This document shows, piece by piece, positions 1 through 64,000 of a DNA stretch of 64,000 nucleotides. The stretch is taken from contig NW_020289985.1 in assembly GCF_003144245.1 (NCBI RefSeq), positions 62,001-126,000 of the forward strand. The letters are read 5' to 3'. The position numbers were made by a program, and so were the translations under genes. Origin of the DNA: Jaminaea rosea (lineage: Eukaryota; Basidiomycota; Exobasidiomycetes; Microstromatales). Positions within the stretch are counted from its first letter, which is position 1. Every line of letters starts with the position of its first letter. The notes beneath the pieces were generated by a model. The model was not told where the DNA came from, made no database searches, and was given only the letters and a program-made list of their open reading frames with translations.

Positions 1-3000
1 TCCTCGCCGCCACGCTGGAATTCCTCCCCTTCACACGGCGCAGACGAGAATGCGCTTGGCCCCTTGCTATCCCTTGCGTCTTCATCTAGTCACGAGGGGC
101 CTAGCCAGGATCAGCCTGCCAAAGACGACGTACCTGCACCTGCTTCCTCCGATCAGCCCGCTGGCCCATCCAGCGATGAAGCCAGCGCGCCTACGCCTGT
201 GTCGCAGCCTGCTCCCCCCGCTCCCCCCGCTCAGCCCACTACGTCAACTCAGCCCGATGTTGCCAACCTTGCCACGCAGACTGCCGCAGCCAGCATCGCT
301 GCGCATTCGCCGAGTAAGACAGCCGAAGACGACGTCATCCTTGTCCCCTCGGCTACCCCATCTTCCCCGCCAAAGTCTAACGGCGAGGACTGGTTCAACA
401 CTCCGCAGAAGAAAGAGCGCGCATTTGCTCCCCGAAGCGCCAGCGCACACGACGACGACTCCAATGCACCGGACGAAGCTGCCCTCTTGGCGGAAGCCGA
501 GGCCTCGCAGTCGCAGGCTGGGCCCTCCGCCCAAGCGTTCCAGCCTCGCGCTCCAACCTTGGGAAGTTGGCCTGTTGCTAGTCGTCCTGCGTCGCGCCGT
601 ATCACGCCCTCCTCTCTCACCTCGATCACCCTCCTAGACGACTGCCGCCTCGACTCGAAGCGTACCTACAAGTTCCTCGGCGTGATTCACACCTGTCAAT
701 CCCCACGCCGCACGAACGGCTATAACAAGAATCTCTCGATGCACGTTGTCCTCGTCGACAAGTCCGGCTACCTCAAGACGATGTTCTTTTCCAGTGGTCC
801 CGAGGAGATTGACGAGTTTGCGCAAGGCGTGACCGTCCTCATCGAGCCTGTCAGTCTACAGGAGTGGCCAGGAGCCAAGAACCCACGCCAGGGCAAAGCA
901 GAACAGGGCGTCTGGCGTGCCGCGTTCATGCCTGCTCCGCAGCCGGAAGAGCCACTCGACTCGGGCGCTGTTCGCGGAACGCTTCGCCCGCGTGACGAGG
1001 AGTACGAGCGCATGTTGGCGTTGCGCAATTGGTACCATTTCGAACGCGGCAACGTCGAGTCGCTCCGCAAGTACCCTACCGCCTGGCTACGCCCGCTCAA
1101 AACCATCTCGGAGCTTCGTGGTCGAGCGGAGAATGGCGGCCCCGAGTTCTACGACCTCCTCGCGCAAGTCGTCGAGGTCTACGAGCCAGGCGGACCCAAT
1201 CAGCCCGCGACCGTGTACGTGACCGACTATACCTACTCAGAGAAAGTGCGCTCCATCTACGATATGCATCTGGGTTACGAGGAGAGCGAGTACATGCCTC
1301 GCGCTGTCAAGAGCAAGACGAAGGTTGGTGGCGGCTGGGTTATGGGCGTTGCCCTCTTCTCCAAGCAGCAGCACGCCCTTTTCGGCATCAGCAAGGGGCA
1401 ATTCATCCTTTTCTCTGGCTTGCGATCACGCTGGCACGACGAGTATGGCTTGAGCGCAGCAGTGGGGAGCGACACGGATTCATCGCTCAAGTTGAGGGAG
1501 GGGGCGGATCAGCCTGGAATGGACGTGCTGCTTGCAAGGAAGAAGGAGTGGGAAGAGAAGAGAGAGAGGGAGATCAAGGATAGGGAGGAGCGCGAGGGTG
1601 AGATGGAGGAGGTTTGGGAGGAGGTGCACGGGAGCGGGGCCATGAATCAGATGCCCTCGGTCTCGATCGGTAAGAAGGAGAAGGACGAAGTTGGAGTTGG
1701 GGGCGATGGGGCGGAGATGCACGCGGCGATGGACGCTCAAACGCAGAATGGTACGCAGCAGGAGGAGGAGGCCAGCCACGACAATAGTCTCGGAGGCGAA
1801 TACCAGATGGTCGAGAAGCCCGTGGGTGAAGCAGAGAACGGGGTTGCGGAGCACTCCGTCCAGAGCGAGGCCCCTCGAGAGCAAGTCGCTCTGGAGCAAC
1901 AGCGGGCGGACGAAGCCGTCCAAGGGCAAGAACAGCAGCACGGCGAAGCCGATACTACGATGGCAACGGGCGAGACAGACCCCGCCGCAGTCCAAGACAT
2001 CCCGAGGATCACCGGCGGAGGGCTACCAGCAAGTAAAGAGCCGAACAGCAACGGCGGTGACGACCTTGATGGCGAGGACTCAGCCATGTCAAATGCAGAG
2101 AAGGGCGAAGGCGACCAGTCTCCTCCGCAGCCTGGGCCTGAGACTGAAGATCGAGCACATCAACAGCAAGAGGGTTCCCACCAGCAAGCCGTCGACGAGC
2201 AGCAGGCATCTCAACAGCCCGTGGAGGAGCAACCAGCCAATCCTCCGGCGGCACCGATCGACGACGCTACCGACCAATACATGGCCCCAATCGAGGACGT
2301 GCCCGTCGAGCAAAGCATCGCCTCCGTAGAAGAGGCTGCTCTTCCCACGAATGGCCACACGAATGGCGTCAACGCCGCAAGCGCAACGGTAGTCATCGAC
2401 CGTACGGCCTTCGCGTCCGTTTCGACCGCCTCGTCGTCCGTGGACGCCGATCAAATTCCCAGTATGACCGTAGCTCAAATCGGAGAGCTCTTCCCAGCGG
2501 CTCAACCGGAGTTCCATGACTTCAAGGTCTACGCGATGATCAAGGGGGCGAAGCTGCTTGATGTCAAGCCAAGGGAGGCTAAGGAGTGGATTAGAGGCGG
2601 AAAGAAGGGCAAGCAGATCATGATGGCTCTGCTGCTGGCTGAGCAGGGTGAAGGCGAGGAGCTAGGCATGAGCATCAACCCACATCGCTGCTTGCCTGTG
2701 TTACTCTCAGGCGATGCAGCTTGCCAGTTCTTTGGCGTCGACGCTAGACGTCTCAGCGAGGACATCGACTACGAAAGCGTAGCCCTCGCGATCGTCAAGA
2801 AGAAGCTAGAGGGCTTAGCAACCGTACAGCCCGCTAGTACGGTGATCAACGGCAGCAACGGCGCACCGCACGCTAATCTCGTCAACGGCGATCGTCACAC
2901 CGGCAATACTGAAAGCGACGACGACGACGAGCAAGCAGCCTGGCGACGTATGCATCAGCTTCCACTGCATGACTGGGGCCTCTCGATCTGGAAGGGAAAG

Positions 3001-3108
3001 AAGAGCGGAAAGGTTCAGGTGAGCGTGTGGGGATGCGAGGTTAAGGTAGCCGGCAGCGGGCGAGAAGGCGAGGGGGAGGGAGAGCCAGAGGAAGCTCGAG
3101 AAGTGTGA
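1..3108 (+). CDS. POT1: POT1-like telomere single-strand DNA-binding protein (5' partial)
   Basis: The frame is open from base 1 without an ATG that must be the start, so the true start lies outside the window. After about 200 low-complexity Pro/Ser/Ala codons there is an OB-fold-like block (about nt 655-930) with the pattern 'YKFLGVI..SPRRTNG', a long beta run and 'LKTMFFSS', resembling the first OB fold of POT1 proteins. A second block (about nt 1150-1450, 'QVVEVYEPGG...YVTDYT') fits the second POT1 OB fold. Then come a Glu/Gln-rich linker (about nt 1540-2450) and a conserved-looking C-terminal region (about nt 2460-3060). POT1 binds the telomeric G-rich strand in the shelterin complex and acts in the nucleus. 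The assignment rests on motif order and remembered family patterns. Another OB-fold telomere protein is possible. Confidence 0.65.
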   Translation, partial: SSPPRWNSSPSHGADENALGPLLSLASSSSHEGPSQDQPAKDDVPAPASSDQPAGPSSDEASAPTPVSQPAPPAPPAQPTTSTQPDVANLATQTAAASIAAHSPSKTAEDDVILVPSATPSSPPKSNGEDWFNTPQKKERAFAPRSASAHDDDSNAPDEAALLAEAEASQSQAGPSAQAFQPRAPTLGSWPVASRPASRRITPSSLTSITLLDDCRLDSKRTYKFLGVIHTCQSPRRTNGYNKNLSMHVVLVDKSGYLKTMFFSSGPEEIDEFAQGVTVLIEPVSLQEWPGAKNPRQGKAEQGVWRAAFMPAPQPEEPLDSGAVRGTLRPRDEEYERMLALRNWYHFERGNVESLRKYPTAWLRPLKTISELRGRAENGGPEFYDLLAQVVEVYEPGGPNQPATVYVTDYTYSEKVRSIYDMHLGYEESEYMPRAVKSKTKVGGGWVMGVALFSKQQHALFGISKGQFILFSGLRSRWHDEYGLSAAVGSDTDSSLKLREGADQPGMDVLLARKKEWEEKREREIKDREEREGEMEEVWEEVHGSGAMNQMPSVSIGKKEKDEVGVGGDGAEMHAAMDAQTQNGTQQEEEASHDNSLGGEYQMVEKPVGEAENGVAEHSVQSEAPREQVALEQQRADEAVQGQEQQHGEADTTMATGETDPAAVQDIPRITGGGLPASKEPNSNGGDDLDGEDSAMSNAEKGEGDQSPPQPGPETEDRAHQQQEGSHQQAVDEQQASQQPVEEQPANPPAAPIDDATDQYMAPIEDVPVEQSIASVEEAALPTNGHTNGVNAASATVVIDRTAFASVSTASSSVDADQIPSMTVAQIGELFPAAQPEFHDFKVYAMIKGAKLLDVKPREAKEWIRGGKKGKQIMMALLLAEQGEGEELGMSINPHRCLPVLLSGDAACQFFGVDARRLSEDIDYESVALAIVKKKLEGLATVQPASTVINGSNGAPHANLVNGDRHTGNTESDDDDEQAAWRRMHQLPLHDWGLSIWKGKKSGKVQVSVWGCEVKVAGSGREGEGEGEPEEAREV

Positions 3109-4590
3109 GGGGGGGCGAGGAGGAAGACTACAGTAGACTCCGCGTCTTCCGTAGCTGGTTGGCGGGCCTTGGCGTGGTTTTTTTGTTTGTCACATTTACG
3201 CATCCGAGCTCCATAATGAGCTCACTCATCGACGACGTCGCGTACCATCATTTCAATACCATCTCAATCATCCCCACACATCGCGTGCGCCCATCCCAAT
3301 TCTTGATGACCACCCGTGAGACTTTCCCCTGTGAGGAGGTCTTTCCCCTACTCAAAAACCTTGGCTCGCCTTTGCTCACCACGAAAGGCCTGGCCAATAG
3401 CTAGCCTCATCGGGCTGTCAACCCAACGCAACGCGGTGCGGTTGTACCTTGAGCCTGTCTGTCCGCTCGCCCTCGACGAGGATGAACCTTGACGCCAACT
3501 GCCGCCAGGAAGAAGCGGCGGTGGGGCCTTTGGCTGGCTGAGGGTGGGACCCTTGGTGCCCTGTCGTCGCCCTGCGCTGCGCTGTGCCTGCGCACCCACG
3601 CCACATCGCAAGGCCGCTGCGCTGTTGCACACTTACCCGCCTCGCCTGACTGCAAGATCTCCCTTGGAGCATGCGGGCGTGCATGTCGTCCGTACCGCGT
3701 TGCGTTGCCGTCCCGCTCCCCCCTGCCCCAGTCAGCCGACGAGATTTTGCTCCACCGCACACCGCACACCGCACATCGCCGTCGGCCTCTTGTCGATGCT
3801 ATTCAAGCTCTCCCACGTCGCACCTACAGGATGTCAATTTGAGCCAAGCCCGGCGTGTGCAACGCAAGCTCACGGACATTGATCCAGGAGCACAGGATGA
3901 CAAGGGGTCCTTGCCGAGAGAGCTAAGATAGGTAGGGAGACGTGAGAGCGAAGGAGCGAGGGAGCGAGCAAGCTTGATTCGCTGTTAGCATCTTCCCGCC
4001 GCTTTCGCGATGGCAAAGCAGGCAGCGGGTCCCTGGAAATGAGAGGAGATTGCAAGACGACTGGTCGATCCCCTCTTCTTCCCACCCCTCTACCCTCTAC
4101 CCTCACCTCGAGACTTCACCAAATCACACCCGCACTGTGGGAAAGCACGAGGGAGGTTGCTGAGCGTCAGCGCACCACCGGCCAAACAAGCGGCATCTCT
4201 CCGTCGATCGACCCTCACTCACGTACGTCAAGCAGAGCAAAGAGCAGAGCAGACCACCTCGACTCAGTCAGGCACACAGTGTCGAGGGCTGAGCGCCAGC
4301 CTGTCTCCGCACTTGCAACCAACAGCTCATCACCCGCCCGCAGAGGCTTTCTGGGCCGCACACGCCGCGCACGCGCTCTTGTCGAATCGACGAAACTCGA
4401 AAAGAGCTCAATTATATAGGGTCGAAGCCCCGTCTCTCTTTCTTCCAATCACCAACTAGCTACACTTTTCCGCCCCCACGCCGCCTTCTCCTTACCCTCG
4501 ACCCTTCCTCCAACCCGTCCCTCACCTCACCACCAGCCAACACCCTTCCCTCCCCTCGCCGTTGCACTCCTCCACGCTCGCTAGCCCGCC
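3109..4590. other. Intergenic region, 1.48 kb, with TATA-like promoter element
   Basis: Only short overlapping frames without protein-like composition are present. The left part holds the 3' flank of the POT1-like gene. A TATA-like stretch (ATTATATAGG, 4411-4420) followed by a C/T-rich tract precedes the ATG at 4591 by about 170 bp and is a reasonable core promoter for the downstream membrane protein gene. Confidence 0.5.
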
Positions 4591-6850
4591 ATGGTGGTCA
4601 GCATCGAAGCCATGCGCGTCTGTACGACGGTGGCCTTCTCCTGTTTCGCCACCGAGTGGCTCTGCTCATTGGGCAGGGAGATCAAGTACATTTGGAAAGC
4701 CCGATTCTGCCTATTGACGGCGTGCTTCTTGGGTGCGAGGGTGAGTGGTGATGACGCGGAGAAGCTTGGCTAAGCGCATTGCTCATACGACGTTTGCGTC
4801 CTCTTCGCCACAGTATATCACACTGATCAACCTAAGTGAGTGCGGAGTGGCGTGATGGTGGGTGCTACGGTCGCTGACATCTGCTTTCCCACTCTCGCCC
4901 CTTGCTCATCCCTTCGTACTACCAGCATTCATGATGTGAGTCGGCCACGCCCTCTTCCGACCCTCTGCCCTTCTGACCTTCCCTGCTGACTGTCATTCTC
5001 ATCCACCTGACCACGCAGGGCAATGTTCCATGGCTCATGGACGGCCTCCTTGTGCGATCGCCTCTACCTCGTCATGCCAATCCTGGCCACCCTCGGTCTC
5101 CTGTGCGCCGAAGGAGTCTGCTGCATCCGCATCTGGACCATTCACAAGCGCAGCCGCTTCATCTTCTCCTTCCTCGCAACACTCTTCACCGCCATGGCCG
5201 GCATCCAATTCTACGCCATATCCAAGTACGTGGCATTTCGCGACGAGACGGGAAGCTGCATTGCTGCGGGTCAAGGGGTCTGGTTGGCCCTTTACTGGTT
5301 GGCGCCTGCCACTCTTGACGTGAGCATGATCCGTCTTGGCATGTTAGCTTGCACCTTCACTCACTCCCTCTCACCCTCTCTGCCCCGCTTCGCAGCTGAT
5401 CCTCCTCTTCCTCGCCATCTTTGCCGTTGGCCGCGAGACCCGCCAATACGGCGCCAATCGTCTCCTCGACGTGATCCTACGCGACCAAGTCTTCTACTTC
5501 CTCTTTGTCTTCTCCGGCTGCATCATCTCCGGCGTCCTCATGACGGTCAATTCTGCCTTCCTTCAGTCCCTCAACAACCCACCCGCCATCGCCGTACCCG
5601 CCATCGGAGCCACGCGCTTGGTGCTCAGCCTCAAGAGCGAGGGCATGAGACAGATGGGAGTCTACCGTCACGGGCAGGACAGCTCGGGCTCCTCTGGACG
5701 CAAGGGCCTCCCAAAGAAGAAGGGAGGCGTCCTCAGCTGGTGGTCCACGCGCGACAGCGGACAAGACATTCAGAAAGCTTCCTTCCCCGACTCGCCCGCC
5801 GCTACCACGCGCAGCAACAATCGCTCGTGGCTGCAGATCCATCCGGGCACATGGACTAGCAGCATGGAAGCAAGGAAGATGGCCTCGAGCAACTCGGAGT
5901 CTGCTCATCCACTCACTAGTAGTCCTGACGTTGAATTGGCCTCGTTTGGCCAGAGCAAGGGTGATCACACCTTCGACTCCATCGAGGTGCACCAAGCACC
6001 CGTACCACCTACGGCGCGATGCAAGACTTCTTCGACGTTTTGGAGCGGCCAGCGAGGCGTGCCTGGTAGCGTGGATGAGAACGGCGAGTACACGACCAGC
6101 GGCAAGGGTGAGGTAATTCTCGGCCCTTCTATCGAAGTCGGTCGACACCAGCCTCACGCGGATGAACGCCTCATAGGCCTGGGGGACAACACCATGTGGC
6201 CTCACAGCAAGGCTCGTCGTATGGCTAGCTGTGACCAGATTCATGTGCCCGTCACCGTCCCCGTGACCCGAAATGCGCACACCGCCACGGGGACCCGGGA
6301 CAGCAGTCGCGATACCTTTGGCGGCCATAACCACACGAGCAGCAGGTCTGGAACCAGGCTCGGCTCGCCTACTGCTCCCCCTTCTCGAGGGCAAGGCAAT
6401 TTCATGAAGGGTTGCGCTATCCATACCGAGACGACTACCTTTGTCACCCGCGGAAGTGAGGACTACTCGCAGCACGCTATGCCGCAGTACAACAGCAATG
6501 GTAACAACAACAACAGCAACGCCACTGCCTTGCGACCAGACACGGCCAACGACCCATACCAGCAGCACGTCGCCTCTTGCCCCACCAACAGCAGCAACAC
6601 CAGCAGCAGCAGCAGCGCCCCTCCCCTCCCAACGCAGCCCCGCGTGTCCGCCGCCCCCTCGGCGAGCTACGTAGTTGCGGAGGACTCGGGAGAGGATACA
6701 GAGGCGGAGGAGGTTATTGGGTTCGCGAGCAACACGCCCCCAGCTAGCAGTGGGTCCATCGCTGGGGCTCACCAGAGGCAACTCTCATGGCAACACAGTG
6801 CGAGCAACAAGGGGAGTGAGGAGACGATGCGCGCCCAGGGACCGCAGTAG
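4591..6850 (+). CDS. DUF6533-type fungal multi-spanning membrane protein
   Basis: I join five exons: 4591-4740, 4814-4835, 4926-4935, 5019-5319 and 5396-6850. All introns are GT-AG with consistent phases. The joined N-terminus ('CFATEWLCSLGREIKYIWK' then 'RYITLINLTFMM') matches the DUF6533 signature of basidiomycete seven-helix proteins. Further hydrophobic segments follow in exon 4 and at the start of exon 5, giving about seven membrane passes within the first 270 residues. The remaining roughly 400 residues are a polar, low-complexity cytoplasmic-type tail with Asn and Ser runs. The family has no established biochemical role; a receptor-like or plasma-membrane sensor role is often guessed. 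Exons 2 and 3 are only 22 and 10 nt, so automated annotation could easily miss the N-terminus. A TATA-like element lies about 170 bp upstream. Confidence 0.8.
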
Positions 6851-7130
6851 TAGGGATGGACGGTTGATTCGAGCGCTGCCTGCGACGACCGTCTTCTCAT
6901 CCTCAAGTCGTGGCTACCATTTCGCCATCACCTATTAGCTCTGCGACGTCACTTCAGCGTTACCTCTCTTCTCTTCCTCTTTCTCGCTCCGGGCCTCTTA
7001 GTATCGCGCATGAGCGCCACCCCTTGAAATCCAATCACTTTCAACTTTGCCTGACGATGAGCCTGTTTTGCATTAACTGCTCTCCTCTCGCCTTTCTATA
7101 TCATAACATCCTCTCCCCATTCGCGAACAC

Positions 7131-8920
7131 TCATCGCCTCGGCACCCCTCCTCTCTGCTTAAGCGCCCTCTGCGCTGCTCCAGGGGGCAACTTCTGACCA
7201 CCAGGCTGTCCCTGTCCACCAGGAGGCTGACTCTCCTCATTCCTAATCGTCTCATCCACACTCAAGATCAAACAAGCAGCCTCAGCCGCACTGCCCAATG
7301 CGTTGATCTTGACCACGCTAGGCTCCCAGACAAAGCCAGCCATGTTATCCCTCACGTCCTCCGAGTCAATGTCCACTCCGTCCCACTTATTGCCTTGGGC
7401 GTGCGTCATACGCAATTTGTTCAGAATGTCCGTAGCGTCAAACCCAGCATTATCCGCCAGCTGACGAGGGATACATTCCAGCGATTTCGCAAAGGCTGAA
7501 ATGATCAACTGTTGTTTCCCAGAGATGGTACGGGCATGTTCGCGGAGGTGACGACTGAGCTCCATTTCGATTGCTCCACCTCCGGCGACGACTGTCGAGT
7601 TCTTCATTGCACGCTTGACGATCATGATTGCATCGTGCAGGCTGCGCTCTACTTCTGCGATGAATTGTTCTGCTCCACCGCGGAGGATCATCGTGCAGGT
7701 GCGTGCGGCAGAACAGTCTTCGAACAAGTTGAAACGTTCCCCGCCGATCTGTTTCTCTTCGAACTTGCCGCATGTACCCAGGTGCTGAGGGGCAATGTCC
7801 GACGTAGTGGACTGGACTGACCCGCCTACGGCTTGCACCACGCGCTTCATGTCGTCTGTGGGGACTCGCCCTGCGCAGAAGATGTTGCGGTCGGCAAAGT
7901 ATTGGGTGGCGAGGTCGCCGATGGGGAGCTTGGAGAGGACCACCTGAGCGCCCGTTTTGACGATTGCCTCGAGCTTCGAGTAGATGATCTGCCATTCTGC
8001 GTCGACGATGGCTTGATACTCGGACACTTGGTTGATGCGCACCTCTGCGTTGTCCTTTTCTGCCTTGAGCTCTAGCTCGACGTTCAAGCAGAGCACCTTT
8101 GGGTTGGTGAAGCTCTTGGGCTGTTGCTCGAAGCCGGCATAGGCGAACGTCTTCTTGAATGCTACGCCGCGGACGAGGAGAGAGTCTTGCATTGCACCTC
8201 CGGGGACCTTTTTGACGCCGATGAGGGACTCGTCGAGATCGTTTGGGTCGAGGGTGGTTACGGCGTCGACTACCATGCGGGAGAAGAAGGGGCGTTGTGA
8301 TACGATGAGCTTCGAGGACATGGATGTGCCGGCGCATTTGATGAGGAGGTCGCGGAATGCGCTGCGAGGTACGATGCGAAGAAGAAGGGGTCAGTACCGT
8401 TCCAGCGTTGTGACAGGAGGCATGAAGTTTCGCTTCTCGCCCGCACTTACGCTTCGTCGGATCGGTCGATGGATACAGCCAACTCCTGGATCCTTGCCGT
8501 AGCCAGCTGCGCCGCTTTCCTGTATCCCTTGATGATGGTATGTGGGCTGACTCCCTCTTCAATAAACGCCCTACACTCCTTGAGCATCTCTCCGGCCAAC
8601 AAGACGACACTCGTAGTGCCATCCCCGACCTCTGCGTCCTGCGCTCGCGCGATATCGACGAGCGTCTTGGCTGCTGGATGGACAATCTCCAGCAGCTTCA
8701 GAATCGTAGCTCCGTCATTCGAGATGGTCGAGTCGCCGCGACCGTTGACAATCAACTTGTCCATTCCTCGTGGGCCCAGCGTCGAGGCCACGCATGAGAC
8801 GATGGAGATGCAGGCTCCAATGTTAGAGAGGAGCTGTGGAGTGCCCTGCGATGTGTCCGTTCCCTCCTTGAGGACGATGACGGGTGCTCCGCCAAGCATG
8901 CCGCCAAGACGATTGGACAT
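7131..8920 (-). CDS. CCT7: T-complex protein 1 subunit eta (CCT7)
   Basis: Two exons, 8920-8451 and 8361-7131, are joined across an 89-nt GT-AG intron (566 aa). This subunit of the cytosolic CCT/TRiC ring helps fold actin, tubulin and WD40 proteins using ATP. The sequence is nearly colinear with the eta subunit: '[13 protein letters not shown]' at the N-terminus, '[12 protein letters not shown]', '[12 protein letters not shown]' and '[11 protein letters not shown]' in the ATP-binding equatorial domain, '[18 protein letters not shown]' and '[10 protein letters not shown]' in the apical domain, and '[13 protein letters not shown]' and '[10 protein letters not shown]' in the C-terminal equatorial half. 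The splice restores '[20 protein letters not shown]', which fits the family. Length and order are normal. The short Gly/Gln/Pro-rich tail ends the protein. Confidence 0.97.
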
Positions 8921-9194
8921 GATGGGCGGGGGAAAAGGGGGGGGATGAAGGATGATGGAAGGGAATCGAGGAAGCCAAAGTGTTGCTCACGGTCCGCCTC
9001 AACCCTCAACGCTCGACGCTCGACGCTCGACTTCCTTCGTCCGTCCTCGTCTCGCATCGCTCTGTCCGCCACGCGAAGCCCCTCGCCCCGTTCCGATCAC
9101 GCGTCACGGCCCTCACAGCTACTTCATTCTCCCGCCTCACTTCTCACACCTTCACGCACGCATCGCTCGTCTTGAAGCCATTGGTATTTCGCAG

Positions 9195-10796
9195 TCACGA
9201 ACTAGACGCACTCATAATCGTCCTCTGGATGTACGCCGCCAGCACCAAGATAAACAACGTCAACATAGCCGTGAGCAGCCATGGTCTCTCGAGCAGACTC
9301 TCCGTCGTCCCACCCATCTCTCCCTCCTCATCGGCCGTCAGGGGCATCCTCACCACCCGCAACGTATTGTCCGCACTCCCGCTTACCAGCCAGCCTCCAT
9401 CGGGGCTGAAAGCGAGCGCCGTGGGAGGGAAGGAATGGGCGTCCAGTATTCTCATTACCGGGCGCAAGGTGCGAGCATTGATGACGCCTACACTCAGGTC
9501 GGAAGACCCGTATGCGAGGTAGCGACCGCAAGGGCTGATGGCGAACACTGTTGCTGGCTTCTCGGAGAGTTGGCGAGTCTCAAGGAGGTCCCAGGTTGAG
9601 AGGGACCAAGCGCTTAGGAAGGACTTGCGTTTCTTCGACTTACCGCCTGATGAGCGCTTGGCGTTTACCACTGTGAAGAGCTTGCCCTCCGAGCCCGATG
9701 AAGGCGTCGGTGCCGATGAACTCGCTACTGCATCGCTCTTCTTCTCGCTGATCTTGTCATCACCTTCCTTATCGCCCCCAGCAGCTGCTGCTGCTAGTCG
9801 GTCAGGCCTCCGCCTCGCCTTGCCAAATCGCACCGCTCTAAACTCGCATCCGCCCTCCCCTCCCAGCGCAGGATTCTGGATCGTCTGCCAAATAGGCGGG
9901 TGGCCCAAGCGTGAGGACGAGGCACCATTCACAGCCTGCTCTCCGTTCGTCTTCTCCTCGCCTTCGCTGTCGTCGCTTCCTGCCTTGGCCGGATTCGGGT
10001 ACGTCCCCAGCACCTTCAACTTCCTGCCCGTACAGACGACAACTTGCGTCCCATCAGGTGAGAAGTCGCCATCCACTATCTCCTCGCCTTCAAAGTCCGT
10101 CGTGGCGTCGAAGGCGGGGCTGAGGGACGGGTAAGACTGGACTGCGTAGCTGCCCTCGGTGGAGGCGGTCAGGAGATGTTGGGCATCCGAGGAGAACAGG
10201 AGGCGGCGCACGTATCCTTCGGCAGGGTCTTTGAGAGGGAGAGAGGGAGAATTTGAGGAAGAATTGAGGGTGACGCTGCGAGCGCAGGGAGGCGGGAGGT
10301 GAGATGTCTGTCGGCCAATCGTATTTGTACTGCCCTCCTGCAAGCTCACCTGACCGTCCCCTTCTTGTCACCCGCCGCGCTTTCTGATCTCTCAAATCGA
10401 AAAATCCTCAAATGCTCATTTCCCTCCTTCTTCTTCTCGTCCGCCTCATTCACTCCCAACACCAGCGTATCTGAGCTCGTATCGACGGCCATAGCCATGG
10501 GCGCATCCTCGTCCGAGCTCAGCTTGATCTCTGCTGCGACAGCGACGTCTTCTGCTGATTTGGCTGAAGAGGGGACATGGATTGCGCGCTGTCCAAACCA
10601 AGGTCGTCGGTAGTCAGCGTGGCTACCTAGCATGTATGCTACTTTGACAGGGCCATCGTCAACTCACGATGAAATTTCCCACACCCGTCCTTCCCTTTCC
10701 CCCTCCTCCAGCGAACACGAGCACATCCTCTGCTAGCCAATCGAGACAGTATACTGGTAGCTTGGCTGCTAGTGGGAAGTGATGTGGGATGGTCAT
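9195..10796 (-). CDS. SEC12: SEC12-type guanine nucleotide exchange factor for Sar1
   Basis: Three exons, 10796-10668, 10588-10350 and 10275-9195, give 482 aa with phases that agree at each 74-79-nt GT-AG intron. SEC12 is an ER membrane WD40 protein that loads Sar1 with GTP to start COPII coat assembly. Exon 1 encodes 'LPVYCLDWL' and the glycine-rich loop 'AGGGGKGRTGVGNFI', the hallmark N-terminal strand and K-loop region of SEC12/PREB. Later blades include 'GDFSPDGTQVVVCTG' and 'GSSDLSVGVINARTL' with 'DAHSFPPTALAFSPDGGWLVSG'. A single hydrophobic segment near the end (about residues 450-470) anchors the protein. An Ala/Gly/Lys-rich insert lies between blades. The exon 2 acceptor was chosen because it keeps frame and removes a non-conserved stretch. 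Confidence 0.93.
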
Positions 10797-11044
10797 TGCA
10801 GCCAGCGAGAGCTGATGAGCGAGGGGTAAGGGAGGATGTCAAGATGCAAGGACCGTCTTGCTTGCTCGTTGGCTCGCAGTCAAGGCCAACCGGCGGACAG
10901 ACGACGGAGCGCCGCGCCGCGTCTGCCTTCTTGATTGGATGTCGGACTGAGGTCCAGGTGCGCGCCTTGTTCAAGTGTTGGATTCATTGCCCCCCTCGAG
11001 TGCTCCAACTTCCTAAACAAACACTCCTTTTCCGCAGACAAGAG
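10797..11044. promoter_or_regulatory. Divergent intergenic promoter SEC12/APC1
   Basis: Only 248 bp separate the two divergent start codons, so both core promoters must lie here. No clear TATA box is visible. A C/T-rich tract ending in TTTTCCGCAG lies just before the APC1 ATG. It resembles a splice acceptor, so a short 5' untranslated exon for APC1 is possible. Confidence 0.5.
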
Positions 11045-14000
11045 ATGGCGATAGCCTCTGCTGGACCTTCGCGCCATTTCTTCGAGCCTCAGAAGGGTAG
11101 TGACAAGGATGCGCAGCCCGATCCTCTGATCGGGCTCCTCCCGCCTCCCGGCGCCGCCTCCGAATCCCCCATCCTCCAACGTCTTCGCCGCATCGAAGCA
11201 CGAGCTGCTACCCTCTCCCCAAAGGAGACGCACGAGGGGCGAGCTATATGCGGTGATGATGAGCTGGCATGGCGGGATAGGTCACTGCTATGGAGTCGAG
11301 GTGGACAGGTAATGCGCAGCTTCACCTTTCAGCAGGACGTTGTGCAGGCTTGCTGGGCAAAGATGGGGCCGAGCGGCAGACGACAACGTAATCGACGACG
11401 CAGTCATGGTAGCGATAGCGAGGGCGAGCATCGCTCATCGTTCAGCGCGGCTCAGCGCCGTATGCGAGCTTCGTGGGTAGGAGGCAACGAGTCTGCGAAT
11501 CCGGCCTCTTCATCCTCGTCTTCTACCCCCTCCAACTCTCGCCAACTCGTCGTAATCCTCTCGGACTCTTTCTGGATCTACTACCCCAGCTCAGGTCACG
11601 AGTACACAACGGCGAAGAACTTCAAGCTCGCTCATGCCTGGCCAGCTACAAGCGGGGTATTTCTGCAAAGAAGTCTCGAGGCAGAGGATCATAGGCCCGC
11701 TCAATCCTCCCACGCCTTCGATGCGGCGCCACAGCTCCCGACGCTCTTTTTCCTTGGAGATCACTTGGACGAAGTCACGCCTGTCATGCTGTCTGGCTCT
11801 CTGCCGGCTTTCACCGAAGACGTGCGAGAGACAATCGTGTTCGTGCACGATGAGGGACATATGCGCATTCTCGTGACGGTCAGACCGGAGGCGGGGGAGA
11901 TCAGATTGTATGCCTACAGTATTGGCGCGCCATGCCCATCGGCAGCGTTGCAACCTCCTCAGCAAGCGCACCACTCAGCCTCAATGACCCGCAGCGAGTC
12001 TGCCCCCTCTGTGCCTCCAAAGCTAGGCAAGGGTCGACCATCAATGCCCCGTCGTTCCTCCCGCCTCTCCAGCACAACGGTTGCCACGCTTAAGAGCGGG
12101 TCCGGTCCCTCCGCTCCTCCAATGACACGTCGTCGCAGCTCTCGCTATCCGTCCACCGACTTTGGCACTGGTAACATGTCCCGCATCGAGGAGACGACCT
12201 TCAACCGCAGCGTAGCCGCTGGCATCAGTGCCGCAGGCCCATCCACTTCCTCCGCGGCGGCGGTGGTTCACGCCAGCTCTGCAGCAGCAGCAGCAGCCGC
12301 GTCCAATGTGGCGTCGATGACCACTCTCGAGCAGCAGGAGGATGCAGTCGAGGCGGAGGAGATGGGTCAGATGGTCGAGGGGCTGGCGCGCGGCAAAAGA
12401 AGCATGAATGCTCAGGGAGACGACTCTATCGTGCGCCGGCAGTCCATCAGTAACGCGAATACATCAAGACATCACCGTCGAGTCAGTCAGATGGGACGCA
12501 GCGGGACGCATCCGTATACCACCCCGCGTAACATCAGCGCTAGGCACTCGACGGGGCGAAGGCGCCGGTCTGGGGAGGGGGTGGATCTCGACCTTGACCC
12601 TGTGTCGATGTCAGTCAGGGACGGTACATTCGCTGCAGGAGAGGAGGACTTCTCGCAACGCATGGGTGAGGATCAGGCAACGGCAGCCAGGCTCGTGGAT
12701 CACGCCCTGGGCGAGCATAGCAAGCGGGCGACCCTCCAGCTCATCGACGTCGTACGAGTGGAACCATGGACGGCGGAAGAGGGCAATCAAATCAGCGTCT
12801 TTGTCAATGAGGATGGACAAGTGCTCCACGTCTACTTTCACGCGCAGGGACGGCTTCATTTCCGTACCATGCGCTTTGCATACGCAGGCAAGGACAAAGC
12901 TACTCCTCCCCCGCAGGTGGTCGCGCAAGGCTGTGTGGAAGCTCAAGGAGCGGCTGCAGTTGAGGTTGAAGCAGGACGCAGACAAGTTGTATTGCTCAAC
13001 GAGAAGGGTCAGCTACATCTTTGCCTTGAAGACGATCCCAGCGGGGCAACACTTGCCCTTCGTCTCGATGAAACAAGCCAGGGCTCGTGGCTTCTGACGC
13101 CAACTACGCAACACACCAACCATGGCCCTTCACCCAGCTCCATGGCCTGCGACGACGGCCGAGCGCTCGCCCTCACAATCGCCTCGAGCAGTAACACAAT
13201 CGTTCCGCGCTTAAATTTCGCCTTCTCTCCGCGAGAACCTACGCTATGCCGACTTCTCAGCTCGTCCGAAGTCAGCACGACTGCTGGAGCGCAATTGCGG
13301 CGCAACTGGATCTTGGCACATGGCGATTCGGTGTCAGAGTGGAAGGCGCTGTGGATCGCTCTAGGCGGCAGCGCGTCGGAGCAGAAGGGCTTGGACGAAG
13401 ACGACGAGATGATGGCTCAAATTGATTCATTCGGCCTCTTGCCGCCAGCACCTACCAGAACAGGGCCGGCGACGCTCTATCTGGATTCGTCTCTGCGCGC
13501 AGAGTCGCTGCGACTCCTCTCAATTCTCGACGCTGTTGCTCAGGACTGCAGGCTGGACGTCACATCGAAGGACGTCCCACGGCTCGCAGAGATCATCGTA
13601 CAGCTAGCTGCCGCGTGCGGTGCGCGTCACTACGCCGACTACTGGTCGCTTTTGGTGCCAGCTGCCAGCACGAGCGCTTCTTCACAGCTTGGGGACGTCA
13701 GCTCGTATCCTTCGGACATTTTCCACCTCCTCGAGCGCTCTGTACGCGGCGAGTCGCATCTCGAATTGCTCAACATGAGCGAGAGCCAAGTATCAACCGT
13801 GATGCCCAACTTCTCGCGCATTCTACGCGTCCTGAAGGCCTACAAGGCGCCCATTACCACCCGAAGTCGCCCACTCGGCTCAGACGAAGAGGTCCCCGAC
13901 TCTCTCATCCGCAGCTTCGCAGTCGCCAACGCAATGGTACGCGAAAGTCTCACTCCTTCGCAAATGGATCGCCTCCCCTGGTCACTCTGGTTGCCGCTCC

Positions 14001-16816
14001 GACTCACGCTGCTACGTTGCGCCTCCAATCCCGTCGCCTCCATTTCCGCACCGCTCTGCCGCCTCCTCGAGCGATTCGACCTCGTTCCGCAGCATCGCGA
14101 GACGGCAATCCGCTACAACGCTCCCGAGTCGCTCCGCTCCCTACCTACGTCCGGCCCTCGTCGCCTCGACCCTCTCTCGGCCATGCTGTTCAACAAAGAC
14201 TACCGCCTAGTGGACGTGAGCGAGATGCTCGAGACGCATCGCGTCGCGTACGTCGCGGCTCCCGCAGCGCAGGACAAGAGCGATGAGGAGCTGCGCGAGT
14301 TGGGCCTCAGCCTCGCCCACAATGTTGCCGAGCGCACAAAAGCTTCCTCAGTGGGACGCGGCATGTTCTTCTTCCTCACTCGCCCTTTCCAGCCTACCCT
14401 GCGATGGACCACCCCACCCCTCAATAGACGTATCCTTCTTCGTCCCGCCCAACCGTACCACTTTCCCGAGCCTCGCGCGGAAAGTGTCGAGCTGGACTGG
14501 CCCGAGTTTCACAACGGGGCCGCTTCTGCGCTTGAGATGGTCGTGCAGGGCAAGGAGAAGGTGGACTCGATTTGGTACTTTTCTCAGGGCCAGGGGGAGC
14601 GCAATGCGCGACATGCGGGGCTACTGCTCGGGCTTGGACTCGCCGGACACTTTGAGACTATAGGACAGGTGCACACGTACCGCTACCTCGGAGACAGGCA
14701 CGGCCTTACATCGATTGGCCTACTGCTCGGCCTGTCCGCCACCTTCGCTGGTCGAGGCGACCCGGACGTCCGCTCCCTACTCGCCTGTCATGTCAAGGCT
14801 TTCCTCCCCGAGCATTCTGCAAACCTCGCTCACTCCACCCTCGTCCAAGCTGCGGCACTGCTGGGCACCGGACTACTATTCATGGGCGCCGACGTTTCGC
14901 ACATTGCCGAGGCTCTCTGTGACCAGATTGGCGCGCAGGAAATCGAGACGACAGACCCAACGATGCTGAGCCGCGCCGCCTACTCGCTCTCTGCTGCGCT
15001 GGGAGCAGGGTTGGTGATGCTCGGTCGAGCAAGGAGAGTCGAGGCGCTGACCGTGCGGGATAAGAAGCTCTGCCGTAAGCTCGAGCGATATATGGTGGGT
15101 GCAGGGAGGGATGCGCTTGAAGAGGAGGAAGTGAGCGATTTGCATTGGCGCGTGGATGAGCGCATCACGTCTTCGACTGCTGCTGTGGCGTACGCGCTCT
15201 TCTTCCTCAAGAGCAACCAGGGCGATGCAGCCCGCGCTATACCCATGCCGAAGGATTTGGTGGAGCTCGATGCGTTGCGCCCGGACATCCTGCTCGTCCA
15301 CTCGGTGGCCCGCAATTTGATCATGTGGGAGGCTGTGCAGCCTACAACCGACTGGCTGGACGGTGTTCTGCCTACCTTTTTACGCAACGACGCCAAACTC
15401 GGCGCCCACGCTACGCAAGTCAAGGTGAACCTGATCGCCGGCGCTTGCCTCGCGCTCAGCTTCAAGTACGCAGGATCGGCAAGCACAGACGCCAAGCGCC
15501 TTCTTTTATCTGTGTACCACGACCTCGAGGGACGTGCGAATAAGACCAGCCAAGTCAGCTACGACGGTCGTATCCTCCACTCGACTCTGCGCTCCTCTTC
15601 CGACCTCATCGCGCTTGCGCTATCCATTATTCTCGCCGGGACTGGTGACCTGGACCTACTCAAGATCCTCCGGCCCGCCCACGCCCGTATTCCCAGCTCA
15701 GAACCCTACGGCAGCCATATGGCTGTGCACATGGCTCTTGGCCTGCTCTTCCTCGGCGGTGGGCGCCTCACGCTCGGCACATCGGACGCGGCCGTTGCGG
15801 CTATGCTCATCGCCTTCTATCCGCGCTTCCCAACGAAGGCAACGGACAATCGCTCCCATCTACAGGCCTACCGCCACCTCTGGGTGCTGGCGGTGGAGCC
15901 GAGACTGGTCGTCACGCAAGATGTCGCGTCGGGCGAGATGGCTGCCGTGCCTGTCCGTGTGAGAGGGCAGGAGCCTGTCATGACGCCCTTCCAGCTGCCC
16001 GATCTCGGCAAGAGCGCTAAGTTGGAGCTCGACTCGGATCGATACGAGAACACGGCCCTCGAGTCTGCGAGCCAGGCGACTCGCCAGCGGCTGCTACTCA
16101 AGCACAAGGAGGGCTATTTGGATTACTCGCGCGATCCGATGGGGCATCGGACTGCTATGGCGAGGGAGCTGGCCGCGGAGAGGGGTAATGTGGGGCCAGA
16201 AAGTAGCGGCGTGTTGGCGGCGAGTGGTGAAGGTGAGGACGCGACGATGTCGGCACACCTGCGCCTCCTGGCTGCTCACACGAGTGGCGACGACAGAGTA
16301 GCCTCGGCGCTGCGCGAAAGCATCGACCGTAATGCGTCGCAGCTGCTGCCATTCGCGATCGCAAAGGGTCAGCTCGTGGACGGAGGGGATGCACGAGACT
16401 GGGCTTGGACTCCGCGCTTCCTTGCGCTGCTTGGTCTGCCCACTGAGCCTGGCTTGGAGGCGGCGCTCGCTTCTTTGCGTAAAGGAGCGCGCGAAAAACT
16501 GAACAGCGAGGAGATGCGCAGCGCCATCCTCAGAGTCATCAGAGGCGAGACGGTCATGGGGGCGTGCAATGGGGACACGAAGACGATCGAACGCTTGGCC
16601 GACTCGCTTTCAGCTCTTGCTCCCCGTAACACCGTAGACGAGCTCGTCCGGCTGCGCGGCATGATGAAGACGATGCTGTCCGAGCTGACAGCTGCGGAGC
16701 CAGACGCTGCAGGAGACGAAAGCGTCATTGACGCACTGGTGGACGTCGGACGAGCGGCTACGGGTGGAGACGTCGACGAGCAGCTGCTCAGGGCGATGGC
16801 AATGGCGGAGCTTTGA
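11045..16816 (+). CDS. APC1: Anaphase-promoting complex subunit 1 (APC1/Cut4/BimE)
   Basis: This is a single uninterrupted 1923-aa protein when started at 11045 ('MAIASAGPSRHFFEP'). An in-frame ATG at 10772 would run into the SEC12 start region and adds no conserved sequence. APC1 is the largest scaffold of the nuclear E3 ubiquitin ligase that drives anaphase and mitotic exit. The N-terminal half is a WD40-like region ('LWSRGGQVMRSFTF', 'LVVILSDSFWIYYP') broken by Ser/Arg-rich disordered inserts (about residues 290-520). From about residue 1195 there are proteasome/cyclosome repeats: 'AGLLLGLGLAGHF', 'HGLTSIGLLLGLSA', 'STLVQAAALLGTGLLFMG', 'AAYSLSAALGAGLVMLG' and 'SHMAVHMALGLLFLGGG'. Their order and length match APC1. 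The C-terminal part is less conserved. Confidence 0.93.
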   Translation: MAIASAGPSRHFFEPQKGSDKDAQPDPLIGLLPPPGAASESPILQRLRRIEARAATLSPKETHEGRAICGDDELAWRDRSLLWSRGGQVMRSFTFQQDVVQACWAKMGPSGRRQRNRRRSHGSDSEGEHRSSFSAAQRRMRASWVGGNESANPASSSSSSTPSNSRQLVVILSDSFWIYYPSSGHEYTTAKNFKLAHAWPATSGVFLQRSLEAEDHRPAQSSHAFDAAPQLPTLFFLGDHLDEVTPVMLSGSLPAFTEDVRETIVFVHDEGHMRILVTVRPEAGEIRLYAYSIGAPCPSAALQPPQQAHHSASMTRSESAPSVPPKLGKGRPSMPRRSSRLSSTTVATLKSGSGPSAPPMTRRRSSRYPSTDFGTGNMSRIEETTFNRSVAAGISAAGPSTSSAAAVVHASSAAAAAAASNVASMTTLEQQEDAVEAEEMGQMVEGLARGKRSMNAQGDDSIVRRQSISNANTSRHHRRVSQMGRSGTHPYTTPRNISARHSTGRRRRSGEGVDLDLDPVSMSVRDGTFAAGEEDFSQRMGEDQATAARLVDHALGEHSKRATLQLIDVVRVEPWTAEEGNQISVFVNEDGQVLHVYFHAQGRLHFRTMRFAYAGKDKATPPPQVVAQGCVEAQGAAAVEVEAGRRQVVLLNEKGQLHLCLEDDPSGATLALRLDETSQGSWLLTPTTQHTNHGPSPSSMACDDGRALALTIASSSNTIVPRLNFAFSPREPTLCRLLSSSEVSTTAGAQLRRNWILAHGDSVSEWKALWIALGGSASEQKGLDEDDEMMAQIDSFGLLPPAPTRTGPATLYLDSSLRAESLRLLSILDAVAQDCRLDVTSKDVPRLAEIIVQLAAACGARHYADYWSLLVPAASTSASSQLGDVSSYPSDIFHLLERSVRGESHLELLNMSESQVSTVMPNFSRILRVLKAYKAPITTRSRPLGSDEEVPDSLIRSFAVANAMVRESLTPSQMDRLPWSLWLPLRLTLLRCASNPVASISAPLCRLLERFDLVPQHRETAIRYNAPESLRSLPTSGPRRLDPLSAMLFNKDYRLVDVSEMLETHRVAYVAAPAAQDKSDEELRELGLSLAHNVAERTKASSVGRGMFFFLTRPFQPTLRWTTPPLNRRILLRPAQPYHFPEPRAESVELDWPEFHNGAASALEMVVQGKEKVDSIWYFSQGQGERNARHAGLLLGLGLAGHFETIGQVHTYRYLGDRHGLTSIGLLLGLSATFAGRGDPDVRSLLACHVKAFLPEHSANLAHSTLVQAAALLGTGLLFMGADVSHIAEALCDQIGAQEIETTDPTMLSRAAYSLSAALGAGLVMLGRARRVEALTVRDKKLCRKLERYMVGAGRDALEEEEVSDLHWRVDERITSSTAAVAYALFFLKSNQGDAARAIPMPKDLVELDALRPDILLVHSVARNLIMWEAVQPTTDWLDGVLPTFLRNDAKLGAHATQVKVNLIAGACLALSFKYAGSASTDAKRLLLSVYHDLEGRANKTSQVSYDGRILHSTLRSSSDLIALALSIILAGTGDLDLLKILRPAHARIPSSEPYGSHMAVHMALGLLFLGGGRLTLGTSDAAVAAMLIAFYPRFPTKATDNRSHLQAYRHLWVLAVEPRLVVTQDVASGEMAAVPVRVRGQEPVMTPFQLPDLGKSAKLELDSDRYENTALESASQATRQRLLLKHKEGYLDYSRDPMGHRTAMARELAAERGNVGPESSGVLAASGEGEDATMSAHLRLLAAHTSGDDRVASALRESIDRNASQLLPFAIAKGQLVDGGDARDWAWTPRFLALLGLPTEPGLEAALASLRKGAREKLNSEEMRSAILRVIRGETVMGACNGDTKTIERLADSLSALAPRNTVDELVRLRGMMKTMLSELTAAEPDAAGDESVIDALVDVGRAATGGDVDEQLLRAMAMAEL

Positions 16817-17341
16817 GCGGCGGCGCAGGGCGTCTTAGGCGAATATATCCAGGAGGAGATTGAACCGTCGGGGAGCATACTCTCTCCGTCCTCGCAATGC
16901 AATGACGGTGCAGCCTGGCTACGGCGCGCCTGGTCCTGTCTGCGCGAGCGCCATTGCGCCTTTGAAAAGTTACGAGACTCTGTCCTGGAATCAGTCATTG
17001 GCTGTGACCAACAAGCGTGAACATGGAGGCAGTATCAACCGATGCTTGGATTTATAGCTCTTCACGGGGTAAAGAGCAAAGCACTTCTCTCGACGGCGGG
17101 CGTCGGCAAATCTGTTGTCGAGACTGCTTTTGCCCATCGCCGCCAACTCGGCGCACGGGACCATCCTCGGAGTCGCAGCATGGATTCGCAGCATCCGCGT
17201 CCTTTCTCTCTTCTTCTCACCTCGATCCAGCTTGTACCAATCCCACGTCGCGCTGGACCCTCTCTTGGCACCTATCATCACGCCTCAGTCGAAGCAGCGC
17301 TTGCCGCAACGTCAAGCAGCAGCGTCTTGCGGCTGCTTCGA
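16817..17341. other. Convergent intergenic region, 525 bp
   Basis: This is 3' flank between APC1 (plus) and family copy A (minus). It contains short frames on both strands but nothing with recognisable protein features. I see no RNA gene in it. Confidence 0.5.
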
Positions 17342-19790
17342 TCACCCAAGCCCCCAGCGATGATGCCCAGCGTCTCTCATTGGGTCTCTATGGAACGTGG
17401 TACTATGTGTGTATGTGGATATCGATGTGACTCTATCAACCTCTGCCGGCCGGAGCGAGAGGGCGTCGCCGCCTCGCCAGCTACTCCCGCTCGACGGCCC
17501 TGCCTCCTCGCCCTCGCCCGCAGCCTTCCCTTTGCCCTTCACTCCAGCCTTGCTGCCCCCAACGGCCTTGCTGCTCCCCTCGGCCTTGCTCGCCCCTCCC
17601 ACACTGCCGCTTGCCTCTGCCGCCGCAAGCTGCTTCTCAAACTCCCGGACCGCCTCGACAACCCTGGGCGTGACAACTCCCTTGCCATCGACCCATTCCT
17701 CCTTCACTCGGTCTCACCATTGGAACTTCTCCTTGCGTGGAACGACCCTGGCCCGCACTGTCGCTCCCTCGCCCTCTTGCTGGGGGAGCCAAGCAGGCGT
17801 CGACACAGAAGGAATTCCCATGATATTCTTGAACTTGCTGGATGAAGCCAACATCTTGTATTCGCCCTTTATAAGCAGATCGTATTGATCTTGCTTACTC
17901 AGGTTGCGCTCCTTGACCGAGTGTCTTGCTGGCGGAGGCTTCTTGGCCAGGAAGAAGGCGTCGTCGATCAGGGTTCGCAGGCCCTTTACGTCGATCTTGT
18001 CCATCTCGGTCCAAGAAGATGGTGATGCGACCTCCTGCTGTCGAACGATGGAATAGAACAGCTCGTTCCGTTCCAAGTCCAACGCCAGCACCACATCGAC
18101 TGCGTCCTCCTGGCAGGATCCAGGACCTTTTTTGGGCGCGGCCACGGTGAACGAGCTCGTCCCGCTTCCAGGCTGGAAGGTCTGCACGTGCCAGCCCTTC
18201 TTTTCGCCCTCGATGTACGCGGTCCTCCTGAGCGTGCAAGTAAGCAGGTTTACTGCCTGCAGGTATTGCTCGCTCGACCACGAAGCGGGCCGATCCCTGA
18301 GGTCGGTCGGGACGGTCACATCGAGACCGGGCGGCGGGAGGAGGGACGAGGCTTTGCCCATGTGATCGCGCAGGAGGCCAATGAAGCGGCTGGTGACGTG
18401 AGGGACCATTTTAAGCGGTGGCAGCGTAGGATCGCGCGGCGACCGGCTACCTCGACGACTATGTCCCAGCGCGAGAGAAAGAGGGCGTCCTCAATCGAAC
18501 CCATGAGCGGGAGGGCGTGCTGCTTCTCACGGGGTGACACCCTGACCAGCGCAAGGCTCTTGACGGGAAGGTTGTTGACGTCGAGGTCCTTCCAAACCGC
18601 TTGAGGGAGCTCGATCCGGTTGTGCGCTCCATCGTCGAGCAGGAGGCGAGGAAAGAGGAGCATAGCGTGGCGGGTGGGAGGCGCGTTTGGCCCCGCCGTG
18701 TTGACGTCCCGCCAAAGAGTGAAATACACCCCCTCGCGGCCAATGACCTCGAGGATGGCCGCCCGCTCTGCCGCTGTAGAGACTTTGGAGGGGTCTGCAA
18801 GATTTCCCAGAGTGATGCCCGTAGTGAAGCAGCTGGTTGAGTTGAGACCGACGCTGCCGGGAAGGGGAGGGCCAAGGGCGGCGACGTTGGCGGCGGCGAA
18901 CGTGGCGACGAGGCGGAAGGCGTGTCGATGGATCGACAGGAGCGCCTCACAAGTGATCAGGAGCGCGTTGAGGATGACTTTGTCTGGGACCGCCGGTTTG
19001 GCGCCGAGCTCCTTCTGCAAAGCTGGCCACTGCTTCCTAATGAAGACATCAGTGGCGGCGGGGTCCCTTGACTTGCACAGCGCCTACCTTCCTTGTGTTC
19101 AGGGCGATGCTGTGAGCGAGACAAACAAGGCATTTTTACCTCCTTGCATCGCGTGCGTGCTGCAGCGACCTGACCCGGCTGTGGAGCGTGATGCGGATGT
19201 CGAAGTCGCTCGTGCCAGCTTTTGGGCGAGCAGGATATGTCAGCCTGGAGCGTGGTCATGTTCACGAGCTTTCGTCATCTCCTCACCCGGCACGAAGCAG
19301 CCGCTCGGGCGATCATTAAGAGGGAGCTTGCTGAGGTGTATGTATGCCATGGGATCGTGTGTGTCCTCCCTGGCGGTATAGGTGATGTCTTGAAGATCAT
19401 GGAGTGAATGCAGTTTGCTATCTTGATTGACGAGCTGAGTGAACAGTATCTTGAAAGCTGGAGAGGAGAGCAACGCAAGAATGAAGGGCATGACCTCGAA
19501 CCCGTGCGACGGCATGCTGAGACCAGCAGCGACGGCTGTGTCCAGCTGCTATGCGAAGCTCGATGCCATCCCTTGGTGTACGCCGGATCGCGGGATCTTG
19601 ATGAAGTAGATCTCTTCTTCGGCCGTTTCTGTGTCGCGCAAGGTAGCAGAGTGCCACTCGCTTTAGCGTCAATGGCAAGCAGCTTGAGTCCGCAGCTCAG
19701 CACTCACCTTCTTGGTGTCAAGATCTATCTCGACTTTGAAGTAGCCGTCTCCAATGACCGTATCATTGCTTCCTCCTAACGATGCTCTCT
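17342..19790 (-). pseudogene. Unknown gene family, copy A (probably broken)
   Basis: Blocks on the minus strand match the cluster at 49.9-54.2 kb. They are: an acidic first exon (about 19780-19708, '..DGYFKVEIDLDTKK'); a second exon whose acceptor (CACAG|AAACGG) aligns with copies C and D; 'ILALLSSPAFKILFTQLVNQ'; an exon end at 'CFVPG' with the same phase-1 donor; a middle block 'PLPGSVGLNSTSCF' (18316-19020); and the C-terminal module (17714-18409, 'VDVVLALDLERNELFYS'), followed by a tail rich in Lys, Gly and Ala. A 54-nt GT-AG intron plausibly removes one TGA near 17710. An in-frame TAG in exon 2 (near 19567) and a frame change near 18410 remain unexplained, so I call it a pseudogene. It could still be expressed if it has unusual introns. 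I recognise no domain, signal peptide or membrane segment. Confidence 0.5.
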
Positions 19791-21022
19791 CATCGTAGGT
19801 GCAATGGTTCGATCAACTGCGAGCGAGTAACGGCGATACTGAGGCCAACGTGGAGCCAATGCCTTCTCCGCCTCGCGCGCAGTCCAGCTGGAAAGACGCA
19901 GCTGCGTGCGCGAGCGAGCGATTGAGCGACCTCTCGCTCAATGGACATTCGCAAGGCTGGCCTGTTAGGGTGAGGCGAAGGCTGGCATTGCGAGGGTTGC
20001 GCTGCTCGACCTAAAGTGATGAAGCTGACGTGACATCTTGTTTGGTGAGGACGCGTCGCGTACTTTGTGAGTCGCACGAACAGAGCAGAGGATGTACTGT
20101 GTCAGTAGCAAGCCTCTTCCTCACTGCCTGCCCAGCATCACTTACCCGTGCCTTCCTTGAGAGGTGTTGTCCGTCCTGAGGTGATCCGCTGCTTGGCGAA
20201 GGTGTGATGGACATCTCGCCTGCACGGTTCATGAGAGCAGCAACGAGCGCTGGTGAAGGTACCGGAGCCGTGGCTGAGGAGCTGAGCAAGAGCATATAGA
20301 ATCGATGGTTCGACTTTGAGTAGACTTGCCCTTGGTTTCGCGGGGTTGGGCCTTGTGGTGGCCGCTCTGATTCGACGAGTGGAAGGACGACGATATCTGC
20401 AGGGTGCAGTAGAGCCGCGGGAGTCAGTGCAGGCTCGTTACTCGTCATCGAGTGGATGCACCTCACCTTGTGCTTCGAGATTATCCATTCCCACCCTGCT
20501 GAGCACTCCCTCCAAGCATCGCTGACTCGACTGCCTGCCTTTCCTTTGTCTACATCACAAGTTCAAGGCAAGCTGCGGGACTACCACGCTCGCCGTGGTG
20601 ACGGGGTGCACTCGGGGGTGAGAGTGGTACCGGAGGAAGGAAGAGACAGGCCGGTAGCCAAGCAGCGAGGGAGGTGATGATTGGATGGAGCGTTTGGCCA
20701 ACCTCATCTCGCTCTTCGGGTGTTGGTTCAGCCGCACGCTCAGCCCACTCGCGCTGGCCCCGCACTTTGACCCTGACGGCGCTCCTCCGCCTCCGGTTGC
20801 CGCTCCCGCTCGAGCTCGAGGTGCACGAGCCAGGCAATGTTCAATTCTTTTCGACCTCAAAGCCTTCAATCACGCGTGCGCTCTACGACAGCCATCGTAT
20901 TGCATCAGTACAAAAAGATACCGTGCGGATGAGGTGCGCGCGACGCTACCTTGCTTCGAGCCTTGTCCAGGCGAGCAATGAGCGCTGTCTCATTTCTCCA
21001 ATGTCTCGATTCCCCACGTCGC
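19791..21022. other. Intergenic region, 1.2 kb, with possible minus-strand relic exon
   Basis: No convincing gene is seen. A minus-strand frame (about 20466-20155) ends at a consensus donor GTAAGT (near 20148) and contains '..NHRFYMLLLSSS..', which faintly recalls the second exon of the unknown family. The similarity is too weak to assign. The rest contains overlapping short frames only. Confidence 0.3.
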
Positions 21023-22834
21023 TCACTGCCTGACAAAAGCCTGCTTGTGCTCTTTCTTCAGAGTCGAGGTGTGTAGCTTCTCGCCCGAGTCAGAGCGATA
21101 GAAGTTGATGATGAGCTCCTTGGCGCTTTTGAAGGTGAATGAAGCGTAGGAGAAGGAGGTGTCGTATGCGAATGCATTATAAGACTGCTTCTCTCCCACT
21201 CTCGTCAGACCCTCGATATTGCCGGTCCCGCCAGATACAACATACATGGGCGCCTTTGGGTTGTTGAGGCCTGCGGGGTCGGCGGTGTTGTTGTAAACGC
21301 CTCCAGCAGTTGCTTGCGAGTTGTGCACATGTCCGAAGACAGCGACGTCGACTCCGTACTTGTAGAGGGTAGGCTCGAAGGCCTTGCGGCAGGGCTCGCA
21401 GTTCTGCTTCGAGCCGCCCGTCGAGTACCAGGGGCGATGGCCGGCCACGACGACCCAAGGCGTGACTGTGCGGTCAACGCTACTGAGGTCGGCATCGAGC
21501 CACTCAAGCTGCTGACCCATAGCTCCGATCGGACCACCGTTGAGGTTGGTGCCAGGGCCATCAGGGGCCGATGGGAAGTCAGTCTCGGTGTTGATCATGG
21601 CGACATGGAGGGAACCGTAGTCGAAGCTATACCAGAAGGGTGGCTCGGCGAGCGTCTTGGCCTTGTTGGCTGCCTGTTGAGCGCTGTTGTTCTTGGAGAC
21701 AGAGCCGTAGCCGTGGGGCATCGTCTTGCCAAATCGGTTCATGAAGTCGCTGAAATTGCGCTGGCCGGCCGGGCAGAGCTGCGTTTGCCCGGGCACTTCA
21801 GAACAGTCGACTCTACGGGCCCAACAAGGGAGCTCTGGTCAGCGGTGGCTTCCACGAGCGTAGTGTACATTTCGTGAATACTTGCTCATGATTCCCAGGG
21901 CTGGCTTGATATCCCTTGCGACGTGCAATGGGCGAAAGCTGCTCGTAGAACTGCTCGAGGATGGCTTGGTAGGCCGCGCTGCCGTCACCCAGGTTCTTTG
22001 GCTTCTCATACCCTGCGGCGAGGGCGAGATGGAGGTCAAGGAGAGGTGTGAAAAGTCAGTGGATGTTTCTATCACGAGCTACGCCCCTTCTACTTACAGT
22101 CGTCGGCGTAGGCAAAGTCACTACGGTGGGTGAAAGATGGCTAGTCAGCCTGACGCGTGCCTGACGCGTACTGCGGCCACTTCCGTGCCCTACTCACCCG
22201 GGGTGCAAAATGAGCTCATAGTCGTCAATGGTCTTGGCGAGAGCTCCGATCGTGGTGTGATTGAGAGCGGGCTGGATCTTCGGGATCTCATCCCTCTTGC
22301 TCTTGTCATCGTGAGGCAGCGTGTAGCCATCCTCGCCGTACACACCCAAGTCAATGATCGTGTTGAGCGTAAACGGCGTCTTGTCACCGGCAACGCGGCC
22401 ACTCTGGAAGAAGTCAGTCGAGCTGTTGGTGCTGCGAATCTTGTAGAAGTACTTGGTGGCAGGCTTGAGGTTGTTGAGAATGACAGAGTTTGACCACGTT
22501 CTGGAGGTAGGGTAGGTGATGGACGAGTCCGAGCAGGACGACATGGTGAGCTTGCCAGGCGAAAGGCCGTAGTCAACGCATGGCTGAGACTGCTTCTCGT
22601 ACGTATTCCAGCCCACGGACATGGCTGCGAGAGTGCGCGTGAAGCGCGAGAGGTCAGCGCAGGATAGCAGAATAAGGGACCCCGCGTCTGCTCACCTCGA
22701 GGGCCATAGAGGGCGATACGCTGCTGGACAGGCGTCGTCTTGTCCTTCGGGATCGGAGGATAGCTAGCTGCGGCCCATGTCTGGCCGATCAGACAGCAGA
22801 GGAGGGCAAGAAGGAGGGGAGCGGCACGCATCAT
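21023..22834 (-). CDS. Secreted purple acid phosphatase-like metallophosphatase
   Basis: Five exons: 22834-22696, 22624-22198, 22120-22098 (23 nt), 22012 to about 21880, and about 21812 to 21023. The enzyme hydrolyses phosphate monoesters outside the cell or in the secretory pathway. An N-terminal signal peptide (residues 1-22, 'LLLALLCCLIGQTWA') is followed by an N-terminal fibronectin-like domain ('MSVGWNTYEK'). The metal-binding motifs come in family order: 'IIDLGVYGEDG', 'GDFAYADDW' (completed by splicing), 'GNHE', 'VVAGHRPWYSTG' and 'VFGHVHNSQA'. The C-terminal 'YNAFAYDTSFSYASFTF' strand is also typical. Junctions 1-3 are certain by phase. The donor after GNHE is uncertain because no strong GT site lies at the expected place. 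Several N-x-S/T sites suit secretion. Confidence 0.88.
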
Positions 22835-24021
22835 GGCGATTGAGTACGGGGAGTGGTGAAGAGGAAAGAAGGCTTACCGGCCGCGATTCCTTCTTATAAC
22901 ATCTCGTTACTGCTGCTGCCTCTCACGAGCATCGACGAGAGTGCGTGCGGGCATCAAAGCGAATGTGTGAAGCTCGATGATTTGCAATAGCTCGCTGCTC
23001 GTGGGTCGAATGGGGAGACGTCAAGAGTGAACGTGTTCGCCGCTTTGCCCCGACCTCGCTTGCATTTTCGTGGGCCACCAATCTCTGCACCGTCGGCATC
23101 ACCGTGTGTGAGTGCGCCGTGCGCCGACCGAGCTTTGCTGCACGATGCCTCTAATTTCTCAGACTGCGACTCAGCGAGCAGATGCCGTGAGTGGACCTCG
23201 GATGGCAGGCAGGTGCTGTAAGTGACGCGCAGAAAGGCCGCGGGGCGCGTCAGGGTCCAGTCTGACAACGACGCGTCCTGTGGATACGGGAGCAAAATCG
23301 CCATGTGACGTTGGGTCGAGCAACTGAGACACCGGCCGACTCGACGCGTCCCGCAGAACGGAGCTTATGAGGGGCCAGCCAGCATGGTAGCAAGCTCAAT
23401 GGCGGCGGTGACGGCGCGACGTCGGCGTGAGGGCGTGGGAGTTGGCGTGGCAGCGTGCGAACCATGACGCTGCTGTATGGTAGGTATTGGTCTCGCGCAA
23501 AGCACAAGGCCACTGCGATCCCTCAGCACTTTGTGTCACACGACACTCACACTCCTGTTCCTGTCTCACAAGTCGTGGCATTGTTTCACAGCGCAAGCAG
23601 CCTGCGAACGTTAACGGGCCTCTACACCCTCTCCCCTTGACGATACGGGCCTCCCTGCGGCACCAGTCCCTCGACCATTACGACGACCTGGCACAGAACG
23701 TCACGTGCTTTAGCCTTCTCTCTTGCAGCCCCAAGTCCGACCCTTTCCTCGCCGCACGACGTGCTCAATGGCACAAGAGCAGAGCTCGCGAGCAATTGGC
23801 TTCGAGCGTCGACGGCCTCGAGCCTCGAAGGGTATATAAACCCCCCCGCCCGGCGCCCACTTCTCATCTTTTTTCCCCTTTCTTCACCAGAATCTGCCTC
23901 GTTTCGTTCACGTACTCGCTTACGTGATCACCATCTCTCGCGCGCACAGCACAGTAAAGACATTGTCAAGACGCACTATCAAGCGCGCATCCCTGAAAAC
24001 ACAAACTTACCTGAAAACATC
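22835..24021. promoter_or_regulatory. Divergent promoter region, 1.19 kb, with TATA box at 23833
   Basis: The region separates the phosphatase (minus) and the hypothetical gene at 24022 (plus). A canonical TATATAAA lies at 23833-23840, followed by a C-run and a C/T-rich tract, about 180 bp before the ATG at 24022. No other gene is supported here. Confidence 0.6.
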
Positions 24022-25440
24022 ATGAGCTCAATCGCATCCACGACTCCTCCCAGCTCTCCGCCTGCTATCGTGCGCCGTTCTTCCCTCTGCACAGCTCCTT
24101 CCTCCAAGAAGAGGTCGCTCTTTTCGAAGATCGCCCCTTCAAAGAAGATGGATCCCTCTACGCCCACCCTGATCCGCAATGCAATTCTCCAGTCGCGCCG
24201 TCAAGTAGTCGCTGCTGCCTCTGCCGCTGTTCTTTCCTCGCTGGCCGAGAGGGAGAAGCGCGAGGTGGCCGACCTCGTCCGCGACACTGTCGTCACTCCC
24301 CTACCTACCATCATTGTCACTCCTCCCACGCCCGTCAAGCTTGCGCCCGCGGCTCGCCATGACCTGTCCACCACCCCTCGTACGCAAGAGAAGGACGCCG
24401 GGACTGCCTACACCGAGTACGAGGAGGCTTCGCCTTTCCTAGACTCGGCGCAGGACTACCCCGTCTCCGTCTCTCGCAACGGCTACTCCGTCTACTCCTT
24501 CTATGCCAACACGTCCGCCGAGCGAAGTGGGCGTCGTCGCTTCGGCAGTGCGCATCCCCTTCTCAAGGTGGCGATTGGCAAGAAGAGGCCAAGCGACGTA
24601 GCCAAGCTCGCTCTTCCCTCGCTCCCTACCCTGTTCGTCACCAAGCCCACCCCGGCCGTCACCCTCTCTCCGAGTCTCGCCACGGCGGAGGAAGCCCCAT
24701 GTACGCCAGCCAACGAGGACCTCGGTGGTGCACAGCAGCCTCGCGTTGTCAGACTGTGCGAATCGTCGTCGACCTTTGAAGCCATAGTGCCCAGGCTCCC
24801 TTCATCGTGGCAAGAGTACGACAGCAGCGTGGCGGTCGAGCAAGGTGAGGTAGTCGAGCAGGTCTGGGCTGAGAAGAAGGGCGACTGCGAGGATGAGCGC
24901 ATCGTAGAGGTTGAGGACGTCGTGGTAGAGGTCGTCGCACCTGCTGGTCAGAGCGGCGACACCATCTATCGCGACATCTACAGCTTCGACGAGAGCGAAC
25001 TCTGTGGTGGATACGCGGATGAGGCGCAATGGTATGGTGGCCAGGATGACGAGGCCTTGGAGATGGTCGATGAGGATGAGAGTAGCATCGGCGATGCGAC
25101 CGAGGGGGAGATTCTCCCCTTTGGCAACATCCTCGATCTACTTCTTCCCACGACAGTCTCGACGTTTCAGGCCTCTGTCGCCGTACTCGCCACGTCTGAC
25201 CCTACCCCCACTGCTCCCATCGCCGCTGCGTGCTCGAGCTTCGACCTCCCTTTTCGCGCCCGCTGGCTCGGGCCGTGCAAGGTGAGGGCAGAGCACACGA
25301 CGCGCAGCAGCGGTGAGAAGCAGGTCGGAAGGAAGACGATGACGACTGCGCAGCGACATGAAAGGTGGACTCAGCTTGGAATCAACCCTAAGCAGAGGCT
25401 CTTTTCGGTCTACGAGGGCGGCAGCGAGAAGGACGCGTAA
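24022..25440 (+). CDS. Hypothetical protein, 472 aa, TATA-driven
   Basis: I do not recognise this protein. The frame is open from 23761, but the first in-frame ATG is at 24022 and lies downstream of the TATA box, so I start there ('MSSIASTTPPSSPPA'). The first 60 residues are basic and Ser/Pro-rich ('SKKRSLFSKIAPSKK'). Repeated 'PTPxVxL' style segments follow ('TPPTPVKLAP', 'TKPTPAVTLSP'). The centre is very acidic (about residues 275-370), and the last 60 residues contain 'ARWLGPCKV' and 'RHERWTQLGINPKQRLF', which look structured. No signal peptide or membrane helix is seen. A strong TATA box with a short 5' leader suggests a regulated or highly expressed gene rather than a housekeeping one. 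Confidence 0.65.
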   Translation: MSSIASTTPPSSPPAIVRRSSLCTAPSSKKRSLFSKIAPSKKMDPSTPTLIRNAILQSRRQVVAAASAAVLSSLAEREKREVADLVRDTVVTPLPTIIVTPPTPVKLAPAARHDLSTTPRTQEKDAGTAYTEYEEASPFLDSAQDYPVSVSRNGYSVYSFYANTSAERSGRRRFGSAHPLLKVAIGKKRPSDVAKLALPSLPTLFVTKPTPAVTLSPSLATAEEAPCTPANEDLGGAQQPRVVRLCESSSTFEAIVPRLPSSWQEYDSSVAVEQGEVVEQVWAEKKGDCEDERIVEVEDVVVEVVAPAGQSGDTIYRDIYSFDESELCGGYADEAQWYGGQDDEALEMVDEDESSIGDATEGEILPFGNILDLLLPTTVSTFQASVAVLATSDPTPTAPIAAACSSFDLPFRARWLGPCKVRAEHTTRSSGEKQVGRKTMTTAQRHERWTQLGINPKQRLFSVYEGGSEKDA

Positions 25441-26271
25441 GAGAGGAGAAGCAAGGTGAGTAGGTCGCGATTGAGCAGATGGAGAGAGTTGGGAGGACGT
25501 GCGTGGAAGGAAAGGCGGAAGACGCGACAGTAGGATGGAAACGATGGGTGTTGTTGGCGTCAAGATCGAAGTTGAGCGAGGGGAGGACTATCAGCGCTGG
25601 TCGTTGAAGTCCAGGAGGGGCAGAGACGAGCTAGTCCACTCGCCCACGCGCCAAGTGCGCATAATCTTTTCCAAAACCGTCATGGAGGCGCTGGCCACCG
25701 TATACGATAATCAAGGGCCTCATGCTCCCTGCGAATCGAGAAGAGCGAGAAGCAAGGGTGGAGCGAATGTATCACTGTATTATAGACGTCATTCGTTGAC
25801 TCCAGGAAATATAAGCAGCCGGAGCAGAGCAAACGACGCAATTTCAGTAGAGCGAGCAGCGTGCATAGGGTGGCAACGCATAGAGAGCAATCGCTTGACC
25901 GTAGCTCTCAATTGCACGCCGCGTGGCAGCCAGTCCGCCCTGTCTGCGAGACCAACATGCGCTCTCCGTCCGCTCGAGTTGCTCGCTCGCTCGATTGATT
26001 GCCTTTCCTGCATCCCGCACAGCCCCCTTCTTCAGCATCTCCGCAGTCACCACCTTCATCTTGATCAGCATCAGCATCATCATCGACTCGGCATTGCGTC
26101 CTCCACCGCACTCCAGCATCTGTACCGCGTTCATACAGTCAGCCTCTGCCGCCAGCCAGCTCGCCCTTCCCTCCCTCACATGCATGCAAGGCACCGAAGC
26201 CTGCCTCATCCACAGAGAATTGTACAGGGTCACTCGGGGAGCGAAGCTCATCTACAGCTTGATCAAGCAGC
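25441..26271. other. Intergenic region, 0.83 kb, with a possible 135-codon minus-strand ORF
   Basis: The stretch contains a minus-strand frame at 26251-25844 beginning 'MSFAPRVTLYNSLWMRQ' with a central Met/Leu/Lys-rich helix-like stretch. It starts 20 bp from the plus-strand ATG at 26272. I recognise no family, and its composition does not prove that it is coding. No other gene is seen. Confidence 0.3.
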
Positions 26272-27276
26272 ATGAACGCGCAGCTCGACGCCTCCGCCAC
26301 CCCATCCTCGTCCGGCTCGACGTCGCGTTCTCTCTCCTCGGCTCAGATGATCACCGTCCCCTCCTCCTCCTCCTCCTCCTCACCCACAATCCCGATCATC
26401 CGCCCTCCCCCCTCCCCATCCACACATCGTCGCCAACGCAGCGGAAGCGCAGTCTCTGCCTCTTCCTCAACCAGTGGCTCGGCCCGACCAGGGCAACAGC
26501 GTCGGATCAGCTCGTCCGGCCATGTCCCGCGGCGAAGTATCGCTCATGGCCCTGCAGCGCTAGGCATACACGATGGCAACTCGTTGCTCTTTGATGCGGA
26601 CGAGACGGGAGCGGCTGGTCAGTGGGACGATGTGAATCTGGATACGGTGGACGATGCTGCTGCTGCTGCTGCTGCGAAGGGGTCGAGGAGAAGGGGTGGA
26701 TCCCTCTTCCGTGGTTGGAGTGGGTTGGGAAAGGGGAGGGCGACGTCGATTGAGGAGAGGCGGGAGGATGAAGAAGAAGAGGAGGAGAGTATTGGGATGA
26801 AGCAGTATGAACCGACAAGCTCTGCATCGCTGCCGCCACCTCCAGCCTCAGCGGCTCGCAGCAGCGAGGCTGAGGAAAGCGCGGCTGCTGGTAGGAGATA
26901 CTCACAGGCGCAGCCGTGGAGCAATGACGAGGAGGATGACGAGCGACTTCTCTTTGCTCAAACAGGCGCAGGCGAGGATGATGCCCAGCCTCTTTCCAAC
27001 GGCCACTCCTTATCGGCTCACAAGCCCACTCTGCCCTCCTCGCACATCTACGAAGACTACGGCTCGGACGAGGACGAGGGTGACGAGGAGGATGCTCTGC
27101 GACATGGAGGTGGGGGTCGCAGCGCGCAAGGCAAGCTGCGCTTCGAGGCTTTGACTCGCGCCGAGAAAATGAGCTACGCAGCTACCACCGTCGTTGTGCT
27201 TGGGCTGAGCATCGTGGCGATCGCCATTGGAGTGGACTGGATCGATTGGCCGGGGGATGGGATTGGCAAGGACTGA
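26272..27276 (+). CDS. Hypothetical protein with a C-terminal membrane anchor, 334 aa
   Basis: I do not recognise a family by name. The first 270 residues are disordered: Ser- and Pro-rich runs ('PSSSSSSSPTIPIIRPPP'), an eight-Ala run coded by GCT/GCA repeats, and acidic stretches ('EEREDEEEEEE' type, 'DEDEGDEEDA'). The end carries a conserved-looking amphipathic stretch 'KLRFEALTRAEKMSYAA' followed by one hydrophobic helix ('TTVVVLGLSIVAIAIGV') and only about 14 residues after it. This layout is that of a tail-anchored protein facing the cytosol, probably on the ER or vacuole. It ends 117 bp from the convergent IFM1 stop codon. Confidence 0.7.
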   Translation: MNAQLDASATPSSSGSTSRSLSSAQMITVPSSSSSSSPTIPIIRPPPSPSTHRRQRSGSAVSASSSTSGSARPGQQRRISSSGHVPRRSIAHGPAALGIHDGNSLLFDADETGAAGQWDDVNLDTVDDAAAAAAAKGSRRRGGSLFRGWSGLGKGRATSIEERREDEEEEEESIGMKQYEPTSSASLPPPPASAARSSEAEESAAAGRRYSQAQPWSNDEEDDERLLFAQTGAGEDDAQPLSNGHSLSAHKPTLPSSHIYEDYGSDEDEGDEEDALRHGGGGRSAQGKLRFEALTRAEKMSYAATTVVVLGLSIVAIAIGVDWIDWPGDGIGKD

Positions 27277-27393
27277 ACGATGAAGCAATGTCATACGGCA
27301 CTCTGGCAGGAGGCATCTGCATTGTACAAATTATCACGTCTTGAGCAGTGAAGGGAGGTCAAGAGTTCATGCGCCTCGCGCCTCGTACACGCC

Positions 27394-30093
27394 TCACAAG
27401 GGTCTCTGCTTCTCCACCAACTCGATACTCTGCACAACGTCCCCCTCCTTGAAGCCCGCAAACCCTCCCTCAAACGCCATCCCGCACTCGGTACCCTTGC
27501 GCATCTCGCTCACCTCCTTCTTGACGTGACGCAGCGAGTCCATCTTGCCCTGCCAAACGACCTTGCGCCCCCCGGTGTCTGCATCGTCCTGCTCATCGTC
27601 ATCCGCCGTATTGTGGCCGCGAGTACGCAGAATCCGCACGAGGCGATTACGCTCCACGACGCCGTTTGTAACTCGACATCCTGCAACGGCTGCTAGACTT
27701 CCCGCTCCCTTGGCGTTGATTTGGAAGGTCTGAGCAATCGTCGCTTCACCCACAACTCTCGCCTCGACGATGGGCGGCAGCAAGCTCGCAAGACTCTTGC
27801 GCGCATACTCGATGACTTCGTAGATGATCGAGCTGGAGAAGATGGGCACATTGTGGTGTGCCGCCTGCTGCTGAAGAGAACGGGATCCCGAGCCGACGTT
27901 GAAGGCGAGGATGTGAGCCGAGGCTGTACGGGCGAGGGAAAGGTCTGAGTCGCTGACGTCGCCTACGGAGGAGTGGATGACACGAAGTGCCGCATCGTGG
28001 GAAGTGGTGATGCCGCTCAGAGCGCCTACGAGGGCTTCGCCTGTGCCGGAGAAGTCAGACTTGATGATGAGGCGCAGCTCCTTTGTCGACGATGGATGAG
28101 CCTCTCCGTCGCCTTCTGCTCCCGCCGCCGCCGCGTCGCCGTGCTCTCGTGCGATGTGAGTAGCAGCCACCTGCTCGGCCTGCTCCACGCTCTTTCCCTC
28201 GCTCAACGCCAGGCGATACACCCTCTGCTTCTCGCGCTCCACGAATTCACGCTGTTGCTCGCGTGTGACCTCCTCGCTCTTGATTCTGCGCTGCTCGTTG
28301 ACCGCTTCGGCCTCTTTGATCATCCTCTTCCCCTCTGCATCGCGCTTGCGGTTGTCCAGCGCACGCTTCACCTCGTCCTCCTTGCGTGCGCTGAGCACCT
28401 CGTCGCCTGCCGAGGGCAACTCCTTCCAGCCGGTGACCAATACTGCTTCTCCTGGCTTGGCTTCGCGGACGGAGGCATTGTTTGAGTCGACCATTTGACG
28501 CACCTTGCACCACGTTTGGCCGCAGATGAGCAGGCAACCCGGCGTGAGCTTGCCGCGAGAGACGAGAACAGTAGCCGTGTTGCCTCGCCCTTTCTCTGTG
28601 CGACTTTCGAGCACAGTACCCTCTGGCAGCCCCTCAGTCGGGGCGCGCAGGTCGGCCAGCTCAGCCATTGCTGCGAGCGTTTCCTCGAGCTCTTGGAAGC
28701 CTTGTCCCGTCTTGGATGAGATCTCCACACACGGCACGTCCCCGCCCATGGCCTCGACGAAGATGCCCTGAGCACCAAGCTGCTCGAGTGCGCGCTGAGA
28801 GTCAGCTTCTGCTCGGTCGATCTTGCTGAGTGCCACAATGAGCTGGATATTGGCGCGACGCTTGCGGGTCGACGATGACGCAGCGGGCTCTGCGCCGGTG
28901 CTCGCAGCAGCCTCAGCCGCCTCGGCCTCGAGCTGCTTGTATAGCTCAATGACCTCCTTCGTCTGCGTCATCACGCCGTCATCCGCCGCGACTACTAGCA
29001 CAACAATGTCCGTTGCCTTGGCCCCTCTGGCCCTCATGTTGCTGAACGCGGCGTGGCCAGGGGTGTCGAGGAAGGTGATCTTGTCCACGGCATTCCCCTC
29101 TGCCGCCTTGACCGGCACTGAGAAAGCTCCGATATGCTGCGTGATCCCGCCTGCTTCTCCCGCCGCAACAGAGGCGCTCCTCAGCCTATCGAGCAGACTC
29201 GTCTTTCCGTGATCCACATGACCCATGACCGTAATCACCGGCGGCCTGAACGGGGCTTTTCCCCTCTCCTCCTCGCCCAGCGCAGCAGCGGGATAGATGT
29301 CGAACGCAGCCTCCGCATTGTCCACCGCATCGAGATTGAGCTCGGCACACAGGAGCGAAGCATCATCGAACGACAACAGGGCGTCTGCTCGCGTATCGCG
29401 CATGGAGAGTTGGGTAGACATGGTTGATTGAAGTGTGCGCAACTTGATGCCGAGGAGGCGGGAGAGATTCGAGAGGGAGATGATGGGTGGAAGGAAGACT
29501 TGACGTGGCGGTTGCTTACGCTTCGGTGGCGGGGCAGGTTGGGATTTAGGCTTCGGCTTGAAAGAGGAGCCGTCCGGCCGTGCCTTGTCCTTGCGATGCT
29601 GCGCCTTTCCTTGCACGTCATCCCTATCAGGATCGCGAGCCCGCGACCAATCTTTGGCTTGAGGGATGCGACGACTGCGCCTCGGATCGGACTTGCCGCT
29701 TGAGCTGCCCGCTGGAGGCTTGGGGGGTGACTTGAAGCCAGCTGCGGGTCCGCCTCCACCAGCTTGATGTGGGCGATCCTCCCGTGGGCGCATGCTGCTG
29801 CTGGCACCATCAGCTCGCGGTGGTCGATCTTGTCGCGGCGGTCGATCTTGTGTTGGATGCGCATTGCCTCGTCCATCTTGCCATTGACTTGACGAGCCTG
29901 ACGCCTGCTGTTGGTGGCGTCTGGGCGGTCCTCCGTCATTTTCTCTTCGCTCGCCCAATGAGCCAGCTCCGCTTGGCGGCGGCCGTCTGCCGTCAGAAGC
30001 AAATCGCAATTGCGATGCTGATGCTGTCACAGCTCCAGCGCTGAGCTGTCGAGCCAGCAAAGCGCGGGAAGCTGCGCTGCTCACTCGCAGCAT
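27394..30093 (-). CDS. IFM1: Mitochondrial translation initiation factor IF-2
   Basis: Single exon, 899 aa. This GTPase brings the initiator tRNA to the mitochondrial ribosome. The N-terminus is Arg/Ser/Ala-rich with few acids ('[20 protein letters not shown]'), as expected for a mitochondrial presequence, followed by a long disordered Pro/Arg/Lys region. The G domain starts near residue 286: '[18 protein letters not shown]' (G1), '[11 protein letters not shown]' (G2), '[18 protein letters not shown]' (G3), '[13 protein letters not shown]' (G4) and 'EISSKTGQG' (G5). IF-2 domains II, III and IV follow ('[16 protein letters not shown]', '[20 protein letters not shown]'). G4 reads SKID where NKxD is usual. 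The start is shared with a 243-bp divergent promoter facing the RRN5-like gene. Confidence 0.95.
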
Positions 30094-30336
30094 TGTGTCG
30101 TGTTGGTTGCAAGAGAAAGGGAAGAAGACTCACAATTCCTTCGGCGCTTCCTCGTCCACTCCATCTTTCCTGCCGCTCGCGTGGCTGCTTCCGCTCCATC
30201 CACTTTCGCGTCTTGACTTCTTGTTCGTGTCGAGGCGGAGCATCTTGGCCATCGATCAATCCTTTCCCGCTCAGTGGAGGGCAATCGCCCTCGCTCGTCG
30301 TGGCAACGCTGTGGCCGCCTATCTCTGCTCTTCAAC
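30094..30336. promoter_or_regulatory. Divergent promoter IFM1/RRN5-like
   Basis: About 243 bp separate the IFM1 ATG from the ATG at 30337 that I prefer for the plus-strand gene. No TATA box is evident. If the alternative upstream ATG at 30274 is used, the gap shrinks to 180 bp. Confidence 0.45.
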
Positions 30337-33300
30337 ATGTCGTCCGAACACGACGACGGTAACCCATACGGCGAGGTGTCAAGGGAGGCGAGCTCTTCGA
30401 CCCACGCCCCGCCTCCCTCCTCAGATGACATTTCGCGCTACTCCACCCTCCTCCACGAGCACGCTCAATACCTCTACAATCGACTACACAGCGGAGGCGC
30501 AAGCTGGAAGCCCCGTCCTTCCCCCCATCCGCACGCGCAAATCGCTCCATCCAGCTGGACGCGCTCTGAGCTCTCTATCTTCTTCCGTTCCCTCGCCCGT
30601 TACTCTCGTCTACGACCCGACCTGATCGCTCGAGATCTTGGGGGTGGCAAGACGATCGTTCAGGTCGTGCACTACATCAATGCTCTGCAAGATGCAAAAT
30701 CAGCCTCACAACGTGGCCGCCGCAGAACTCGAGCCGCGGTCCTTGGGCGCACTCCTGCTGCTGTAGAGGTGGATGACGCTTGGGTGGAGAAGGAGGAGAG
30801 ACTGGCGGAGGCGCTCTATCCTCGGACACCGACGTCCCATCCTGGGCTCGGCGAATGGACAGAAGATAGCGTCGCCTCTGCAGCCGTCTACATCGCCAAT
30901 CGAGCCAAGGCTGAGCGCGAAGCATCCCTCGATTCGGACGATGGCAAGATACCCATCTACCAATTCTCCTCCCTCATCTCCTCCCTCTGCCACACGTCAT
31001 CAAAGCGATCGCGAGGTACAATGAATGGCGAGCTGCGCAAAGCGTATCAAGACTTTATTCGGACTCATCCTGCGGTTCCTTCACTCGAGCGGATGAGAAG
31101 GTCAGGTGCAGGGAATCTCGTCCGGTCACCAGAGAAGATGCACCGCAAGAAACAGAAGAGACGACGCGCCAGCGAGTCTGAGGACGAGGACGAGGGAGAA
31201 GAGGCCATCGAGGACATTACCTCCCTGGCGCATCGCCTAGTGCTCCGAATGTGCGAGCTAGGCTTGCTTTGGAGGGTCGTAGAGACTGGGGACAATACAA
31301 CTGCCGAGCAAGACGACGAGCAGGTCTCGCCTCGCTTCCGCCTCGCACCTCCCCTCTACCATCCCACCTCCTCCGTCATCCACCAGTTCAGCACCTCCCG
31401 CAAAGCTCTCCACATCACTGCCACCCAGCCACAACGCTTGCCGACGCGCTACCTCGACACGCAATGCCTCGTTTGGGCCAGCGACATCGCTGGGAGGGAT
31501 GCGCTGCTGCCTTCGCAAAACGAGGCTGCGACGGATGGAAAAGGCGTGACAAGTCTGCTCAAGCATAGCATGCGGCGACGGATCGCCGAGGGACATGCGA
31601 GGATGTTGCAAGCGAAGGAAGCAGCATTGGATCGACTGCTTGGATCTTTGCGTTGCGAGGAGTTGGAATGGTTGGAGACAGGCATAGGGGGCGAAGGGCG
31701 CGCGAATTCACCACAGCGAGGCTCTTCCTCGTCTCAGCCTGCAACCGAGCCTCGCTCGTCCCCGGCTGTTCGTACCTTCGAGGTTCACCGCGGCGGCCGA
31801 GGCAAGAAAACGACTACCTTCCGCGGTCACTCACTCGAGGGGATGGACGAAGATGAGCGGCGTCGCTTCAAGGCGAGGATACGCAAGCAGGAGAGAAGGA
31901 GTGGCTTGGCCCAGCTCAATTCGGGCTTAGCATCGCAGCCTGCTGCTGCCGAAGCCAACGGCAACGGGTCTACTTCACCAAGTCTCGCTCCAGGCGCCGG
32001 CCCTTCCTCACCCTCCTCCCATACGCCGGCCCCAGCTTCGAGCCCTTCACTCTCCTCGCAACGGCCTCCCAGCTTGCTCAATCCCTTCAAACATTTGCTC
32101 CTTCCCCTGCCGCCGGATAAGCGCAAGAAGGCCGAAGCACGCCTGCGCAAGCGTATCAAGCTTTGGGGCCTCGAGGAGACGTTGCGAGTTGGGTTGGGCA
32201 ATTTGGACGTGGATGTGAGGTTGAGGGGGAATCAGGAGTTGAGAAGAGCGAGAGAGGCAGGAGATGAGGACGTAGATCGATCGCTGCATCAGGAGGACGT
32301 AGCCGCGGCGCTGCAGGCCGCGTACGGCTCTCAAGCGGTTCACAAGGGGATCCAGGACGAAGAATCTCACCAGCCCTCGATCTACAATGGAGCAACCACC
32401 TCGCTTCAATCCAGCAGCTCATTCGCGACTCCCCGCATCGACCACAGGTCAGATCGCTTCCGTGCCGTTGGCATCACGAGTCCTGCCCCAGCGCTGGATC
32501 GGCTACATATCCTGGTTCAGCAGCTCCTGCCCACCCCGCGAGGAGGTGCGCACCCTGACAGAGCGGAGCAAGAGACGAAGACCTCAATTCTGCAGACCGT
32601 CAGCCTGAGGTCATTGGCCCGCATGGTGAGAAGGAACGCGGAGCATACGAGGCTCATCTCCGCAGGCGAGCTGAGAGACGAGAGCGAAGAGGGGACGCAA
32701 GGCGATGCGGCCAGTGAGGAGGCCAGCGAATCCATGACGCCATCGCGCGCTGAGGACATCGCGAATTCGAGCTCATCACCTCTCGCGCCCTCGTCACATC
32801 TCACAGCCCAACTCGATCTCCCACCCCTCCTCGCCTTCCTCCAACAATCCCTGCACGCCTTCCTTCAGCGAGCAATCGCGCGGCTTGCCCACCCCGCCGA
32901 TGATGACCTCAACAGCTCCGCTGCGGCCCGCTGGCTCAACGACAAGGAAGTGAAGCGAGCGCTGCGGGAGGTTGGGGTGGAAAGGCTAAGTCTGAGAGAC
33001 ACAGAGCAGGTGGCAGTGCCATCGATCGAGGATGAGGAGGCGCAGCCACGAGGCATGGTCCTCGACTGGATGCAAAGACCATCGCGGCTTGGACGCGACG
33101 AAGAGGAGCCAAACGACTCGATCGGCGATGTGAGGCTCGCGCACGCCCTCAACGCCGAGAGCTTCAACTTCAGACGCGCGAATTCCCGGCCCTCTCAGCT
33201 TCCCACGCGCGGCCATGCACGTGACGCTGTACCCGATAGCGGCGAGGAGGAGCTCTCGGATGACGTGAAGCACGACGATGACGAGGTCTTTGAGACTCTG

Positions 33301-33624
33301 GGCGAAGCGCACGAGGTGGAGCATGTGAGAGAGATGTGGACGGCGTTGAATGAGGCAGCGCCAAGGAGAGGGCAGAAGAGGGCCATTTCCGAGGACGACG
33401 ACGAGTCTGATGAGAGAGAAGAAGAGGATGATGATGATGGTGTGATTGATGAAGCAGAGGATGATGACGATGTGATGGATGAAGCAGAGCCTGCGCACGA
33501 TGGCTACGATGAGCAGCTCGATACAGAGGACGAGGACGAGGACGCACGCATCGCCCGTCGAGACGCTGAAGCGGATAAGGCGTATGCAGCCGTGGAGCGG
33601 TCGAGGTGGTTTGGGTCAACTTAG
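30337..33624 (+). CDS. RRN5-like RNA polymerase I initiation factor (SANT domain)
   Basis: Single exon. I start at 30337 (CAACATGTCG, 'MSSEHDDGNPYG') rather than 30274, because the 21 extra residues are promoter-like; this gives 1095 aa. A SANT/Myb-like segment ('WTRSELSIFFRSLARYSRLRPDLIARDL...VVHYINAL', residues about 70-115) matches the part of Rrn5/UAF-type factors that recognises upstream rDNA elements. Ascomycete Rrn5 is much shorter. Here the rest is long, with basic helices ('LPLPPDKRKKAEARLRKRIK'), Ser/Pro linkers and a very acidic C-terminus (about residues 1000-1085) typical of nucleolar proteins. The family call rests mainly on the SANT segment. A different SANT-domain nuclear factor is possible. 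Confidence 0.6.
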   Translation: MSSEHDDGNPYGEVSREASSSTHAPPPSSDDISRYSTLLHEHAQYLYNRLHSGGASWKPRPSPHPHAQIAPSSWTRSELSIFFRSLARYSRLRPDLIARDLGGGKTIVQVVHYINALQDAKSASQRGRRRTRAAVLGRTPAAVEVDDAWVEKEERLAEALYPRTPTSHPGLGEWTEDSVASAAVYIANRAKAEREASLDSDDGKIPIYQFSSLISSLCHTSSKRSRGTMNGELRKAYQDFIRTHPAVPSLERMRRSGAGNLVRSPEKMHRKKQKRRRASESEDEDEGEEAIEDITSLAHRLVLRMCELGLLWRVVETGDNTTAEQDDEQVSPRFRLAPPLYHPTSSVIHQFSTSRKALHITATQPQRLPTRYLDTQCLVWASDIAGRDALLPSQNEAATDGKGVTSLLKHSMRRRIAEGHARMLQAKEAALDRLLGSLRCEELEWLETGIGGEGRANSPQRGSSSSQPATEPRSSPAVRTFEVHRGGRGKKTTTFRGHSLEGMDEDERRRFKARIRKQERRSGLAQLNSGLASQPAAAEANGNGSTSPSLAPGAGPSSPSSHTPAPASSPSLSSQRPPSLLNPFKHLLLPLPPDKRKKAEARLRKRIKLWGLEETLRVGLGNLDVDVRLRGNQELRRAREAGDEDVDRSLHQEDVAAALQAAYGSQAVHKGIQDEESHQPSIYNGATTSLQSSSSFATPRIDHRSDRFRAVGITSPAPALDRLHILVQQLLPTPRGGAHPDRAEQETKTSILQTVSLRSLARMVRRNAEHTRLISAGELRDESEEGTQGDAASEEASESMTPSRAEDIANSSSSPLAPSSHLTAQLDLPPLLAFLQQSLHAFLQRAIARLAHPADDDLNSSAAARWLNDKEVKRALREVGVERLSLRDTEQVAVPSIEDEEAQPRGMVLDWMQRPSRLGRDEEEPNDSIGDVRLAHALNAESFNFRRANSRPSQLPTRGHARDAVPDSGEEELSDDVKHDDDEVFETLGEAHEVEHVREMWTALNEAAPRRGQKRAISEDDDESDEREEEDDDDGVIDEAEDDDDVMDEAEPAHDGYDEQLDTEDEDEDARIARRDAEADKAYAAVERSRWFGST

Positions 33625-33690
33625 CTCGTAGTGTCATCGTTGCAATCATGAATTCTTCTTTTCATGTCACGCCCTCATCGCAACCTGTCA

Positions 33691-33750
33691 CGACGCGTCA
33701 AAAGGCTCATCGTAGTAAGGGCTCAGTCCGGCAAAAAGACGCGGACTGAG
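33691..33750 (+). promoter_or_regulatory. ACGCGT box and CTCAGTCCG/CGGACTGAG inverted repeat upstream of RINGv gene 1
   Basis: CGACGCGTCAAAAGG (33691-33705) contains the MluI-type box ACGCGT. Downstream, CTCAGTCCG (33722-33730) is repeated in inverted form as CGGACTGAG (33742-33750), followed by a shared GCGGAGTGCGGGGT. The same three parts occur in the same order before the paralogue at 35966. The element lies about 160-220 bp from the ATG at 33911. A CCG-N11-CGG arrangement would suit a zinc-cluster factor; that is inference. Confidence 0.6.
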
Positions 33751-33910
33751 CTCTCGGGAAAAGCGGAGTGCGGGGTTGATTGAAGCGCGGACGGAGCACT
33801 GGGTTTCTTAGCTTGTTCTCCTTGAGACACCCAACTCTCCCGCAGCCTCACTTTATAAACAATGGTACATCGCTGCCCCCTTTTTGAGCAGTGGCTCACC
33901 ACTGCCAACT

Positions 33911-35574
33911 ATGTCTGCTTCTGACAACATCCCCGGACGAGAGCTTGTCCGCTCGTCGCCCACAGCCCAAACGAGAGGGCGCGTCGTAACTGTCGAGGAT
34001 GTCAAGAACAGGACATGCTGGATCTGCCAGCTCGGCGATGAGGATGACGATGAGGAAAGGAAGATGCAGATGCAGAGCAAAGCGGCTTGGCAACGTCGCA
34101 ACAAGCAGCTCGACAGCCATCTCCGCTGGCTCCATAGCTGCCACTGCTTCCTCATCGCCCACGAGTCCTGCCTCCTGAATTGGATCCACTGCATGTCCAA
34201 ACTCGACAAGAAGGCAGACAACGTAGTAAGATGCCCTCAGTGCGCTCATCCGTATCTTTTTGTCTGACCCACGTCATGGCATTTGCGCTACTTCGAGAAG
34301 GCAGATCGTGCCCTGCGTAATGTTCTCGGCATGGCGGAGGTAGGCATTTTTGCGGGGTCGTTCGCATTCGCCTGTATCAAATACGGAGAGTACGCGACAA
34401 GAGCCTGGTTGGGCAAGGCAGCTGCCAAAGCCTTGCTTGATTCAGGTCGTGGGAGTGTAAGTGATTGTGGGCGCTCATGGTCCCGTTCGTTGCACTGAAC
34501 ATCTTAATCCTCTTCGCGCCGCCGCAGATGAAGCTCTTCTTCGTACCCCTCGTTCTATTGCTCAGCCGCATCCCTTGTCTTCCCGACGATATAGAACTCC
34601 GTTTGCGCTACCTGCAGTCGGCCGTCCCTCTTTGCCATGACATGGCGCATGTCCTCTCCGCCCTTGCGGCCTCTGCCAATGCTTTGACTAGGGACGGAGG
34701 CCAGTGGTCTGAGAGAGGTCAATTATTCACTGTGGCGACTAGTCATGCTGCACTGGGAAGTCGCCTGGTGGATGTACTACGACACCTTCACCCGCCGACG
34801 CTGGCGTGGTCCTTTGCGCTGCTGCCCTGGTATCGCGCTGCATACGGTAACCTCAGGTATCGACTCACAGATTGGCTACTGGAACCGCTTGTCGCGCAAG
34901 CAAAGAACCGTACCGGACAGCAGCAGACGCAGACCCAACCTCGGCCTTTCAATGCAGTTCGAGTGGGCGGGCAACCTCGTCCGCAACTACAAGAACGCGC
35001 GCAGTACTTTCACTTCACTCCAGTCGGCTTCGGGGTCCGGGATGATCCTGATATCGATGTAGACGGGCAAGCTCAGCCTCCTCCCCTGGGTCTGGACGGC
35101 ATAACGGACGGCCCTGATCCAGTCGCTCAGGCAGCCGCTCGCGAAGCCATCAGGCGGGGATTACTCCCGCCGAATCCCACGATTCTGACTCACTATTACT
35201 CGCCGCGCAGCGTGTTGACATTGATTCGGATCACGCTAGGGACCCCTTTCATGGCTGCGCTGGTCGGCGCAGGGCTGCAAGGTGTTGCGATGTCGATGAG
35301 TCCCGGCAACTGGCTGGAGAGGTTGCTCGCCGTCTCTGCATTCCGAAAGGGCGGGACGAGTGTGGCTGGTAATTGTTCGACGGCGAGGGTTTGCGGAGTG
35401 CCCTCCTTGCATTGGAGGAACACGGTAGCACTCGGGCTGTACGTATTTGCCTGCGATGCGGTGAGCCTAGGCTATCGTTACCTGCGATTGAAGAGAAGGG
35501 CATCTTTGACTGTTGAGGACCTGCCGTTCTCTGAGGGCATGGTTCGGGATTTGGTCACGAAGAAAGTGAACTGA
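33911..35574 (+). pseudogene. RING-variant membrane E3 ligase, gene 1 (in-frame TGA)
   Basis: Exons 33911-34456 and 34528-35574 align throughout with the neighbour at 35966, including the intron position and phase. The RINGv domain is intact: 'CWIC', 'CHCFLIAHESCLLNWI' and 'CPQCAHPY'. Directly after it, at 34265-34267, a TGA stands where the paralogue has an Ala codon ('YLFV*PTSWHLRYF' against 'YTLVAPKSRGLRWF'). The membrane part downstream stays open and conserved for over 500 codons ('NPTILTHYYSPRSVLTLI', 'MSPGNWLERLLAVSAFRKG', 'RYLRLKRRA'). Translation as read gives a 118-aa RING-only protein. The choices are a recent pseudogene, a truncated soluble form, stop readthrough (context TGA-C), or a base error. 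No intron at this point is suggested by the paralogue. Confidence 0.7.
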
Positions 35575-35635
35575 TGGCGATGGACGGGAGGGGGGAGGTT
35601 CTGTTTCACTTCTACCACTGCGTGTATGACCCGAA

Positions 35636-35654
35636 GTAATGCTATACCACTCAG
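35636..35654 (+). other. 3'-flank element shared by both RINGv genes (first copy)
   Basis: GTAATGCTATACCACTCAG lies 62 bp after the stop codon of gene 1. Sixteen of its 19 bases recur 96 bp after the stop of gene 2 (37910-37928, GTAATCCGATACCACTCAG). It may be a 3' untranslated or polyadenylation element carried along by the duplication. Confidence 0.5.
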
Positions 35655-35720
35655 CCATCCTCTTGCACTGGACGCAGAGTGGCGTTCTTTTGTTACGCAG
35701 AGCTGCCATCTGCTCATCGT

Positions 35721-35789
35721 CGACGCGTCAAAGGCTTGTCTGTCGCCCGGCTCAGGCCTCAGTCCGAGATGTCGACTTGTCGGACTGAG
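35721..35789 (+). promoter_or_regulatory. ACGCGT box and CTCAGTCCGA/TCGGACTGAG inverted repeat upstream of RINGv gene 2
   Basis: CGACGCGTCAAAGG (35721-35734), CTCAGTCCGA (35758-35767) and its inverse TCGGACTGAG (35780-35789), then GGCGGAGTGCGGGGT, repeat the set found before gene 1. The flanks between them have diverged and the loop length differs (14 against 11 bases between CCG and CGG), so the blocks look selected rather than merely recent. Confidence 0.6.
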
Positions 35790-35965
35790 CCTCGAGGCGG
35801 AGTGCGGGGTGGAGCGGCGGATTACGTCTTTGCTTCTTTCCCTCCTTACCTTGTCCCTCCGCCAGCATAGAATCGCAATCTTTCAAGCCGTACAGCTCTG
35901 CACGCCGCGCATTCTACTCGCAGGCCCCCTCGTCAAGTCAGGCAATCCCTCGTTCTCGAGCCAGC

Positions 35966-37107
35966 ATGGCCTCTCCTTCCTCCTCTGCGGACGCCGCCCT
36001 GGTGGAGGACCTCCTACATTCACCACCCACACCAAAGTCCCGCCGCACAGTCGTGACAGTCGACGACCTCAAGGAGCGAACTTGCTGGATTTGTCAGGAT
36101 GGGGATGACGACGACCACGACGACGGCGTCAGTGATGACACTAGGGAGCAGTCGGAGGTGGAGAACGCTGTTGGCAGTCCCAGCAGCGGCGAGCCCAGCA
36201 GCAGAAGTAGAGCCTCCTCCAAAAAAGAAAAACGCACCACCCATCCCGGGCGCCGCTTTATCCATCCTTGTCGCTGCACTTTGGTAGCACACGAGTCTTG
36301 CCTGCTACAATGGATCTATCGCAAGAGGACAAACTCGCAGCCCATTGTCAAGTGCCCGCAATGCGCTCATCCTTACACGCTCGTCGCCCCGAAATCGCGG
36401 GGGCTGCGTTGGTTTCAAGTAGGGGACAGCATCTCTTCCATGGCACTGGGAGTCGGTACCGTGTTCTTCGGCTTTGGAGCTGCGAGTTGGCTCTGCTATT
36501 CGTATGGCTCGGGATTGATCAAGCTTTGGCTGGGAGGCGAAGCAGCGGCGCAATTTACTGATTCGGACACCGTCGGTTGGGTGAGTTCGCTGATTGTGGA
36601 CACCCAGCCATACGCCGCCTTTTCTCTCTCTCTCGTCTCTGCAGGAACTCAACTGACCCTTCTCTTCCTCTCGACCGATGCCTCTTCATCAGTACACGGG
36701 TGAGCTCGTCGGGGTCCCTGCGCTACTAATCCTGGCGCGCCTCCAAACGCAAGCCGAGATCACACGACAGGCCGAGATCTACCTCGGCACAGCAATGTGG
36801 ATTGTCCCAACGTACATGCATCTATTCCACGCCACCACTTCATCGTACATGTCATGGTCGCGGACGCCCCTCATCATCAAGGGTGGCTGGCAAGGCGGAC
36901 GATGTCCAGGATCGCCGAGGGAAGGGTACTGCACCTGGACTGGGCTGTGGGACGCAGTGCGCTCGGCTTACCCGCCTAGCTTCGCCTTGTCTGTCACGAT
37001 GCTGGTTTGGGGGAGACACGCGTATCGGGCGGCGAGAAAGAGAATAACGGCGTGGCTGCTGCAGCCCCTTGTGGACAAGGCCAATGCGGCGCAAAAGGCG
37101 GCGGAGG

Positions 37108-37140
<33 letters not shown>

Positions 37141-37814
37141 CACCCCAGCCAGCTCAGGGACCGCAGGCCCTACCTCGCCCTCTTCCTGATCAGCCAGTAC
37201 CGCAGCGACCTCGCCTGCCTGGGCGAGGCAATCTCAACGACCGCGCCACTCGCCGTCAATTTGCCAGCACGACCAAGATCGTCATCGTCGGCCTCGGAGG
37301 TCCAGACGATATGACCCAAGTTGATCCAGACTCTCGCGCCCAGCCTCCACCTTTGGGAACAGAAGCCGTGGTCGAAGAGCCTACCCCACCCGCTGTCGCC
37401 CTCGCCGCTGCCATGGCTGGCGTGCATCCTCCGGTGTACAGGTCCATGTACATCTCGCCCTCGTCGGTACTGCGCCTCGTCTGGGCAGCGCTGGGAAGCC
37501 CGTTGGTGGCGACAATGCTTGGCGCGGCATTGCAGGGCATATCGATGGGGATGAATCCGGGCAACTGGTTGGAGAGACTGTTGGCCGTATCCGCATTTCG
37601 TGAAGGGATCAAGGGGGGTAGAACAGCGAAGTATCAAGGCGTCCGATCACTCCACTGGCGCAACACCCTCTCCTTTGGCTTGTACGTCGTTGCATGCGAT
37701 GCTGCTAGCCTCGCGTATCGCTACCTGCGCTTGAAGAGGAGGGCGCAGACTACGGTGCAGGACTTGCCATTCCAGGGTGGGATGGTGGAGGGATTGGAGT
37801 TGCGAGAGGATTGA
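35966..37814 (+). CDS. RING-variant (RINGv) multi-spanning membrane E3 ubiquitin ligase, gene 2
   Basis: Exons 35966-36580 and 36693-37814 join in phase 0 (578 aa). The acceptor at 36692 was chosen because the nearer CTCTGCAG at 36645 leads into a stop, and because the join matches gene 1. RINGv proteins (MARCH/Doa10 type) pass ubiquitin from E2 enzymes to membrane substrates. The C4HC3 ligands are visible: 'CWIC' (about residue 38), 'HPCRCTLVAHESCLLQW' and 'CPQCAHPY'. Hydrophobic segments follow ('ISSMALGVGTVFFGFGAASW', 'GELVGVPALLILA', 'WIVPTYMHLF', 'SFALSVTML'). A CAG-encoded run of ten Gln and a Pro-rich loop separate these from the C-terminal 'SPLVATMLGAALQGI' and 'LSFGLYVVACDAASLAYRYL' helices. 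It is the intact partner of a head-to-tail duplication. Confidence 0.85.
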
Positions 37815-38455
37815 GAGTGGGAGGAGAGGGAGCGAGAGGCGTGAGGCGTGGCACGTGAGAGGCTTTGTATCATATCGACCAAAATTGAGCACTGAAACCA
37901 CGACGCGACGTAATCCGATACCACTCAGTCGCACGCACCACGGCGGTCAGTCGCATGCGGCACTGCCTCTTCTTTTGTCTATCGGTGAAGAAAGTCATTG
38001 ACGAGTCAAAGTCGAAAGAGAGAGAGAGAGAGAGCGAGAAAGGCGCAAAGAGAGCGTGGCGTAGGGTCGTCATGAAGGTTGTTACAAATACAAACAAAAA
38101 GGAAAGAGCCGAGGCGAGGCGGGGCGAGGCGAAAGGGTTGAGCTGAAGAAGTCGAAGCTCGCAAGCAAAGAGCGGGTTGAGGCTGGAGATGGCGAGACGC
38201 GCGCGTGACTCTTGGTGAGATGATGGGAACTTGGACGAGTCTGGCCGGATGAGAGTGAGATAGGAGCCTGTGGATGGTGCGGGTCGAGGAGGTCCTGCTC
38301 GGCAGCTTAGCTTGAGGAGGTGGTGCTGGTGATGATGATGGGGTAGTGATCGTCCTGTACGTTCTCCTTCCAGTGCCCCGGGAACCCCGCTTTGATCTAT
38401 GATCGTCGCAGCGATGCGGATACCACCTTTCCCCCGCCTACTCCTGCGTGCCGCC
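37815..38455. other. Convergent intergenic region with (GA)n tract and shared 3' element
   Basis: The region lies between RINGv gene 2 and CDC24. It holds the second 3'-flank element (37910-37928), a GA dinucleotide run (about 38018-38034) and purine-rich simple sequence. No gene is supported. Confidence 0.55.
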
Positions 38456-41400
38456 TCAAAGTACATGCAATACGACCTCCTCCCCGGTCACGCGACTCTG
38501 CTCCACCGCCATCTGCACATCATCATCGTCCTGCATGGCGACGCGGTCCCCATCTTCATCCAAGTAACGCAGCTTAATCGCCGGCGCTGCGGCTCCCGTG
38601 CCCTTGACTTTGATCGCAACCTTTTCGAGGAGAGCGGGAAAAGAGATGTTGGCCAGGACGGCAAGGAAGGCGACTTCCCCGGCAAAGTGGACGCGCACTC
38701 GAACAACGTTTTGGCTGCCGGAGCTGGGGCCGGAGATGCTCCCAGTAGGCGTGCCCGTGCCGTTGGACGAAACAGAGGGGGAGCTGGTGCGCCCAATCCC
38801 AACCCCTTGAAGCTGAGCGTGATGCGCGTGTCCGTGCTGATGAGAGCCGTTCCTTTGCGGGACGGCAGGCATGCCGCCGGCAATTCCTGCCTTGATCGCG
38901 GCTGCGGCTGCGGCTGCATTCGCTCCGCCATTCGAGCTTCCTCCGCTCATGGTCAAGGGCGAGGAGGTGGCCGTAGAGCCCAGTTGTGACGCTCCCGAGT
39001 GATTCGAGTCAAGCGTCGAGTTGCTCGAGCTGCTCAGTCTCTTCGGCCCTTGTCCGCCAGCCGAGCCTGCAATTGGGTAGCCGTTGTGCGTGCGCGTGTT
39101 CCCTGCAGTGTTGATGCGCAACTGCTGCTGCGGCACAGGCGGAGCGTTGCTGAATTGCTGCTGGTAGGGCGGCGCAACCTGAGACGTGCTTGCAGAGCGA
39201 TTGCGCGCCATTTGCTGGCTGGACCCGCTGTCCGAGTGCGCGCGACCCATGCTCGCCCCACCGGCGTAGTGGGCGCTCGCATTGCTCTCGCCGCGATGCC
39301 TGGCCACGGTCGGGTGAACGGTCGGGTCCATGCCGTGGTATCCTGCAGAGGGAGGTGTCATTGCGCCGTCGACGTCGCTCATTGGGTCGCCAGTGACGAT
39401 GTGACGCAGCGGGGGACGCGAGGCATTCTGGCGCAACTGCCTGCTGCTCGAGGCCTTGCGCAGGGCGTGCTGCTGCTCGCTGCTGCTGCTCGCGCTGCTG
39501 CTGGACGCCTGGCGGGGGAGAGGTGGGGCCACTGAGGGCGAATGCGATCGCCACTGCTGGAGCGTGGCTGACTCGTGATCCTCGGTCATTGCGCGTGGTT
39601 TTCCGTCGTTGGAGGTCAGTGAGAGCTGGCGTTCCCTGTGCTCGGCTGGCTGAGAGTAGCGGCCGTTCCCCGATGGCGTACCTCGCCCATTCGACGAGTA
39701 GAGCCCGCTCATGCCCACCGTCGCCTCGCTCACTGGGTCTGACGCATCATCGCTCGACAAGGCAGGAGTGCGCGAGAAGGGATATACGTAGCTCCCCTCG
39801 TAGATTGGTGTCTGCGGGAACAGACTCGCAGAGGGACCGGTATTGCGTCGTCCATTGGCTCCCGCGCCAGCCATGTTGACGGGCGATGAGGCGCCTGAGT
39901 AGAAGGCCGCCGAGTTGCCACCCTGCTGCCTGCGCAGCTGCGCCTCCTCGATGAGCTTCTGGATCGTCGACTGCCAAAGCTTGAGCTGCTCCTCATTCTT
40001 GCAGCGCAGCGAGAAGGCTTCGAGTTCGAGGTCTCCCTTCCACTGCACGGCGAGGGAGTGGGAGCCAATCCCGCCGAACTGCGAGGGGATGGAGTCGGGG
40101 ATGGCAGCAGTGACGTTGTTGATGAAGATGCGGCCCTTGAGCTGGAGTGTCGTCTTGGCCTTCTTTGGCGCGCCAATCGAGTTGGTGCGCTGCTTGAGCA
40201 GCGAGTTGGACTTGGAGTTCTTTTTGCCCAGATTCGGGACGAGCTCCTTGCAGCAGAGCAAGATGCGCTCGAAGAGGTACACTTGGTACTCGCGCTCCGT
40301 CTCGCCCTTTGCGACCATGAAAGTCTCTGTGAGGAGAAGATTGCCAAACGTCGCAACGTGGTGTCCCTTCCAGTCTTCTACGCGTCCCTCGAGCTCTGCG
40401 ACGAGCTGCTTGTTCTCCTGCACTCGGCGCACCTCGTTGACCTGCGCCGCCCCTTTTTGCACGATCGCAAGACCCTCCTTGAGCTCTTCGTAGTAAGGGC
40501 CGCTGGGATCTGACTTTTTCAGCAGCTGCTCGAGGAGGAGCGGGTATTTGCAGATGCGCTGCACCGGCTTGATCAAGAAGGCTGGCAGCTCATACGCCGG
40601 GTCGAGATAGCAGCCCTCTGCTGCGGGAAGGCCGCGTAGGCGTTGAATATTGGCACTCTCTTGCGAAATCACCTCCAGCGCTCTAGCGTAGTTGGCGCAG
40701 AATGGCCAGTAGACGTCAAAGTTGGACTCGAGCATCTGGAAAGCACGACCGAAGCGCTGCTCATCAGGCGGCCTGCGCGCGTTGTCTTCGAGGTTGATGA
40801 GGCAGCGACGCTGGAAGTCTACGAGGTTGTTGAGGTTGCTGAATAGATCGTGGAGGCGGTCGGCTGACAGGATGTCGTTCTGCTGGAGGGCTCGGGCGCA
40901 ATTCTGGAGAACTTCGAGGTCCTGGACGTACTTGCGTTCGGACTCGAGGAGCTCGCGAACGATCCATGCACGCTCGTCGCTTGGCTTGCCTACGTCTTCG
41001 CTGTGTCTGGGTCGCTCTGACTCTACGAGAATGCCGCGGGCCTCGAGCTGGTCGAGCAGGCGGCCGACGACGCGCACGACCTGCGCGTACACACCAGGAT
41101 GAAGGATTGGATTAGCGCTCGTAATCAAGCTGCGGTCCATTGCTGCCTCGCAAACTCACCTGAACCCAATCGTTGGTATTCTCGCGGTACACCTGCATGA
41201 CCGTAAACATCTCGTCCGGGTCCACTCCCATTTCGCTCTGCATCGCAATGATGAAGCGGGCGACGAGCTTCTTGCAGGCATTGGTGCTGTTGACTGCGTC
41301 TCCCACGTCGGTTGGCAGTCTCGTCGCCGGCTCCAACAGGTTGTAGAGCTCGCAAAGTGGTGTGCCTTGGCGGAAGACGTCGAAGAGTTGGGTGACGGGG

Positions 41401-41819
41401 TCGTTGGACGAGGGCGGCGCTGTCGACGAGCTCGCAGCCCCCTCTGCCAGATATCTCTCGCCAAACTCTGGCACACACCACAACCTCTCCCTCAATATCA
41501 CGCAAGACTGGTAAAGCCCGGACCCGGCTACTGCTGGCTTGTTGGCGATTGTATTGGCTGCGACTGGCGCGCCCGGCGCCCCACCGATGAAGGATGAGCC
41601 GATGCCTCCATCTGACGTCGAGCCGTTACGGCTGGATGCGCCCGAGGCTGGGAGCGAGTTGTGCTGTGCCTGCGCTGTGTAGGCGGATGAGGACGAGTGG
41701 ATGGAGGGGGGCATCGGGACGGTCGATGTCGAGTAAGGAGTTGGGCCTGCCGTTACTGAGAACTTGCGCGGCGGACGAAACGCTGATGTTGAAGGGGCTG
41801 CCATGATGAGGGACGGCAA
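38456..41819 (-). CDS. CDC24: CDC24-type Rho guanine nucleotide exchange factor
   Basis: Exons 41819-41160 and 41080-38456 join in phase 0 across an 80-nt intron ('NDWVQ-VVRVVGRLLDQLEARG'), giving 1094 aa. CDC24 activates Cdc42 at sites of polarised growth. In order: a Ser/Pro-rich N-terminus; the CDC24 calponin-type domain ('LYQSCVILRERLWCVPEFGERY', about residues 100-230); a DH domain from about residue 250 ('IVRELLESERKYVQDLEVL', 'LPAFLIKPVQRICKYPLLL'); a PH domain ('LLLTETFMVAKGETEREYQVYLF' to 'QLKLWQSTIQKLI'); a 380-residue disordered Ser/Gln/His-rich linker; and a C-terminal PB1 domain ('VRVRVHFAGEVAFLAVL', 'LRYLDEDGDRVAMQDDDDVQMA') that would bind the scaffold Bem1. The start could instead be the second Met at 41804. 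Confidence 0.95.
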
Positions 41820-43647
41820 GTAGCGATGCGCAGAGGCGCTTGCTCTTATCGTCGCGACGTGCGCGGAGAGATGGGGATGATGGTCGGCGACTGCGACGGC
41901 GAGGACAGTTGTCGGTGATGAGGACGGGGACGGCGAAGATCCCGTAGATGTAGGCCGATGGCGATGACGATGGCAACAATCGGCGGGCTAGCAATCAAGG
42001 TCGGTGAGATTCGTTGCGCGTGCGTGGGCGTCGGGTGTCTTGTTGGCCAGCCAGCAGGGATGATGACGAGGGGCGAGAAGCGAGGCGAGAGGCGAGGGAC
42101 GAGAGGCGATGACTATGGAGCTGAAATCCGTTGCGCGAGGATGATGTTGCGCGAGGACGGCGCGAGGACGGCGCGAGGACGAAGAAGGTGAATCGGTGCA
42201 GTTGCGCTCGTCAACAGGGGTCGGATGGGAAAGGCAGCAATCAAGGGCAGCAAAACGTCGAAGAGGGGGTGGGGAGGAAGAGAGGAAGGCTTGACCAGCT
42301 AGCTAGTCCGCTGCCAACACTAGGCGTCGTAGTGGGTGGGGAAAATGGGGTATTGTGATGTGTGGAAAAAAGACGACGACGACCACGATGACTGGCCGAT
42401 GAGGCGCACACTCACAAGCAGGGGGTTTCGAGTCGTCGTCGCCCTAACACACAGAGACTAGCAGCGGCGGCGGAGGCGGCGGAGGCGTAGAGCAGACGGA
42501 GAGCCACGCTCTAAGACGCTCGCACCCAGGGCGGGGCGGCAGGCGGGGGCGCCGGCAGCAGACGAGAGGGACGAAGGGCAATCTGACGCTGCTGATCGGA
42601 GACCACGCCGCGCACGACGCCTGTGTGAGTGAGAGAGGGCAGGGCAGCAACAACAAAGGCCGAGAGAGCGCGAGCCGCTAAAACAAACGCCATGGTCAGC
42701 AGCGTGGGCCAGCAGCGTGGGCGAGGCGAGAATAGACTGTACGTGCGTGCGTGCGTGCGTGCGTGCGTACGAGTAGCAGACCGGATACCCGCGATGGTGG
42801 CATGATCATGGAAGCTATTATTGTCGAGGCGCAGCCTGGCAAAGCGTAGGGCATGACCGAGCATAGAGGTGCCGATGGTGCGATTGGGTGGTGCGATAGG
42901 GTGGAAACGAGGGGGGTGGTGCTGGCACGCTCCGGCTGCCATCGGCGATCGCGGTACCATCATCGTCGCGATGGGAAGACTTGCGTGTGGCTACATGAGC
43001 GGGCTACGTGAGCAGGCCGATGGCGAGAGAAGCACTTCTGGATCGACGAGCGGCGAGAACCTGGGCCGACGTCACTCATGACAGACGACGGGCGACGATC
43101 GATGGGCGATGGGTCACGGACTCTTGGTAAGTTGCGAGCACGCATGATCTCGACAGCTGCGCCGCCGCTACCCTTGCTCTGGGTCCTGGATGGCAGCCAC
43201 CGTTGCGATGATGGCCGCCACCATCGCCGTCATCCCCCTGCCCACTCCCTAGCCACCTTGCTCATCGTGCCGCCTCATGAGCGGCTCCTCTTGGCGCGGC
43301 CCGCAATGCCCTCCGTCCCCAGCTCACCATCCGCCATCACCACGATCGAGTGTTCCCCCGCTATCATCCTTGGGCATCGTCTCCTCCCGTCCCGCTCGCC
43401 GGCTGCTCGCACACGCCGACGTGGCACCCACTCCCGTGTCCCCCGTCCGCTCAACTTTGTCAGGGCGGCGGGCTGCGCTTGGACCTTCTTGCCGCGCGTC
43501 GGGCAGAGCGCCAACAAAGCTCCCAAGAGGCGAAGCTCGACGAAGGTTCACTCTCAATCCCAACCTACCACCCGCCAGACTCCCTCATAGCATAGCAGCT
43601 TCATCGTCTCACGCAACGCTCGCAACTCTCGCACCGCTCGCACAGCA
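41820..43647. other. Long divergent intergenic region CDC24/PDI, 1.83 kb
   Basis: No coding gene is supported; the frames are short and overlapping. Purine-rich GGCGAGA-type repeats occur at about 42064-42180. A GCGT tetranucleotide array lies at 42739-42770. A CGACGTGGC sequence (about 43418-43426), close to the fungal unfolded-protein response element core, lies about 220 bp before the PDI ATG. A C/T-rich tract immediately precedes that ATG. A long 5' leader with an intron for CDC24 is possible but not demonstrable. Confidence 0.5.
42739..42770 (+). repeat. (GCGT)n microsatellite
   Basis: About seven uninterrupted GCGT units are flanked by GTAC on each side (GTAC GTGC... GCGTAC), which makes the array partly palindromic. 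It lies in non-coding DNA between CDC24 and PDI. Confidence 0.9.
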
Positions 43648-45138
43648 ATGAAGTTCGCGCAAAAGGCCCTCTTGGCCGCCCTCTCGAGCGCAGCCCTCGT
43701 CGCAGGGTCTGAGGCCCCCTCGGACGTCCTCGACCTCACCGAGTCGTCGTTCAACTCCGTCGTTGACCCCGAGCCGCTCATGCTCGTAGAGTTCTTTGCT
43801 CCGTGGTGCGGCCACTGCCAGGCTCTCAAGCCCCACTATGAAGAGGCAGCCACGACGCTCAAGGACGAGGGCATCAAGCTGGCAAAGGTGGACTGCACCG
43901 TCGAGGAGAAGGTGTGCTCTGACCAGCAAGTCGGCGGCTACCCCACCTTGAAGGTCTTCCGCAACGGCTCACCCTCCGACTATGCCGGCACGCGCAAGGC
44001 GGACGGCATCATCTCGTATATGCAGAAGCAGGCCCTGCCTGCCGTCTCCCATGTAACTTCGGCCAACCTGAGCGACTTTAAGCAAAAGGACAAGGTCGTG
44101 GCGGTGGCATTCCTGAGCGATGGCGACTCCGCTGAGCGCAAAGTGTACACCGAGCTGGCTGATGCGAACCGCGACGACTACATGTTTGGGCTCGTGACCG
44201 ATGCCGAGGCTGCCAAGGCTGCGGGCGTGACTGCCCCCGCCGTGGTCCTCTACCGCAAGTTCGACGAGCCCGAGGTCAAGTACGACGGCGAGTTCAATGG
44301 CGAGGACATCAAGGCTTTCCTCGCTGCAGAGCGCGTGCCGCTTATCGACGAGGTTGGGCCGGAGAACTTTATGACCTACTTCGAGTCGGGCCTGCCTCTC
44401 GCCTACTACTTTACTGAGCCTGAGGCCGAGAACCTGGACACTGTGCTTGCTGGCCTCAAGCCGCTGGCCAAGGAGCACAAGGGGAAGATGAACTTTGTCT
44501 GGATCGATGCGGTGAAGTTTGTCAACCACGCCAAGGGGCTCAACCTGCGCGGCGAGTCGTGGCCCTCGTTTGCCATCCAGGACATCCAAGGCTCGACCAA
44601 GTACCCCGTCGACGACTTGGGCAAGGACCCGGTCCAGTCGATTCACGACTTTACGACCCAGTACCTCGCTGGCAAGCTCAAGCCCAGCATCAAGAGCGAG
44701 CCCGTCCCCAAGGAGCAGGACGGGCCCGTCCACGTCCTCGTTGCCGACGAGTTTGACCTCATCTTTGACGAGAAGAAGGACGTCCTCGTCGAGTTCTACG
44801 CGCCGTGGTGCGGCCACTGCAAGAAGCTGGCCCCAACGTACGACACGCTCGGCGAGAAGTACGCCGCACACAAGGACAAGGTCATGGTTGCCAAGATGGA
44901 CGCTACGGCCAATGATGTGCCGCCCAGCGCTGGGTTCCAGGTGCAGTCTTTCCCGACGATCAAGTTCAAGCCGGCGGGTAGCAAGGCGTTTGTCGACTTT
45001 GAGGGGGACCGCTCGCTGGAGAGCTTCATCGATTTCATCTCGCTGAACGGGAAGAGTGGCGTGAAGGTCAGCGCCGAGGCGAACGACAGCGGTGCGGCCC
45101 CGGTGGCGGAGAAGGCGCCATCGCACGAGGAGCTGTGA
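43648..45138 (+). CDS. PDI1: Protein disulfide isomerase
   Basis: Single exon, 496 aa. PDI forms and shuffles disulfide bonds in the ER lumen. A signal peptide covers the first 20 residues ('KALLAALSSAALVAGSEA'). Thioredoxin domain a holds CGHC at residues 54-57 and domain a' holds CGHC at residues 388-391, both within 'FAPWCGHC' or 'YAPWCGHC'. Between them are the b and b' domains ('PLIDEVGPENFMTYFESGLPLAYYFTEP' region for substrate binding). The protein ends in 'HEEL', a KDEL-type retrieval signal. Length and four-domain order are normal. Upstream a CGACGTGGC site suggests control by the unfolded-protein response; that is inference. Strong codon bias toward C/G third positions fits high expression. 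Confidence 0.97.
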   Translation: MKFAQKALLAALSSAALVAGSEAPSDVLDLTESSFNSVVDPEPLMLVEFFAPWCGHCQALKPHYEEAATTLKDEGIKLAKVDCTVEEKVCSDQQVGGYPTLKVFRNGSPSDYAGTRKADGIISYMQKQALPAVSHVTSANLSDFKQKDKVVAVAFLSDGDSAERKVYTELADANRDDYMFGLVTDAEAAKAAGVTAPAVVLYRKFDEPEVKYDGEFNGEDIKAFLAAERVPLIDEVGPENFMTYFESGLPLAYYFTEPEAENLDTVLAGLKPLAKEHKGKMNFVWIDAVKFVNHAKGLNLRGESWPSFAIQDIQGSTKYPVDDLGKDPVQSIHDFTTQYLAGKLKPSIKSEPVPKEQDGPVHVLVADEFDLIFDEKKDVLVEFYAPWCGHCKKLAPTYDTLGEKYAAHKDKVMVAKMDATANDVPPSAGFQVQSFPTIKFKPAGSKAFVDFEGDRSLESFIDFISLNGKSGVKVSAEANDSGAAPVAEKAPSHEEL

Positions 45139-45395
45139 GCGCGTGACCAGGGGTCAGCGCTGGTCAGGGGCGCCCATGCAGAGCCGTGCCTGCCCACACC
45201 GAGTCTCTCCTATCTCTTTTGCTCTCTGCGATGCCATGAATTCTATTTTTCCACGTCACGCGGTGATGTGGGATGCGTGAACAGTAGGCGTGCTGAGCTG
45301 CGAGCGATTCTCGACGCTCGTTGGAAACCTCCACCTGGACCCTTGTTCCTCCCCCTCCCTCTTTCCCCACAAACACACACACACCACCTGCCAGC

Positions 45396-46590
45396 ATGTC
45401 CTTCCAATCAACCGCACCCACCACCAGCACGGCCTCCTTGTCTGTCACATCTCTCTTTGACGTTGCAGGCAAACGCATCCTTATCACCGGCGGCGGTTCG
45501 GGACTGGGAAGCTATGCTGCGCTAGGTCTCGCCTTGCACGGGGCCAAGGTGTTCATCGTCGGGCGCAGGGAGGAGAAATTGGCGAGCGTGAAGAAGGATT
45601 TTGAGAAGAGGCGGGGCGACGAGGGCGCTCCGCAGGCTGCTGCTCAGGGCGAGGTCATAGCGTGAGTGCGCGCGGTGCGTAGAGGAGACAAATGCTGATA
45701 TCACGCGCCGCGCTCGCCATGTAGCCTCCCTGGCGACGTCTCGTCCAAGGAAGGTCTGGACAAGCTTGTGGCCGAATATCGCAAGCATGAGGAGCACCTC
45801 GACGTGCTTGTGAATGGCGCAGGGGTCAATGGCGACTGGATCAAGCTCAAGCCCGAGGACAAGGACGACAGTGGGTGCTGCGTCCGGCGTAACTCGCGAT
45901 TCGTGCTAACGTTGCGCAACCCTCGCAGCCAGCAAGGTCCACGCATCCCTCTACGACGAGGAGTGGTCCAACTGGAGCAACACGCTCAACGTCAATACGG
46001 TCTCGCCCTATTTCACAACACTCGCCTTTGTGCCTCTCCTAGCCCGCAGCAAGACTCCCTCTCTGCGCGATGAGGGACCCTGCGTCCTGCTGGTCACCTC
46101 CATCGCTGCAGAACACATTGCGCGTAACCACTCCATCTCGCACGTCTATCAGACGTCCAAGGACGCGGAGGAAAAGGTGGCCAAGCTGCTCGCCGTGAGG
46201 CTGCAGCCGTACAAGATTCGGGTCAACTCGATTGCTCCCGGAGTAAGTTGGCGGGTGGGTGCGCGGTGTGGTAGCAATGAGCTGACCCGCTTTCGCGCTC
46301 GCTCTCGCGCCCACAGATCTATCCCTCGGAGATGACCAATCATCCCACGGCCGAGTCCTTCATGGAAAAGGCCAAGACGATGGTCCCCTACATTCAGCGC
46401 AGCGGGACGCCCGAGGACTTTGTGGGCTTGATGCTCTTTCTCACCTCGCGGGCGGGGGCGTGTGAGTGGGCGCGTGATCAGGGAGAGGCGATACGACACG
46501 ACGCTGACATTTCGCTCGTCGCATACAGACCTCAATGGCTCGCAGATTGTCACTGACGGTGGGAGGTTGCTCGTCCAGTCGGGAGCGTAG
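45396..46590 (+). CDS. Short-chain dehydrogenase/reductase (SDR)
   Basis: Five exons: 45396-45661, 45725-45870, 45929-46242, 46317-46461 and 46529-46590, with all phases consistent (310 aa). The enzyme is an NAD(P)-dependent oxidoreductase. Visible motifs are the cofactor loop 'ILITGGGSGLGSYAALGLA' (about residues 29-47), 'DVLVNGAGVN', the catalytic Ser in 'VLLVTSIAAEH', and Tyr/Lys in 'VYQTSKDAEE' (YxxxK), then 'IRVNSIAPGIYPSEM'. The C-terminal 'GSQIVTDGGRLLVQSGA' is the usual last strand. The 'GRREEKL' after strand 2 suggests a preference for NADPH. The substrate cannot be told from sequence. It has no targeting signal that I can see and sits 257 bp downstream of PDI. Confidence 0.9.
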
Positions 46591-48910
<2,320 letters not shown>

Positions 48911-49941
48911 TGCGTATCGAACAGAACGAGCTGCAGAGCATCAAGAAGGTGAGGATCTCGACCTCCACCGCTACCATCGTAAGGATTGCGACCCCCCATC
49001 AACGAATCGGTCGCCCCAAAGAGGAGGCGCTGACTTCCTTCCGTCCACGCTCCCCGCAGCTCGAGGCTCTGATTTTCGAACATCAAGACTGCTATCCGTC
49101 TATCTATCTTCTTTCCCTTAGAATGAAAACATCGTCCTCCTTTCTTGAGACTGATTACCCTGCCGGTCACCGTGGAGCATGGCGAAGTCGGTTAAGGGAT
49201 GGCGGGCCGAATGAGCTTCGCAAGGTGGCCCGTGCGTGCCCGCGCTTCCGTCGGACTTGCGTCGAGCGGTGTTGAGCAACGTGTGCGTAGCGTGCAGAGC
49301 AAATGAGATTGATCTGGAGCAGAGCAGGAAAGGGTCAGCCCAAAGATCATGCTGCCTCAGGCGAGCCTCACATTAGCAGCAAGGTCCTCGAGACTGCATC
49401 ACCGACGCGATTCCCCCGCATCCTTGGCCTCGCCTCGCACAGCACGCAGCGTAACCGATCGCAGGGCCTTGATCCAGCTTCAGCATAATTCGGCGCCTCG
49501 CGCACTCGCTCGCTCATGACCTCGTCGCCGGCTCGTTTCGTCCCATCGTATTGCTGAGGGCCATACATCCCCTCTTGTTGACTCGCTCATTCACGCACGC
49601 AATGTCTCATCCATCGGTCGGGAGGAAGCAGTGTCGTTCCAACGTCAGGGCTGCGCTCGTTCTCCTCATCATCAGCTCCCTTCCACCGCTCCTGCAGATG
49701 CAAATTGCTCGGATTAGGCAAAGTGCATCTTCTTGTATCTTCGATTCTACTCTAGTAACATGAGGTGTCATGGATATGAGATGTTGACGCTCATGGTGAG
49801 CTTTCTGGAACTGGCCGCCTCTATCTAATCTTCTTGTTTGTGACCACGGCTCTCCGCGCCGCCTTCGCGTCATGCCTCCCTGCTCTTCATTCCCCTTTCA
49901 CTTTTCCTTGCGCCGTGAAGTCTTCTCGTTCGGCCACGATC
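48911..49941. other. Intergenic region, 1.03 kb
   Basis: This is the 3' flank of GAPDH and the downstream flank of family copy B. Only short frames are present. No RNA gene, repeat or promoter that I can support. Confidence 0.5.
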
Positions 49942-49966
49942 TCAACTCCTGCCATGCATCCCGCTC

Positions 49967-50742
49967 TCAAGACTCCTCCTCCGTCTCGCTGCCGTCAGAA
50001 TCTTCTTCATCCTCTTCCAAAGCCCTGATCTTCTCCCTCTCCTGCTCCCGCGCCTCCCATTTCTCGACAAAGATATCCAGAGCTCGCCTTGTGCTAGTGT
50101 GCTCGACTTCGTACTCCTTCGTCTTGGGCCCACGGACGAAGACTTCTTCTGGGCCCGGTTGATCCTTGCGAATCCATCTACCCCTTTTCCGATTGAGGAG
50201 ACGATGTCTCGCGGGATTATGACGGCAGCTTTCAGCCCCAGCATCGTCCTCCCAGTGTCCTTGATGTTGATGGGGAAGTCCTCGCCATCGAGCAGGATGA
50301 GCTGATCATGGATGGGAATGGGCCTTTTGCATCCGTTACCATACAGCGGCTTCGTTGGCAGCTTGCATGCCTTGCGGCAGTCGTTCCGCGCCTGTCGCAT
50401 CAGGCGGGTCTTCTCTCCCGCCAGCATGCACCATTCGTCGGGTGCGAACCCTGTGGGATCGTCCCTACGCTTGAAACAGTAGTAGATGTCTTCGCTACTG
50501 GCATCGATGCCGATGGTAATGTCAAAAAGCTTGACATCAAGGCCGCCAGGCGGAGGTGGAAAGCCCTGCCCATCATGAGTCCTGCTCAATTTTCCCTCCA
50601 CCCGCAGACTGTTGCGCCATTGCCCATCTGACGGCTTACAAGCTGGGCGGAGCTGGCCCGTGGCAGCCGCAGTTGCCTGGGAGAAGTCGCCGCCTTCCAT
50701 CCCTACCTCTTTGACGTATACTCGCGACCAGCGGCGCTCCAC
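49967..50742 (-). pseudogene. Unknown gene family, copy B (C-terminal half only)
   Basis: This fragment carries only the C-terminal module of the family. 'FDITIGIDASSEDIYYCFKR', 'APDEWCMLAGEKTR', 'PIPIHDQLILLDGEDFPINI' and 'IGKGVDGFARINRAQKK' align residue by residue with copy C. Just after this a one-base shift moves the matching frame: the continuation 'VFVRGPKTKEYEVEHTST' and the acidic, Glu-rich tail ending at 49967 are in another frame than the start. There is no counterpart of the first two exons or of the GLNST block. It begins 52 bp downstream of the stop of copy C. I recognise no domain, and it is probably not translated to full length. Confidence 0.6.
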
Positions 50743-50794
50743 GTCTGCCTCACCACCACCACGACCTCAGTCGCATCTCTCTCGACCTCTACCC

Positions 50795-53206
50795 TCACTC
50801 CCACTCGGAGTCCTCATCGTCCGAGTCGCCCGTCCACTCGCTGTCCTCGCTATCCTCGTTGCCATCCCCGTCCCTCTTCTGCTCTGACGCCCTCTTTGCG
50901 GTCTCCTTCTCCGCCTCTTCTGTCTCCTTCCTTGCCTCCTTCTCCCTCCTCTCTTGCTCCTTTCGGAAGGCTTCGACAACTGCGGGGACGTTGGTCGTAT
51001 TGACCCTGTACTCGCGTGTCGACCTTAGCCCTCTCACCTTGAGCATTTTGGCGCCGACGTCAACACGCGCCCATCCTTTCACTCCCTTGCCAAGGACATC
51101 AATGGCATCCTTTTGCAACCCGACCTTCTTGTCGACCCCAAGCATGCGGCACATACTCGCCAGAATAAAGACGGGGAAGGTGCCGTTGCCGAGCAACTCG
51201 AAGTGCTCGTCGAACGACATCTTCTTGGCGCCGTCATGCGTGAAGACGGGAAGCGGAGCAAGGTCAAGGAGCTGTCGACAGTGGTTGATGACTCGGCGGG
51301 TTGGAGTGTAAAGCTTCTCGTCGGGAATGAGGTTCCACTCGTGGGCAGCGATGGGCGAAGAGTCACCGCGCTCACGATACGCGTAATAGACCTTGCCCTC
51401 CCGCGCATCGATGCCGAGGACGGCGTCGAACTCGATCGGCGCCCGCTCCTTGTCGGCAGGAGGCAGCCACTGATTGCCCATCTTGTTTGATTTGCCGAGC
51501 TTCTCCCGGATGTTGGTGCGCCAATCGCTGTTGAGCGCGGAGCACGACTGACGAAGGCGGCCCATCATGGCGGCCTCGGCCTGAAGCCGCAGCTCCGGCA
51601 ATATGTCAGGGATCGCGGGCGCCTCGGCAAGAGCGGCGACATCGTCGAGACTGGCGAGAAGGGACAGGGTATAGCTGCGAGAGGTTGCTCGCCGAGAGGG
51701 AGCGGGCCATGAGCTCGAGAAAGGCGGCAGCCACGTTCGGTAGCAAGTAGATGCGCGGCCACTCGAACATAGATGTCTTGCTCTCCCCGTTGGCATGGTG
51801 AATCGTAAGTTGGAGGCTGTACCCCGCTAGGATGCGGTGATGGTTGATGCCAGCCATGAGCGCCAGAGGGAGGTGAGGGCTGGAGCGGGGCTTCAGCTCC
51901 AGCAACGCAGACGGGCCGTCGGAGGGGAGCTTCTTAATACCCAGCTCGTTAGGCATATTGTCCGTCAAGGTGACCAGACTCTGGCCATTGCCTCCCAGCA
52001 CGGCCTGCGGCAAGAAGAACGCGGCGTAGTTCTTTGTCGTAGACCTCTGGTTTTGCACCCTCACGGATACGCTGCCCTCCGCCATGGCCTCGATGCAGGC
52101 GCGCTTCGTCTCCTCCTTCTTTGCTGCCTTGGCTCTCTGCCTCTCTTCTTTCGCATTTCGCCTCTCTTCCTTCGTCATCGCTACGCTGACTCGCTTCGCT
52201 GGCTCCCTTTGAGCCCAGTGTCGGATACCATAAAGGCATGCTGTGCTGTTGAGTCCAACGATGCGGGGAGGGCGGCCGAGGTGCTGATGAATGCGGCTGC
52301 TGTACACGGCGTTGCCGCGGTACGAGAGCCAATAAGCCGCCATGATGGCCTCGACGGCCAGGGAGCTTGCGTGCGCAGGACTTTGACGTCCTCAGCGCGG
52401 TCAATCCAGGCAAGGGCCGCCGAGAAGTAGTTCAGAGAAACTTGATCATCCTCTGGTAACTCGACCGCCACGTAGATCTCCCAAGAGGAGGCGAGGACGA
52501 GCGCCGAGTATACGAGGCGGCGAGGGGCCTGCTTGTGCCCATTTTGGTGATCCTTCGACCTTCGCCGCGGATTGATGGTGATGCCATTGTATAGGCCGTT
52601 TCTTCCACCTGTTGCGCAACGGAAGAAGGGGCATGGGTCAGTCGAATACTAGCCTCCAGCGCTGCGTTTCACGCTTACCTGGCTGCGTCGAGCCCGCTTG
52701 ACGCTGCGTAGGCAGGTCAGCAAATATGGCATACGCCGCGGAGCCTCTGCAGTCCTTCAGCTTCGTGGGCTGCTGGGCGAGCTTTGCGACGTCCGCGAGG
52801 CTCTGGCACTTAAAGACGTCGAGATTGACATGCTTGATTAGCCAGGGCAGGAAAGAAGGCGACTGCAGCATCAAGACGATGAAGTCGGCCAAAGCCGAAA
52901 GCATTGCCTGCCTCGAGGACTGCTTTGACGCTGATGGCGAGCCTGTCCTGCACGTCCTTGTCGGTGCGAGGGAGGTACGAGGGAGCGGCAATCTGCTCCG
53001 TGATGTAGAATGAGGGCGTCTCTGTGCGTGATAAGGACAGCATTAGTCCACATTTGATTCGGAAAGAAGTGTGGCTTGATGCTAATCCATGCTGCTCGAC
53101 GATCATCAGATCCGCTCGACTCACCCTCGTATCCCTCAAGCCTATCACCCTCGATGTCGACCAGGTGGTTCCCCGCGGCGTCCTCGAGCTCCCGCTTCAC
53201 GGCCAT
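50795..53206 (-). pseudogene. Unknown gene family, copy C (longest copy; frame interrupted)
   Basis: The layout is clear. Exon 1 (53206-53125, 'MAVKRELEDAAGNHLVDIEG') and exon 2 (53021-52679, 'TPSFYITEQIAAPSYLP', 'LMLQSPSFLPWLIKHVNLDV') are followed by a third part from 52608 ('NGITINP'), a middle block ('PPRIVGLNSTACLYG'), a Lys/Glu coiled segment, the C-terminal module ('FDAVLGIDAREGKVYYAYRE', 'DVLGKGVKGWARVDVGAK') and an acidic tail ending at 50795. Introns 1 and 2 have good GTGAGT and GTAAGC donors at phases shared with copies A and D. The frame must change in exon 2 (near 52930), near 52390 and near 51665, where no normal intron fits. Either it is a young pseudogene or it uses very short introns. 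No known domain, signal peptide or membrane helix is seen. Confidence 0.55.
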
Positions 53207-53491
53207 GGTGCCCGCGGTTGAGGGTTATTTGTGAGTCCAGGAGCAAGGTAGCACACCGTGGCGGACGAAGTGACTGCTGAGCTGAGGTTCGGTTAGACTA
53301 GCCTGCGCTCAGACCCTTTCTTTGCACCTGATGGTTTCTTGAGCTCGAGTCTGGGTCTCCTTCAGCTCCCTCTCTTTTGATCTATCCCTTTGAATCGACG
53401 TGCTTCATATCACTGTGACGTCTCTCCCTCGGTATCTTCTCCGCGGTCCACCTCTGTGATCCATCGTGAGGGCGAGCAGAGCAGGGTGGCA

Positions 53492-54218
53492 CTAGAACTC
53501 CCACTCATCCCTGGCGATGCTGAGAGCTGCGTATAACAGACGTTGAGGGGCGTTCTTGATATCTACTTCATGAGCCAGCCAGCGCGAATGCGGATTGATG
53601 GTGATGCCGTTGTAAACTCCTCAAGATCCGGCTATGGAGCGAGGGGAAGGCGCGAAGAGGTCAGCTATGCAGTCATAGCTCGTGTATAGGCTTGACATCC
53701 TCACCGGGTACTTGGGAGCCAGGCGCGTGCTGAGCGGGAAGGGTGGCGAAGAGAGTGTTCGCCGCAGACCCAGACGCAGTCTTGAGCATGGCAGGCGGAG
53801 TGTCGAGGTCGCGGATCTCTCAAGGGCTGCCGCACTTGGAGACGCCTAGATTGGCGTTCCTCGATATGTACGGCATGAAGGCGTTCGACTCGAGCAGCTC
53901 TTTTATCTGCGTGTTCAGCCCATAAGGAGGACTGCTGGCGGTCGAGATTGCTGCCTGTCTACATAGGTCAAGGCGAGCTCGCACGCCGTCGTCCGTGGTA
54001 GGCAGGGAGGCTGCTGCAGAAGTGGGCTCGAGGACGTAGTAGTCCGGCGTTTCTGCGGGCGACGGCAATGGCGGGCAGAGAAGAAGAGACGATCAGCTTC
54101 TCGCTCGGCCAGAGAATCAGCTTGACGAGCGCTCACTTCCAAAGCCCTTGAGGTCAATGACCTCCGTGTCGAGGTCGGGCAGCGCTGGCGACTCCTCGCG
54201 CTCGTGCTTGATGGACAT
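53492..54218 (-). pseudogene. Unknown gene family, copy D (N-terminal half only)
   Basis: Exon 1 (54218-54137, 'MSIKHEREESPALPDLDTEV') is 82 nt, exactly the length of exon 1 in copy C. Exon 2 (54052-53705) reads 'KTPDYYVLEPTSAAASLP', then 'LLESNAFMPYISRNANLGVSKC' and ends at 'SQVPG' with the family's phase-1 donor. A last part (about 53619-53492) reads 'YNGITINPHSRWLAHE' and stops at TAG in 'ARDEWEF'. One in-frame TGA interrupts exon 2 after 'KCGSP' (near 53820). The GLNST block and the C-terminal module are absent. It is the N-terminal complement of copy B, with copy C lying between them. Confidence 0.6.
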
Positions 54219-55317
54219 GACTCTGTTGAGAGGCACGCGGAGAGAAGCCGTCGTCGCATCGTCTGCGCCTTGCTCGTCTGCCCAGCGTTGCCTTGCTGAG
54301 CGCGCGTGCTTGTGCTCGAGGCCATGACGGTGCCCGCGTCGGTGACGGCTCGCTCAGCAGATTCGTTGGCGGGACGAAGAGCCTGCGTCCTGGCAAGTCT
54401 CTTTGCTTGCGATCGAAGGCGTGAGCTGGGTGAATTGCTGAGCCGTGGCATGCTCTTCTTGGGGTGACGAGTTACGAGTTTTGAGAGTGGACAAAGAAGC
54501 CGAGTGGAAGACGCGATCTGCAGCTTGCCTCTTTGGCCAGGACTACGATGGCGAGCAGGTTGGACAAACCGTTGGCGAGACGGTTGTAGATGGCTGTGCT
54601 GACGCCGTAGCCGTAGGGAACTTGAAGCCTGCGGGGCTTGACGTCGAAGGGCGGTGTCATTGACGATCATTGCGACCTTGTATGCCATCTGAGATGCGGG
54701 ACGATATGTTGAGATTGAACGAAAGTGAGGATGACAGCGACGAGGCAAGCTGAGCAGCGGGGAAGCGGGGCACAGCGTGAGCGGGGGATCTTTAGGCATG
54801 CTTGCCTTCACTACCACGTCGTGTTCTTACCGTTGTGCTCATGATGCTCAGCACCGGCGTGCAGGCGCTCTCGCTAGTGCCACACTGCCTCGGAGCGAGG
54901 CAGCGAGGCTTATAGAACAAGCGCTTAACCTCAGCAAGATGACGGCGAGGGCGGTAGGGCCACGCGATCATGGTGAGTGGACGGATGCACGATATGGGAG
55001 AGATGGGAGGAGTGGGGAGGTTGGATGTATGGCTGGCCCAACGACGTGATTGGTTTGCGAGCCTGCACAGCCACCGCCGACGACCGAGTGATGATTGCTC
55101 TCTTCGTTTGTGACTGCTCGACGAAAGTGTTCCTGGCCCTTGGCAAGGAACAACGAGGGGCGTCCGTGCGCTGGGCGTCGTGGCAGGCTGTCTGTTGGTC
55201 TGGGCGCGGCGGGGCGGGGCCGGCGGACGGTTGCGCCGTCGCCGACGAGGCTGCATCGACTTCTTCCTTTCCATCCTCGCTCGCCATCCTCGCCCCGCGA
55301 ACCACAGCTGCGCTATC
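54219..55317. other. Intergenic region, 1.1 kb
   Basis: The region separates copy D from WBP1. A 62-codon minus-strand frame (54660-54472) reads 'VPYGYGVSTAIYNRLANGLS' with some helix-like character, but no family is recognised. The right end must contain the WBP1 promoter; no TATA box is evident. Confidence 0.4.
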
Positions 55318-56817
55318 ATGGCCACATCAAGAGGGCTTCTTGCCCCGCTGATCGCCTTCCTGCTCCTCCTCCTCCTCACGACGCCTGCCTCAGCCCTCTC
55401 CGCGTCGGGGCAGCGCGTCCTCGTCGTCACCTCTTCGAGCGGCGAGGCTGCACACTACTCTGCTCTCTCATCGCACCTCGAAGGCCGAGGCTTCTCCGTA
55501 GCTCACCGAACAGCGCAGGGTGGTGATGCTGCACAGAAGCTCACAGAGTTCGACGAGCGACGATTCGACCACATCGTCTTCCTGGCGGACGACGTCAAGA
55601 GTGGGTGTCCGCGCGCGCCTGCACTCCGCTGATCGCTGACGTATCCTCCCGCACGCACGCACGCACGCACGCACGCAGAGCCCTCCGACGATCTCTCGCC
55701 TCAATCGCTCGTCGAGTTCAACAAAGCTGGCGGGAACATTGTGTTTGCCTACTCCCCCCAACGCTCAGACTGGCTCCGCGATCTCGCTCGCGAGTTCTCC
55801 CTCGAGCTGGCACCCTCTGGGCAGAAGTTGGTGGACCACTTCCACCCAGCCAAAGACGGCAGTATCGAACTGCGTGGTACTGCACTGGTCGAAAACAACG
55901 TCGTATGGGACGCAGAGACGCTCCAGGAGGTGAAGCGCGAAAATGCCATCCTTCTCAAGGACGCCAGCCCTCACCTGGTCGGCAACAATCCACTCGCCTT
56001 TCCCCTCCTTCGACCCGATTCAACGTCATACGTGGGCGGAGAGGACGGTATGCCGGCTTGGCTGGGCACAGAGCGCTCCCTCTCTCTCGCCTCGGCCTTC
56101 CAGCTTCGCGACTCTTCTGCGCGGGTCGCCTTTGTAGGGTCAAAGCATCTCCTCAGCGATGCGTCCCTCCTCTCGTCGCGCGCTACTTCGGCGCTCATCC
56201 ATTCTCTCACCTCATGGACCTTCCAAGAGCGCTCTGTCCTTCGCCTCGAACGCCGCAGCCACTACCGAGTGCGTGAGGGCCCCGCCGACGTGCGTGAGAG
56301 CTACGAGGAGCCCGAGGAAGGCGGGGAGGCAAAGATCTACAGGATCAAGGACAACGTCCGCTACAGCATCGATGTGGCTCAGCACGACCCGGTGCGCGGG
56401 TGGGTGCCCGCCCCCACCAACTTGGATCTGCAGGTCTCACTCAATATGATCGATCCATTCATTACGGCGAAGCTCGTGGCGGAGGACGCCTCACAATTCT
56501 CGAGCAACGCCGCGCAGTTCCCTCCGCCTCCACAGCAGTCCAACTCGACGACTCGCTACTCGACGACGCTCCGCTTGCCGGATCGCCTCGGCGTCTACAC
56601 CTTCCGCCTCAACTGGTTCAGGCACGGCTGGACGTACCTCGACGACGTCAAGGACGTGGCGCCCATTCGCGCTTTCAATCATGATGAGGGGGAGCGTTTC
56701 CTGCCTGCCAGCTGGCCGTACGCGGCGGCGAGCTTCTCGACCATCGTTGGATTCGTGGTCTTTGTTGTGCTGTGGCTGCTCGGCGGGGATGCAGAGAAGG
56801 GTGGGAAGGGGGAGTGA
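55318..56817 (+). CDS. WBP1: Oligosaccharyltransferase 48-kDa subunit (WBP1/OST48)
   Basis: Exons 55318-55600 and 55679-56817 join in phase 1 (473 aa). This subunit of the ER oligosaccharyltransferase supports N-glycan transfer to nascent proteins. A signal peptide ('APLIAFLLLLLLTTPASAL') is followed by the luminal domain: 'RVLVVTSSSGEAAHYS', 'FDHIVFLADDVK', 'LVEFNKAGGNIVFAY', 'NPLAFPLLRPDSTSYVG' and 'GFVVFVVLWLL' as the C-terminal membrane helix, with a short cytosolic tail. 'YRIKDNVRYSIDV' and 'LPDRLGVYTFRLNWFRHGWTYL' are strong family blocks. The 78-nt intron starts with GTGGGT and ends in a GCAC microsatellite that itself provides the acceptor. Length matches the family. Confidence 0.96.
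55651..55678 (+). repeat. (GCAC)n microsatellite forming a splice acceptor
   Basis: About six GCAC/ACGC units run straight into the CGCAG acceptor of the WBP1 intron, with no pyrimidine tract between the array and the exon. Confidence 0.85.
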
Positions 56818-59800
56818 GGCGCGAGGGCAGTGGAGGCGTGGGGGATTCGCCTTGATGTCGTACATCCCGCGAGCCATCGATGGCACGCAAACGACTCTGT
56901 CTCACTCTCTTTGCTCTCTCGATATAATATGCCATCCTGTCAACGAGCTCGCCCGGCTGCGGCTAATGCTGTACGAGCCGATTGCCTCAAGCGCATACGC
57001 AGCTCTCCCTCCGATCCTCCGGCTTGCTTCTGGCTCGTTCTTCTTCGCTTCTTGTACCTCGAGGTACCGTGTCTCGCGTGGTGGTGATCACAAGAGCGCC
57101 TAGGACGCGGCATTAGTGATCCACGGCGGCGCGACTGCCTTGGCGCCAAGGGTTGCAGCAAGCTTAGAGCTTCCAGAGGCACCAGAGGCACCGATGCGAT
57201 CAAGAGACGCTACCATGGCTCAGCATTGACTTGGCGCGGGTACCAAGGAAAGCGATGCCTGGGCGGCTTCGCGCTCTTTTGACTTCTGAGCTAGTCATTC
57301 AATGGGCCCCGATCGTCGTGTGGGGTCGTGACGCAAGCTCAGTAGCGGTGACGGGAATGACAATGTGAGCATGCGCTGCACACACAAAGAGATCACACAC
57401 GCGATATAGTAGCTGACCGATCAAGCAAACAAAGGTAAATGCAGGGCCAAGCACTAGCGCCGCCGTACCTCGCATTCTAAGAAAGCTTCCCTGTCTGCGG
57501 GTCTGACGACTCACGACTCGCGATGACGCTGGTCAAGATCGCGAATAAAGTCGAGCTTGTCATCAGCATTTGTAAGCCGTTACGTACGCTGCCGCAAGAG
57601 CCCGCGGCCTGATCGCTACCACCGAGCTTCGAGCAAGGTACGGCCTGAATGGGCCGCACCCGCAGCCGATCATTATTCCGATCGCCACTGACTGGCTTTA
57701 CGAGCGTTTCTCCAAGCTCAACGAGATGTTCTACCCCCCACCTGCTAAGCCCGGCAGCGGCTGAGTCCGGCTGATTATGGATTCCCGTCGCGTCGCACCC
57801 AGGGTCCTCAAGAGGCCCCTTGCGTGGTACGGTGCCGAACCTTAACCCACAGACGCCGCGAGCTCGGCAGACGGGTAGGCGACGGCGACAAGCAAGGAGA
57901 TTCCAATGCAAAGGGGTTTAGTGATGTTCGATCCTCTTCGATTTTTTTCGTGCTCAGCTCTCCATGTTACAGCGGGCGACAATGATGCCGAGAGGGAGGG
58001 AAGATTGAGGGCGTGAGACGGCCATGACATCGCTGCATGCAAGGAGCATTAAGTCCTAGTCACTGCAATGCACGGAGGCCTGCTCATTAACATCCAGGGC
58101 AATGTGCTTAGGCAGGGCGCAAAGCTTGCTTGTTGGCATGCCATCGTCACCGCCGCCCTTGGCGAAGAGTGAGCGCGCCGATGAGCGCATTAGCATCTGT
58201 CAGCTTGATAGGACGCTAGCTTTGAACGTCGACCATGATCATTCAATGACTTGGCAGGCTCGGTATTCGTGGCGTCCTTGCCACTCTGACACGCTCCAGA
58301 CAGGTGACCTACGCCACGTCAGCAACAGCGCCACGAATGTCTCCCCAAGTTTCAGCGTCAAGTCTCACCTTACATCGCGCTGGCTCGACGTGATTCATAG
58401 GAGAACCGCGACGCGTCGAAGGAGAAGCGTGGGACAAAGTGCGCTGCGTCGCCCGCGATCGAGATGAAGTGCCGCGTCAGCGTGCAGGCCAAGGCGGTCT
58501 CTGCTCCACGACTCGTCTTCCACGCACATCGTCTGCGCCGGCCCGTCTGCACTGCTGCTTCGATCCTTGGTGCGATCTTGCTCCTCGTCCTCGATCGCGA
58601 CCTCGATGTCTGGGGGAGTCACGGGCGGTGTATGTGATGAGAAAGGAGATTTCGTCGCAATGGCAATGAATCCTCAATCTTGCCTTTGTTACCATCGCTC
58701 CGTCCCGCCCCCGACCATCACCGTCTTTTCCTCACTGCTACTGCTTGCATTCCTACGGACTCACAGCTTTTCTCTCGTCGCGGCCCCTTGCCCGCCTACG
58801 GCTCCTTTGCAATCGCCCGCACCCGCAAACGTACCCGCAAGCGCAACTTCACTTGCGCCCGCTCCTCAGTCCGACGAAGCCCTTGCTTGTACGACTCGCC
58901 ACTACCAAGACCGCACCGCTTGCTCTGCATTGCTCTTCATCATCGCTTCCGCCATCGTCTAGGCCCATCGTCGCCTCACCTTCTTCTAGCTCAGACGGTG
59001 GTCTCTGGTAGCTCGTCGCGCTCGTCCAACTCCCTTTGCGCACACATTGCTCAACGACTCTAAGGTCGACGGATAGCTAGCTGCATCCGGCGTCAAACGC
59101 TCACGCCTCGATTTCGACGGACCCCAGGGTCCAAGCTGCAAGCGAGCGAGGAAGACAAGCGCGCAAAGCCAAGCGCGCGAAGCCAGTCTCTCTCTCTTCC
59201 GCCCCAGCCGCCCACGGCCAAGTTTTCTTGGTGAGTTCCCGCGCTCTCGTGCCCTTTTCTGGTTGCGTCCAAGCTGCGTTCAAAGTCCGAAACATCCGCT
59301 ACCACGTCGGCGACGAGAGGCGCTCCAAGTCGAAGTCTTGCTCTCGATCTGCTCTCGATCCAATTAGGCAGGCCAGGCTCCGCCTTGCTGTCAATGGGTC
59401 AGCAAGCAGCGTCAGCGGGCCCTTTCGCTTCGTCCTTTCGCATCAGGGTCGTCGCCGGTCAGGGTTTTCTGCCCGTTGGTGCGCTCTGATCCCCGTCTCT
59501 CGACAGCGACGTCGACGTCCGCGCCGACGACTGAGATGGCCGCATTTTGCTCTCGCCCCCACCAATCCACCCACGCTTGCAGTCGTCCTCATCGTCGTCG
59601 ACGACGCATCTGTCCTCCTCACCACCACCCACGATTACCACCACACGAGGCGTCTGCTTCGACCCCGCATCGACGCACGCACGCACGCACACACACACAC
59701 ACACATTCCCTTGCTTCTCATCTCGCCTCGTTCCTAATCCGTATCGGCTCGCGATCCACGTCGTCGTCGCCGCCGCCCGCTGCCCGCCGCCCGCCCTTCT

Positions 59801-60016
59801 TTGTGGCGTTGCTTTGCGTACCACGATCTTGGTCGCTCGCGTCGCTCGCGCTGCTGCTATAAGGACGAAGAGATCTCGATCAGTCAACAGAAATGTCTCG
59901 ATCCCAATAACGACTCTAAATCCTCGACGATACCATCGCGCATCCTCGTCTTTGCTTGCTCACACCTGCACACCTGCTCGTGCTCCCCATCAGCCGCTCG
60001 ACGCTCGCCGCTCGCC
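56818..60016. other. Gene-poor region, 3.2 kb
   Basis: No gene that I can support. Features seen: an overlapping pair of frames at about 57477-57911 (minus, 144 codons) and about 57584-57764 (plus, ending '..ATDWLYERFSKLNEMFY'); a minus frame at 58622-58395 starting 'MTPPDIEVAIEDEEQD'; an A/T-richer stretch around 57900-58100; and, near the right end, an ACGC/AC microsatellite (about 59674-59704). The last 600 bp are C/T-rich and probably hold the promoter and long 5' leader of the kinase gene. Confidence 0.45.
59674..59704 (+). repeat. Compound (CGCA)n(CA)n microsatellite
   Basis: Several CGCA units are followed by about eight CA units, 310 bp upstream of the kinase ATG, in the presumed 5' leader or promoter. 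Confidence 0.85.
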
Positions 60017-62032
60017 ATGGCCCCTCACGCCGACGCTCCTGGCCCTCACAAGAATCTCATCGGCCACCGCATCGCCGATGGGCGTCTGGAGTTGGTCTCG
60101 GTGCTGGGTCTGGGCGCATACGGTGTCGTCTACTTGGCTCGTGATCTCCATCATCCTGCCCAACAAGACCGACCATTCGCTGCTTCATCATCCTCTGGCA
60201 TTCCTCGATCGTTGGCAGCGTCCAACGGTGGCTCCGCTGCCACGGGCTTCTACGCCGTCAAGTGCCTCTCCAAACAAGGTCTCGATGCTCGTCAACGCTC
60301 CTTCCAGCGCCGCGAAATCATGCTCCACACCATTGCATCCAATCACCCATCAGTCGTCACTCTGCACCGCGTCATCGATGCGCCCGAGGATCCCTGCGTT
60401 TATGTCATTCTCGACTACTGCCCCGACGGTGACCTCTTCAGCATGATCACCGAGCACCAGCGCTACCTCGTACCGGCACCAGAGACGTACGCTCAGCTCG
60501 AGGAGGCGGCCATCGAGCAAGCACACGCAGCCAAGATTGACGCCGATCTCTATCTGGCCAAGCACCGCGACGCACTCAAGATGCGAGCCCTTGAGAACGC
60601 GGAGCTCTACCTCTCGGAGCGTGCAGCGATGGACTCCCTCATCAAGTCCGTCTTCTGCCAGATCCTCGACGCCGTAGAATTCTGCCACTCGTACGGCATT
60701 TACCACCGTGACCTCAAGCCAGAGAACATCCTCTGCCTCCAAGGCGGCAACAAGGTCGTCCTTGCCGACTTTGGTCTAGCTACTGGGGAGAAGTCTTCGA
60801 CCGACTTTGGGTGCGGCTCAACTTTCTACATGGGGCCCGAATGCCAAGGAGGCATCACTAGCCGTCTCAGCGAGTACAGCACAGCAGCCAATGACGTGTG
60901 GTCGCTGGGCGTCATCCTCGTCAACCTCATCTGTGGGCGCAATCCATGGAAACAAGCTTGCACCGCAGACGAGACGTTCCGCGAGTATCTCCGTCGCCCC
61001 GACTTTCTCATGGACATCCTTCCCATCTCAGAAGAGGCCAACGCCATACTCAAGCGCATCTTCACCGTCCGAGCAGACTGGCGCATCAACACGCGCGACC
61101 TGCGCAAGCTCATCCACCAAGTCCGTCACTTCACCGTGACCGACGACGAAATGAGGGCGAGGGAGCACAGGAACCGAATCGCGCTCGCACAGGCAAAGGC
61201 GGCCCACAAGAGTGCGGCGCGTACGCTCGCAGATCGCCGCTTTGCTCAGCAGCAAGAGGACCAGCGCCGGGCTGCGGAGCAGCGCTCTCTTGCTCACCAA
61301 GGGCAGCAGTCTCACACTCACAGCCGCCGCCACGTCACGCACGACGCTCAGCAGCGATCGCCTCAGCCTTACCACAACGCGCTCTACGCCGAGGCCTACG
61401 ACGATGCGCCCGATAGCGAGGGCTCGACGGACGAGGAGGGTGACGACGAAGTCTACTACGACGAGGAGGATGGCGAGGAGGACGATGGCACCGCGTGGAG
61501 CGACGAACGATCCACCTCATCGCGCAATTGGATGCACGCCCGCCTTCAAGACCAGCACGAGTATTCTTCGCACTCCAGCGGCAGCACGGGTGCCTCTTCC
61601 TCCTCCTCGAGCGTCCCTACTAGTCCCGAGTCAGCCACCGCCTCTGCCGTGGCCATCTCTGCGCGCAAGTCACAGCACAACGCCAGCCCTCTCCGCCAGC
61701 AGCGCCGACGCGAGACTACGGATGAGACGGCCACTCCGGCCTCGTCATCGTACGACGAGGGCAACCTGTCCGGGAGTAGCGTCAGTGGGGATGAGTCGAC
61801 GAGCTCGAGACGCAGCTCCTTCTCGTACACCGGCCTGCCACCCACGCCGCGCTTCACCACTCAGCCCACGTTCTTGGATGCTGGCGGGGAGCAGTCAGAG
61901 ATGATCGACGATGCCGACGTTCAGCAGAGGTTGAGTGCACTCGCTCTCCGCGCCAAGAAGGCTCCGGTCACGCCGGCGACACCGCAGCAGGGAAACGACC
62001 GCCGTCACCACCAGCAGGCCATCTACGGATGA
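60017..62032 (+). CDS. RAN1/VHS1-type serine/threonine protein kinase
   Basis: Single exon, 671 aa from the ATG at 60017 (CTCGCCATGG). The frame is open further upstream, but that sequence is leader-like. The kinase domain fills residues about 15-370: 'ELVSVLGLGAYGVVYLARD' (P-loop), 'YAVKCLSKQ' (Lys82), 'IYHRDLKPENIL' (Asp232), 'LADFGLATG' (Asp251), 'STFYMGPECQGG', 'DVWSLGVILVNLICGRNPW' and 'RINTRDLRKLIHQV'. 'GHRIADGRLELVSVLGLGAYG' and the missing canonical APE are typical of the Ran1/Pat1-Vhs1-Ksp1 group, which controls the choice between growth and meiosis or nutrient response. A Glu/Ala/Lys-rich insert of roughly 60 residues separates the 'DLFSMITEHQ' region from 'SVFCQILDAVEFCHS'. The last 300 residues are Gln/His/Ser-rich and disordered. 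Confidence 0.88.
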   Translation: MAPHADAPGPHKNLIGHRIADGRLELVSVLGLGAYGVVYLARDLHHPAQQDRPFAASSSSGIPRSLAASNGGSAATGFYAVKCLSKQGLDARQRSFQRREIMLHTIASNHPSVVTLHRVIDAPEDPCVYVILDYCPDGDLFSMITEHQRYLVPAPETYAQLEEAAIEQAHAAKIDADLYLAKHRDALKMRALENAELYLSERAAMDSLIKSVFCQILDAVEFCHSYGIYHRDLKPENILCLQGGNKVVLADFGLATGEKSSTDFGCGSTFYMGPECQGGITSRLSEYSTAANDVWSLGVILVNLICGRNPWKQACTADETFREYLRRPDFLMDILPISEEANAILKRIFTVRADWRINTRDLRKLIHQVRHFTVTDDEMRAREHRNRIALAQAKAAHKSAARTLADRRFAQQQEDQRRAAEQRSLAHQGQQSHTHSRRHVTHDAQQRSPQPYHNALYAEAYDDAPDSEGSTDEEGDDEVYYDEEDGEEDDGTAWSDERSTSSRNWMHARLQDQHEYSSHSSGSTGASSSSSSVPTSPESATASAVAISARKSQHNASPLRQQRRRETTDETATPASSSYDEGNLSGSSVSGDESTSSRRSSFSYTGLPPTPRFTTQPTFLDAGGEQSEMIDDADVQQRLSALALRAKKAPVTPATPQQGNDRRHHQQAIYG

Positions 62033-63122
62033 GCAGCACGGTTCTACCACAGGCTCGACTACTTTGTATCATTATCCACAGCGCGGTCACCTCACCTTCG
62101 GCCCTATCCACTTGCGAAACACCACCTCGACATTGCTCCGCCGCACCGCAGCGCATCGCTCCAGCCCATACTACGTCGTCACCGCCGCCGCCCACATTCC
62201 CGCCATGGACAGGGCGGAAAGAACAGTTGTCCCCCTCCCCACGCTCCCTGCCACTCCCACATTGCTTGCTTGCTAGCAGCCTGACCGAGCCATCCCATCC
62301 CCGCATCACGCGGTGAATGGCAGCTCCGTGTCTCAAGGCGCGCGCGCGGCTCCTTCGTCTCTCGTTTGCCTCCTTCTTTTCGTGGTCGCTCCATATAGCT
62401 CTTACTACTTTGGTCGTGCGGCCCCGCTCTCCCTGTTCGTATGAATACCCCCGCACTTCTATGTTATAATTAGCAACATGCGACTGCGCAATACACTGAG
62501 ATATTGAGTTCCCGTGAGACCGAGAAAGCAAGATGGGCAGGCAGCTTGAACCGTAGACGCGAGCACAGAGGCAGAGAGACCGTGGCGCTGAGCTGAGTGG
62601 GTGGGCGTGGGCGCTGCGTGATCGTGGCGCCTTTTTGGGTTTCCGGAACCTTATGCAGGGCTTCAATAATCGCCCGTAGCCCTCTCCCACGCCTGTACCA
62701 ATCCCGCTTCTTGACCCGCTTTCCCCCCTTAAAGGCTTGAGAGGGTCCGAAGAATGCCATTGAGGCTGCCTGCCCATTCCAGCAGTAAGGCTAGGTGGAG
62801 CTAGGCGTGGCGGCTTAGCCTTGAACAGATATGAAGCCGATACCCATCGGGATGCCCTCGCCGTCACGTCTGGCCGGATACAGGCGAGCGAGGCCGTCTT
62901 TCGCCTGCCCACTTGTCTGCTGCTGGGCAACCGCGACGAAGTCATGTAGCTTCTTCTTAAGAGATCCGGCTCAGCCTAAGCTCATCTCCCTTGCGGACAA
63001 CGGCATCCTGGATGAGCGACAGTGAAGGAGACCATGGGATCCGGCTGGGATGGCGCAGAGGGCATTTCGCTGCTCTCAAGTAAAAGGTGCAAAGACCCTG
63101 CCTGCGAAGCGCAAAGTGTCTC
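62033..63122. other. Convergent intergenic region, 1.09 kb
   Basis: This is 3' flank of the kinase (plus) and of VPS25 (minus). A 325-codon minus-strand frame (62945-61968) crosses it and overlaps the kinase 3' end antisense; its Arg/Gly/Ser composition does not look coding. No RNA gene is seen. Confidence 0.5.
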
Positions 63123-63871
63123 TCACGAGAACTTGACACCCTCCATCCCTTCTCCTCTCTCGGACCCAGAGAAAATCTGCGCCTGGCCCTTTGCTACGAG
63201 CGTTTCGAGTGCGAGGCGAAGCAGCTGCGGCGGTAGATTGGCGAATTCTGTGCGGCAGTCGAGGATCCAGTCGTCAGCAATGGATCGTACAGCGACTTTT
63301 GCAGTGCCTGGCCGCCCTTGGTGCGCACTACGCCAGGCTCGCTGCACTCACCCTGGTCCTCGACGAGGTCTCCCTCGGTGAGCTCAAAGAAGGTCATGAT
63401 GCTCTTGTCCTGGCCTGTAGCTACAATCCAGTCTCGGATGAGGCGGCCCCACTCGTCTGGCCTACGCCAAAGAATCAATGCCCTCTTTGCCGCCTGTTGC
63501 TGCGTCTTCCCCTTCTCTTGACCCTGACCCTGCCCTTCCCAAACAGCCCTACCCTGCTCCACGAGAAAGAGCAGCACCCTTGCCCTCCCTTGCGCATCTA
63601 AAGATCGCCCAATGGCCGGATTGCTCCACAGCCTGCCGTGCGATGCTGCATCGTCTGCGTCGAGATAGAAGGTGCGCGTCGACTTGCAGTAAGATTGAAC
63701 GAGCGAAGACCAAGCAGTCAGCTGCGTCTTGAGGGTTGCCGGATTGGGTTGAAGAGTGAAGAATGGGGGAAAGGAGAAGAGGGTGGGTGGAAAGCCTGCT
63801 GCAGCCGTCCCTCCAGAGGCGGAGCTGCCTCCGAGCACGCTGAAGGGAGGTTGAGGTGATGCAGTGGACAT
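63123..63871 (-). CDS. VPS25: ESCRT-II subunit VPS25
   Basis: Exons 63871-63352 and 63247-63123 join in phase 1 across a 104-nt GT-AG intron (214 aa). VPS25 is the paired winged-helix subunit of ESCRT-II that links to ESCRT-III (VPS20) during cargo sorting into multivesicular bodies. 'FPPFFTLQPNPATLKTQLTAWSSLV' is the family signature (PPxY-like arm). 'LILWRRPDEWGRLIRDWI' and 'MTFFELTEGD' belong to the first and second winged helices, and after the splice 'EFANLPPQLLRLALETLVAKGQA' and 'EGVKFS' close the second one. The start at 63871 ('MSTASPQPPFSVLGG') was preferred because the 35 upstream codons overlap the divergent gene. A Gln/Gly/Lys-rich insert makes it slightly longer than usual. Confidence 0.95.
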
Positions 63872-63905
63872 CAATGGAGAGGATAGATGGATGAGGAGGA
63901 AAGGA

Positions 63906-64000
63906 TGGAGCAGCAATCTCGCCTCAACCAACAATGCAGCGTCTCGCCGCAACGTCTTGCCGCCGTCCGTGCGCACCTCGTCGTCGTCCCGCGCACGTGG
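63906..64000 (+). CDS. Start of a gene with an N-terminal PTS2-like peroxisomal signal (3' partial)
   Basis: From the ATG at 63906 the frame stays open to the window end (31 complete codons plus). It reads 'MEQQSRLNQQCSVSPQRL' and continues 'AAVRAHLVVV'. Residues RLAAVRAHL fit the PTS2 consensus R-L-x5-H-L, and the layout 'QRL..VRAHL' close to the N-terminus recalls fungal peroxisomal 3-ketoacyl-CoA thiolases. Too little sequence remains to assign a product, and the frame may enter an intron. The start codon lies only 34 bp from the VPS25 start on the other strand. Confidence 0.4.

What the first reader, a model, noticed from the sequence alone, without database searches (positions are those of the whole stretch)
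49967..54218. Tandem cluster of an unrecognised gene family: N-half, longest copy, C-half
Three minus-strand units share exon blocks, intron phases and a C-terminal module of the form 'GIDA...YY....W...GKGV.G.ARV'. Their order D (N-terminal half), C (nearly complete), B (C-terminal half) looks as if one copy had been inserted into, or recombined within, another. No known domain is recognisable. A fourth relative (copy A) lies 30 kb away at 17.3-19.8 kb, so the family is dispersed as well as tandem.
Basis: partly seen in the sequence, partly recalled or inferred. Interest (0 to 1): 0.75.

Follow-up and report, generated by a model that had tools for sequence, protein, structure and literature searches.

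The report
Decaying nuclease-like gene family
Three neighbouring damaged genes in a yeast-like fungus belong to a small family, scattered over two pieces of its genome, whose proteins carry the signature of a DNA-cutting (GIY-YIG) enzyme; the copies examined are broken or incomplete, so it reads as the remains of an old nuclease family rather than a working gene cluster.

Summary
The repeat is real. On the minus strand D (54218-53498), C (53206-50795) and B (50679-49967) are relatives; A (19.5-17.6 kb) is a distant one. The genome is Jaminaea rosea (Microstromatales). Whole-genome searches give nine units in seven places, all on contigs C11 and C16. D and B together lack about 300 middle residues, so 'C inserted into one gene' is not shown; tandem duplication with losses is simpler. 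'No known domain' is wrong: LYNGITINPRRRSKDHQNG is a GIY-YIG-type motif (Pfam E 3.7e-4 for copy C, just under the curated cut-off; profile-profile score 35.2, 0 of 300 shuffles above 16.0). Its Arg is kept in 6 of 6 copies, its His in 5 of 6; an invariant Glu follows. Against: only copy C hits Pfam, a profile of the copies hits no solved GIY-YIG chain, nothing matches outside the motif, and both structure models failed. Each unit has a frame change, stop or missing part, while conserved neighbours are open. The only STE3 pheromone receptor found lies 13.5 kb from copy F: suggestive only. Most likely a decaying, lineage-restricted GIY-YIG-type nuclease family.

The parts
54137..54218 (-). Copy D, exon 1 (MSIKHEREE...)
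   Evidence: read; resembles C exon 1; GT donor follows
53705..54052 (-). Copy D, exon 2 (N-terminal part); one in-frame stop
   Evidence: tblastn to C2 and C3, E 6.7e-6 and 9.6e-13
53632..53704 (-). Copy D, shared phase-1 intron
53498..53631 (-). Copy D, start of exon 3 with YNGITINP..R...H; one in-frame stop; ends after EWEF, no middle or C-terminal part
   Evidence: 52% identity to C, E 2.3e-9
53125..53206 (-). Copy C, exon 1 (MAVKRELED...)
   Evidence: splice signals
52679..53021 (-). Copy C, exon 2; frame changes near 52.89 kb
   Evidence: P0003 contains its second part
52609..52678 (-). Copy C, shared phase-1 intron
   Evidence: the annotated protein P0003 is spliced here
50795..52608 (-). 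Copy C, exon 3: GIY-YIG-type motif, invariant Glu, GLNSTACL, middle part, C-terminal module, Lys/Glu-rich stretch and acidic tail; frame changes near 52.36 and 51.66 kb
52538..52606 (-). GIY-YIG-type motif GRNGLYNGITINPRRRSKDHQNG of copy C
   Evidence: Pfam PF01541 E 3.7e-4; hhalign score 35.2, P 1.6e-5
49967..50679 (-). Copy B: C-terminal module only; frame changes near 50.1 kb; acidic tail
   Evidence: 30% identity to C
17636..19548 (-). Copy A: distant relative in pieces, with stops and frame changes between them (some may be introns); Y-N-G not kept, R, H and Glu kept
   Evidence: A is one of the four sequences in the model

Best explanation
The three units are tandem relatives in a small, old, lineage-restricted gene family of Jaminaea rosea that encoded proteins of about 750 residues: a short first exon, an N-terminal part, a GIY-YIG-type DNA-cutting domain with a long insertion before the presumed catalytic Glu, a middle part, a C-terminal module and a charged tail. 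The ancestor most likely cut DNA with the GIY-YIG site and used the rest for binding or aiming (inferred). The family spread by local and within-contig duplication, diverged to about 20-50% identity while the key residues stayed, and is now decaying: D lost about its last three quarters, B about its first two thirds, C is the longest and was broken late. Shown: relationship, copies and places, shared intron, motif, damage in the assembly. Inferred: nuclease activity, site of action, and what it did. Between a selfish (homing-like) nuclease lineage and a cellular structure-specific nuclease I lean slightly to the former (about 0.4 against 0.3), because it is patchy, multi-copy, decayed and nuclease-like.
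For: Relationship: (the model was built from C, I, A, H; units not in it still score: E 4e-28, G 6e-26, F 4e-20, B 4e-15, D 4e-7). GIY-YIG: Pfam 3.7e-4 on the 80-aa piece of C, 1.2e-3 on its longer core, 2.6e-3 on P0003, which is also C; a genome-wide PF01541 search lists two matches, the Slx1-like gene on C19 (45.8 bits) and copy C (20.8 bits, E 0.006). hhalign of 6 copies against 8 GIY-YIG domains (YhbQ, UvrC, the C19 Slx1, one T4 and four other phage proteins): score 35.2, P 1.6e-5; against 14: 30.2, P 1.6e-4; 0 of 300 column shuffles reach either (maxima 16.0 and 17.8). Arg is the only invariant column of alignment A1 (6 copies); Arg, His and Glu are invariant in the four copies of alignment A7; Glu in the six of A2. 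Decay: C has three frame changes in about 2.2 kb of exon, while conserved neighbours (POT1-like, APC1, IF-2, RhoGEF, PDI) have open frames of 1035, 2047, 911, 899 and 515 aa. Nuclear history: shared GT-AG intron; GC3 0.68-0.77 in five family pieces against 0.66-0.75 in four control frames. Restricted: three searches of 5.8 billion proteins returned this genome and two environmental proteins, P0002 (88%) and P0004 (33%) (in the last two only the best-sharing 7997 and 7996 candidates were scored).
Against: All Pfam GIY-YIG hits are one copy (C), below the curated cut-off of 22.6 bits. Pieces of D, H, I and A, P0004 and a 155-residue consensus gave none, and H gave a probably spurious Amidohydro_1 hit at 8.8e-4, which shows the noise level. 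A profile of the six-copy core hit no GIY-YIG chain in the PDB (best match a SNARE, E 1.1). The hhalign test is not independent of the Pfam hit that prompted it. With the motif removed the rest of the core does not match GIY-YIG (score 9.5; 150 shuffles median 8.9, max 22.1), so the Glu and the fold are inferred. Both AlphaFold models are poor (pLDDT 39 and 48); the fold search of the second found no match at E <= 0.001 (best 0.65). The Y-N-G is lost in A and F and altered in I. The protein search needs shared 5-residue words, so 'restricted' may be wrong for distant relatives. Frame changes were not checked on reads.
Confidence: 0.7

Rival explanations
1. Selfish nuclease lineage tied to the mating-type region: a free-standing homing-like or drive element that invaded the pheromone-receptor chromosome, spread along it and then decayed. 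(A special case of the selfish reading above; the rivals overlap, so the odds do not add to 1.)
For: Nuclease-type motif, multi-copy, patchy, copies damaged; the 9 units found are on 2 of 21 contigs; the one STE3 gene found in the genome is on C11 at 288.4-289.5 kb, between E (31 kb away) and F (13.5 kb away).
Against: Copies share no flanking DNA beyond one 54-nt match and I saw no long terminal repeats; no target site is known; three of seven places are on C16, and the likely homeodomain locus is on C8. By my arithmetic a random gene has about a 1% chance of lying this near to a copy, about 2% for two mating loci, and I looked after the fact.
Confidence: 0.2
2. Cellular, structure-specific nuclease family (Slx1-like in action) that went through birth and death in this lineage; intact members may live in sister species.
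For: Motif scores best against the set rich in UPF0213/Slx1-type domains; shared introns, host-like GC3; P0002 keeps the C-terminal module at 88% identity in an open frame.
Against: Family not found in named fungi other than J. rosea in three protein searches; a separate Slx1-like gene is on C19.
Confidence: 0.3
3. Remains of a transposable element that carried a GIY-YIG endonuclease (Penelope-like or other).
For: Dispersed, decayed, endonuclease-type motif.
Against: No reverse-transcriptase or transposase domain in the pieces scanned, no clear terminal repeats around B-C-D and no shared flanks beyond one 54-nt match, conserved intron position, divergence far beyond DNA similarity.
Confidence: 0.1
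4. An unrelated new protein family; the GIY-YIG motif is a chance or convergent match.
For: Match limited to about 24 columns, only one copy in Pfam and under the cut-off, no PDB or structural support.
Against: 0 of 300 shuffles; the Arg and His of the motif are among the family's best kept residues.
Confidence: 0.17

Closest known systems
UPF0213/YhbQ and Slx1 GIY-YIG nucleases (Pfam PF01541)
   Same: Motif LY-x-G-I-T-x-N-x-x-R-R-x-x-x-H-x-x-G is nearly that of YhbQ ([21 protein letters not shown]) and solved Slx1 (YIGSTPNPPRRLKQHNG); a W-E-hydrophobic strand follows, as in Slx1 (by eye).
   Different: No RING finger hit, about 30 residues more between Arg and Glu than in the C19 Slx1, large other parts of no known kind; the genome's Slx1-like gene is separate, on C19.
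Nuclear GIY-YIG homing endonuclease remnant UMAG_11064 of Ustilago maydis (PMC7593156)
   Same: Broken GIY-YIG nuclease in a nuclear genome of the same subphylum.
   Different: That one is a probably recent telomeric insertion with mitochondrial codon usage (abstract, section headings and section 3.2 seen); here there are nine units with introns and host-like GC3.
T4 GIY-YIG homing endonucleases (Seg, I-TevI)
   Same: GIY-YIG domain with extra parts after it; the family's [G]xNxT after the Glu helix recalls GYNxT of such enzymes (my comparison; that the T4 protein at 144 kb is I-TevI is recalled).
   Different: Lower score when all seven T4 domains are included (30.2); no site of homing known.
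Penelope-like retroelements (GIY-YIG plus reverse transcriptase)
   Same: GIY-YIG endonuclease in a eukaryotic multi-copy family (PMC1564403, Background section read).
   Different: No reverse transcriptase hit here.

Membership tests
GIY-YIG superfamily (features as given in PMC1564403, Background) | YIG motif (Y-x-G) in the N-terminal part | tested here: met
   Y-N-G in C, D and H (3 of 6 copies with the region); F-K-G in I; lost in A and F; region not found in B, E, G
GIY-YIG superfamily (features as given in PMC1564403, Background) | GIY motif on the preceding strand | tested here: inconclusive
   A-A-Y, A-A-Y, M-A-Y, C-N-Y, A-A-N in C, F, A, H, D, 24 residues upstream in C; not aligned by local hhalign
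GIY-YIG superfamily (features as given in PMC1564403, Background) | Arg in the centre | tested here: met
   6 of 6 copies with the region; aligned to the GIY-YIG Arg
GIY-YIG superfamily (features as given in PMC1564403, Background) | Glu in the C-terminal part | tested here: inconclusive
   Invariant Glu in 6 of 6 rows of alignment A2, but no significant profile match of this part once the motif is removed
GIY-YIG superfamily (features as given in PMC1564403, Background) | Fold of three strands and three helices | tested here: inconclusive
   AlphaFold model of P0003 pLDDT 39; no PDB sequence match
Pfam PF01541 | Score above the curated cut-off of 22.6 bits | tested here: not met
   best 21.2 bits
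Slx1 | GIY-YIG followed by a RING finger | tested here: not met
   no RING hit in the pieces scanned
Penelope-like element | Reverse transcriptase domain | tested here: not met
   no such hit in the pieces scanned
Homing endonuclease gene | Cuts and copies itself into an empty allele site | not testable with these tools
   no second strain or empty site available

The most novel reading that the evidence does not exclude
A new class of eukaryotic GIY-YIG selfish nuclease that lives and dies on the pheromone-receptor mating-type chromosome of Microstromatales fungi, spreading in the surroundings of STE3.
Probability: 0.08. Interest if true: 0.75.

Novelty: new variant of a known kind. Interest (0 to 1): 0.4.

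Why it matters
It would add a lineage-restricted fungal branch to the GIY-YIG nucleases, with parts of no known kind, seen in the middle of its decay. If the nearness to the mating-type receptor holds in other species, it would link a nuclease family to the evolution of mating-type chromosomes, which can be tested with genomes of other Jaminaea isolates. As it stands it is a modest gain: one hypothetical protein fragment becomes part of a nine-unit nuclease-like family.

Tried and rejected
Insertion of C into a D-B gene: not the simple reading, about 300 middle residues are missing from both. Mitochondrial origin (as for UMAG_11064): not supported by GC3 and introns. Transposon signs: the repeat scan of 48.5-56.0 kb gave only short, imperfect pairs and the seven family regions share one 54-nt match (80%, BCD with H) besides the C-D 25-mer. 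General sequencing noise as cause of the frame changes: not supported by open neighbours, though reads were not seen. The 25-nt near-identity of C and D looked like gene conversion, but codon identity at amino-acid-identical positions (14 of 21 in that exon) is not far above the other four blocks (36 of 72), so dropped. Weak genome hits on C6 and C2 (E 0.18, 0.70) were not confirmed and are not counted. PHROGs: best E 0.17 (unknown function) and 0.35 (an endonuclease family, over the motif); NCBIfam: best E 6.9. PDB sequence search with the core and with the C-terminal alignment: best E 1.1 and 0.85, nothing meaningful. One scan each of viral contigs (P0003) and bacterial/archaeal genomes (P0001): 11 and 83 pattern matches, none a relative. 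The likely homeodomain mating locus is on C8, not on C16, so 'all copies on mating-type contigs' is not shown. The outer 1.5 kb of C11 and C16 show no telomere repeats, so their linkage stays open. Papers: searches (7, 7, 6, 4, 2 papers, all listed; 20 of 28 listed; 8 of 560 listed) showed no report of this family by title or abstract start. Seen of papers: PMC7593156 abstract, outline, section 3.2; PMC7766764 passages and section 3.3; PMC1564403 abstract, passages, Background and Slx-1 section; one passage each of PMC4469406, PMC3192844, PMC4014442.
Full report
WHERE. The window is C11:62001-126000 of a 16.6-Mb, 21-contig genome. A protein spliced from copy C is listed as hypothetical protein BDZ90DRAFT_46746 of Jaminaea rosea, a member of Microstromatales, Ustilaginomycotina. 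Neighbours of the units are ordinary conserved genes: GAPDH (46626-47651) and OST48 (55633-56814) around B-C-D, APC1 (10673-16813) before A.

D, C and B are related at protein level and almost not at DNA level. [quoted passage not shown] C and D also share the start (MAVKRELED, MSIKHEREE) and the first intron. A GT...AG intron just before the G-x-x-G-[LIV]-Y-N-G block is at the same place in the six copies that hold the region and, by my reading, joins in phase 1 in four of them.

THE FAMILY. Searches of the whole genome with pieces of A, C, E and I give nine units in seven places: A, B-C-D, E (C11:256.5 kb), F (C11:303-304 kb), G (C16:278-279 kb), H (C16:290 kb), I (C16:351-352 kb). All are on C11 and C16, 6.5% of the genome; the tool calls such counts lower bounds. 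Units born by local duplication are not independent, so I give no probability for this. A model of C, I, A and H finds the other five in the fetched stretches with E 4e-28 to 4e-7 and nothing in two weak candidates on C6 and C2.

WHAT IT ENCODES. The segment GRNGLYNGITINPRRRSKDHQNG of copy C matches Pfam GIY-YIG (E 3.7e-4, 21.2 bits, cut-off 22.6). This alone is weak: a piece of H got a likely false Amidohydro_1 hit at 8.8e-4, and no other copy hits GIY-YIG. What weighs more is the profile-profile comparison: six copies against eight GIY-YIG domains (E. coli YhbQ and UvrC, the Slx1-like protein of C19, one T4 and four other phage proteins) score 35.2 (P 1.6e-5), and 0 of 300 column-shuffled alignments exceed 16.0; with all 14 domains collected the score is 30.2 against at most 17.8. 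The aligned motif resembles that of YhbQ ([19 protein letters not shown]) and Slx1. The Arg is the only invariant column of the six-copy core, the His is kept in five of six, and an invariant Glu follows, then G-[LI]-N-x-T-x-C. Against: a profile of the core hits no GIY-YIG chain in the PDB (best E 1.1, a SNARE); with the motif removed the rest gives no match (score 9.5, 150 shuffles median 8.9 and maximum 22.1); both AlphaFold models are of low confidence. So the fold, the Glu and the first Tyr are inferred. The C-terminal module matched nothing convincing in Pfam, NCBIfam, the PDB by sequence, or by fold search of a poor model.

DECAY. C changes frame three times within about 2.2 kb of exon but its pieces hold no stop, so it was probably broken late; D has two in-frame stops and lacks all after the motif region; B lacks all before the C-terminal module and changes frame once; A has stops and frame changes between its pieces (some may be introns); F changes frame and has lost the motif; H has a stop shortly after the motif; I changes frame in the middle; in E and G no N-terminal half is recognisable. 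Five conserved genes in the window have open frames of 515 to 2047 residues, so assembly error is not a likely cause, but reads were not available. The motif residues and the Glu are kept in most copies although these are only about 20-50% identical, which suggests that the copies stayed under selection for much of their history (inference).

ORDER D-C-B. If C had been inserted into one gene, D and B would meet without a gap. They do not: of the 668 residues of C in alignment A7, D ends at about 162 and B starts at about 459, so about 300 residues are absent from both, and no trace of them was found beside C. Tandem duplication followed by loss of the 3' part of D and the 5' part of B is simpler; that D and B were once one gene is not excluded.

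DISTRIBUTION. Three searches of 5.8 billion proteins returned this genome and two environmental proteins, P0002 (88% over most of the C-terminal piece) and P0004 (33% over a third of the query). By eye P0004 keeps the Glu and GLNSTSC, has no Arg at the motif place, and starts after the Y-N-G place. The search depends on shared 5-residue words, scored only the best-sharing candidates, and relies on others' gene calls, so distant fungal relatives may be missed.

MATING-TYPE NEIGHBOURHOOD. The only STE3 pheromone-receptor gene found in the genome is at C11:288.4-289.5 kb, 31 kb from E and 13.5 kb from F. Two homeobox matches on opposite strands, the second below the cut-off, lie on C8; that this is the HD locus is my inference, in line with the tetrapolar arrangement that PMC7766764 (section 3.3 read) gives for most of its species, J. 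rosea not being among its exceptions. By length, a random gene has about a 1% chance to lie so near to a copy. I looked at two mating loci after seeing the contigs, and three places are on C16, whose link to C11 is unknown. I treat it as a lead.

VERDICT. A real, small, decaying family of GIY-YIG-type nuclease-like genes, not reported under the searches made here, not a working gene cluster and not without a recognisable motif.

Noticed in passing
G000:C11:288447-289451 (L037-L039, L051): Only STE3 pheromone receptor gene found in the genome, between family copies E and F, about 162 kb beyond the window.
   Followed up: partly
window 53206-53180 and 54218-54190: First exons of C and D both begin with a psi-K-x-E pattern (VKRE, IKHE), the usual SUMO-site form (recalled), in a family with charged tails.
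   Followed up: no
P0004 (environmental, 7 contigs): A relative elsewhere keeps the Glu and GLNSTSC motif but, by eye, not the Arg of the nuclease motif, so part of the family may be kept without catalysis.
   Followed up: no
G000:C19:168150-168338 (L024): Slx1-like gene with a 644-residue open frame, a good internal yardstick for GIY-YIG in this genome.
   Followed up: yes
G000:C8:425609 and 426851: Two homeobox matches on opposite strands 1.2 kb apart (the second weak, E 0.1), the likely homeodomain mating locus.
   Followed up: no
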